Origin: Candidatus Wolfebacteria bacterium GW2011_GWE2_44_13
GTDB taxonomy: Bacteria; Patescibacteriota; Minisyncoccia; UBA6257; UBA9933
NCBI GenBank assembly: GCA_001000675.1
Contig: LCHW01000004.1
Span: 1 to 44,715 of the forward strand
DNA: 44,715 nucleotides
Direction of reading: 5' to 3'
Shown here: positions 1 to 44,715 of the stretch, in pieces
Numbering within the stretch: the stretch's first letter is position 1
Layout of the letters: each line of letters opens with the position of its first letter
The notes under the pieces: generated by a model
Databases searched by the model: none
What the model was told of the DNA's origin: nothing
The model's input: only the letters and a program-made list of their open reading frames with translations
Made by a program: the position numbers and the translations under genes

Positions 1-153
1 TAATAGTGAAAATAAGAATATCTTGCGTCTTATTTCTCAGACTAAATGGCTATTGACACCCCGTATTACCTTTTTAACAATAGTATAATGCGTATAATTT
101 ATATAATTTAGCTTTAAACTGCCATGGACCTTTCACTAAGTTCACAAAAATTT

Positions 154-303
154 CTAAATAGTTTTTTTGATTACCTTTTTATCGGCTTTTTTTGTTGCTG
201 CTTTTTTCGGTGCAGCTTTCCCCTTGACCGCCTTTGGAGCGGCTTTTTTGACTGTATTTAATTTTTTACCAACGACTTTTTTTACCATAGTATTTTTGGT
301 CAC
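154..303 (-). CDS. Small Lys/Ala-rich histone H1-like basic protein (MVKKVVGKKLNTVKKAAPKAVKGKAAPKKAATKKADKKVIKKTI; ATG at 288, alternative GTG at 303)
   Basis: Reverse-strand reading gives an open frame from ATG 288 to TAG 154; KKAAPK/KKAATKK composition; below the supplied ORF size cutoff. Confidence 0.55.
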   Translation of the reverse strand: MTKNTMVKKVVGKKLNTVKKAAPKAVKGKAAPKKAATKKADKKVIKKTI

Positions 304-312
304 ACTAGCACT

Positions 313-339
313 CTGGATTCCCGCCTTCGCGGGAATGAC
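313..339 (+). repeat. Single REP-like repeat
   Basis: ctggattcccgccttcgcgggaatgac. Confidence 0.9.
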
Positions 340-356
340 ACACGACTCAATTAACT

Positions 357-2105
357 TTAATTTTGCAATAATTTTGATACCTCGTCAAATAGCTTCAGGT
401 AATGCAAGGCTTTTTCTGTATCTCCTTGCCTCTCCGCTTGGCGAATAGCTCTCATAACCACCATTTGCTTCTCTTTTAGTGCTTCTGTGCGCAATTGCCG
501 CAACAGCTCCCCAAACTCTTTTTCTACCTTATCGGGGTCTATATCTTCCACGTCCGTGCCTGCACGCATCCTAAACGTGTGCAAATCGTCCATGAGTTTC
601 GGATCGTCTACTGTTTCCTTATTTACTGATGCATCGTATATTCTGCGATACCGAGCTGGAAGATATTTTGCATATTCTTCGAGCCCCTTCATAAAGCTCT
701 CCTTTATCATTGCCATTCGCAGTACGCGCTCTGCGATCAAATCAATGCGCATCTTTTCTGCTTCCACTTCTTGCAGCGTTGCTTCTTCGCGCTTTGGGCG
801 CATTTCTAGCGGCACAACCACTTCCACCTTACTCATATCTTCTTGCAGTATATGCTCACTGATATTTACCAACTGCGCGAGCTGACGAATCCAATGTTCT
901 CGTTCTACTGCACTTGGCAGTGCCTTTATCTTTTCCAATACGATGTGTAGATTTTTTTTAAAGAGCGGTGCATTGTTTTTAAACGATTCACCGTGCGAGA
1001 GATAGCGTGCGAAGTAAAACTCCATTGCCTCTTTTGCTTCCTTTGCATATACCCGCATGATGCCGGGTTTATCTTTGATGGCATCTGCGGGGTCTTTATA
1101 ATCCGTTACGGATAAAATCTTTACGTTGAAGTCGAGATTCTTTGCAAGGTCGATGCTTCGTTCTGCAGCCTTTTGTCCTGCTTCGTCATTATCGAACGAG
1201 AACATGATGTTGTCGGTCTGTTTCTTGAGCGTTTTTAAATGATCTGCGGTTAATGCGGTGCCGGATGTTGCCACCACGTTTTTCAGGCCATCCTGTACAC
1301 ACATAAGCAGGTCCATCTGCCCTTCTACGAGCAATGCAAATTTCATTTCGCGTATGTGATTCTTTGCTTTGTGAAACCCGTAGAGTACGCGCGATTTGTT
1401 AAAGATTGCCGTTTCTGGGCTGTTAATGTACTTCCCTGTTTCGCCCGTATCATATTCGGGTAATATGCGCCCTGTGAAACCGATTACTTTCCCCGTATGG
1501 TTTGAAATGGGAAACATAATGCGTCCACGGAATCGATCAGTGTATGTCCCCCTCTCTGTGCGAAAGTTTAACCCTGCACGCTCGATATCTTGAATATCGA
1601 ACTTGCCCACGTTCACGAGTTCTCGCGTAATCGCTTCGTATTCTTGTGGTGCGAACCCTAATTCGAAATCACTTATCGTTTCTTCGGTTAATCCGCGACT
1701 CTTTATGTATTCGAGTACCTTTGGATTTTTTTGTAGCTGCTTTTTGTAAAATTCTTTCGCCGCGTCGTTGATGTCGTACAAGATGCCAAATTGTTTTTGA
1801 TCTTCTGGGCTTAGCTTTTTCAATTCAACACCCGCTTTTTCTGCGAGAATTTTTAATGCTTCATAGAACTCGATGTTCTCGTACTTCATAAGAAACGAAA
1901 ACACATCGCCTCCCTCATTACACGATCCAAAACAATGCCATGTCTGCCTATCTTGCGATATCATAAAAGACGCTGTTTTTTCACCATGAAATGGGCAGCG
2001 CGCTTTAAAGTTTCTCCCCGCAGGTTTCACTTCGATATACGAACCGATGACCTGTACGATGTCTATGCGATTTTTTATTTCCTCAATAGGATTTTCGATT
2101 GACAT
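357..2105 (-). CDS. dnaG: DNA primase DnaG
   Basis: N-terminal zinc-binding motif CPFHGEKTASFMISQDRQTWHCFGSCNEGGDVFSF, Toprim motifs LLVEGQMD and FDNDEAGQKAAERS. Confidence 0.95.
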   Translation of the reverse strand: MSIENPIEEIKNRIDIVQVIGSYIEVKPAGRNFKARCPFHGEKTASFMISQDRQTWHCFGSCNEGGDVFSFLMKYENIEFYEALKILAEKAGVELKKLSPEDQKQFGILYDINDAAKEFYKKQLQKNPKVLEYIKSRGLTEETISDFELGFAPQEYEAITRELVNVGKFDIQDIERAGLNFRTERGTYTDRFRGRIMFPISNHTGKVIGFTGRILPEYDTGETGKYINSPETAIFNKSRVLYGFHKAKNHIREMKFALLVEGQMDLLMCVQDGLKNVVATSGTALTADHLKTLKKQTDNIMFSFDNDEAGQKAAERSIDLAKNLDFNVKILSVTDYKDPADAIKDKPGIMRVYAKEAKEAMEFYFARYLSHGESFKNNAPLFKKNLHIVLEKIKALPSAVEREHWIRQLAQLVNISEHILQEDMSKVEVVVPLEMRPKREEATLQEVEAEKMRIDLIAERVLRMAMIKESFMKGLEEYAKYLPARYRRIYDASVNKETVDDPKLMDDLHTFRMRAGTDVEDIDPDKVEKEFGELLRQLRTEALKEKQMVVMRAIRQAERQGDTEKALHYLKLFDEVSKLLQN

Positions 2106-2126
2106 GTATAAATATATAAACCTCTC

Positions 2127-2885
2127 TTACTCACTTTTTGGAAATACAACCCATGTTGTTCTTAACATGAAGTTTTTATCCCCGAGTGTTGCGCGTACGC
2201 GTTCACATTTTCCCGCATCCAATGTATATCGTTCACAGTACACGTCGGCTAAATTTTCTATTACCTTCTCATCGACTCGTTCAAACCGCACCCCCATCTT
2301 CTTCATCCTATCTTCCAACTCATCCCGAGATGAGAAAAATATTTCTACCCGCTTTAACTCTGGTAATTCCTCATCATTAAATATCCGTTGCACTTTCCCT
2401 CTCCATCCTTGCGGATCTTCATTTTCCGATCCTGCGTGCTGAATAATGGCAAATTTCTTTATTATTCGACTAACTTCTTCGATAATTTTTTCTTGTTTTT
2501 CTAGTGTATTCCATTGCAACGCATATCGCATCATTGCAATATCAACGGATTTATCCTTAAGTGGCAACTCTGTCAAATTTGCCGTTATTTTTTTATCAGC
2601 CGCCTTATTTTGTTCCAATGCGTCCGGATTAACATCGATGGCTATTACTTCAAGATCAAGTTCTGGTATATATTTTAAGATGCTTTGCGCTAATTCGCCT
2701 TTAAATGCTCCTAAGTCTGCCAACGTATATTGGGTATCTTCTTCCAGCTTTTCCTTTAAAATCCCTGCAAATAATCCAGCTGTCTCGCCGTACACTTCTT
2801 TAAGTGCTTTTAGTTCGCTCTCCCCTTTGAAAATTTCGGTTGCATTTTTCCCCTGATTATATTTTTCTTCGATGGAGTTTTTCAT
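2127..2885 (-). CDS. Class I SAM-dependent methyltransferase-like protein
   Basis: LADLGAFKGELAQSIL...EVIAIDVNPDALEQNK and ELPLKDKSVDIAMMRYALQW motifs. Confidence 0.7.
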   Translation of the reverse strand: MKNSIEEKYNQGKNATEIFKGESELKALKEVYGETAGLFAGILKEKLEEDTQYTLADLGAFKGELAQSILKYIPELDLEVIAIDVNPDALEQNKAADKKITANLTELPLKDKSVDIAMMRYALQWNTLEKQEKIIEEVSRIIKKFAIIQHAGSENEDPQGWRGKVQRIFNDEELPELKRVEIFFSSRDELEDRMKKMGVRFERVDEKVIENLADVYCERYTLDAGKCERVRATLGDKNFMLRTTWVVFPKSE

Positions 2886-2900
2886 AATTTACTAGAGATA

Positions 2901-2927
2901 CTGGATTCCCGCCTGCGCGGGAATGAC
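2901..2927 (+). repeat. Single REP-like repeat
   Basis: ctggattcccgcctgcgcgggaatgac. Confidence 0.9.
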
Positions 2928-2948
2928 AGAAAATAAAATGCTTCTTTT

Positions 2949-4844
2949 TTACTTATACAACTCAAACTCTTTGGTTAGGGATTCAACTTTTCCTTTTTCT
3001 CCGAAAACTAATGCGCCGAGAAATTCCACATCGTCGATGTCTTTTGCTTTTGTTTCTTCGATAATTTTTTTATCGTTTGTTGTTTTTAGCATCTCGCGTG
3101 TAAATTCCGCAACGTCAAGCTTTTGTACTTTGCTTTCTTTTATCAACTTCTGAATCACTTCGCTTGAACCTGCCTCTTTTATCAATATTGCGTGTTGAAT
3201 ATTGAGCTTAATTGCCTGATTGTCTTTTGTTTGTATCTCGTCTTGCATTAACAGTCCTTTTCCTCCTCGCGCAGCAAATGCTGCATTCAAGTGCCCGACG
3301 GTATTCATTTCTTCCCATCGTTCCATACTTGCTCCTTTGTTTAATACCACAACGGCAATTTTTGTTTCTTTTGCCTTTCCTGTTTTTACTTCGCCTTCTT
3401 CTTTCATCGGAGGAAACACTACTGTTTCGCGAATAGACCGGTTCATCAAAAATGAGAACAGTCGTTCGCTCAAGCCAAAGCCAACCGCTGGCGGCATGCC
3501 GTATTCGAGTGCTTCGATGAAGTCTTCATCGAGCATTTGTGCCTCTTCGTCGCCTGCTTCGCGGAGCTTTGCCTGCTCTTCGAATCGCTGGCGCTGGTCT
3601 TGTGGATCGTTTAACTCAGAAAAACCGTTCCCAAGCTCTGATTTACATGCAATCGGCTGGAATCGCAATACGCGCTTTGTGTCATTTGGATCTTTCTTAG
3701 CCAATGGCGAAACTTCGAGCGGATGCCCCATGAGGAAACAAGGTTGAATAAGCCTTTGTCTTACTGTTTTTTTATAAATAGTGTCGATCATGCGGCCTTT
3801 GCCGTCGGCTGTGTCGTATTTAATACCGAGCTCATCTGCCTTTTTCTTCAACTCCTCTACCGATACTTCTCCAGACAAATCGATGCCTGTTTCTTTTTTA
3901 AACTCCACAAAATAATCGACACGTGGCCATGTGCCTGACCAGTCAATTTCTACATCATCGTATTGTGTTTTCATATCCTCTCCTACGACATTTTTAACAA
4001 TCTCTTTGTACATGCGCTCTACGGCGTCCATACCCTTTTCCATATCGCCGTATGCCCAATAAAATTCCATTGCCAAATAATCTTGCAAGTGCTCTGCGTC
4101 GATGCCCTCGTTGCGAAATACCTTTCCTATTTCATAAATTTTCTCAAATCCACCAACGAGCATTTTCTTTAATGGTAATTCAAGTGAAATGCGTAAAAAG
4201 AAATCACGATCAAGTGCGTTATGGTGCGTAATAAAAGGACGAGCATCTGCACCTCCTGCAATTCCTTCTAATGCTGGTGTGTCTACCTCAGAAAAACCTT
4301 CGTTATTTAAAAAGGTTCGAATTGTTTTCCAAAATATTGTTTTCTTCAAAAATAGCTCGCGCGTTTCTTGATTCATCATTAAGTCGAGATACCGCTTGCG
4401 CAACAATGCTTCAATATCTTTTAATCCATAAAATTCACTTGGGATTGGCAACAATGTTTTGGCAAGCAATTTCCATGCGTCTGCTTGCAATGTTTTTTCT
4501 CCGGTCTTGGTAACAAACAACGTTCCGGTTGCCTGTATAAAATCACCCATGTCGATATTGTTTGCAAACAAATCAAATCGCTCGTCACCTACGATATCAC
4601 GCTTTACTAATATCTGAATTTTCCCTGATTCATCTTCGATGTGCACAAATGCAAGCGCACCCATGACGCGCATGGACTTAATACGTCCTGCGAGGGTGAG
4701 AGGTTTTTCTGTAAGTTCATCAAAATGCTCCACCACGTACTGGTTTGTATACTCTTTTTTACTTTCTTGCGGATACGCCTCCTCTCCTGCGGCAACAAGC
4801 CGGTTGAGTTTTTCTATTTTTGCTTCTCTAATATTATCAAGCAT
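2949..4844 (-). CDS. lysS: Class II lysyl-tRNA synthetase with C-terminal DUF2000-like (Pth2-fold) extension
   Basis: LAGRIKSMRVMGALAFVHIEDESGKIQ, FRNEGIDAEHLQDY, GMPPAVGFGLSERL motifs; about 140 aa extra after the catalytic core. Confidence 0.93.
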   Translation of the reverse strand: MLDNIREAKIEKLNRLVAAGEEAYPQESKKEYTNQYVVEHFDELTEKPLTLAGRIKSMRVMGALAFVHIEDESGKIQILVKRDIVGDERFDLFANNIDMGDFIQATGTLFVTKTGEKTLQADAWKLLAKTLLPIPSEFYGLKDIEALLRKRYLDLMMNQETRELFLKKTIFWKTIRTFLNNEGFSEVDTPALEGIAGGADARPFITHHNALDRDFFLRISLELPLKKMLVGGFEKIYEIGKVFRNEGIDAEHLQDYLAMEFYWAYGDMEKGMDAVERMYKEIVKNVVGEDMKTQYDDVEIDWSGTWPRVDYFVEFKKETGIDLSGEVSVEELKKKADELGIKYDTADGKGRMIDTIYKKTVRQRLIQPCFLMGHPLEVSPLAKKDPNDTKRVLRFQPIACKSELGNGFSELNDPQDQRQRFEEQAKLREAGDEEAQMLDEDFIEALEYGMPPAVGFGLSERLFSFLMNRSIRETVVFPPMKEEGEVKTGKAKETKIAVVVLNKGASMERWEEMNTVGHLNAAFAARGGKGLLMQDEIQTKDNQAIKLNIQHAILIKEAGSSEVIQKLIKESKVQKLDVAEFTREMLKTTNDKKIIEETKAKDIDDVEFLGALVFGEKGKVESLTKEFELYK

Positions 4845-4960
4845 GGTTTTAATTATGGAAATAGATACCTTCGGATTGGTATCTTTGTTCCTGTATTTTA
4901 GGCTTATTTATGGGCAATGTAAATAGAGAATTAAACCCTCTCGCCCCACGCACACAGCAT

Positions 4961-5020
4961 GTCATTCCCGCGCAGGCGGGAATCTATGTAATACTGGATT
5001 CCCGCCTGCGCGGGAATGAC
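4961..5020. repeat. Paired REP-like repeat (24-bp perfect arms)
   Basis: gtcattcccgcgcaggcgggaatc / gattcccgcctgcgcgggaatgac. Confidence 0.9.
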
Positions 5021-5072
5021 AACACACACGGACAATATAGCAAAATACTGCCAAATGGCAGTATTTATCGCA

Positions 5073-5528
5073 TTATTCTATCTCGAGAATCTTGTATTTT
5101 GCCATTCCGCGTGGGGTTTCCACGTCTATTACATCTCCCTCCTTTTTGCCCATGAATGCTGCACCGAGCGGCGATTCATTTGAAATAAGCCGTTTCTCTG
5201 GATTTGCCTCGTTTGACCCAACAATTGTGTATTCAAACGTCTTTTTATCCTTTTCTACCTTTACGGTTGCGCCCAAATCGATTGTCTTTTTCCCGTGAGT
5301 CTTTTTGATGAGCACCGAGTTGCGAATAATGTTTTCCAATTCGATAATATGCGCTTCGAGCTTTGCCTGCGCTTCCTTTGCTTCGGAATATTCAGCATTC
5401 TCAGACAAGTCGCCAAATTCTTTTGCGCGCTTTAGCCGGTCGGCAATCTCATTGCGACCTTCTTTTTTCTCGGTCTCTAATTCTCCTTTTAGCTCCTCTA
5501 ATCGTTCCTTGGTGATATGAAATTCCAT
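5073..5528 (-). CDS. greA: Transcription elongation factor GreA
   Basis: ITKERLEELKGELE...RLKRAKEFGDLSENAEYSEAKEAQ and SPLGAAFMGKKEGDVIDVETPRG. Confidence 0.95.
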   Translation of the reverse strand: MEFHITKERLEELKGELETEKKEGRNEIADRLKRAKEFGDLSENAEYSEAKEAQAKLEAHIIELENIIRNSVLIKKTHGKKTIDLGATVKVEKDKKTFEYTIVGSNEANPEKRLISNESPLGAAFMGKKEGDVIDVETPRGMAKYKILEIE

Positions 5529-5550
5529 GTTTTATTTAAAAACGTATGCA

Positions 5551-5648
5551 TTTGGCGTCCTACTGCGTTACCTCCTCGTTCGCTCCCGCAAAGGAGCTTA
5601 ACTCCATTTTAGTCGCAAGCCTCGTCGGCGCCTTGTATCCCATCCAAA
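5551..5648. repeat. Structured roughly 100-bp repeat, copy A
   Basis: TTTGGCG...CATCCAAA ends flanked by AAAACGTA/TACGTTTT; internal hairpin GCTCCTTTGCGGGAGC. Confidence 0.6.
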
Positions 5649-5690
5649 TTCCTACGTTTTCTATTTTCTTCTTTTACTTAATTTTCTATC

Positions 5691-6425
5691 TTACTTTTTC
5701 GACTTAATTTTATATGCATTAATCCATAGCCACCAGCGAACTTTTGCTACTTCGAGCAAAACTTTTATGTAAAGCTTTATGGTCATCCGTGAATTCGGAT
5801 CGTCGATGAAATTTGCAGGTACTTCTTTTATTTTATAACCAAACTTCTTTGCAAGTGCGAGCACTTCTACATCAAAGCCCCAATGCTTAATCTTCATAAC
5901 GGGAAAGATATCCTCGGCAGCGCGTTCACTAAAAATCTTTAATGGGCACTGTGTGTCCTGTAATCCTGGCAATACCAACGTTTGAATATACAAGTTTCCC
6001 ATTTTCCCTGGAATCGTTCGGTACCATGGCTGGGTTCGCTTCCCTCCCTCGATGTTTCGTGATCCAATAATGACATCGTATCCATCTTCGGCATAGTGCA
6101 TTGCGTGTATGACCTGATCAATGGAAATGGAGTTATCTGCGTCAACGAATGCACGGAGGTCTCCCTTTGCTTCCAACATACCCTTACGCACCGCTGCGCC
6201 CTTGCCTGCAGTCTTACATTCAGTAAGCCTCAATTCGGGCCATAGGTGTTCGAATCGAAGCACGATGTCTCTTGTGCTATCTTTTGAATTATTATCCACT
6301 ACGATTACCTCGTAAGAAATATCGACACCCTCAAGGTGCTTTTTAATGTCGACCAATGTCAACGGTAAGCGCTTCGCCTCGTTATAGGCGGGTATAATTA
6401 TCGAAAGGCGGGGTTTTTTATCCAT
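5691..6425 (-). CDS. Family 2 glycosyltransferase (dolichyl-phosphate glucosyl/mannosyltransferase-like); likely start MDKKPRLSIIIPAYNE
   Basis: LSIIIPAYNEAKRL...VVDNNSKDST...GKGAAVRKGM...FVDADNS. Confidence 0.85.
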   Translation of the reverse strand: MDKKPRLSIIIPAYNEAKRLPLTLVDIKKHLEGVDISYEVIVVDNNSKDSTRDIVLRFEHLWPELRLTECKTAGKGAAVRKGMLEAKGDLRAFVDADNSISIDQVIHAMHYAEDGYDVIIGSRNIEGGKRTQPWYRTIPGKMGNLYIQTLVLPGLQDTQCPLKIFSERAAEDIFPVMKIKHWGFDVEVLALAKKFGYKIKEVPANFIDDPNSRMTIKLYIKVLLEVAKVRWWLWINAYKIKSKK

Positions 6426-6546
6426 ATATGCTTTATTTGTAAATTCCGTGCCCGCTGCCCCCGTCAAAACGGTTAGCAGCAATTGGCACGGAATAATGAA
6501 TGCTTATATTTCGATTGCCAAAATTATACATGATTGTTCCCTCATT

Positions 6547-6572
6547 TGCAATAAAAAAGACGCGATTGCTCG
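6547..6572 (-). terminator. Intrinsic terminator for the 6577-7034 small membrane protein cassette
   Basis: Minus strand GGCGCGA-GCAA-TCGCGTC-TTTTTT. Confidence 0.7.
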
Positions 6573-6576
6573 CGCC

Positions 6577-6837
6577 TCATGACCCGCCTTTCTTGGGTCG
6601 AAGAATCGACAGGATTACGCCTGCCGCGATTGCGACGAATGCGCCGATCTGGATCCACGGCCACAACTTGGTTACAAGCGTGCCCAGCGTCCAGTTCAGT
6701 TCATCGGCTGCCCTTTCGGTAAACCAATGAAACGCACCCGGGGCGAAGATAGCGACCAACATCGCCACGCCCGCCAGCGTACCCGCAAGCCGCCGCGGGT
6801 TCCCGAAAAACAGGCAGATGAATGGGTTCATACCCAT
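6577..6837 (-). CDS. Small membrane protein, 86 aa
   Basis: Two hydrophobic segments; SD AAAGGAGATGGGTATG. Confidence 0.65.
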   Translation of the reverse strand: MGMNPFICLFFGNPRRLAGTLAGVAMLVAIFAPGAFHWFTERAADELNWTLGTLVTKLWPWIQIGAFVAIAAGVILSILRPKKGGS

Positions 6838-6863
6838 CTCCTTTCTTCCGCCAAAGCGGACGG

Positions 6864-7034
6864 TTAGAGTTTGCCAAAAAGAAATAGCACGACGGCGATC
6901 ATAATTGCCAACGGCATGCCAGCTTCTACCACAGGATATACCGCGCTAATCAGATTCTTCCCAACCATTACAAACTGGGTCGGAGAAATCATCGCCAGCA
7001 ACACTAGCAAAATGAAGAACGTTGCGAAGTTCAC
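6864..7034 (-). CDS. Small membrane protein, 56 aa, GTG start (VNFATFFILLVLLAMISPTQFVMVGKNLISAVYPVVEAGMPLAIMIAVVLFLFGKL)
   Basis: Manual reverse-strand translation; SD GGAGG 7 nt before GTG; consensus promoter upstream. Confidence 0.65.
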   Translation of the reverse strand: MNFATFFILLVLLAMISPTQFVMVGKNLISAVYPVVEAGMPLAIMIAVVLFLFGKL

Positions 7035-7114
7035 TCCAACACCTCCTTTTATCTATTTAATAATGTGCGTTTGAGCATTTAATCAACCCGATGTCGATTA
7101 CTATGCTTATTTAT

Positions 7115-7143
7115 TTTATACACTTTATTATAATTTATGTCAA
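7115..7143 (-). promoter_or_regulatory. Sigma70-type promoter for small membrane protein cassette
   Basis: TTGACA-N17-TATAAA on minus strand. Confidence 0.75.
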
Positions 7144-7158
7144 TACCTCTTGTGAAAC

Positions 7159-7185
7159 AAAAAGAGCAGTTTCCTGCTCTTTTTT
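7159..7185 (-). terminator. Intrinsic terminator after 7205-8125 gene
   Basis: AAAAAGAGCAG-GAAA-CTGCTCTTTTT. Confidence 0.7.
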
Positions 7186-7204
7186 AGTAACCATTTTCCT
7201 TATT

Positions 7205-8125
7205 TTAGTAATCGCTACTGGTAGTAGCTGTGCTTATTGTTGTGGTCGCACTTACCGGATACACACATGTCGCTGGGACGGCACACCCATGTTCATCCTT
7301 TGGCCTTGGAACCATCGTTCCTCCTGCACAATAGCCAGGCGCTGGTGGGCTGTATTGTGGGCATGCATATGTCGATGCTGTTGGCACACAGACTCCGCCT
7401 GCGTCAGGATATGACCCATCTAGTTTACACGTTGTTCCTGTAGGACATATCTTTCCCTGTATTCCTCCACAGAACGCTTGTGCAATATTAATTTTTGGCT
7501 TGCATACTGGAGCAGGACGATAGCACGGATCTCCTATTTTGTTTGGATCCTTTGGGCCAGCAACCACCTCTTCGCCATCTTTGCAGACTGGTATAGCAAT
7601 AGCAATTTGTGGACAGTTAGCTATCGGCTTAGTAACAACGCTTCCTTGTCCACATCCGTAGACGCGGTCAATAACGCTTCGTGTTTGTGGTCCGAATATT
7701 CCTCGCGCAGTTGGGTCGCTGAAGCCAGCGATACTGCTTTTATTTATTTCTTGAAACTTCTCTACCGCAGATGCAGTAGATACTCCAAAGACTGCCTGTT
7801 TTTTATCTACTTCTGAAATAGCTATTCCTTCTTTTTCAAGCGTTGTTTGTAACGCAGTTACATCTGCACCTTTCGCACCTACCTTAAGCGATTTATTAAA
7901 GTTATAGCACCAACGATTGTCGGCGATTGGCTTATTATTCTCTATTGCGCTTGTGCTTGTTGCATTTCCTTTTTGCTGCTTAATCTGTTCTTGCAAAACC
8001 GTTATTTGCTTTATCAATGCGTTGAGCTGTGCCTGCAACTCTTCGATTGTTGCGGCTGAGGTGAATGCAGGTGATAGTAATATACCCGCAAAGGCTATTA
8101 CTCCTAATAATTTTATTTTATGCAT
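7205..8125 (-). CDS. Secreted peptidoglycan-binding-domain protein with Cys-rich C-terminus
   Basis: Signal peptide; LKVGAKGADVTALQTTLEKEG...FGVSTASAVEKFQ...GIFGPQTRSVID. Confidence 0.7.
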   Translation of the reverse strand: MHKIKLLGVIAFAGILLSPAFTSAATIEELQAQLNALIKQITVLQEQIKQQKGNATSTSAIENNKPIADNRWCYNFNKSLKVGAKGADVTALQTTLEKEGIAISEVDKKQAVFGVSTASAVEKFQEINKSSIAGFSDPTARGIFGPQTRSVIDRVYGCGQGSVVTKPIANCPQIAIAIPVCKDGEEVVAGPKDPNKIGDPCYRPAPVCKPKINIAQAFCGGIQGKICPTGTTCKLDGSYPDAGGVCVPTASTYACPQYSPPAPGYCAGGTMVPRPKDEHGCAVPATCVYPVSATTTISTATTSSDY

Positions 8126-8186
8126 ATGATTGTTTTTATTTACCTTTTATTAGTCTACCATATTTCTCTTATATATAGGAAACGTA

Positions 8187-9203
8187 TTAATTTAATTCAA
8201 TATCAATATGCACTACCTCAGGAAATTCTTTTTGGATATTTTTCTCCAATCGGTCAATGTGCGTTCCTACGAGTCGGGGCACGCGGTCGATAGAATCAAC
8301 TGAGAATTTAATGAATGCTTGATAATCGTCTTTTATTTCTTCGTATTCTTCTTTTAACACTCCTTGCGCAAACATTTCTTTCGCTAATGCGTTGCCGTTG
8401 AACTCTGCGTCGCATTTGATGCGATACTTCCCCACGTCCATAATCGCTGATTTAAACTCAAGCACTTTTTCTATTACAGGATCTGATTCTAATATCTCGA
8501 TAATGCGTTCTTTTATTTCTTCTGGGATCGCTTTTTCTAATAATAGTCCCCTGTTTTTATTAATTAATACGATAGCCATTACGCCGAGCATTATTCCGAT
8601 TGTTATTGAACCGATTGCATCCCAATAATAATTACCCGTGAGCTTGGTCAATAAAATACTGATAAATGCGACCACCACACCAAGTACAGCGATACTATCT
8701 TCGTATAGCACGGCTATTGTTGCTGGATCGCCATATTCAAGCGCCTTCTTTAATCGCATGCCTTTTGTTGTTGCGCGCAATTCTCGATATGCGAGCCAAA
8801 GGGTAAACAGCTCAACAACAAATGAAATGCCTAAAATAGCGAATACTATCCAGCTTACTGCCACATGTTCGTTTTCAAACAATGCGTTTATTCCCTGATA
8901 TACTGTAGCGCCTGCGCCAACGAAAAATATTCCGCATGCGGAAATAAGCGCCCACAGAAAACGTTCTTTTCCATATCCGTATGAAAACTCTTTCGTTGCC
9001 TTCTTCTTTGATCGCTTGATGCCCACCATCAACAGCGCTTGGTTCGCCGTGTCGGCAAAACTATGAATTGACTCGGAAAGCATCGCTCCTGAACCGGATA
9101 GTAAAAACCCGATAAACTTAAGTACCATGATGAGCGCATTCCCTGAAAGGGCTGCGATAACTGGGACTGTTCCGTGATTGTTGTTTATGTTGCTACTACT
9201 CAT
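8187..9203 (-). CDS. Cation diffusion facilitator family transporter
   Basis: SGAMLSESIHSFADTANQALL, YGYGKERFLWALISA, transmembrane region then C-terminal cytoplasmic domain. Confidence 0.9.
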   Translation of the reverse strand: MSSSNINNNHGTVPVIAALSGNALIMVLKFIGFLLSGSGAMLSESIHSFADTANQALLMVGIKRSKKKATKEFSYGYGKERFLWALISACGIFFVGAGATVYQGINALFENEHVAVSWIVFAILGISFVVELFTLWLAYRELRATTKGMRLKKALEYGDPATIAVLYEDSIAVLGVVVAFISILLTKLTGNYYWDAIGSITIGIMLGVMAIVLINKNRGLLLEKAIPEEIKERIIEILESDPVIEKVLEFKSAIMDVGKYRIKCDAEFNGNALAKEMFAQGVLKEEYEEIKDDYQAFIKFSVDSIDRVPRLVGTHIDRLEKNIQKEFPEVVHIDIELN

Positions 9204-9236
9204 ATTGTAATAATTATCCTACGCCTTTTCTGTAAA

Positions 9237-9266
9237 AATAAAAGGGGCTCGCGCAAGCGCGAGCCC
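9237..9266 (-). terminator. Intrinsic terminator after 9275-10012 gene
   Basis: Perfect GGGCTCGCG/CGCGAGCCC stem with A/T tract. Confidence 0.65.
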
Positions 9267-9274
9267 TATATTCC

Positions 9275-10012
9275 CTACCGTAAGTTTGCCGGAAGTCGCT
9301 TACCTACGGCAATGCTTTTTATGTTTGGTAATCCTGAAACGGGAACGTCCTCGACATATAAGTCGGTCAGTAGAATCGCCATTATCACCGAATCTTTTTC
9401 CCGATACAGGACTCGATATTCGGCGAATGTCTTCTCACCTAATCCTCTTCGCCCAGGGGCCTCATTCCACCCCTCAATAAGCACCTCAAACGTTTCTTCA
9501 CCATTCGAGTCGCTGCGCAACTCATACCACACACGAATACACCCCATTCGAGCCTTTTCGTACGCAGCTATGTACACTAGCGCATCATCTCGTTTGATAA
9601 CCCACCCAGACACGGAATTGTGTGGAACAACAATTTCGTCATCGTAGATAAGTGCGTTAATCGCTCCAGCCTCAATTGGCCGAGCGCCTACCTTAAAAAA
9701 ATAGAGTGCTGCGGCAAGCCGTCGCCAAGGTGCTATATCCATATTAAACCGAACACCTCCTGCTCCCTTGCGCCCTGCCCGTAAAAACAATACGTGATCC
9801 ACTCCCGTAGGAATATCCCAGATGCCACTCACCACCGCAAGCAGATCTTTCTTCGCACGCAAGCGCAGTATGCCGCTGGGAAGATTTTCTATAGTTACTA
9901 GCATATCTCCCCACTCGTCACGCATCACTTTCTTCGCATAAAAAAGATCTCCCGCTCCAACAAATACGACCATTGGAGAATGCTTATCTTCCTCTTTCAC
10001 GATTTCGAGCAT
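9275..10012 (-). CDS. Hypothetical protein, 245 aa
   Basis: Long ORF, SD GGGAGG-CCTGT-ATG, own promoter and terminator. Confidence 0.7.
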   Translation of the reverse strand: MLEIVKEEDKHSPMVVFVGAGDLFYAKKVMRDEWGDMLVTIENLPSGILRLRAKKDLLAVVSGIWDIPTGVDHVLFLRAGRKGAGGVRFNMDIAPWRRLAAALYFFKVGARPIEAGAINALIYDDEIVVPHNSVSGWVIKRDDALVYIAAYEKARMGCIRVWYELRSDSNGEETFEVLIEGWNEAPGRRGLGEKTFAEYRVLYREKDSVIMAILLTDLYVEDVPVSGLPNIKSIAVGKRLPANLR

Positions 10013-10093
10013 ACAGGCCTCCCGTAGGATTATGATTTCGAAAACTGCTATCCGTAGTATGCGTATTTTATACTCTTTTTGTCAACCTTATTA

Positions 10094-10123
10094 TAAAAAA
10101 TCGGGGCACCATGATGGTGCCCC
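10094..10123 (-). terminator. Intrinsic terminator of the 10299-10830 cassette
   Basis: GGGGCACCATCATGGTGCCCCGATTTTTT. Confidence 0.7.
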
Positions 10124-10298
10124 AATTGCAAGCCTTCGTCTCGAGAAATATGTGTTGTGGGGGTCGGCCCCACATTATCGATATTTCATCTTGCCCGTTC
10201 CCTTCGGTTAGTTGGTTGACGTTGTACTACTGGTCCGGATCGACCGCATCGTTGCCTCAGTTATCCTTTCTCCGCGGATTAAGCTGCGCTACGCAGCC

Positions 10299-10445
10299 TT
10301 ACTTCAGGATGCTCAAGGCGTCCGTAATCGCCTGCAGCGGTGTCATCGCCTGTGATACTGCGTACGCGACGACCGCTACTGCAACTCCCGCCAGCACGAA
10401 ACCGATAATTGTGCCAGCCTTCCTGTTCTGCGAATAGCTCAACAT
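10299..10445 (-). CDS. Small membrane protein, 48 aa (MLSYSQNRKAGTIIGFVLAGVAVAVVAYAVSQAMTPLQAITDALSILK)
   Basis: Manual reverse-strand translation; SD AAGGAGGATAGCCATG. Confidence 0.65.
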   Translation of the reverse strand: MLSYSQNRKAGTIIGFVLAGVAVAVVAYAVSQAMTPLQAITDALSILK

Positions 10446-10477
10446 GGCTATCCTCCTTTCCTTCTATGGGTTATAAG

Positions 10478-10720
10478 TTATGTCCTTCTCTCAGCTATTT
10501 TCCTTGCCCCCGCGAAGCTTAGCCTTGCTCCGAAGGCCAGCCCACCTGCGCTGGCCAATCTCTCTATTCCTAGGTCTATCACCGCGCCTGTTGACATGCC
10601 TCCAGAAGGACTGATTAGCGTAAGCACCCCCGCTACCCCGTAGCCAATCGCGGTAAACGTTGCTACGATGCCTACCAACACCAGTGTGCAGCCGGCACAC
10701 CACCATAGAAATCCCTTCAT
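10478..10720 (-). CDS. Small membrane protein, 80 aa
   Basis: Hydrophobic segment; SD AAAGGAGAAAAAAAATG; consensus promoter upstream. Confidence 0.6.
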   Translation of the reverse strand: MKGFLWWCAGCTLVLVGIVATFTAIGYGVAGVLTLISPSGGMSTGAVIDLGIERLASAGGLAFGARLSFAGARKIAERRT

Positions 10721-10737
10721 TTTTTTTCTCCTTTGCC

Positions 10738-10798
10738 AGCTCTTAGTTTATTTAGCAAGAGTCTGCGCTATTGTTTTGTCTAAGAGCTGTATTATTTT
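10738..10798 (-). promoter_or_regulatory. 5' UTR inverted repeat AGCTCTTAG...CTAAGAGCT just upstream of the SD
   Basis: Perfect 9-bp arms separated by 43 nt. Confidence 0.5.
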
Positions 10799-10801
10799 TA
10801 T

Positions 10802-10830
10802 ATAATACATCTTTTCTCTTACTTTGTCAA
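10802..10830 (-). promoter_or_regulatory. Sigma70-type promoter overlapping the 3' end of map
   Basis: TTGACA-N17-TATTAT on minus strand; map stop at 10819-10821 lies inside it. Confidence 0.75.
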
Positions 10831-11577
10831 TACCCTTGCTCCCTTCTCGGTAATGGCTATTGTGTGCTCAAACTGAGCGGATAATCCCCCGTCTTCCATA
10901 GCCCAACTTTCGTCTCGGAGTTGTCTTACTTGTCCTCTTCCTGTGCAGAGCATTGGCTCAACGGCAAAAACCATACCTGCTTTTAATACAATGCCTTCTC
11001 CTTTGTTTCCGTAATTATATACATACGGATCTTCATGCAATCCATAACCGACACCATGACCGGTCAATCCCTGTACAACATGTACCCCATATCGTTTTGC
11101 AGTCTTCTCTACAGCACACCCAATATCCCCGATATGATTACCGGGCTTTATCTCCTTTATCGCCTCTTCTAGCGCCTTATGCGTCGCTTTAACAAGGTTT
11201 TGTGCCTTTACTGTGCTCTTTCCAACAATAATCGTAAACGCTGAATCGGAATACATACCGTCGAGTAATACGCCACAGTCTATCTTTAGTATGTCCCCTG
11301 ATTTTAATTTATATTCCGTCGGAAACCCATGTACAATAACTTCGTTAATTGATGCGCAAATGGATGCCATGTATGGATGCTCCGCACCATGCGGTTGATA
11401 ATTTAAAAACGCAGGCTCTCCTCCCTCTTTGCGAATGAACTCACGCGCGATATCGTCGAGCTGCTTTAGCGTTACACCAATGGCAATCTTTTCTTTTACC
11501 GCTGCCAGTGCGCGTGCCAAAATAGCCCCGGATCGGGCTATTTTATCTATTTCTTCTGGGGTGTAGATGCGGACCAT
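10819..11577 (-). CDS. map: Methionine aminopeptidase type I
   Basis: FLNYQPHGAEHPYMASICASINEVIVHGFP, LTGHGVGYGLHEDPYVYNYG, GMVFAVEPM. Confidence 0.95.
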   Translation of the reverse strand: MVRIYTPEEIDKIARSGAILARALAAVKEKIAIGVTLKQLDDIAREFIRKEGGEPAFLNYQPHGAEHPYMASICASINEVIVHGFPTEYKLKSGDILKIDCGVLLDGMYSDSAFTIIVGKSTVKAQNLVKATHKALEEAIKEIKPGNHIGDIGCAVEKTAKRYGVHVVQGLTGHGVGYGLHEDPYVYNYGNKGEGIVLKAGMVFAVEPMLCTGRGQVRQLRDESWAMEDGGLSAQFEHTIAITEKGARVLTK

Positions 11578-11614
11578 GGGGGTGAAATTGGAGATGTGAG
11601 GCTAGAGATGAGGT

Positions 11615-11674
11615 GTCATTCCCGCGAAGGCGGGAATCTATAAAATACTGGATTCCCGCCTTCGCGGGAATGAC
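11615..11674. repeat. Paired REP-like repeat (24-bp perfect arms)
   Basis: gtcattcccgcgaaggcgggaatc / gattcccgccttcgcgggaatgac. Confidence 0.9.
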
Positions 11675-11685
11675 AGATTACGCTT

Positions 11686-12384
11686 TTATTTATTAAAATA
11701 CGAGGTTATCATTTCGTGCACCTTATACGGCGCTGGTGAGCCATCCATCTTTATAACGTTATAGCCTCTTTTTATTGATTCGGCAATAACTGGCTCTGTT
11801 CGCATATGATACTCCTTCAATCGCTGTGTAATAATCTTAGTCTTATCATCGATACGATGATCTACTTTCCCTCCGCAAAACGGACACGATGATGACTTGT
11901 GCTTTATATCGAGCAGTGGTGTTTTGCACACAGAACAAATCGTTCGATGCGTATTTCTTCTGATGGTTGTTTCGTCGGGGATTTGTAAAAAGAAAATATG
12001 CACGTTCTTTTTTCCATATTTCTTTACCAAAAAGTCGAGGAGGCCGATGTGGTGCTCGTCGCCAAATGCTTCATATGTGTTACGCGGTGAACCACTAAAT
12101 ACAACCGACTGGCCGAGCTTTGCAAGCTCGGTTACCTGCTTAATCATAACGTTCAATACCCATGACGGCGTATTAAGCTTTCCTGATTCATTCAACTTAC
12201 GCTCCCTTTGAATTGTCTTGTCTCCATTTAGCTTTGGATTATGGAGGAGCTTTCGCAAATAATCACCCGTATCAAAATGGAATAGATGCAGCTTGCCTGC
12301 TAATAGTTGCGCCTGTGTTCCCTTTCCCGATCCTGGAGGTCCGTAAAAAACAACTGCCATGTGGTCTACATTCGTTTTTGTCAT
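11686..12384 (-). CDS. adk: Adenylate kinase with Cys4 LID
   Basis: FYGPPGSGKGTQAQLLAGKL, CSVCKTPLLDIKHKSSSCPFCGGKVDHRIDD. Confidence 0.9.
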   Translation of the reverse strand: MTKTNVDHMAVVFYGPPGSGKGTQAQLLAGKLHLFHFDTGDYLRKLLHNPKLNGDKTIQRERKLNESGKLNTPSWVLNVMIKQVTELAKLGQSVVFSGSPRNTYEAFGDEHHIGLLDFLVKKYGKKNVHIFFLQIPDETTIRRNTHRTICSVCKTPLLDIKHKSSSCPFCGGKVDHRIDDKTKIITQRLKEYHMRTEPVIAESIKRGYNVIKMDGSPAPYKVHEMITSYFNK

Positions 12385-12390
12385 GGCTTT

Positions 12391-12420
12391 ATTATAGCAA
12401 TATTTTATTGTTCAGTACAA
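12391..12420 (-). promoter_or_regulatory. adk promoter, near-leaderless
   Basis: TTGTAC-N18-TATAAT followed 6 nt later by the ATG. Confidence 0.6.
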
Positions 12421-12431
12421 AAATGGGGGCT

Positions 12432-12458
12432 CTGGATTCCCGTTTTCACGGGAATGAC
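12432..12458 (+). repeat. Single REP-like repeat
   Basis: ctggattcccgttttcacgggaatgac. Confidence 0.85.
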
Positions 12459-12475
12459 ACTGCGAAATATATTGA

Positions 12476-12550
12476 CCCTGTAGTGAATTTTGGCATTGCA
12501 TTCTGCCTGCAGGCAGAATGCGCTTCGCCCTGCCAAAATCTACTACGGGG
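12476..12550. repeat. 75-bp nested palindrome
   Basis: CCC.GTAGT..ATTTTGGCA..GCATTCTGCCTGCAGGCAGAATGC..TGCCAAAAT..ACTAC.GGG. Confidence 0.8.
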
Positions 12551-12591
12551 TTGACAAAATGGTTATATAAGTACATAATTTTTATGTACTT
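12551..12591 (+). promoter_or_regulatory. Promoter with overlapping operator-like palindrome
   Basis: TTGACA-N17-CATAAT; AAGTACATAA-TTT-TTATGTACTT overlaps the -10. Confidence 0.65.
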
Positions 12592-12677
12592 TAAGAATCC
12601 GCCTCGGCGGAACATATGGGTGGCGACCATCGCTAGCACGCCTGAATGCTAAATTCGGGACGAAAGAGGAGAATGGT

Positions 12678-13214
12678 ATGGGAATTAAGCGAATTGATGG
12701 AATTGCAACAATCCGGTTGAACGGATCGAGTGACGTTTGGGAACTCACTAACAGCAAAGGAGTAACAACTAGAATATCCCGAAAGCACTTATTTTTTCTC
12801 ATGAAACATCTTATCGGAAAACTTCTCCTTGAGCTTACGCCGGCAGAGTTTATCGATATCGCCGAGTGGAAGGAACAAACCATCAAGCAAACAGTGGAGG
12901 AGGAATTTATTCGCAATGGTTTCTCGTGGCCTGAAATGGAGCAGTGGATTAAAAACTGTTATAAGATGCAGAATAACCCCATGCCGGCACTCCGCCGCCT
13001 TTTCGATGGAGACCTGTCCGATGCCGTTTACTTCATCGACGTTTTGAGATGTCGGGAGTACCCAAAATCTTTCCGCGCAGGTCTGAGCTGTATCTACGAT
13101 CGGCGCAATCTATCGCAGCCGTCAATCAAACTCGTAGCCCACGGAACGTTCGAGGAGTTGGCGCAAACTAAAGCCAATCTCGAGCGTATGCTCAAGGTCG
13201 CTGGCATTCTCTAA
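12678..13214 (+). CDS. Hypothetical protein, 178 aa
   Basis: SD GAGGAG, promoter and terminator flank the ORF. Confidence 0.75.
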   Translation: MGIKRIDGIATIRLNGSSDVWELTNSKGVTTRISRKHLFFLMKHLIGKLLLELTPAEFIDIAEWKEQTIKQTVEEEFIRNGFSWPEMEQWIKNCYKMQNNPMPALRRLFDGDLSDAVYFIDVLRCREYPKSFRAGLSCIYDRRNLSQPSIKLVAHGTFEELAQTKANLERMLKVAGIL

Positions 13215-13221
13215 CCATCTC

Positions 13222-13250
13222 AGGCCCCGCACTTTTGCGGGGCCTTTTTT
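13222..13250 (+). terminator. Intrinsic terminator
   Basis: AGGCCCCGC-ACTTTT-GCGGGGCCTTTTTT. Confidence 0.8.
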
Positions 13251-13288
13251 ACTACAGATTCTTCAACAAGTTCGAAATGACAAGAACT

Positions 13289-13315
13289 CTGGATACCGGC
13301 CTCCGCCGGTATGAC
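13289..13315 (+). repeat. Variant single REP-like repeat
   Basis: ctggataccggcctccgccggtatgac: flanks conserved, stem compensated. Confidence 0.7.
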
Positions 13316-13337
13316 AATGCAAAAAAATGAAGGCGCT

Positions 13338-13364
13338 CTGGATTCCCGTGTTCACGGGAATGAC
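13338..13364 (+). repeat. Single REP-like repeat
   Basis: ctggattcccgtgttcacgggaatgac. Confidence 0.85.
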
Positions 13365-13370
13365 ACATAC

Positions 13371-13399
13371 AAAAATCCCCGCTCATGCGGGGATTTTTT
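13371..13399 (-). terminator. Intrinsic terminator after secY
   Basis: AAAAATCCCCGCATGAGCGGGGATTTTT. Confidence 0.8.
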
Positions 13400-13409
13400 A
13401 AAATTATTC

Positions 13410-14672
13410 TTATTCGTAATCGCGGACCATCAACTGTGAGTTGATCTGGCGCAATGTTTCCAATGCTACAGAAACCACAATCAAGATTGCGGTACCTCCG
13501 ATAGTAAGAATTGCGATGCCCGTAAACATACTTACTACGTTTGGCAAAATAGCAATCAAACCAAGGAAGACAGCTCCCCAAAGGGTGATGCGGCTGATAA
13601 CCTTGCTCAAGAATGTCGTCGTTGACTCTCCTGGTCGGATACCGGCAACGAAACCACCTGCGCGCTGAAGATTCTTTGAGATTTCCTTTGGATCGAATGT
13701 TACCGATGTGTAGAAATACGTAAAAATAACTACAAGCAAGAAGTATGCTGCGCTGTAGTAATATTGGTTATTCATGAACTGATTCACAAAATCAGTAAGC
13801 TTCAATGATAGACTCTTAGAAAAGAGTACACTTGCCTGTGCAAGAAACTGTGGGAACAATAAGATAGAGATTGCGAAGATGATTGGAATAACACCTGCTT
13901 GGTTTACCTTGATAGGCAAATAGCTTGAAACTCCACCGTACATCTTGTTACCGCGAACCTGCTTTGCATAGGATACTGGAATCTTTCGCTCTCCTTCGTT
14001 GATGAATACAACGCCGGCGATAACTGCGAGTGCAATAATGACGAACCCAATATAGGTAAGTAATTCGGTCGGATTGTAGCTCTGGATCATGTTTACAATC
14101 GTCTGTGGCAAACTGCTCACGATACCTGCAAAGATGATTAAGGAAATACCATTTCCCATCTTTTGCTCAGAAATCATTTCACCAATCCACATGACCAACA
14201 TTGAACCTGCCATGATAATGATAATGTTCTTTACCATATCCATTAACCCAAGACTTCCAACGATACCTTGTGATCCTAATAGATTAAGGAATGCATATGC
14301 CTGCAATCCTGCTAGCGGAACAGTTAAGTAACGTGCATATCGATTGAACTTTGCACGTCCAGCTGCGCCTTCTTCGTAATATGCTTCCTTTAACTTTGGG
14401 AAAAGCATTGTCGAAATCTGCATGATGATTGTTGCCGTGATATACGGACCAACGCCCAACATGATGATGGACAAATTGCTCATTGTTCCTCCGGCCATAA
14501 TACCTACCATGCTAAATAGTTGGCTTGAACCAAAAAACTCTTCGAGTCTTAATTTGTCGACTCCTGGAATCGGTATTGCCGATAGAATTCTGAAACATAC
14601 GAGAAGAAATGCGACGGTCATGACCTTGATTCGCAAATCTCTTACCTTGAATATTTTGAGATATTTTTCCAT
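13410..14672 (-). CDS. secY: Preprotein translocase subunit SecY
   Basis: FRILSAIPIPGVD, GVGPYITATIIMQ, GERKIPVSYAKQVRG, GIRPGESTTTFLSKVISRIT. Confidence 0.97.
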   Translation of the reverse strand: MEKYLKIFKVRDLRIKVMTVAFLLVCFRILSAIPIPGVDKLRLEEFFGSSQLFSMVGIMAGGTMSNLSIIMLGVGPYITATIIMQISTMLFPKLKEAYYEEGAAGRAKFNRYARYLTVPLAGLQAYAFLNLLGSQGIVGSLGLMDMVKNIIIIMAGSMLVMWIGEMISEQKMGNGISLIIFAGIVSSLPQTIVNMIQSYNPTELLTYIGFVIIALAVIAGVVFINEGERKIPVSYAKQVRGNKMYGGVSSYLPIKVNQAGVIPIIFAISILLFPQFLAQASVLFSKSLSLKLTDFVNQFMNNQYYYSAAYFLLVVIFTYFYTSVTFDPKEISKNLQRAGGFVAGIRPGESTTTFLSKVISRITLWGAVFLGLIAILPNVVSMFTGIAILTIGGTAILIVVSVALETLRQINSQLMVRDYE

Positions 14673-14716
14673 GAATTAATGCTCCCTCAAATGCGAGGGG
14701 TTCTGTTAGTGGATTT

Positions 14717-14745
14717 AGTATAGGGCAAAAAGGGGGCGGATGCAA
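14717..14745 (-). promoter_or_regulatory. secY promoter
   Basis: TTGCAT-N17-TATACT. Confidence 0.6.
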
Positions 14746-14845
14746 GTTAAATCTTAGTATAATACTTGCTATTCCCGCCGATGACGGAAATCCATCTCCT
14801 TCCACTTTTTTTATAAAAAGTGGAGTAAAAAATCGCGAGCGAATA

Positions 14846-14953
14846 AAAATAGCGGAATGTTCTCAGAAATTGCTTACGAACTCGAGAACTCGCTTTGCTC
14901 AAACAGCTCGATTTCTGGTGCAATTTCTCTTCGACCATTTTATCCGCTATTTT
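14846..14953. repeat. 108-bp element with nested inverted repeats
   Basis: AAAATAGCGGA/TCCGCTATTTT outer arms; AGAAATTGC/GCAATTTCT inner arms. Confidence 0.7.
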
Positions 14954-15057
14954 CACAGGCTCGCACACACAAAATACGAAATGCCTGCGTAAAATAGCCC
15001 ATTTTCTAACGGACTACTACGGGGCAAGGCATTCGACCCGCTTCTCTGCCCCACCCC

Positions 15058-15086
15058 TTGACATAATTTATATAATGTGCTAGAGT
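15058..15086 (+). promoter_or_regulatory. Promoter for 15168 gene
   Basis: TTGACA-N17-TAGAGT with TG extended -10. Confidence 0.65.
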
Positions 15087-15167
15087 TATTTCAGTTTTTA
15101 TTGCTCTTTAACTTGGACTGCGCTCGTGTTTCGCGAGTGTGGCCCCCACTACCCAAGGAGGCTCCAG

Positions 15168-15812
15168 ATGAGTCAGCAAGTCGGCCCAGACCAAATCGTT
15201 ATCCAGATGAAGCTCCAGGCAAAATACCCGCTCTCGGCGTCTATGCGTCGAGCAGTAAAAAAGGCGGAGGCACCGAAAGTTGCGCCCACGAGGCCGGCCG
15301 GAAAACTGATTTTGGAGGAGAAGGTTGTTAGCTTCTCTCCCCTTCCCCTGATTGCCGACTTCAAGAAAAGCGGCTACCGGATGATCGCTCTTTCCGTTGA
15401 AGAGCGCGGCACGAGGAACAGCACGCACTATATGGTGCGGGCCACCTTCGGCCTGATGAGCGAAGGTGCGGTCGTCTCCGCAAGCTTCCTCGCTCTCCGA
15501 GATGTGTACGAGCGGGATTTCACCGAACTGCTTAAGCGTTCGATCTGGAGCCAACTGCAGGCCTTCGAAAACCCGGTCTTCGAACAGGGCGCGGTTGTGG
15601 AAAGGCGGTACTGGGTCAGCGTCGTTCTCGAAGGTCGCAAGGCTCTTTGGCAGCCCGACGGCACGCTCGTTACCGTGTGGGCGAAAGACGCCAACGACGA
15701 GCGCATCGGAGACGCGCCGCTGCCCCTGAAGCCGAGCTATTGGCTCCGCCTCCGCGGAGACTACCTCGAATTCGAGGAGGCATTCCAGCCGAAAGAATCG
15801 GTTGCCGCATAG
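15168..15812 (+). CDS. Hypothetical protein, paralogue 1
   Basis: SD AAGGAGG before ATG 15168; similar to next gene (NPVFEQGAVVERRYWVSVVL). Confidence 0.8.
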   Translation: MSQQVGPDQIVIQMKLQAKYPLSASMRRAVKKAEAPKVAPTRPAGKLILEEKVVSFSPLPLIADFKKSGYRMIALSVEERGTRNSTHYMVRATFGLMSEGAVVSASFLALRDVYERDFTELLKRSIWSQLQAFENPVFEQGAVVERRYWVSVVLEGRKALWQPDGTLVTVWAKDANDERIGDAPLPLKPSYWLRLRGDYLEFEEAFQPKESVAA

Positions 15813-15833
15813 CAACTACTGCCCCATTGACCT

Positions 15834-15868
15834 GGGCCGACACGCAAGTGTCGGCTCTTTTTTTTACT
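15834..15868 (+). terminator. Intrinsic terminator
   Basis: GCCGACA-CGCAAG-TGTCGGCTCTTTTTTTT. Confidence 0.85.
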
Positions 15869-15981
15869 CATAAAATCCTTGACTTCCCACGCTTAATCTG
15901 ACATTGTTTTATTGTAATTTATTCAGCTCTTTTTCATGTCTCACACTGAGACAAACTTCTACCCCCCTTAAGGAGGCCCCA

Positions 15982-16596
15982 ATGGAACAATCGTACTATC
16001 CAACGATTGGCGTTCGTGTGTTACTTCCGAGCGCTGGTGAGTTTTTGAAGCGAATGACTCATAGGCCGTATAAGGGAACATTCGACTTGCCCGCTCAAGA
16101 ACCACTCCTTGAAGAGTTTGGGAATTTTTCGCCTGCCACACTCCTCACTGACTTAACTACAGCTGAGTACGAGCTCGTTAATGTCGTTTCCGAGTATTGG
16201 CAAACGGGGAAGAAACATCGCTATGCAGCGCAATTCATTTTTTCGCATCGGAATGCGCAAGTTGCTGTTTTACCCTGGTTCGCAAGAATGCGCAGAGGGC
16301 TCGAAATCGAGCTCGAAGAAATACTGCAAGATGCGATATGGCGACGTATCCGCGTATTCTCCAACCCAATCATCGAGGACGGCGAAGAGGTCGAAAAAAT
16401 GTTCGCTGCGAGTATTATACTCGATCAGCGTCACCCATTTTATTCCTACGACGGCGAGCCGGGAATAATGCCAATCATCGACGAGACGGGAAATAAAGTT
16501 GGTGGCGAAATTGCAGTTGAAGCTGAGCACTTGTTTCGCTTTACTGCGAGCACACTTCACTTCGAAGACGCTGTCGTTGGGCAACACAATCCTTAA
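15982..16596 (+). CDS. Hypothetical protein, paralogue 2
   Basis: SD AAGGAGG before ATG 15982; NPIIEDGEEVEKMFAASIIL aligns with paralogue 1. Confidence 0.8.
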   Translation: MEQSYYPTIGVRVLLPSAGEFLKRMTHRPYKGTFDLPAQEPLLEEFGNFSPATLLTDLTTAEYELVNVVSEYWQTGKKHRYAAQFIFSHRNAQVAVLPWFARMRRGLEIELEEILQDAIWRRIRVFSNPIIEDGEEVEKMFAASIILDQRHPFYSYDGEPGIMPIIDETGNKVGGEIAVEAEHLFRFTASTLHFEDAVVGQHNP

Positions 16597-16601
16597 GCAA
16601 C

Positions 16602-16627
16602 AGCCGCCCTCATGGGGCGGCCTTTTT
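16602..16627 (+). terminator. Intrinsic terminator
   Basis: GCCGCCCTCATGGGGCGGCCTTTTTG. Confidence 0.75.
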
Positions 16628-16636
16628 GTTAGGGCT

Positions 16637-16663
16637 CTGGATTCCCGCGTTCGCGGGAATGAC
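16637..16663 (+). repeat. Single REP-like repeat
   Basis: ctggattcccgcgttcgcgggaatgac. Confidence 0.85.
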
Positions 16664-16705
16664 CCCGTAAAGTCCACCTTAAGCGGACCACGGGGCAAGC
16701 AATAC

Positions 16706-16732
16706 AAAAAAAGGAGCTTGCGCTCCTTTTTT
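16706..16732 (-). terminator. Terminator at the end of the ribosomal protein operon (after rplO)
   Basis: GGAGC-GCAA-GCTCC-TTTTTTT. Confidence 0.8.
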
Positions 16733-16741
16733 CTCATTCGC

Positions 16742-17224
16742 TTATTTAGCTGCTCTTGGCTTTTTAGCAACTACTGCTTTTCGAACTACTGGTGGCTTTA
16801 CAGTCAATTCTTCAACTGTTCCCCCTTTTGCTTCGATCTTTTCTTTCGCGGTTTTTGATACTGCAAGTCCAGTTACGGTAAATGCTTTTGACACTTCTCC
16901 GTTACCTAGTACTTTGATATCAGTCTGCGACTTTCGGATCAAACCTGCAGTTACTAATGTTTCCAATGAAATTACAGAACCAACTACTTTCGCATCGATT
17001 GCAGTAAGATTGACGCCCATTGATTTTCCAAAGAGTGGCTTGTTCTTAAAACCACGCAACTTCGGAATACGGATAAGCATTTCATGTAAAGCCGGATTCA
17101 TCTTGTGACCAGCACGAGATTTCTGACCTTTGTGTCCGGTGCCGGAGTTATCTCCACGCTTTCCTCCACGGCCTACTCGCTTTTTAGATTTTCCCGGGTG
17201 TTGGGGTTTTATTTCATGCAACAT
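16742..17224 (-). CDS. rplO: Ribosomal protein uL15
   Basis: LHEIKPQHPGKSKKRVGRGGKRGDNSGTGHKGQKSRAG. Confidence 0.97.
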   Translation of the reverse strand: MLHEIKPQHPGKSKKRVGRGGKRGDNSGTGHKGQKSRAGHKMNPALHEMLIRIPKLRGFKNKPLFGKSMGVNLTAIDAKVVGSVISLETLVTAGLIRKSQTDIKVLGNGEVSKAFTVTGLAVSKTAKEKIEAKGGTVEELTVKPPVVRKAVVAKKPRAAK

Positions 17225-17246
17225 ATGCGTAGATATAAAACAGTTT

Positions 17247-17349
17247 ATTTTGGCGAACTCCTTCGTTGCGGGTCCTGTTATCTCGTTCGTCGTACCGCTT
17301 TGGTACGCCTCCCTCGCTAACTTCCCGCGCCTCGCACTTCATCCAAAAT
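17247..17349. repeat. Structured roughly 100-bp repeat, copy B
   Basis: Imperfect terminal inverted repeats AAACAGTTTATTTTGG.../CCAAAATAAATTTGTTT; internal hairpin GTACCAAAGCGGTAC; shares GAACGAG and CGCCAAA with the 5551-5648 copy. Confidence 0.6.
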
Positions 17350-17358
17350 AAATTTGTT

Positions 17359-17925
17359 TTATTGGTTTTCTTCCGGTACTTCCGGCTGTTCCTTTACTGC
17401 TTCGGCCTTTATTCCTCCAGTCTTCACAACAACTTTCAGCTTTTTCAATGCTTCAATCGTTGCCATTCCGTTTGTAAGCTTGTTCTTTGTTGTTCCTAAT
17501 GTCTTTGAGGTAGCATCTTTGATACCTGCTAACAAGAGTACGTCGCGAACTGAACCTCCTGCCTTCAAACCATGCCCGAGCTTTGCTGGCTTGATAACAA
17601 CCTGTGCGGCGCTATATTTTGCCAACACTTCGTGCGGGATGCTTCGTCCTTTCAAAGGGATGGTAATCAAGTTCTTCTTTGCCTTGAGCTTACCCTTGTC
17701 CACTGCCTGTGCGACATCGAGTCCCTTGCCGACTCCGATACCTACCTGGCCTTTTTCATTTCCGATGACAACTGTCGCGCGGAAACTCATTCGCTTACCT
17801 CCCGCAACAACACGCGTAACGCGGCGCAAGTCGAGTATCTTATCCTTATATTCAGATTTTGGCTTCATTTCCCGTGAATCCCTGCGGGGTCCCCGATTTG
17901 AATCTCGATTTGGTGTGTTCATCAT
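17359..17925 (-). CDS. rpsE: Ribosomal protein uS5
   Basis: EYKDKILDLRRVTRVVAGGKRMSFRATVVIGNEKGQVGIGVGKG. Confidence 0.97.
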   Translation of the reverse strand: MMNTPNRDSNRGPRRDSREMKPKSEYKDKILDLRRVTRVVAGGKRMSFRATVVIGNEKGQVGIGVGKGLDVAQAVDKGKLKAKKNLITIPLKGRSIPHEVLAKYSAAQVVIKPAKLGHGLKAGGSVRDVLLLAGIKDATSKTLGTTKNKLTNGMATIEALKKLKVVVKTGGIKAEAVKEQPEVPEENQ

Positions 17926-17934
17926 ACCTGTTGT

Positions 17935-18288
17935 TTATATTTGCAATCCGCCCTTTCGTGCGCCTTCTGCTACTGCCTTTACTCGACCGTGATAGTTATA
18001 TCCTCCGCGGTCAAATACCGCTGCAACAACCTTCAAATCCAATGCCTTCTTTGCGATCATCTCGCCAAGGGCCTCTGCTTTGACGATCTTTGCCTCCTTC
18101 CCCTTCATTTCGCGGGTTGAAGCACTTACCAATGTCTTACCGATTGTATCATCGATCAACTGCACTGAAGTGAATTGATTGGTGCGCAATACGGAAAGTC
18201 TTGGTCGAGCTGGAGTTCCTGAAATCTTTGCTCGAGTTCGAATCTGTCGGCGTTTCTTTATTTGATTGAGTTCCTTTGTTTTGTTCAT
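17935..18288 (-). CDS. rplR: Ribosomal protein uL18
   Basis: TPARPRLSVLRTNQFTSVQLIDD. Confidence 0.95.
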   Translation of the reverse strand: MNKTKELNQIKKRRQIRTRAKISGTPARPRLSVLRTNQFTSVQLIDDTIGKTLVSASTREMKGKEAKIVKAEALGEMIAKKALDLKVVAAVFDRGGYNYHGRVKAVAEGARKGGLQI

Positions 18289-18308
18289 AGCTTTGTTTCA
18301 ACAAATCA

Positions 18309-18872
18309 TTACTTGCCGACCTTCTTACCCTGCTTGCGTCGTACGACTTCGCCTCTGTATCGAATACCTTTTCCTTTATATGGTTCCGGCTTTCGAATCT
18401 TTCTGATTTCAGCTGCAGTCTGTCCGACCATTGCCTTATCGATTCCTGTGATTGTAATAGTGTTCTTTTCAGTAGAAAGTTTGATGCCTTTTCGTGCCTC
18501 ATACTTTACTGGATGAGAGAAACCGATATTGAGAACGATGTTCTCTCCGTCCATCGCAACGCGATAGCCGACTCCTTCAATTTCTAAAACTTTTGTAAAA
18601 CCTCCTAGTACTCCCTGGATTGCATTTGCGGTCAATGCACGCATTGTTCCCCAGTTTGATTTCGCCTGCTTCGTGGTATCGTCAATCGTGAATGTGATTG
18701 CATTCTTCATGACACCCTCTGCATCTGCAGCATCACCTATTTCAGTTTTTACAAACGGAAGTACGTCCATTGTTACGACGTTATCCCCTTTCTTCAATTC
18801 CAAAGCAGTTCCGTTGAATGTAACGGCTACTCCTTCAGGAATTATTATCGGTTTTTTTCCAACTTTTGACAT
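18309..18872 (-). CDS. rplF: Ribosomal protein uL6
   Basis: MSKVGKKPIIIPEGV...PEPYKGKGIRYRGEVVRRKQGKK. Confidence 0.97.
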   Translation of the reverse strand: MSKVGKKPIIIPEGVAVTFNGTALELKKGDNVVTMDVLPFVKTEIGDAADAEGVMKNAITFTIDDTTKQAKSNWGTMRALTANAIQGVLGGFTKVLEIEGVGYRVAMDGENIVLNIGFSHPVKYEARKGIKLSTEKNTITITGIDKAMVGQTAAEIRKIRKPEPYKGKGIRYRGEVVRRKQGKKVGK

Positions 18873-18892
18873 AAATGTAGTTTATTTTACGG

Positions 18893-19276
18893 TTACCAGA
18901 TCTCAAAGAAGATCTCTCCACCAACTTTTTCCTTACGAGCTTGTCCGCCAGTCATAATACCCTTTGGTGTTGATATTACTGCAAGACCAAAGCCACTCTT
19001 TACTGGGCGAATTTCGTCACATCCTTTGTAGATATGAAGACTTGGGCGGCTCACAAAACGAATTCCTTCGATTGCTCCCTTTCCATCCTCTCCATACTTC
19101 AAGTCAATGCTCAATACGCGCTTCGGAGCTCTTCCTTTCTTGTCATACGCAGCAATGTACTTGCGGCTTGCAAGAATCTCCAAGATCCGTTCATCGTTCT
19201 TCGTGTACGGAACTTTAATAGACTCCTTTTTTACTGCCTGCGCGTTTTTAATTTGTGTCAATAGGTCGATATACAT
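18893..19276 (-). CDS. rpsH: Ribosomal protein uS8
   Basis: RPSLHIYKGCDEIRPVKSGFGLAVISTPKGIMTGGQARKEKVGGEI. Confidence 0.96.
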   Translation of the reverse strand: MYIDLLTQIKNAQAVKKESIKVPYTKNDERILEILASRKYIAAYDKKGRAPKRVLSIDLKYGEDGKGAIEGIRFVSRPSLHIYKGCDEIRPVKSGFGLAVISTPKGIMTGGQARKEKVGGEIFFEIW

Positions 19277-19294
19277 AATTCAAATTCGTATTAT

Positions 19295-19480
19295 TTACCA
19301 AGATGCTTTCTTTACTCCCGGGATTTCACCCTTTGATGCCATTTCCCTGAAGCAGATCCTGCAAAGACCAAAGTCGCGCATATATGCCCGTCCTCGACCG
19401 CACTTAAAACACCGGTTTGTTGCACGGGACTGAAACTTAGGTTCTTTTTGTGATCTTACGACAACTGATTTTTTAGCCAT
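19295..19480 (-). CDS. rpsN: Ribosomal protein uS14, zinc-binding form
   Basis: [38 protein letters not shown]. Confidence 0.96.
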
Positions 19481-19511
19481 GATAATAGAAGTAAATAATA
19501 CACTCAACTGG

Positions 19512-20069
19512 TTAACTCTTCAAGGGCACACCCATTAATCGATACATTTCGACCGCCTCTTCTCGTGTATTTGCACGAGTAACGACTGTGAACTGCACTC
19601 CGAAATCTGCTTTCGCCTGCTCCGGGTTTATTTCAGGAAACACGGTGTGTTCCTTGAATCCGATAGATAGGTTTCCAACTGAATCGATACCTGTTGTTTC
19701 AAGACCTTTAAAGTCTCGGACGCGAGGGAAAACGATCTTGTTCACTTTTTCCAAAAATGCATACATACGCTCTCCGCGCAAGGTAACTGAAACACCAACA
19801 ACGGCACCCTCTCGCATCTTGAATCCTGCAATGGATTTCTTTGACTGATTGGTTCGTGGCTTTTGTCCGGTCATTGCTGCGAGTTCACTAACTACTGCTG
19901 GCAATAATTTATCGGTAAAGCTTGCCTGTTGGCTCATGCGTCCCGTACCTACATTTACTACGATCTTTTGGATCTTTGGCGCAGCCATTTCGTTCTTGTA
20001 TCCGAATTTGGCCTTCAATGCAGGAACTACCTCCTTTATGTATTTTTCTTTTAGGCTTAGATCTTTCAT
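19512..20069 (-). CDS. rplE: Ribosomal protein uL5
   Basis: [10 protein letters not shown]...[22 protein letters not shown]. Confidence 0.97.
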
Positions 20070-20102
20070 AATCGCTCGTAAATTACTTAACGCTTGCGCA
20101 TC

Positions 20103-20411
20103 TTAGCTGATGCGTGCTTTGCACTTTTTGCAGACGCGAACTTTTTTATCATTCTCGACCGCTACTCCGACACGGGTTGCCTTTCCGCATGCTGGGCATA
20201 CCAACATAGCGTTTGAAGCATTGAGTGAACGTGGGATCGTTACGATCTGTCCTTTTTCTCCCTGCTTCTTTGGCTTAACGTTCTTCTTATATAAATTAAG
20301 GCCTTCGACAAGAATACGTCCTTTTAGCGGCATGATGCTCAACACTTTTCCAGTATTTCCCTTCTCCTTGCCCTGCATTATTTTTACTGTATCACCTTTT
20401 TTGATTCGCAT
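20103..20411 (-). CDS. rplX: Ribosomal protein uL24
   Basis: MRIKKGDTVKIMQGKEKGNTGKVL. Confidence 0.96.
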   Translation of the reverse strand: MRIKKGDTVKIMQGKEKGNTGKVLSIMPLKGRILVEGLNLYKKNVKPKKQGEKGQIVTIPRSLNASNAMLVCPACGKATRVGVAVENDKKVRVCKKCKARIS

Positions 20412-20423
20412 GTTTGTGTTGAA

Positions 20424-20792
20424 TTATACAATATCTTCCGCCATCGTAACGATTTTCTCAAATCCTTTTTCCTTTAATTCACGTGGAATTGGTCCAAAGA
20501 TACGAGTTGCGTTTGGTTCCATCTTTGCGTTGAGAATAACTGCTGCATTCTCATCGAATCGGATGTATGAACCATCGGCTCGCTTCATCGCTTTGCACTG
20601 TCGTACCACAACTGCCTTTACAACATCCTTCTTCTTTACCGACTTGCGAGGTTCCGCGGTCTGTACGGAAGCGACAAAAATATCGCCAATACGTGCATAC
20701 CTTCTTCGGGTTCCTCCCAAGATGCGGAAACAACGGATGGTTTTTGCTCCAGAGTTGTCAGCAACTTTTAAAATTGATCGTTCTTGTATCAT
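20424..20792 (-). CDS. rplN: Ribosomal protein uL14 (start [17 protein letters not shown]; longer ORF rejected)
   Basis: [38 protein letters not shown]. Confidence 0.96.
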
Positions 20793-20820
20793 ATGCTTGG
20801 ATTCGGTAACGGTTACGAGT

Positions 20821-20868
20821 TTGCGGGTTACGGGTTGCTTTTGCAACTCATAACTCGCCAACCCGCAA
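20821..20868. repeat. Intergenic hairpin between rpsQ and rplN
   Basis: TTGCGGGTT/AACCCGCAA outer arms and GTTGC-TTTT-GCAAC inner arms. Confidence 0.6.
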
Positions 20869-20882
20869 CACATTTCCTGTAC

Positions 20883-21116
20883 TTAGATCTTTCCGACAAT
20901 ACGGAAGTACTTGTCTTTGCTCATCGGCCTTGTCTCTTCGATGACAACTACGTCACCTTGTTTGTACTCGTTTTGCTCATCGTGCGCTTTAAAACGTGCG
21001 GTGACTTTGTACATTTTCTGATAGGTCGGGTGCTTTGCAAGTCGCGTAACCGCTACCACTCGTGTTTTGTCCATTTTATCGGAAACAACTGTTCCCTGTA
21101 ATTTTCTTGCTGACAT
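20883..21116 (-). CDS. rpsQ: Ribosomal protein uS17
   Basis: [30 protein letters not shown]. Confidence 0.95.
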
Positions 21117-21136
21117 AATATAAAATAGTAGATAGA

Positions 21137-21337
21137 TTACGCTTCTTTCTTGGCAGTTATCATCGTTGACAACCGTGCTACGACCTTTTTGAGCTTTTTG
21201 ATTTGAGAAACGTTCTTTACTTTACCAGCTGCAAGGTCAAACTTCAAGTCCCTCAACTTCGTCTGGCTCTCGCTCAGCTCTTTTTGCATTTCTGCATGCG
21301 ATTTGCTTTTTAATTGTTGGAGGTCTTGCTTTTTCAT
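21137..21337 (-). CDS. rpmC: Ribosomal protein uL29
   Basis: Position between S17 and L16; [33 protein letters not shown]. Confidence 0.9.
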
Positions 21338-21744
21338 TTTGTTACAACTCTTGTTTTAACTGGTAATTTGTGTCCTGCTAGGCGGAATGCCTCGCGAGCG
21401 ACTTCTTCTTTCACACCATCGATTTCGAATAACATTCTGCCCGGTTTGACGGGGAACACATAGTGATCCACGTTACCTTTACCTCCTCCGAGGGTAACCT
21501 CAGGCGGCATCTTGGTGACCGGCTTGTCTGGGAATACCCGGATCCAAATCTTTCCTCCGCGCTTTGTGAAGTGCGTGATTGATTTTCGGGCAGCCTCAAT
21601 CTGACGGGAGTTTAGCCAAACGCTTTCGAGCGACTGTATTCCAAAGGATCCGAACTCTAGTCCAATTCCTCGGGTTTCAACCGTTCGCTTTCGGCTTCTA
21701 CCTTTGTGCCATTTCCTGTGTTTTACTTTTTTCGGGATAAGCAT
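21334..21744 (-). CDS. rplP: Ribosomal protein uL16
   Basis: MLIPKKVKHRKWHKGRSR...GGKIWIRVFPDKPVTKMPPEVTLGGGKGNVDHYVFPVKPGRMLFE. Confidence 0.97.
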   Translation of the reverse strand: MLIPKKVKHRKWHKGRSRKRTVETRGIGLEFGSFGIQSLESVWLNSRQIEAARKSITHFTKRGGKIWIRVFPDKPVTKMPPEVTLGGGKGNVDHYVFPVKPGRMLFEIDGVKEEVAREAFRLAGHKLPVKTRVVTK

Positions 21745-21756
21745 ACTTGTACGTTA

Positions 21757-22485
21757 TTAGTTTCTTCGCTGTGGGCGATTCTCGGAATAAGATTGGCGCT
21801 TTACTGGCTCCTTTTCTTTTTCCTTAAACACCTCGCCCTTATTGATCCACACCTTTATACCAATGGTTCCATAGGTTGTATAGGCGGTTGCTTCTGCGTA
21901 ATCGATATCTGCGCGAATTGTCTGCAACGGAATAGTTCCTTTTGCAAGCTGTTCAGTTCGTGCGATTTCTGCACCGTTCAAACGACCAGAAACGCGAATC
22001 TTTGCTCCTTTTACTTCTCTGGACTGCATCAAGCTTTCCAGTGTCTTTTTCATAATGCGACGAAACGGCATACGTCGTTCCAAATCGCGAGCAATGTTGT
22101 ATCCGGTTACTGCGGAAGATACGTCAAATCGTTTCAGCTCTTCGATGTTCATGCTGATTCCAGTAAGCTTCTTGCTTCCGTTTTTCTTTCGGATGGCTGA
22201 AACTTTCTTATCGAGCAATTTCGAGAGATCTTCGATCCCCTTTCCTCCACGGCCGATGATCAAACCTGGCTTTGCGGCTTTGATGTGGATGCGAATCGAA
22301 TCGCCAAAGCGTTCAATTGCAACATAATCAATTCCGGCAGCACCGATTTTATCGGCGATGATCTTTCGGAGTGTGACGTCTTCTTCCAAGTATTCCTTGA
22401 AATTGACTCTCTTCGGGAACCAGCGAGCTGTCCAGTCTTTGATCACGCCTACCCTAAATGCAGTTGGTTTTATTTTGTGACCCAT
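21757..22485 (-). CDS. rpsC: Ribosomal protein uS3
   Basis: [39 protein letters not shown]. Confidence 0.97.
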
Positions 22486-22545
22486 AGTGATTAATAGTAG
22501 TAGAGTGTGTGCATCGTATTCCGATGCGCGAACCCTTATTTCAGT

Positions 22546-23094
22546 TTAGATAGATTTTCTCTGGAAAAGCTTGCGCTTTGTTCCTTCTTGAGTAGCTTTG
22601 GTTGTCTTCTCGGCCTTTTCAGTCTTTGTCTTTGGCTTCTCTTCAACCTTTTCGGTCTTTTCAGCCTTCTTTACAGCAACTTTCTTAACCTTTTCTGCCT
22701 TTACCTTAGTTGCCTTTTCCGACTGCTTTACCATAGTAAAGCGCGGTGCCTTTGTCTTATCAGATTCTTCGAGAACAATCGTGATATGGCTAGTCTTCTT
22801 TTGGATTGGCGTAGCGCGTCCTTGTGCTCTTGGTAACCAGCGCTTCAGCATCGGTCCACCATCAACTCGGATCTCCTTGACGAAAAGCTTTGATGCATCC
22901 ATTTTTGCGTTGTTGACCGCATTTGCGATCGCTGACTGCAACAATTTCAACACCGGCTCACTTGCTCGCTTTGCATTGATAGACAACTGTGCTTGCGCAT
23001 CATTGACTGACAATCCTTTGATAACCGTAGCCATCAAACGAGTCTTTCTCGGAGCCATTCGAAGATTATTTAATTTTGCTGTTTGCTGTTTCAT
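22546..23094 (-). CDS. rplV: Ribosomal protein uL22 with long Lys/Glu/Thr-rich C-terminal tail
   Basis: LNNLRMAPRKTRLMATVIKGL...VDGGPMLKRWLPRAQGRATPIQKKTSHITIVL then a low-complexity tail. Confidence 0.95.
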   Translation of the reverse strand: MKQQTAKLNNLRMAPRKTRLMATVIKGLSVNDAQAQLSINAKRASEPVLKLLQSAIANAVNNAKMDASKLFVKEIRVDGGPMLKRWLPRAQGRATPIQKKTSHITIVLEESDKTKAPRFTMVKQSEKATKVKAEKVKKVAVKKAEKTEKVEEKPKTKTEKAEKTTKATQEGTKRKLFQRKSI

Positions 23095-23116
23095 AAAATA
23101 TGATCTCGTTTACCCG

Positions 23117-23413
23117 TTATTTCTTCTGTGCTACTTTGCGATCTGCTTCCTTCGCCAACTTACCACCGTGTCTGATAAACTTCTTTGTTGGTGAGAATTC
23201 TCCCAATCGATGACCGACCATCTCTTCTGTCACTCGAACTGGAATAAAATCTTTTCCATTATGTACGCCAAACGTATGTCCGATCATTTCCGGAGCGATT
23301 TCGGAACTACGTGCCCACGTCTTGGTTACTGTTTTATCGCCAAGCGTTAAAACAGACACTTTTTTCATGAGTTTCTCGTCTACGTATGGACCTTTTTTTG
23401 CTGATCGTGACAT
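23117..23413 (-). CDS. rpsS: Ribosomal protein uS19
   Basis: [19 protein letters not shown]...[28 protein letters not shown]. Confidence 0.96.
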
Positions 23414-23481
23414 ATTGTGTATTGGATAACTCGTGAGCATTGCTGCTCGTGAGCTCGTAAGTAAATTAGTTTATTCGTTCC

Positions 23482-24324
23482 TTATTTAGTCTTATTTCGA
23501 ACTGTCGGCCTTCGCTTAACAATAAGTGAAGTTGACGCTTTCTTCTTATTTCGTGTCTTGCGTCCACCAGTGACCTTACCCCATGCAGTCTTCGGTCGCT
23601 TGGTTCCGCGTGGCTGACTTCCTTCTCCTCCACCGTATGGGTGATCGCACGGGTTCATAGCAGAGCCACGAACTGTCGGTCGGATTCCCAAGTGTCGAGA
23701 GCGTCCTGCCTTTCCAAGGTTAACCAAGTTATGTTCATGATTGGAACACTGTCCCATCGTTGCATATCCTTCGGTCAATACCTTTCGTACTTCTCCTGAT
23801 GGAAGCTTAAGGCTTGTATATTTTCCTTCGTGTGCCAATACCTGTGCATAGGAACCTGCAGATTTTACCATCTGTCCTCCTTTGCCTGGTTGTAATTCTA
23901 TATTGTAGACCATGTAGCTGGTCGGGATGTTCTTCAACTTTGAGCGGTTGCCGTTTTTTACAACTGCATTTTCCGCTGTGATGATTTCATCGCCAACTTT
24001 CATGTCCTTGCCAGCCAAAATATACCGTCTTTCGCCGTCATTGTAAAGCGCACGTGCGATAAACGCAGAGCGATACGGATCATATTCAATAGCTTCGATG
24101 CGTGCCGGAATATCAAACTTATTGTGTTTGAAATCCACCATACGGTAGAGCTGCTTTACACCTCCTCCCTGATGGCGGGTCGTGATACGGCCCTGGTTAT
24201 TGCGACCACCCCGCTTTGCGATTCGAATAAGCGCGCTTTTCATCGGCTCAATCTTAGTCAAAACGCTATAGTCAACCACAGTCATGTGGCGTCGTGATGG
24301 AGTTGTTGGTGAATATTTTTTCAT
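23482..24324 (-). CDS. rplB: Ribosomal protein uL2
   Basis: KRGGRNNQGRITTRHQGGGVKQLYR...VRGSAMNPCDHPYGGGEG. Confidence 0.97.
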   Translation of the reverse strand: MKKYSPTTPSRRHMTVVDYSVLTKIEPMKSALIRIAKRGGRNNQGRITTRHQGGGVKQLYRMVDFKHNKFDIPARIEAIEYDPYRSAFIARALYNDGERRYILAGKDMKVGDEIITAENAVVKNGNRSKLKNIPTSYMVYNIELQPGKGGQMVKSAGSYAQVLAHEGKYTSLKLPSGEVRKVLTEGYATMGQCSNHEHNLVNLGKAGRSRHLGIRPTVRGSAMNPCDHPYGGGEGSQPRGTKRPKTAWGKVTGGRKTRNKKKASTSLIVKRRPTVRNKTK

Positions 24325-24362
24325 AAAATGGTCATCTTAGTTTCTCGCGTTCATCCAGTACC

Positions 24363-24728
24363 TTAGGAAGGCATGATGTCGAGCTTCTGTCCTTTCTTGA
24401 GCGTCACAATGGCTTTCTTGGTGGTCTTTTTCTTACCATCAACGCCCTTGTACTTTTGTCGTTCTCCCCGGATAGTAACCGTGTTTACGGAAATCGGGTC
24501 GACGTTGTAAATCTTTTGGATCGCCTTTTTGATTTCAGCCTTGTTCGTATGTTTATCAACAACGAACACGTACTGACCGGCGGCACTCATATGATACGCC
24601 TTCTCGGTGATCAACGGGTGTTTTATTATAAACTCGTTGGCCGGATTTCGCAAAGCGCCCTTCTTCACCGCAGTTTTCTTTTCAGCAACTACGCCGTCTT
24701 CAGTTTTTATTTTCTTTGCAATAGCCAT
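24363..24728 (-). CDS. rplW: Ribosomal protein uL23
   Basis: IIKHPLITEKAYHMSAAGQYVFVVDKHTNKAEIKKAIQKIYNV. Confidence 0.96.
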   Translation of the reverse strand: MAIAKKIKTEDGVVAEKKTAVKKGALRNPANEFIIKHPLITEKAYHMSAAGQYVFVVDKHTNKAEIKKAIQKIYNVDPISVNTVTIRGERQKYKGVDGKKKTTKKAIVTLKKGQKLDIMPS

Positions 24729-24731
24729 GGT

Positions 24732-25361
24732 TTATATTTTGTAATGCTCTTCGATTTCTGCGATAGCGCCCTGTTCGATGATGAGGTTTTTATACTTCAT
24801 CAAGTCATAGACGTTTATTGATGCAGGGTTCAATGTATCAACATTCTTTATGTTGCCGAGTGCCTGAGCCAATTGGCGATTCTCTGTTGAGAGGATAACC
24901 ACTGTCTTAGAGCGTAGATCGACAAAGTTTCGCAATGCGTCAGCCCATTCCTTCGTCTTTGTTCCCACTTTTGCAAATGAGTCAACTACGGTAACGTTGT
25001 TGTCTGCGAATCTCTTAGAAAGAACTGAGTAGACAGCGACTCGCTTCATCTTCTTGTTAATCTTCTTTGAGAAATCACGATCCTTGCTTGGACCATGCGT
25101 TACGCCTCCTCCCTTCCATAATGGAGATCGGATAGAACCATGTCGTGCGCGACCAGTTCCCTTTTGCTTCCACGGCTTCTTACCTCCGCCGCGTACTTCG
25201 CTGCGTCCTTTGGCATGTGCCCAAGGATCACGTCGGTTCGCAAGATGCGTTACGAGCGCCTGGTGTACCAAATCTGGGTTCCATCGCGTGGCAACCATCA
25301 GCTCTGGCATTTCCATCGTTCCTGCCTTTTCGTTTTTATAGTTTAAGATATCAACTTTCAT
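24732..25361 (-). CDS. rplD: Ribosomal protein uL4
   Basis: RSEVRGGGKKPWKQKGTGRARHGSIRSPLWKGGGVTHGP. Confidence 0.97.
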   Translation of the reverse strand: MKVDILNYKNEKAGTMEMPELMVATRWNPDLVHQALVTHLANRRDPWAHAKGRSEVRGGGKKPWKQKGTGRARHGSIRSPLWKGGGVTHGPSKDRDFSKKINKKMKRVAVYSVLSKRFADNNVTVVDSFAKVGTKTKEWADALRNFVDLRSKTVVILSTENRQLAQALGNIKNVDTLNPASINVYDLMKYKNLIIEQGAIAEIEEHYKI

Positions 25362-25395
25362 ACAATAGGTATCGATTTATTGTTTCGCTTTCGCG

Positions 25396-25995
25396 TTAGC
25401 TTCGTACTTCGATAATAGTTCCTCTCATTCCTGGAACTGCACCGTGAATCATCAAGAGGTTATTTTCTTTGTCGATTGCAGCAACCTTAAGGTTCTTAAT
25501 CGAGAAGCGCTCCAGACCCATGTGCCCAGCCATCTTTCTTCCTGGTACAACGCGCTGCGTTGCGGTAGATCCGATAGATCCTGGTGCACGATGTCGGTTC
25601 TTCTGACCGTGTGTCTTAGGTCCTCCATGAAATCCATGTCGCTTTACAACGCCCTGGAAACCACGTCCCTTTGACAAACCACTAATCTTTACCACATCAC
25701 CTTCGGTGAATTGTGCGACATCGATGATATCTCCAACCTTCAACTCGGAACCTTCAACCCGGAATTCTTTTAGGGTTTTGAAATTTCCTAGATCCTTCAG
25801 ATGTCCTGCAAGAGGCTTGTTCGCTTTCTTGTCAGATTTATCGAATCCAACTTGAACCGCTTCATAACCATCCTTTTCAGTGCCACGCAATTGCGTCACT
25901 GTTATTGGACCAGCTTGCAGAATCGTTACCGGGATCTGCTTATCGCCTTGCCAAATCTGAGTCATTTTTACTTTTTTGCCGAGTATGAATTTCAT
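25396..25995 (-). CDS. rplC: Ribosomal protein uL3
   Basis: MKFILGKKVKMTQIW...GRGFQGVVKRHGFHGGPKTHGQKNRHRAPGSIG. Confidence 0.97.
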   Translation of the reverse strand: MKFILGKKVKMTQIWQGDKQIPVTILQAGPITVTQLRGTEKDGYEAVQVGFDKSDKKANKPLAGHLKDLGNFKTLKEFRVEGSELKVGDIIDVAQFTEGDVVKISGLSKGRGFQGVVKRHGFHGGPKTHGQKNRHRAPGSIGSTATQRVVPGRKMAGHMGLERFSIKNLKVAAIDKENNLLMIHGAVPGMRGTIIEVRS

Positions 25996-26012
25996 AGTAT
26001 GTTTATCTATCG

Positions 26013-26043
26013 AAAAAAACGAGCGGATTTAGTAATCCACCCG
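26013..26043 (-). terminator. Terminator-like hairpin in the rplC leader (candidate attenuator)
   Basis: CGGGTGGATT-ACTA-AATCCGCTCG-TTTTTTT on minus strand, 10 bp stem with two G-U pairs. Confidence 0.65.
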
Positions 26044-26059
26044 TCCCTTTGGTGTTTTG

Positions 26060-26132
26060 ACTAAATCTTTCGTAAAAGATTATTTGCTACGCTATTTTCT
26101 TTTTCAATCGATACCAACATTCCTGTTGATAT
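26060..26132 (-). promoter_or_regulatory. Structured 5' leader of the ribosomal operon (two tetraloop hairpins)
   Basis: ATATCAACA-GGAA-TGTTGGTAT and AATCTTT-TACG-AAAGATT. Confidence 0.6.
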
Positions 26133-26143
26133 TTGACTTAGTG

Positions 26144-26172
26144 AGAATAACAGATAGCTCGAGCCATGTCAA
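26144..26172 (-). promoter_or_regulatory. Ribosomal operon promoter
   Basis: TTGACA-N17-TATTCT. Confidence 0.8.
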
Positions 26173-26241
26173 CACCTTTTGGAGCTCTTAAGCTCGATAG
26201 CCAGGGTAAGCTCGTAAGCGATACGGGACACGGGAGCTTTT

Positions 26242-26265
26242 CATTCCCGCCTACGCGGGAATGAC
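26242..26265 (+). repeat. Single REP-like repeat, left flank atypical
   Basis: tcattcccgcctacgcgggaatga. Confidence 0.75.
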
Positions 26266-26277
26266 ACCTAGAAAAAC

Positions 26278-26303
26278 AAAGGCCCCGCACAGCGGGGCCT
26301 TTA
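26278..26303 (-). terminator. Intrinsic terminator of 26314-26445 gene
   Basis: AAAGGCCCCGCTGTGCGGGGCCTTT. Confidence 0.7.
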
Positions 26304-26313
26304 AGCAGGAGAC

Positions 26314-26445
26314 TCAATCTTCAAATGCTTCGTTCATTGCTTTGGCGAGAAGGTATAAATCCTTCGACGAGAGGCTCACCCCAATAAAAGATCTTTTTTC
26401 ACCTTCCGCCCCAGCATACCCTTCTTCCATCTTTGGCTTTTCCAT
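26314..26445 (-). CDS. Small protein, 43 aa (MEKPKMEEGYAGAEGEKRSFIGVSLSSKDLYLLAKAMNEAFED)
   Basis: Manual reverse-strand translation; SD AAAGAGGTGACTGCAATG; terminator follows. Confidence 0.6.
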   Translation of the reverse strand: MEKPKMEEGYAGAEGEKRSFIGVSLSSKDLYLLAKAMNEAFED

Positions 26446-26532
26446 TGCAGTCACCTCTTTCCTTTTAAGCTTTGGGCACTAATCCAATTAGTACAACATA
26501 TCATAACTGCCAAGCTCTACCAAAGACCCTGC

Positions 26533-26889
26533 CTACTCCTTCGCGCAAGGAAGATCGTACGTATCTGCGTTGAATCTGCATTGCACCTCTTCCGGACCAC
26601 GCAAAAGCGCATCTAGTATCTTCGCTTCTGCCTCCGTAGGCGGGGCGTCCAGCCTGTGTATGGGTGGAATCAATGCCTTTTCCTCATCCGACATCGTGCT
26701 GACGTCTACCTGTGGAATCTGAGCAGCGGATCGCATGCCGAATTCTCCACCAATGTTTGCCCCGGTACAGAAGCAACCAAATCTGCCATGATCATCAATG
26801 GGAAACTTTTCCCTGCCGCAAAATCCACATGGTGGCCCCTTGCCTCCGTTTTCACGCAAAACTCGGTCTGTTGCATCCCAATACGACAT
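26533..26889 (-). CDS. Hypothetical protein, 118 aa, with putative Cys zinc-binding motif
   Basis: CGFCGREKFPIDDHGRFGCFC; SD AAGGAG. Confidence 0.65.
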   Translation of the reverse strand: MSYWDATDRVLRENGGKGPPCGFCGREKFPIDDHGRFGCFCTGANIGGEFGMRSAAQIPQVDVSTMSDEEKALIPPIHRLDAPPTEAEAKILDALLRGPEEVQCRFNADTYDLPCAKE

Positions 26890-26972
26890 CTCAGAGTCTC
26901 CTTTCTTTCCTCGTTTAGTTGGTTAATTACTGTTCGAACCATACCTATTTTTGCAGAGCAAGTCAATCAATT

Positions 26973-27392
26973 TTACACCCCCGTACTACCAAAGCTCCCC
27001 TCTCCTCGTGCGGTTTCTGACAGCTCTTCAACTATTTCGATTTCGGCTTGATCTACTCGCTGAAATAGCATTTGTGCTATACGCATATGCTTTTCTATAG
27101 TAAAGGCCTCTTGGCCGAGATTAATAAGGGCAACTTTAATTTCTCCTCGATATCCGGAGTCAATAACGCCTGCGAGCGTATTAACGCCATGCTTTGTAGA
27201 TATACCGCTTCTTGGCCAAATAAGCCCAGCATAGCCATCGGGCCATTCCATCTTTAATCCTGTTCCTATTAATGCGCGCTGCCCTGGCTCGATAACATGC
27301 GCTTCATTTGCATACAGGTCTAGACCAGCATCATTTGGATTCGCATAGATCGGTGTTGGCACATCGGAGAGCTTTACTATTTTTAGCTTCAT
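26973..27392 (-). CDS. dut: dUTP diphosphatase
   Basis: NPNDAGLDLYANE, WPRSGISTKHGVNTLAGVIDSGYRGEIKVALINLG, RGEGSFGSTGV. Confidence 0.95.
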   Translation of the reverse strand: MKLKIVKLSDVPTPIYANPNDAGLDLYANEAHVIEPGQRALIGTGLKMEWPDGYAGLIWPRSGISTKHGVNTLAGVIDSGYRGEIKVALINLGQEAFTIEKHMRIAQMLFQRVDQAEIEIVEELSETARGEGSFGSTGV

Positions 27393-27423
27393 GATTTTAG
27401 TATACACCGGCTTGCTCTTGTCT

Positions 27424-27483
27424 GTCATTCCCGCAGAGGCGGGAATCTACACAATACTGGATTCCCGCCTCTGCGGGAATGAC
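27424..27483. repeat. Paired REP-like repeat (24-bp perfect arms)
   Basis: gtcattcccgcagaggcgggaatc / gattcccgcctctgcgggaatgac. Confidence 0.9.
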
Positions 27484-27563
27484 AATGCTAAGCAATATAA
27501 TACAAAAAAGTTCGGCATCTCTGCCGAACTTATTTATTCGGCAATGATTGCCGAACTGCCGAA

Positions 27564-28121
27564 TTATTTCAGCTTCCATACGATTACATCGCTCTGGCTC
27601 ACCAGTTTCCCCGGCGCTCCATCGTTTAAAACAACGTAATCCGCCATCGCAATCGGCCCTCCTTGGTGCAGATTTTCGATTTGCGAATAGTCGCGGCTTC
27701 GCGCCTCTTCCATTGTTAGCGGACGTTCTCGCCTGTTACTAAGTCGATCATACCGCAACCCTGGAGCAGCGTGCACTGCCACCGTTTTAAACATGTCACC
27801 AAAAACCTCTTTAAAGCGCAGGTACTCCTGCCAAGAATAGAGGCTCTCCACTAATACCGGCTTATCGCCCTTGAGTGCATGTATCTTTTCAATTACCCGC
27901 TCGGCGTAGACCAGCATTCCGAATTCCGCTCGTAATCCTTCGCGAACAAGCCGTTCGTTTGCCTCGTTTACTTCGAGCCCCCTTCTCTTTACTTCATCAA
28001 ACGTCACATCACCGAAGTACACCCTCGGCCATCCGTACACACGCATGATGTAGTTAATAACAACGGACTTCCCCGATCCGGGCAACCCCAGGACCGCAAT
28101 GATGCGTCTTTTTTTCTCCAC
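27564..28121 (-). CDS. P-loop nucleotide kinase resembling UPF0200 (GTG start)
   Basis: GLPGSGKSVVINYIM...VYFGDVTFDEVKRRGLEVNEANERLVREGLRAEFGMLVYAERVIEKI. Confidence 0.7.
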   Translation of the reverse strand: MEKKRRIIAVLGLPGSGKSVVINYIMRVYGWPRVYFGDVTFDEVKRRGLEVNEANERLVREGLRAEFGMLVYAERVIEKIHALKGDKPVLVESLYSWQEYLRFKEVFGDMFKTVAVHAAPGLRYDRLSNRRERPLTMEEARSRDYSQIENLHQGGPIAMADYVVLNDGAPGKLVSQSDVIVWKLK

Positions 28122-28190
28122 GATAGCTCCCCTTTCTCGAGTTAATGGTCTACCGACAGCATACTCTTTCTTTTATTATATTTCCATACA

Positions 28191-28216
28191 AAAAAGCGGG
28201 GCATTGCTACCCCGCT
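28191..28216 (-). terminator. Intrinsic terminator after dcd
   Basis: GCGGGG-TAGCAATG-CCCCGC-TTTTTT. Confidence 0.75.
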
Positions 28217-28220
28217 CGTC

Positions 28221-29333
28221 TTACGATTTAAAGTGCTTTGAAAGACGCGGACCATTTTGATCCACATAGTTCGATGTTCCCATCTCGTCGTACAACTTCT
28301 GAGGGCACTCGACCAAGCGTTCGAATCCAATCTTTCCGATCGGCTGCCCATGTCGGACAATCAGGTTCTCGAATGGTCTCACTTCCAGCGTCAGCGTCCT
28401 GCCAACACCTTTCCCATCACGCCCCCAACCCCAGCCCGGATCAATAAATCCGGCATAATGGGACCGCATTTCCCCTGTCTTTGCATCAACCGGTTGCATC
28501 TCGCATGCAAGTTGCGGAGTGATACGAACTGCTTCGAGCGTCGACAGTATATAGAAGTCGCCTCTCTGCAAGGTCAGGTACCCATTTCGAGAAATCTCTT
28601 CCCGCGTTATCTTCTCGAAGAAGGCGTCCGCTTCATAGAAGTTTCTCTTCGCAAACTCGAATACCCTGTTCACACCCACGCACTTGTAGCCGATCGGATC
28701 ACACTCCATGTCGAGTGTCAGGATTATAGAGCCATCATTATCTGTTATCTTCAGATCCCGATGCTCTATCTGTTTTCCGGTGTGTTGGTCAAATAACAAC
28801 CCCCAGAGGCCCATTCGCAACTGCAGTTCGAGTTCATTGAACCGTGTATCGAAGTTGAAAAATCTGACTTGCGACAACTTTTCACCTGGTTCCAGTAATA
28901 CCGGGAACGATTTTGGACTCATCGCTATCCAGACTTCCCCCGAATAACCCGCAGGTGCCAACGTGTCATACCTTGGCGAACCGTCGGCAAGAACCCGCAC
29001 ATGTAGATCGATTCTGCCGGTACTCGATTTCGGATTACAATATGCGTAAATCGAGCTCGGCAAGTTAAATACCTCGTTCAGCCTGGCCAAATAAGTGACC
29101 CCTCTTTCAAGCGGGTAGAGAAAATCGTGTTTTCTTGCCCCGACTCTTTTGAGTAGCTTCCTTATTTTTTCCCCAAACATTGGCTGGAAAATACCGTCCA
29201 CCCGATAGATCTCACTCGTGAGTGTTAAGTCCATCGAACTCGGGTTAATATTCTCCAATAAAGCGTTTTTAATAAACCCTCCTTCGATCAACTGCGCCAT
29301 TAGCCTGTCGGTTAGTGCTCCGTATTCTCGCAT
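28221..29333 (-). CDS. dcd: Bimodular dCTP deaminase-like protein (dUTPase fold), 370 aa
   Basis: NPSSMDLTL, YAYCNPKSSTGRIDLHVRVLADG, YSGEVWIAMSPKSFPVLLEPGEKLSQVRFFN; second similar half FIDPGWGWG...LIVRHGQPIGKIGFERL. Confidence 0.8.
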   Translation of the reverse strand: MREYGALTDRLMAQLIEGGFIKNALLENINPSSMDLTLTSEIYRVDGIFQPMFGEKIRKLLKRVGARKHDFLYPLERGVTYLARLNEVFNLPSSIYAYCNPKSSTGRIDLHVRVLADGSPRYDTLAPAGYSGEVWIAMSPKSFPVLLEPGEKLSQVRFFNFDTRFNELELQLRMGLWGLLFDQHTGKQIEHRDLKITDNDGSIILTLDMECDPIGYKCVGVNRVFEFAKRNFYEADAFFEKITREEISRNGYLTLQRGDFYILSTLEAVRITPQLACEMQPVDAKTGEMRSHYAGFIDPGWGWGRDGKGVGRTLTLEVRPFENLIVRHGQPIGKIGFERLVECPQKLYDEMGTSNYVDQNGPRLSKHFKS

Positions 29334-29411
29334 CGCGTACCTCCATTCATTATGTAATTTTAAAATCTATTTCTACTTATTTAATACCACTAACTACTAT
29401 AATTTGCAAAC

Positions 29412-29436
29412 AAAAAGGGCGGCTCATGGCCGCCCG
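29412..29436 (-). terminator. Intrinsic terminator
   Basis: CGGGCGGCCATGAGCCGCCCTTTTTG. Confidence 0.7.
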
Positions 29437-29441
29437 TTGCT

Positions 29442-29744
29442 TCACTTCTCTTCCCGCACATACAGCAGTAGGGATACCCCCACAGCTAGACCGCAGGTGA
29501 ACCTCATTTCGCCGGAACGATCAACCCCCGAAACCGCAAACCCTGGAGGGCAGTCAAAGGCATTATCATCTTTCTCAGAGTAAGAGAATAAATTCTGTCT
29601 CGCCAACGGAAATCCCTCTGCCGCGGGAGTGAACAGTAACTGCCCCTTCTCCGCAACACAACCCCCCTTGCATGGCACAAAAGGCACGTTTTCTCCTCCC
29701 TGCACCTGAACACCCATACCAAATACTTCATACTTTTCCCCCAT
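29442..29744 (-). CDS. Hypothetical protein, 100 aa
   Basis: SD AAAGGGG; terminator follows. Confidence 0.55.
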   Translation of the reverse strand: MGEKYEVFGMGVQVQGGENVPFVPCKGGCVAEKGQLLFTPAAEGFPLARQNLFSYSEKDDNAFDCPPGFAVSGVDRSGEMRFTCGLAVGVSLLLYVREEK

Positions 29745-29836
29745 GAGGCTTCCCCTTTCCGCGGTTGGATTTACTTTTTTATTTATTTTTCTCCTGTTCT
29801 ACGTATTCTATACCATAACCCGCCCTTTTTTACCAG

Positions 29837-29866
29837 AAAAGCCACTCGCTTTCGCGGGTGGCTTTT
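29837..29866 (-). terminator. Terminator-like hairpin downstream of groEL
   Basis: AAAAGCCACccGCgaaaGCgagTGGCTTTT-type stem. Confidence 0.6.
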
Positions 29867-29920
29867 GAAATTTAAGAGCTCACTTTAATACCCATCTCCC
29901 ATTCCTTCGACGAGTTTTAC

Positions 29921-29945
29921 CCTGAGCCTGCCGAATGGGCTCAGG
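29921..29945. repeat. Second REP-like palindrome (CCTGAGCC...GGGCTCAGG)
   Basis: cctgagcctgccgaatgggctcagg with ccttcga flank. Confidence 0.5.
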
Positions 29946-29958
29946 ACTGGTCGGCGGC

Positions 29959-31689
<1,731 letters not shown>

Positions 31690-31701
31690 AACACACACTC
31701 T

Positions 31702-32004
31702 TTACTCTAAAACTGCAAGTATATCATCCTCGTCTCCAACCATGTACTTTTTACCATCGATCTCAACCTCTGACAACCCATACTTTTTATATAATACTGT
31801 ATCGCCAATTTTTACCGACATTGGAGTGCGCTCTCCTTTTTCGTTTATCTTTCCCTCTCCAACTGCAACAACCTTTCCTGTTGTTGGTTTATTTTCTGCA
31901 CTTTCTGGAATATAAATTCCGCTTTTTGTCATTGTTTCTGCTTCTATCTGTTCAATAAACAAATGGTTTGCTAATGGTTTTATATTCACATACGTAGGAA
32001 GCAT
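31702..32004 (-). CDS. groES: Co-chaperonin GroES
   Basis: NIKPLANHLFIEQIEAETMTKSGIYIPESAENKPTTGKVVAVGEGK. Confidence 0.96.
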   Translation of the reverse strand: MLPTYVNIKPLANHLFIEQIEAETMTKSGIYIPESAENKPTTGKVVAVGEGKINEKGERTPMSVKIGDTVLYKKYGLSEVEIDGKKYMVGDEDDILAVLE

Positions 32005-32137
32005 GCGGTACACGGTATGAGGTAGAGAGAAAATCCCTCTTAATTCATACGCTTTCCGCCACACCTCTCAATCTTAGAGTTTATTCGGATAGCCAATCAA
32101 TGACTATATATAGCTAGTATAGCACACCATGGGAGTG

Positions 32138-32163
32138 AAAAAAGAGGCCGGAAAACCGGCCTC
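32138..32163 (-). terminator. Intrinsic terminator of 32186-32712 cassette
   Basis: GGAGGCCGGTTTTCCGGCCTCTTTTTT. Confidence 0.75.
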
Positions 32164-32185
32164 CAATATTTACTTTGCGCTCCAC

Positions 32186-32422
32186 TCATGCGGTCGCAGG
32201 AAAACAGAACCTGTCTTCGAGCGTCACAATTTGCACAATCACATTGTCAAACGATCGGCCGATTGCTCGCAGTGCAGTTCCAAGCTCCTCTGTGGTGGCG
32301 CCTGAGGCAATCACTGGCGACGGATTTCCGTCTTTTGGCCAGCCATCCATGGCAACAATCTTGCCGCGATACATCTCCCAATCTTCCGGAGACATAATCT
32401 GCATTTTTCGGTCAACCATCAT
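32186..32422 (-). CDS. Hypothetical protein, about 78 aa (MMVDRKMQIMSPEDW...)
   Basis: ATGATG overlaps the stop of the upstream gene (ATGA-type coupling). Confidence 0.6.
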   Translation of the reverse strand: MMVDRKMQIMSPEDWEMYRGKIVAMDGWPKDGNPSPVIASGATTEELGTALRAIGRSFDNVIVQIVTLEDRFCFPATA

Positions 32423-32712
32423 CGACGACGCTCCCTTCGTTCGGCAGGTTTGCAAATCTTGAGGATCCACGGGATACGGCTTTCGGGCATGCTGTGTGCG
32501 ACAATACCTATATCGCGCCCGAATTTTATCTTTGCCTGCTGAATCGCGTACCGGGGGTCTTCGTCGGACGCAACTACGGATGCCGATTTTTTCCCAATCG
32601 GCCACTCCTTAATCACAACAACATCACCTTCGTGCTGCCTCGTAGTTTTCTCCGACAATACATGCCACCGGTCTCGAGGGTCTACCTCCGAAGCCTTCAT
32701 TTTTTGCGCCAT
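32419..32712 (-). CDS. Hypothetical protein, about 97 aa (MAQKMKASEVDPRDRW...)
   Basis: SD GGAGG-TGCGTC-ATG. Confidence 0.65.
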   Translation of the reverse strand: MAQKMKASEVDPRDRWHVLSEKTTRQHEGDVVVIKEWPIGKKSASVVASDEDPRYAIQQAKIKFGRDIGIVAHSMPESRIPWILKICKPAERRERRR

Positions 32713-32783
32713 GACGCACCTCCGCCAATAGAATAGTGTACTAGGCGCATTCTGCCACATTCATTTTTATTTGTCTATACAAT

Positions 32784-32810
32784 AAAAAACTGGCTTTCGC
32801 CAGTGTTTTT
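32784..32810 (-). terminator. Intrinsic terminator of rmuC
   Basis: AAAAACACTGGCGAAAGCCAGTTTTTT. Confidence 0.7.
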
Positions 32811-33906
32811 ACTCCCCCGTTTGAGGCTTGTTGATTGCCAACGGCTCAATACCGAGTGACTCTCCCTCGGTTATTTTTACCACATCCTTATCAATCTTTT
32901 TGAGCTCTTTATATGCTGCGTCGTAATGGTTTACCGTTGTACCCAACGTTGTACCAAGCTTTTGCATATACATATCATAGCTCGCAATATGTTTTCCTAA
33001 ATCTTCCACACGCTTGCGAATTTCTTTTGCGCTTTCTTCTATCTTGAATGCACGGAACCCATAGAGCACTGACTGTAAATAGGCAGCGAAGGTTGTCGGG
33101 GAAACAATAATGACGTTCTTTTCCTTATATGCATAATCGATTAAGCTACGGGTGTTTACCTTTACCGCACCCACTTCGTTAATCAGCAGATCATAATAGA
33201 TTCCTTCGGCAGGAATGTACATAAAGGCAAATGGCAACGTTCCTTCACTTGGGCGAATATACTTCGCCGTCTCATCAATGCGCTTCTTTAAATCATTCTT
33301 AAATTCCTTTTCCAACTCTTCCTTTTTTGTTTCATCCGTTTCGTCGATAATGCGAATGTAGTTATCGAGCGAGAATTTTGCGTCCACAGGAATCATACCG
33401 TCCTTAGTTATGATCGCGGCATCCACCTTTTCCTTGTTTGCAAACTCATATTGTATTTTGTAGGCAGTGGGCGGAAGAATATTACTCATCACAAGCTCCA
33501 AACTTGCCTCGCCTAAGTTTCCTCGCTGTTTTTGATTCTTCAAAACCTTTTCAAGGTTCTTCAACTGATCTGCGATCGTAAATACCTGCTTATTCGATTC
33601 TTGCACTTGTGCAATTTGCTCGGTGATATCCTTTACCAGCTTTTGCGATTCTGTAAATTGTGTTCGTACTGCGGCCTGCATTTCATCGCGCGATCGTGCA
33701 AACGTTGTTTGCATCTCTTCTCGAGAATGCGACAGCTTCGTATCAAGCATTTTTGCAATATCGTTGATTTGCGACTGTAGCATCATCATTGATTGGTCAT
33801 CTTTCTTTTCTGACTGTGGAGCAAACTTTTTTAGTAAAAAATACACCGCGCTGATAACAACGCCGGCAAAGACAACTAAGGAAAGAATTAGAATCGTACT
33901 ATTCAT
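32809..33906 (-). CDS. rmuC: DNA recombination protein RmuC
   Basis: NQKQRGNLGEASLELVMSNILPPTAYKIQYE, VDAKFSLDNYIRI, FMYIPAEGIYYDLL. Confidence 0.92.
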   Translation of the reverse strand: MNSTILILSLVVFAGVVISAVYFLLKKFAPQSEKKDDQSMMMLQSQINDIAKMLDTKLSHSREEMQTTFARSRDEMQAAVRTQFTESQKLVKDITEQIAQVQESNKQVFTIADQLKNLEKVLKNQKQRGNLGEASLELVMSNILPPTAYKIQYEFANKEKVDAAIITKDGMIPVDAKFSLDNYIRIIDETDETKKEELEKEFKNDLKKRIDETAKYIRPSEGTLPFAFMYIPAEGIYYDLLINEVGAVKVNTRSLIDYAYKEKNVIIVSPTTFAAYLQSVLYGFRAFKIEESAKEIRKRVEDLGKHIASYDMYMQKLGTTLGTTVNHYDAAYKELKKIDKDVVKITEGESLGIEPLAINKPQTGE

Positions 33907-33961
33907 GTGTTTTGAAATTATACCTGTTTCACGCCTCTATTTATGCTATACTACCATATAT

Positions 33962-34681
33962 ATGGATATCCTTACAGTTCGCGACCTGACCGTCGGGAAA
34001 AAATCATCTCCTGTTATTGAGAAACTCGATTTCTCTGTTGCTCAGGGAGAAACACTTGCTATTATTGGCCCAAATGGCGCCGGCAAAACAACATTATTCA
34101 AGGCTCTTCTTGGCCTTACTCCTTATTCCGGTTCAGTTACGTGGGCGCCCAATGTAAAAATTGGCTATGTCCCTCAGCGCATGGAAATCGAAACAGATAT
34201 CCCCCTTACGGTTGAGGAATTTTTTAAACTCCATGGCTCAGTAGCAACGCCTGAAAAAATTCGCGAGATACTTAACTATGTACAGCTTGATACTCCGATT
34301 CTCAAATCAGGCTTCGGAGAAATATCCGTTGGCCAACGTCAGCGTATTTTAGTGGGGTGGTCTATTATGGATAATCCAAACGTCCTTCTTTTTGATGAGC
34401 CAACCGCTGATGTTGATATCTTTGGACAAGAATCAATCTACAAAATGATTTCGCATTTACATAAAACATTAGGACTTACGGTTATTCTTATTTCCCATGA
34501 TCTTTCGATTGTGTACCAATACGCAAACAACGTCCTCTGTCTTAACCATCAAAAGCTTTGTTATGGCATCCCCGATGAAATGCTGCAAGCAGAACATTTG
34601 CAGTCGCTCTACGGCGGTGAACGAGGACTCTATAAGCACGACCATGGCAACGAAAAAGCTCATAACCATACTTCATCATGA
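33962..34681 (+). CDS. Metal ABC transporter ATP-binding protein (ZnuC-like)
   Basis: IIGPNGAGKTTLFKALLG, ISVGQRQRILVGWSI, LLFDEPTADVD. Confidence 0.9.
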   Translation: MDILTVRDLTVGKKSSPVIEKLDFSVAQGETLAIIGPNGAGKTTLFKALLGLTPYSGSVTWAPNVKIGYVPQRMEIETDIPLTVEEFFKLHGSVATPEKIREILNYVQLDTPILKSGFGEISVGQRQRILVGWSIMDNPNVLLFDEPTADVDIFGQESIYKMISHLHKTLGLTVILISHDLSIVYQYANNVLCLNHQKLCYGIPDEMLQAEHLQSLYGGERGLYKHDHGNEKAHNHTSS

Positions 34682-35457
34682 CCTTTGACGCACCCTTTTT
34701 CCAAATACTCATTACTGCGGTTTTTGTAGCTGCAAGCGCAGGACTACTCGGAAGCTTTGTGATTCTCAAGCGCATGGCGCTTGTCGGTGACGCACTCTCG
34801 CATGTTGCTCTCCCTGGTATCGCGCTTGGATTAACCTTCCATATTAACCCATTCATCGGGGCATTCACAACACTATTTATTGCTGTTGTCGGTATCTGGC
34901 TCCTTAAATATGAAACCGAGCTGCCAGTCGACACTTTAGTCGGTATTCTTTTCACCTCCAGCCTTGCGCTCGGTATTCTCTTTATTCCTGAGCAAGAACT
35001 ACTCGAAGCGCTCTTTGGTGATATTAGTGCGCTCGGCACGATAGAATCTATTAGCTCTGTTCTTTTATCGATTGGCATCATCACTGCATTACTCGCCATT
35101 CATAAAAAGCTTGCCCTCAGTATGCTTTCCGAAGAACTGGCGCATTCGGTCGGTATCAAAAACCGTGCACTCGATTTTATCTATCTATTCATCTTCGCGT
35201 TGTCCATCGCGCTCGGTATTAAATTTGTTGGGGCACTCCTTATGGGATCGCTCGTTATCATCCCTGCGGCGGCGGCGAAAAATATCAGCCGCAGCTTACA
35301 TGGATTTATGCTCGCGAGTGTTTCGTTTGGCGTGATTTCTGCAATCGGTGGAGTCCTTCTCTCTGAATTTCTCGCTGTTGCTCCTGGACCACTCTTTATT
35401 CTTTCCAGTGCTATTCTGTTTATTATTTCGCTCATCGTACGAAAAATAAGACAATAA
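34678..35457 (+). CDS. Metal ABC transporter permease (ZnuB-like)
   Basis: GSFVILKRMALVGDALSHVALPGIALG; 4-nt overlap with ATPase gene. Confidence 0.9.
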   Translation: MTFDAPFFQILITAVFVAASAGLLGSFVILKRMALVGDALSHVALPGIALGLTFHINPFIGAFTTLFIAVVGIWLLKYETELPVDTLVGILFTSSLALGILFIPEQELLEALFGDISALGTIESISSVLLSIGIITALLAIHKKLALSMLSEELAHSVGIKNRALDFIYLFIFALSIALGIKFVGALLMGSLVIIPAAAAKNISRSLHGFMLASVSFGVISAIGGVLLSEFLAVAPGPLFILSSAILFIISLIVRKIRQ

Positions 35458-35470
35458 AGACCTCCAATTT

Positions 35471-35504
35471 AAAAAACGCTCATCGACATCGATGAGCGTT
35501 TTTT
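35471..35504. terminator. Bidirectional terminator between convergent genes
   Basis: AAAAAACGCTCATCG-ACAT-CGATGAGCGTTTTTT. Confidence 0.85.
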
Positions 35505-35730
35505 AATTCCATCCAATTTCAACAATTTTCTTCTTTCCAAAATAGCCGCCCGTGATGCTCACTTCGGACTTCGTTACATTAAAATATTCTGCGAGTGCGT
35601 TTACAACCGCAATGTTTGCCTTTCCTTGAATAGGCGTCGCTTTTACACTTACCTTATATTCGGTTTCGCTTATTTTTTCCACCCCTTGCTCTTTGGCGTT
35701 CGTTTTTACTGTGATATATATTTTTATCAT
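35503..35730 (-). CDS. DUF167/YggU family protein
   Basis: VKTNAKEQGVEKI...YKVSVKATPIQGKANIAVVNALAEYFNVTKSEVSI. Confidence 0.85.
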   Translation of the reverse strand: MIKIYITVKTNAKEQGVEKISETEYKVSVKATPIQGKANIAVVNALAEYFNVTKSEVSITGGYFGKKKIVEIGWN

Positions 35731-36038
35731 TTTACCGCTTCCTCTTTTTTACTTATCTCTTCTTCGCTCTTAAAGAATTTTTCGAACTTAACCATGATTA
35801 CAACCACGATTGCGGTAATAATAACCGCGTACCAAACCTTTGCCCATGTGGAATCGCTTGATATTGGGAAATAGTGATCTATCAATCCTTTAATTGCATC
35901 GTTCCATGCAAGACCAGCAACCAACCCAAGTGCAGCGGCGATATAGCCCCATACCTTTTCCCGCGCTGTTTTTCGCATTGCTTCCACATCATTGCCTACC
36001 ATTTTTTGTACGTTTCGTATTTGATCCATTGGTTCCAT
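35727..36038 (-). CDS. DUF5654-like small membrane protein
   Basis: WGYIAAALGLVAGLAWNDAIKGLIDHYFP. Confidence 0.65.
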   Translation of the reverse strand: MEPMDQIRNVQKMVGNDVEAMRKTAREKVWGYIAAALGLVAGLAWNDAIKGLIDHYFPISSDSTWAKVWYAVIITAIVVVIMVKFEKFFKSEEEISKKEEAVK

Positions 36039-36072
36039 ATAGATATAGTATATATCTTTTTTTTCGCATAAC

Positions 36073-36103
36073 AAAAGCCCCACATCATGATGATGCGGGG
36101 CTT
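36073..36103 (-). terminator. Intrinsic terminator of histidine kinase gene
   Basis: AAGCCCCGCATCATCATGATGTGGGGCTTTT. Confidence 0.7.
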
Positions 36104-36112
36104 GACCCTCTT

Positions 36113-37315
36113 TTATAACGGAAGGGTGATTTCGAAAACCGTTTGCTCTGTCGTACTCATCACAACCCGAGCAGTACCTCCGTGTAGCTCGGCGGATTGC
36201 CGTACGTTCGGAAGCCCCAGCCCTGTTCCACCCGACTTCGTCGTGTAAAACGGGGAAAAGATTGTCTCCCAATCATTCGGCGGGATTATCTTTCCGTTAT
36301 TTGCGCATGTTATGACCGCGCATTTTTTCCTGCGCATTAGCTTTGTGGTCACAACGATACGTCTGTCTTCCAGAGCTACCTCCTCTGTTTCCTGCTCTGC
36401 ATTGCGAACAAGATCAATAGTAGCAAACCCGATGCGCACTGGGTCGACCATAACGAAAATTTCGCTGAGCGCTGGGTCTAAAATTATCTCAACGCCCTGC
36501 ATATCCCCTACCGTTGATAGCACTCGCTCCTCAATAAGAGCGTTTAGACGCACTGGTTCAGGATACACTTCTTTCGGGTTTGCAAACCGAAGCAGGTCAT
36601 TCGTAAAAACCTCGAGCTCCTCAGCTCCCCGTAGCGACGCTTCAATATTTTCACGCGTCGCTCTGTATTTTTTCGCTTTATGTGCTTTCTCCGCCCTTCG
36701 CGCATACCCCACAACAATAGTAAGTGCATTGCGAAATTTATGTGCAAGGTCTGCCTCGTTCCTCCCGAGCACACAGGCTCGCTCTGCTTGCATTGTCTTT
36801 GCTTCATTGCGGCGGCGCTCATACTCGCTTCCTATTGCTCCTGCTGCAAGATTTGCCAGCATCCCCACTAAGTCAGCGGGTAGCTGCACTTCTTCATGCC
36901 CTCGAGAAAAGTCGAGGGCGAGAATACCTATCGTATCCCCGTGATACGTGAGCGGAATGAATAGAATCTTTGCTAGGTCGTAGGTATAAGCCAACCCTCT
37001 CATATATTCGACTCGCTCATCCTCTCTCGGGTTGTCTATAACAACCATTTCTCCGTTTTTGATAACGCTCCTCAAGAAGTTTTCACCAATTGCAGGTGTC
37101 ACTACCATATTAACACCATGCCCCCCTGTAGGACACCCCGCCTTGATAACAAACTCCCCTTTCTGATTCTCGATCATAATACATGACCGAGCAGCCCCTG
37201 TTAGTTGGCTGAGGCTATTCACAATAATCTCAAGCGACTTCCTGTAATCCCGTGAAGTAATGAGTTGCTCAGCTATCGCAACGACAGCTTTAATGAGGTC
37301 AAGCTCCTTGTTCAT
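36113..37315 (-). CDS. Orphan sensor histidine kinase (GAF, HisKA-like, HATPase_c)
   Basis: LAHKFRNALTIVVGYARRAEK; DLVRNAEQE (N box); TTKSGGTGLGLPNVRQSAELHGG (G boxes). Confidence 0.85.
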   Translation of the reverse strand: MNKELDLIKAVVAIAEQLITSRDYRKSLEIIVNSLSQLTGAARSCIMIENQKGEFVIKAGCPTGGHGVNMVVTPAIGENFLRSVIKNGEMVVIDNPREDERVEYMRGLAYTYDLAKILFIPLTYHGDTIGILALDFSRGHEEVQLPADLVGMLANLAAGAIGSEYERRRNEAKTMQAERACVLGRNEADLAHKFRNALTIVVGYARRAEKAHKAKKYRATRENIEASLRGAEELEVFTNDLLRFANPKEVYPEPVRLNALIEERVLSTVGDMQGVEIILDPALSEIFVMVDPVRIGFATIDLVRNAEQETEEVALEDRRIVVTTKLMRRKKCAVITCANNGKIIPPNDWETIFSPFYTTKSGGTGLGLPNVRQSAELHGGTARVVMSTTEQTVFEITLPL

Positions 37316-37421
37316 ATAATCCACCTTTTCCTTATGAGTTGTTAATGTCATGGCTACTGCCTCTAACCCACTCATACACCATTTCGTCTATATACGCAAG
37401 CCCCGCTTTTTTCGTACTAAA

Positions 37422-37454
37422 AACCGCCTTCTTTTTAAGATTAGGCGGTTTTCA
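37422..37454 (-). terminator. Intrinsic terminator of PAP2 gene
   Basis: AAAACCGCCTAATCTTAAAAAGAAGGCGGTTTTT. Confidence 0.7.
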
Positions 37455-37456
37455 TT

Positions 37457-38014
37457 TTATTCTCCTTCTTTGTCTAATTCCTCTACTAATTCACTTTCTT
37501 CCTTAAATAGAAAGTGCTTTACGATGTATGATACACCCACTCCGAGGATAATTCCTGCGATAATATCAGTCGGCCAATGTACTGCTCCATACACGCGTGC
37601 AGCGCCTACGGCGATGACCGAACATAAATATATCCATCCCCACTTTTTATTTAGATACCACACTGGCAATATAAGGGTTGCTAGCAGTGCCATATGTCCC
37701 GAAGGGAATGCTGTAGTTGCGGTATGATTAAACACTGGTTCGATTTCTAACGCAACAAACGGTCTTGTTCGCTGATAAAAGAAGTGGATTGCTTGTGCAA
37801 TAATACCGCGCGAAACAATCGTTGCGAGCACAACCCATGCAAATGCATACGCTCGCTTTTTTCGATCTTTTTCGTTAAACAATAATACGACTAAAAACGC
37901 GCAGAGTAAGTATGCAACATAGATTGCAAAAAATATCACAAGCCAGTCGAGCAAAAACCACTTCCCTGCCGGAATATGTATGAAGTTGAATATCGTTAAA
38001 TCAAACGAGTTCAT
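37457..38014 (-). CDS. PAP2-family phosphatase
   Basis: FYQRTRPF, TAFPSGHMALLATL, RVYGAVHWPTDIIAGIILG. Confidence 0.9.
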   Translation of the reverse strand: MNSFDLTIFNFIHIPAGKWFLLDWLVIFFAIYVAYLLCAFLVVLLFNEKDRKKRAYAFAWVVLATIVSRGIIAQAIHFFYQRTRPFVALEIEPVFNHTATTAFPSGHMALLATLILPVWYLNKKWGWIYLCSVIAVGAARVYGAVHWPTDIIAGIILGVGVSYIVKHFLFKEESELVEELDKEGE

Positions 38015-38787
38015 AGATTTGATACTATTGCTACTATTTTTTTAAATTCCTTTTTATCGACACTTGCTCCACCTACAAGTGCTCCGTCAATCGCTTCTTG
38101 CTCAACAAATCCAGTTATGTTCTTGCTATTTACCGACCCTCCATACAATACCCGGACGGTTGGCACAGCATAATCCGCAGCGAGAATTGATTTTATATAG
38201 GAAATTACTTCAACTGCGTCTTCTGGTGTTTCTTCATGATTTTTTTCGCCGCTCGTGCTAATTGCCCAAATCGGCTCATAGGCAATGACAATCTTTTTTG
38301 ATTGTAGTAATGGCGCTCTCATATCGCGAAACGCACCATCAAGCTGCTTGCGAATATATTGTTTTACCGCTGCTTTTCCTTTTGATCGAATTGTCATCGG
38401 TTCTCCAACACAAAGCACCCCCACAAGCCCTGCCTTTATCGCAGTTGCTAATTTCGCTCCGATCATTGCATCGGTTTCTTGCAGATACTGTCTTCGCTCA
38501 GAATGTCCTACGATGACATACGTGACGCCGAGCTTTTTAAGCATTGACGCTGAGATTTCTCCCGTATATGCTCCTCCCTTGCTCGGATCTTCCCAGTATA
38601 CATCCTGCGCGCCAATTTTAATTTCCGGAGATGTGAGGCATGCAACATGCTCAATAAATACAAACGGAGGTGCAAGTACGATATCAATATTGCTTTGAGC
38701 ATCTTCTACCACGTCAACTAATACGCCCGCTTCCCGCAGGGTTAATGGATGCATTTTCCAGTTTGCAATGATGAGTTTTTTTGCCAT
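38011..38787 (-). CDS. tpiA: Triosephosphate isomerase
   Basis: IANWKMHP, VGHSERRQYL, AYEPIWAIST, LYGGSVN, DGALVGGASV. Confidence 0.97.
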   Translation of the reverse strand: MAKKLIIANWKMHPLTLREAGVLVDVVEDAQSNIDIVLAPPFVFIEHVACLTSPEIKIGAQDVYWEDPSKGGAYTGEISASMLKKLGVTYVIVGHSERRQYLQETDAMIGAKLATAIKAGLVGVLCVGEPMTIRSKGKAAVKQYIRKQLDGAFRDMRAPLLQSKKIVIAYEPIWAISTSGEKNHEETPEDAVEVISYIKSILAADYAVPTVRVLYGGSVNSKNITGFVEQEAIDGALVGGASVDKKEFKKIVAIVSNL

Positions 38788-38788
38788 A

Positions 38789-39220
38789 TTATTTCAATTC
38801 ATTAAAAACATCTATAATTTGCTTCGATGGGAAATACATCGGCTCTGGTAGATGGTCGAGATCGAACCACTTCCACTCCACTATCTCGTCCGGCTCTCTA
38901 ACCTCTGCCTCCCCTATAAAATCGCCACAGGTAAAGCCGAGTGTTACAAAGTGGGCTGTCTCAACAATATTATTTGTCGTACTGATGTGTTTTAGCTCTT
39001 CTTTATTAATAGTAATACCTGTTTCTTCCATGACCTCACGATACGCCCCATCTTCAAATGTTTCCTGAAAATGTAGCTTCCCGCCCGGCATTGTCCACTT
39101 TCCCGCTCCATCGAGTTCACTCTGCGCTTTCTCAGGGTCATCATGGCGCTTCCCTAATAAAATTTTATCGCCTTTCATTAGCATAATGCCAAATCCAACG
39201 CCTGGTTTTTTATTTTCCAT
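38789..39220 (-). CDS. NUDIX hydrolase
   Basis: GGKLHFQETFEDGAYREVMEETGI (Nudix box). Confidence 0.93.
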   Translation of the reverse strand: MENKKPGVGFGIMLMKGDKILLGKRHDDPEKAQSELDGAGKWTMPGGKLHFQETFEDGAYREVMEETGITINKEELKHISTTNNIVETAHFVTLGFTCGDFIGEAEVREPDEIVEWKWFDLDHLPEPMYFPSKQIIDVFNELK

Positions 39221-39238
39221 ATGTTTATTTACATAAAG

Positions 39239-39265
39239 TTGGATTCCCGCCTCCGCGGGAATGAC
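39239..39265 (+). repeat. Single REP-like repeat
   Basis: ttggattcccgcctccgcgggaatgac. Confidence 0.85.
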
Positions 39266-39277
39266 AACTAATAGATT

Positions 39278-41434
39278 TTACCACTCCTCTACCATCAATA
39301 TTTTACCATCATTCCCTGGGAGATTGCCATAAATCTCTTCGGTGATAAACGGCATAAGCGGATGCAACATTTTGATCGATGTTCTTAATATTTCATTCAA
39401 TACATACTGTGCTGCATATTTATCTACTTCATCTTCACCTTTCAAACGTCCCTTGTTCTCTTCAATAATTTTGTCTGCAAATGTATGCCAGAAATAATGA
39501 TACAAATTTTCTGCAGCAAGATGAATAAGAAAATTATCCAATTCCTTTGTTGTTTGTTCCTTTACGACGCGCAATTCTTCCAACACCTCTTTGTCTCTAT
39601 CTGTTAACGTAGGTGTTTTTGTAAAGTCTACGCCCTCAGAATTCATTAGTACAAACCGAGTCGCTTGCCATATTTTATTGGCAAAGTTGCGATAGCCTTT
39701 AATTTTATTTTCATCAAGCGCTGTGTCATTGCCGGGCGTATTACCGATAATCAAGCCCATGCGTAATGCATCGGTTCCGAACTTATCAATGAGGTCTATT
39801 GGGTTAATAACATTCCCTTTGCTCTTACTCATCTTCTTTCCTTTTGCGTCGTTAACCAAACCGTGCATGTACACTGTCTTAAACGGCACTTCGTTTGCAA
39901 GATACAATCCAAAAATAACCATCCGTGGGATCCATTTAAAAATAAGATCGTGCCCTGTTTCCATAACATCGGTTGGATAGTATGTTTTAAAATCCTTTCC
40001 GTCTGGAAAATCCAAGGTTAATAACGGCCACTGACCAGAGGAAAACCATGTGTCGAATGTGTCAGCATCTTTGCGGACTTCCCCACCACACTTTGGGCAT
40101 GCGCTTATCTCATCTTCTAAGTCGGGTGCCGCAAAATCACACTCATTACAAAGCTTTGCCGGAATTGGAATACCCCATACGATTTGTCGAGAAATATTCC
40201 AGTCGATTGTATTGTTCATCCAGTACAAAAATATTTTACGATAATTGTCTGGAATAAATTCTATACGTCCATCATCAACAGCCTTTGCAGCCATTTCTGC
40301 GAGTGATTGTCCGCCCGAGGCGGATCCGCCTTGGGAGGACATCTTTACAAACCACTGCGGCAATAAACGCGGTTCAATTGTCGTACTGCACTTATAACAC
40401 GTCGGTACTTGGTGCTTGTAGTCTTCGATTTTTTCAATCAACCCCATTACCTCTAAATCTGCAACGACTTTTTCGCGTGCTTCTGCAATTTTCATTCCTG
40501 CGTACTTACCCGCCTTTTCATTTAATTTACCAAATTGATCGATGGTAATGATATGCTCAAGCCCATGCTTTTGCGCAAGCGCAAAATCGTTATTATCATG
40601 CGCTGGCGTTACTTTTAATGCGCCTGTTCCGAATTCAATATCAACTGAATCATCGCCAATAACTTTTAATATCAGCTTACCATTTGGATTTTCAACCTCA
40701 ATCACGCTTCCTATATATTGCTTATATCGATCGTCGTTTGGGTTGACTGCAACTGCCACATCGCCAAAGATGGTTTCTGGGCGCACCGTAGCTACCACAA
40801 ATGGACCGTATTTTATATAATACAGCTTATCCATCTTCTCCACTGATTCTGTTTCTACATCAGAGAGCGATGTTTGATGCTTTGTACACCAGTTCACGGT
40901 TCGTAATCCGCGATATACCAAGCCGTCCTCGTACATTTTTGCAAATGTTCCCTGGACCTTCTTCATAATATCTGCGTCTAGCGTAAACCGTTCACGAGAC
41001 CAATCACATGATGCCCCCATGCGTTTTACCTCTTGCTCCATGTACTGCTTATTCTCCAGCGTAAACGCCATAATCTCATCAAAAAGCTCTTGTGGATCCA
41101 TTTTGAATCGTGATCTCCCCTCTTTCTCGAGCTTTTTCTCATATACTACCTGCGTTTCAAACCCTGCATGATCAGCGCCCGGAATCCATAACGCCTTATA
41201 CCCACGCATGCGCTTGTAGCGCGTAATAATATCCTCAAGCGTTATAAAAAGTGCATGCCCCGCATGTAAATGCCCGTTAGCATTCGGTGGTGGCATGATG
41301 ATCGTAAACGGCCCTTTATCATCTTTTCGCTCTGGCAAATTATCTGGATTAAAATAACCAGATTCTTCCCATTGTTTGTATATTGCTTCTTCGAATTCTT
41401 TTGCTTCGTATGGCTTATTAAATAGTTCGTTCAT
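39278..41434 (-). CDS. valS: Valyl-tRNA synthetase, short form
   Basis: PPPNANGHLHAGHAL, RMGASCDWSRERFTLD, NDAKGKKMSKSKGNVI; ends right after PFITEEIYGNLPG. Confidence 0.93.
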   Translation of the reverse strand: MNELFNKPYEAKEFEEAIYKQWEESGYFNPDNLPERKDDKGPFTIIMPPPNANGHLHAGHALFITLEDIITRYKRMRGYKALWIPGADHAGFETQVVYEKKLEKEGRSRFKMDPQELFDEIMAFTLENKQYMEQEVKRMGASCDWSRERFTLDADIMKKVQGTFAKMYEDGLVYRGLRTVNWCTKHQTSLSDVETESVEKMDKLYYIKYGPFVVATVRPETIFGDVAVAVNPNDDRYKQYIGSVIEVENPNGKLILKVIGDDSVDIEFGTGALKVTPAHDNNDFALAQKHGLEHIITIDQFGKLNEKAGKYAGMKIAEAREKVVADLEVMGLIEKIEDYKHQVPTCYKCSTTIEPRLLPQWFVKMSSQGGSASGGQSLAEMAAKAVDDGRIEFIPDNYRKIFLYWMNNTIDWNISRQIVWGIPIPAKLCNECDFAAPDLEDEISACPKCGGEVRKDADTFDTWFSSGQWPLLTLDFPDGKDFKTYYPTDVMETGHDLIFKWIPRMVIFGLYLANEVPFKTVYMHGLVNDAKGKKMSKSKGNVINPIDLIDKFGTDALRMGLIIGNTPGNDTALDENKIKGYRNFANKIWQATRFVLMNSEGVDFTKTPTLTDRDKEVLEELRVVKEQTTKELDNFLIHLAAENLYHYFWHTFADKIIEENKGRLKGEDEVDKYAAQYVLNEILRTSIKMLHPLMPFITEEIYGNLPGNDGKILMVEEW

Positions 41435-41480
41435 AAATCTGGTTACTGTTAACTGCAACGTGCCCGGAAGAACAATGGGT

Positions 41481-42518
41481 TTACTTAATTGAATCTATGA
41501 ACACCCTTGTCTTTGTGCCGTCTACCTTATCAAGAGGAATATCTTTTGCAAACACAATCTTAAAATCTTCCTCAGCCGCGGCTTCAAGATTATTTATTTC
41601 TGTTTTTGAACCTCCTAATTGAATACCAAGGGCATCGTAGAGAAATCCCGTGATTATTATTTTTGATGCCGGAAGTAAGTCGTCGTTTTTAACATTGCCG
41701 CTAATTGAAACCGATGCATTCGGGTCGATGACAATTTTTGCAACTCGATCCGCTTCTGCATTTATACTCGTACGCGTTCGTGTGTCCAATACTCCACTTG
41801 TCGGCAGCTTTTTGCTTTTTTGATATGCTTTCAAGGCTATTACTGCGTCGGCATCGAACGTACCATCGGGAAATTTCTTAAGTAATTGCTTCTTATATAA
41901 GAAATCTTCAAGGTTCTTGACGTCATCCCCCGTCATCCCAACTTTGATCTCTCGCGAAAATACGTATGCTGGCTCTATCACCTTTCTCAAGCCAACAACA
42001 TCGGTAGAAGAGCGCTTTATACTAACGAAGGGCTCGGTAAACTCCTTACTGGAGACAATTTCTGGTGCGGAAAATTCTACCTTCAGCGCAAATATGTCTT
42101 TTGCAGGCACATCAAGAAGATCGACAATATATCGACTTCCTTTTGTTTTCCCATCATATATAAAAGTGTGGTTACTCGTCGAACCCAGCACACTGCCAGT
42201 TTCATCTTCTGCAATCATTGTATATACAACATCGCGAAACCCGTAATCTTCATTATCGTTTCGTAGGTCGGCAATAACAACAACCCGTCCATTTGCTGGA
42301 AATTTTATAATACTTTCAACGGTAATATCTTGCGCATATCGCTGAGCGCATGGTGCACAGACTCCACCACAGTCAACCCCCGTCTCCTGCGCATTTTGCT
42401 TATTATCAAAACACGTTGGCTTTGCCTTGAATACAACTGTATATATACCAAAAATAACTCCCGCAAAAAATAGCAGAAATCCAATTCCGTATACAAACTT
42501 TTTTATTCCTCTACTCAT
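41481..42518 (-). CDS. Membrane-anchored peptidoglycan-binding-domain protein
   Basis: N-terminal TM; CFDNKQNAQETGVDCGGVCAPC; VGMTGDDVKNLEDFLYKK...FPDGTFDADAVIALKAYQK. Confidence 0.75.
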   Translation of the reverse strand: MSRGIKKFVYGIGFLLFFAGVIFGIYTVVFKAKPTCFDNKQNAQETGVDCGGVCAPCAQRYAQDITVESIIKFPANGRVVVIADLRNDNEDYGFRDVVYTMIAEDETGSVLGSTSNHTFIYDGKTKGSRYIVDLLDVPAKDIFALKVEFSAPEIVSSKEFTEPFVSIKRSSTDVVGLRKVIEPAYVFSREIKVGMTGDDVKNLEDFLYKKQLLKKFPDGTFDADAVIALKAYQKSKKLPTSGVLDTRTRTSINAEADRVAKIVIDPNASVSISGNVKNDDLLPASKIIITGFLYDALGIQLGGSKTEINNLEAAAEEDFKIVFAKDIPLDKVDGTKTRVFIDSIK

Positions 42519-42548
42519 TACCGTATAGTATACCCTTAATTCCGCCAA

Positions 42549-42575
42549 CAAAAAAGGGCCGCTACTATGCGGCCC
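42549..42575 (-). terminator. Intrinsic terminator
   Basis: GGGCCGCATAGTAGCGGCCCTTTTTT. Confidence 0.75.
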
Positions 42576-42582
42576 ACTCTCT

Positions 42583-43065
42583 TTACTTATCGCACTTTTC
42601 CATTCGTTGTACCCATTTGCACCGATAGACCTGCGCCCAAACCCCTTTTCGCCGTTCCATACTAAAGCATCCGCCGTTCTGCCCGTCTCCCGCAAGACGA
42701 ATTGCCTCATCAAGGCCTCTGCGCATCTGCCTTTGTGCCTCGGCGATATCAGCCTTTGGGTCTAACACCATTCGCATGATCGACCCTTCGAGAAACTGGC
42801 TGTATTCGGGGATGCCAAAACATAAATATCTGCCATGCGCATGCACCGGCAGAAAATGTTGCGCAAACCCTTCCTGGTATTGCGTCCCACCTTCAATAAT
42901 ATCGGTAATTAGATACGCGTTGTTTGCCGGATGCACCAGAAGTCCACACGTTTCGCAAAAATTATACATCATCGGAATCTTTGGCCCAGGGACACCTTGC
43001 ATGTCCCAAGCGATATCCTGCGGATCTCCTGGCAACAGCCATCCAAAATATTCTGTTACACTCAT
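42583..43065 (-). CDS. Hypothetical protein, 160 aa, CxxC-containing
   Basis: SD GAGGAGG-CGCGT-ATG; terminator; own promoter. Confidence 0.7.
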   Translation of the reverse strand: MSVTEYFGWLLPGDPQDIAWDMQGVPGPKIPMMYNFCETCGLLVHPANNAYLITDIIEGGTQYQEGFAQHFLPVHAHGRYLCFGIPEYSQFLEGSIMRMVLDPKADIAEAQRQMRRGLDEAIRLAGDGQNGGCFSMERRKGVWAQVYRCKWVQRMEKCDK

Positions 43066-43112
43066 ACGCGCCTCCTCGACAACAGCGTTGCCTGCGATTG
43101 ATTTATTAATAA

Positions 43113-43128
43113 CTACTTCACTTGTATA
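43113..43128 (-). promoter_or_regulatory. Conserved promoter-proximal box, copy 1
   Basis: TATACAAGTGAAGTAG identical to 43840-43855. Confidence 0.5.
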
Positions 43129-43153
43129 TCAAAAGTTGATTGTTTGCAAGCTC

Positions 43154-43180
43154 AAAAAAAGGCCGCTGTTACGCGGCCCT
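43154..43180 (-). terminator. Intrinsic terminator
   Basis: GGGCCGCGTAACAGCGGCCTTTTTTT. Confidence 0.75.
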
Positions 43181-43184
43181 CGAA

Positions 43185-43802
43185 TTATACAGTGCAATAC
43201 TGCCTCACTATCTGCGTTGCGTGAAGCACTTGGTCTGGGATATCAACTACTTCAATATCCCCCTTTCCCGCATACTCCTTAAGTCGGTCGATCTCACCCA
43301 CAAGCCTCCTTAGGCGAGCCCAGGAATCCCACTCATCGGGAGACATCTTAAATGCACTTCCGTGCACGGTAACCCCCGGACATTGTTTGCGCAATGTCGC
43401 ACATGATCGACGCAATAGCGGCGGAATCGCGCATGCAATTATAATTCTTGGCTCAAGCCCCGCCTTTTTCCACACCCCTCTTCCTTGTTGGACATTCTCA
43501 AGCGAATTCATCGATTCCTTCTCGAGTAGAATCGCTTCTGCAGGTATGCCACGCTGGATAATTAATGAAACGTAATGATCCGCCTCCGTCTCGTATCCAG
43601 TGGGGAGTCCTTTTCCTCCTTTGCCTGCTATAACAATGCGAGGCGCCTTGCCCATATGCCACAGCCATGCAGCCTGTTGTGCGACACATTCGTCGCAATG
43701 CCCAAACACGAAAATAATATCTGCGTCAGGTAATTGTTCGAACGATGTATGCTCCGACAAAAAGGCGAAGAGTATTTCCACGGCATGTTCAATACGGTCC
43801 AT
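43185..43802 (-). CDS. YdcF-like (DUF218) protein
   Basis: ADIIFVFGHCDECVAQQAAWLWHMGKAPRIVIAGKGGKGLPTGYETEADHYVSLIIQRGIPAEAILLEKESMNSLENVQ. Confidence 0.75.
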   Translation of the reverse strand: MDRIEHAVEILFAFLSEHTSFEQLPDADIIFVFGHCDECVAQQAAWLWHMGKAPRIVIAGKGGKGLPTGYETEADHYVSLIIQRGIPAEAILLEKESMNSLENVQQGRGVWKKAGLEPRIIIACAIPPLLRRSCATLRKQCPGVTVHGSAFKMSPDEWDSWARLRRLVGEIDRLKEYAGKGDIEVVDIPDQVLHATQIVRQYCTV

Positions 43803-43839
43803 TCTTAAACCCCTTTTTTTATTTATTTTTTACAAATTC

Positions 43840-43855
43840 CTACTTCACTTGTATA
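43840..43855 (-). promoter_or_regulatory. Conserved promoter-proximal box, copy 2
   Basis: TATACAAGTGAAGTAG. Confidence 0.5.
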
Positions 43856-43902
43856 CCAAAAAGGCCGCTTTTGCAATACATATTACTTGTATTTATAAAA
43901 AC

Positions 43903-43941
43903 AGAGCACCTCGCTTACAGAGTGCCCTGTTTTTATACCTA
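43903..43941. terminator. Bidirectional terminator-like hairpin
   Basis: AAAAACAG.GCAC...GTGC.CTGTTTTT. Confidence 0.6.
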
Positions 43942-43955
43942 TTACTTAATCATTA

Positions 43956-44171
43956 TTATAAATATTTTTTACCAAGTATCTTCCCAATGTTTTCTAATTC
44001 ATCCTCAGATAATTCAGTTTCCACAGCCCCTCCCTGTTCATTGACAATAAACTTTTTTGGAGCTTCTGATTTTGGAGTTAATATACGCCTTGTCTTAGCT
44101 TGCTCCAGACTAACCCCCTCATGCTGCTCCGAAAATCCAACATCACGATGACTTCTTTCAAAATTTTGCAT
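43956..44171 (-). CDS. Hypothetical protein, 71 aa
   Basis: ORF followed by terminator-like hairpin. Confidence 0.45.
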   Translation of the reverse strand: MQNFERSHRDVGFSEQHEGVSLEQAKTRRILTPKSEAPKKFIVNEQGGAVETELSEDELENIGKILGKKYL

Positions 44172-44256
44172 AGCGAAGTTATATATTTACTATTAATTTT
44201 CTTTACTGTCATTCTAACATGCGGTATATTATTTGTCGAAATGAAATATTAGAAAA

Positions 44257-44283
44257 TCAAAAACCGCCCGAAGGCGGTTTTTG
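44257..44283 (-). terminator. rRNA operon terminator
   Basis: AAAAACCGCC-TTCG-GGCGGTTTTT. Confidence 0.8.
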
Positions 44284-44321
44284 AGTATTGCTGATAGTCG
44301 CGAACGATTATTGGCAATGAA

Positions 44322-44440
44322 TTCCAGGCGAAACCTACTTTCCCCACCGGCGAACCAGTTAGTATCATCGGCACTTATCGCTTTTACATCCGAGTTCGGA
44401 ATGGGATCGAGTAGATCACGATAAGCTAAATCACCAGGAA
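44322..44440 (-). rRNA. rrf: 5S ribosomal RNA
   Basis: Reverse strand GGTGATTTAGCTTATCGTGATCTACTCGATCCCATTCCGAACTCGGATGTAAAAGCGATAAGTGCC...GGTGGGGAAAGTAGG. Confidence 0.93.
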
Positions 44441-44504
44441 ATCATTGACAACAATCGAAACGCATAAACTATCACCAACCATTTTATTTTTTGGGTTACT
44501 TTGC

Positions 44505-44715
44505 CCAATAGACGAACAAATCGACATATTAGTACTTCTCAGCTAAACCATCAAACGCTTGTGTCAAAGTTCCAAACTTGTGACCGAAGTCACTCATTCT
44601 TCACTTATCAACTCACATTCAACAGTAAACACATGTTACCATGCTTACACTTGAAGCCTATCAACCTGGTAGTCTTCCAGGAGTCTCAAACGATGTCTAA
44701 TCTTAGGAGAGGCTT
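44505..44715 (-). rRNA. rrl: 23S ribosomal RNA, 3' end (continues beyond window)
   Basis: Reverse strand AAGCCTCTCCTAAGAT...GGAAGACTACCAGGTTGATAGGCTTCAAGTGTAAGCATGG...GAGAAGTACTAAT. Confidence 0.9.

Follow-up and report, generated by a model that had tools for sequence, protein, structure and literature searches.

The window analysed here, a stretch of 44,715 nucleotides, belongs to a 0.92 Mb genome (G000, contig C4) whose L3 protein is 94% identical to that of Candidatus Wolfebacteria RIFOXYD12 (L031), and this closest named relative places the genome in the Paceibacteria. Its minus strand carries a ribosomal-protein operon of which rplC (L3; 25396..25995, Pfam PF00297, ATG at 25995) is the first gene, followed by rplD (L4; 24732..25361), rplW (24363-24728), rplB (23482-24324), rpsS (23117-23440), rplV (22546-23094) and rpsC (21757-22485), all assigned by Pfam, in the order L3-L4-L23-L2-S19-L22-S3. 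Ahead of rplC on the same strand lies a promoter consisting of TTGACA (26172-26167), a 17-nt spacer and TATTCT (26149-26144) with an extended -10 TG, from whose position transcription is predicted to start at about 26137. The leader that follows contains, near its 5′ end, hairpin H1 (ATATCAACA-GGAA-TGTTGGTAT, 26132-26111), a 9-bp stem with a GGAA loop, then hairpin 2 (AATCTTT-TACG-AAAGATT, 26081-26064), and finally a terminator stem with two G-U pairs (CGGGTGGATT-ACTA-AATCCGCTCG, 26043-26020), directly after which comes a T7 tract (26019-26013) 17 nt upstream of rplC. Hairpin 2 overlaps an element that we call U (GATTTAGT, 26067-26060), the putative 5′ strand of an antiterminator, which is perfectly complementary to ACTAAATC (26033-26026), the terminator loop and upper 3′ arm that would serve as its 3′ strand. 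The promoter, both hairpins, the terminator with its T7 tract and the complementarity of U to the loop were all described in the original prediction, made from the letters of this stretch, and all are found in the minus-strand sequence as it had them. Absent from that reading was a short leader ORF (ATG...TAG, 26061..26120, minus strand, 19 codons, MLVSIEKENSVANNLLRKI), whose stop codon lies inside U; such an ORF, with its stop at the antiterminator strand or shortly ahead of it, points to coupling with ribosomes and not solely to binding of an r-protein (L4, for instance).

An intrinsic terminator between a promoter and the first gene is the layout of an attenuator. The gene cluster upstream has a separate terminator of its own (26303-26277), so the leader hairpin is not the terminator of that cluster, and because the promoter lies between the two, the hairpin can only be an attenuator or a structure of the rplC mRNA. 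Directly past the upstream terminator there is an inverted repeat (TCATTCCCGCGTAGGCGGGAATGA, 26265-26240, minus strand), which is likely a genus-specific dispersed repeat, since similar fragments occur upstream of the leader in L002-L004. Taken by itself, the window sequence offers modest evidence for a switch: the 143-nt leader has a folding z of -3.86 against dinucleotide shuffles (0 of 200 shuffles as good), and the window has a single occurrence of the pattern ATTTAG-N(9-39)-CTAAAT, 0.18 being expected. It is the relatives that make the evidence strong.

Within the family (Candidatus Wolfebacteria), rplC was detected in 21 of 22 genomes, the window genome included, and none was found in G016. 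Upstream of rplC, all 21 rplC-bearing genomes have U together with a terminator that presents, in its apical loop, the complement of U, and the same combination precedes rplC in one neighbouring family. U is typically [A/G]GATTTAG[C/T], that is, GATTTAGC-like, and in each of the 17 family leaders analysed a TTGACA-type or near-match promoter with 16-18 nt spacing stands at the same place, with the extended -10 TG in 15 of them. The terminator stem is wholly different in sequence between genera and retains its pairing. Three unrelated versions exist, ACAGCC-GGCTAAATCT-GGCTGT, ATGAGGG-GCTAAAT-CCCTCAT and, in the genus of the window, CGGGTGG-ATTACTAAAT-CCGCTCG, in which the stem pairs change together and the loop stays matched to U. 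When U and loop were exchanged between members, own pairs were more stable than swapped ones (-11.9 vs -10.1 kcal/mol; 2 of 20,000 permutations), and when these loci were scanned for terminators, loop complementarity reached p<0.05 in 10 of the roughly 15 family leaders covered vs 14 of 406 other hairpins. Column counts in the alignable subset (alignment A3) comprise mostly wobble changes and are weak by themselves. The T run is only four long in several family terminators. Many family leaders also have a 5′ hairpin, of unrelated sequence, and the 5′ part as a whole, unrelated in sequence between genera, has a mean folding z of only -1.3 (17 leaders).

Two parts of the original prediction did not survive this comparison. 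Hairpin 2 occurs only in the genus members L001-L004, and we rejected it as a general anti-antiterminator for that reason. The 5′-end segment ACTAAGTC (26142-26135), once put forward as a competitor in the transcript, is for the most part promoter discriminator and not RNA, given a -10 ending at 26144 and a start expected at about 26137, and it is not kept in L002-L004. Any other upstream pairing that would sequester U in general was likewise dropped, being inconsistent among full-length folds.

A covariance model (R1) was built from 14 family sequences. Its best genome-wide match is the rplC leader in 20 of the 22 family genomes and lies elsewhere in G014 and G016. Over 392 genomes of the class it returned ten matches outside the family, five of them directly upstream of rplC; adjacency to rplC was established by tblastn for four, and for L196, whose contig ends within rplC, the gene start was confirmed separately. 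All five fall in one further order (45 genomes; families f33, f64, f75 and f80), in which rplC was found with a consensus-like L3 query, used for locating the gene only, and in which U and the hairpin could be read in 36 leaders. Here, U and loop have changed as pairs, to GATTTAGC/GCTAAATC in L216, GGTTTAGC/GCTAAACC in L217, GTTTTAGC/GCTAAAAC in L240, GTTTTAGC/GCTAGAAC in L230, L238 and L242, GGCTTTAGC/GCTGGAGCC in L248, and CTTTAGCG/CGCTAAAG in L211. Own pairs have a mean of -9.84 vs -6.80 kcal/mol for swapped ones (0 of 20,000 permutations). A compensatory-cell test on 21 leaders of one register (20 from the second order plus L015), with U and hairpin joined by an artificial spacer, found 96.4% of cells paired and 15 two-sided changes, where shuffling gave a mean of 5.8 (0 of 500), and every slid control collapses. 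Judged by comparative sequence evidence, of which this U:loop covariation in the second order is the decisive part, the antiterminator/terminator pair ahead of rplC is real. The switch first proposed for the leader of this one operon is thereby upheld by conservation and covariation in its relatives, the check on their rplC leaders having come out positive both in the family swap test and in the 36 second-order leaders. Pattern and model searches for a second copy of the attenuator elsewhere in the genomes yielded, among the matches examined, only chance matches, ordinary terminators or coding sequence.

How the two pairings might succeed one another was examined by folding partial and complete transcripts. 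In transcripts cut after the loop and before the 3′ arm, the minimum-energy structure contains the U:loop helix in 21 of 21 segments, with a pairing probability that averages 0.82 over 18 leaders and drops to 0.07 on shuffling of the upstream part. Full leaders prefer the terminator in 13 of 17 cases, those of L012, L015, L019 and L024 being mainly in the U:loop form. With partial transcripts giving U:loop and finished ones mostly the terminator, the leader looks like a co-transcriptional switch, in which both the order of events and the mutual exclusion of the two states are predicted by the folding model.

Both groups have leader ORFs of 5-19 codons that begin not far from the 5′ end and have their stop at U or slightly upstream of it, so that the layout of a ribosome-dependent attenuator, a short leader ORF with its stop near the antiterminator strand, is present. 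In the family, an ATG lies at most 28 nt from the start region in 14 of 15 genus representatives, and an ORF of 6-19 codons ends -9 to +24 nt from U in 13 of the 15; ATG is the top-scoring of 61 triplets. L016 and L018 have a very short leader lacking the ORF, and L024 has a 2-codon ORF only. Among 1000 shuffles the two counts average 6.0 and 2.5 and never exceed 12 and 7. The ranges, here and in the second order, were chosen after inspection of the data and the species are related. By promoter spacing, the family AUGs stand at about +1 to +22 and have no Shine-Dalgarno sequence, which predicts leaderless or short-UTR starts. 70S ribosomes are able to start on AUGs of this kind (PMC9031893).

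The second-order ORFs have 5-13 codons and many encode MVL(N/I/T)..K(T/P), with peptides of the ML.F type also present. Their start codon is ATG, GTG or TTG, the first base varying and the T and G after it being invariant. The distance from stop to U is 8-23 nt in 30 of 30 leaders (sd 3.6); with the start-to-U stretch shuffled, a mean of 7.8 and a maximum of 15 of the 30 fall in that range (sd 35.5). Start codons and ranges were chosen with the data in view, but this contrast is large. Leaders without MVL (L209, L211, L214, L244, L247 and L248) still have their stop 8-14 nt before U. As proof of coding, the peptide MVL..KT is weakened by the fact that the same bases form a hairpin (GGTTTTA..TAAAACC); because the conservation of MVL and KT may in this way partly reflect hairpin H1, the case rests on start-codon exchange and spacing, which argue that the leader ORF is probably translated. 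The leader peptides contain neither control codons nor a known arrest motif nor a single-amino-acid run, and amino-acid-specific attenuation was rejected for lack of codon runs.

Sequence comparison establishes the promoter, both U and the terminator along with their covariation, and the leader ORF, which stops at a fixed distance from U. We favour the reading, at a probability of about 0.6, that the leader is a ribosome-gated, cis-acting transcription attenuator of the L3-L4-L23-L2-S19-L22-S3 operon, ribosome coupling being preferred because of the narrow stop-to-U distance in every second-order leader measured. As RNA polymerase leaves the leader, U would pair with the loop of the emerging terminator. 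If this helix holds, the terminator stem could not close properly and polymerase would read through into rplC; if U is unavailable, the terminator would form and transcription would probably stop in vivo at the T7 tract. Access to U would be gated by ribosomes on the leader ORF. In the window species, the stop lies inside U, so a ribosome at the stop would cover it. In second-order leaders, the distance from the stop to the beginning of U is mostly 8-16 nt, about where the leading edge of a terminating ribosome would be, and since U begins ahead of a ribosome at the stop codon, simple masking is not obvious there. The sign of control that we prefer is negative feedback, as it fits the logic of a ribosomal-protein operon: ribosomes engaged on the leader would disturb U, favour the terminator and thus reduce the synthesis of ribosomal proteins, and when initiating ribosomes are scarce, U would be free and the operon transcribed. 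An r-protein ligand may take part alongside. A further extension, which we hold only tentatively, is that this is a ribosome-sensing attenuator of at least two Paceibacteria orders, in which the ORF near the 5′ end reports the availability of initiating ribosomes and whether the L3 operon is antiterminated depends on the ribosome terminating beside U, a dedicated r-protein repressor being absent. If ribosome coupling is true, feedback through the availability of ribosomes, and not through free r-protein, would set r-protein synthesis.

The strongest competitor, although we consider it doubtful, is a classical autogenous attenuator, in which a free r-protein encoded by the operon (L4 if the analogy with E. 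coli holds, otherwise L3, L23, L2 or L22) binds a site such as H1 or the U:loop/terminator region and causes termination, the ORF being secondary. Such a device would be in keeping with known r-leaders, which respond to an operon-encoded r-protein (PMC7247131), with the way in which L4, together with NusA, acts on a terminator in the leader of the E. coli S10 operon (PMC10931766), and with the antiterminator and terminator structures that B. subtilis rplJL uses with L10(L12)4 (PMC4538822). The recurrence of H1 could supply a binding site, but the weakly structured 5′ part, unrelated between genera, holds no conserved structured binding domain that we could see, and the fixed distance from ORF stop to U is left unexplained. 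Binding by rRNA mimicry fares no better. In the family genomes, a conserved stretch of 23S domain I (AAGGCUAAAUAC, for example at about 2020 in L144) contains GGCUAAAU, the sequence of the loop, and is complementary to U, but the likeness is lost in L009, L011 and L014, where U and loop change together, so the mimicry is not maintained. As U and loop drift jointly and the 23S sequence does not, its complementarity to U is probably chance, and we rejected 23S mimicry or pairing as the main explanation on the same ground.

Less probable still is a pseudoknotted terminator, in which U:loop pairing with the stem closed would be the functional form, stabilising termination, causing a pause or making a protein site. 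A pairing of 6-7 bp between a loop and a linear strand is sterically possible in a kissing-type geometry, and in all three stem types the complementarity is centred on the apical loop. The pairing is, however, often 8-10 bp long and includes the loop-closing pair, so that the two helices would both require columns 17 and 24 and no free nucleotides are left to bridge the helix, and the partial-transcript folds give U:loop before the 3′ arm exists. Finally, an unregulated partial terminator, which only fixes the amount of read-through and is tuned by a U and an ORF that sense nothing, would suit the fact that no signal or ligand is readable from the sequence and that the leader peptides contain no run of one amino acid, but U:loop covariation, ORF and spacing kept over two orders exceed what a constant terminator needs, and we regard it as very improbable.

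Trp-type attenuation involves a short leader ORF whose stop lies near the 5′ strand of an antiterminator, with antiterminator and terminator mutually exclusive. By analogy it appears to be one of the three nearest mechanisms to the ribosome-gated attenuator proposed here, together with the B. subtilis rplJL attenuator and the E. coli S10/L4 leader. The present leader shares all of these features and a distance of roughly 70 nt from stop to terminator. It differs in having no single-amino-acid control codons, in controlling ribosomal proteins, in an antiterminator that captures the terminator loop where the trp type captures the terminator 5′ arm, and in an ORF that lacks a Shine-Dalgarno sequence and begins close to the 5′ terminus of the RNA.

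The rplJL leader of B. subtilis likewise controls an r-protein operon through a mutually exclusive antiterminator and intrinsic terminator and has a leader peptide (PMC4538822). In that system, an anti-antiterminator containing a kink-turn is stabilised by L10(L12)4, and the peptide, encoded downstream of the terminator, counteracts Rho (PMC4538822). In contrast, the present leader has no known kink-turn domain or ligand, and its ORF is upstream of the antiterminator strand; nor is there a conserved anti-antiterminator with an r-protein site of the rplJL type, hairpin 2 and the 5′-end pairing being unconserved outside the genus or species. The E. coli S10 leader resembles it in placing a terminator ahead of an operon bearing rplC and rplD, but has another structure, with no U:loop antiterminator and no leader ORF described there (PMC10931766). 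The E. coli operon starts with S10 (rpsJ), the present one with rplC, and a homologous S10-type leader structure was not found in the window or the 20 related loci, where the architecture differs and Rfam matches are lacking. Rfam 15 gives nothing above the gathering threshold in any of these loci, and against this database the statement in the original prediction that this architecture was not a recognised one still stands. The r-leader catalogue of Eckert and Weinberg (2020), whose leaders, like the present one, are conserved covarying RNAs found consistently upstream of r-protein genes, tabulates 20 new leaders, among them no Patescibacteria/CPR lineage and a sole rplC-first leader that is archaeal (Archaeoglobi L4) (PMC7247131). 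No r-protein leader has been described for Patescibacteria in the literature searched, subscription papers lying outside its coverage. With the layout present in two Paceibacteria orders, whose members are ultra-small, and no match in the RNA-family database, ribosome production in these reduced bacteria appears to be under a form of control not yet described, exerted by an attenuator that in both orders is made up of a leader ORF and an antiterminator directed at the terminator loop and that fronts one of the largest ribosomal-protein operons of the tiny-genome Patescibacteria.

Several leaders carry additional features. In L006 and L014, the linker between U and the terminator contains an extra GC-rich hairpin (CTCCGC..GTGGAG and CTCCGC..GCGGAG, respectively), implying that the U:loop helix tolerates an inserted stem. 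L015 and L019 have a second hairpin beside the rplC start, after the attenuator (CAATGTTGTAGTAAAATTTAC..GTAAATTTTAACAACATTGG and CAATGTGGTAG..CCACATTGG), which shows a paired G-C/A-T change and is possibly another leader element. In L015, a MITE-like insert of about 290 bp, bounded by CCCAGCACATATTTTGCG and CGCAAAATATGTGCTGGG, lies between attenuator and rplC, and the attenuator is not lost although the insert separates it from the gene. Related-looking leaders were also seen in Portnoybacteria (L057, L062 and L081) and Bin_050 (L048), the relationship being suggestive only. Family f13 (L029, L045/L151 and L074/L157) has, upstream of rplC, a loop CTTCATT or CTTTGTT complementary to upstream sequence, a suggestive hint of the same loop-capture layout in different sequence. 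In Kaiserbacteria and relatives (L047, L054, L083 and L095), rplC is preceded by a different conserved leader, GACC(A/T/G)ATGG(A/C)A plus a hairpin, which looks like another, unrelated type of r-leader.
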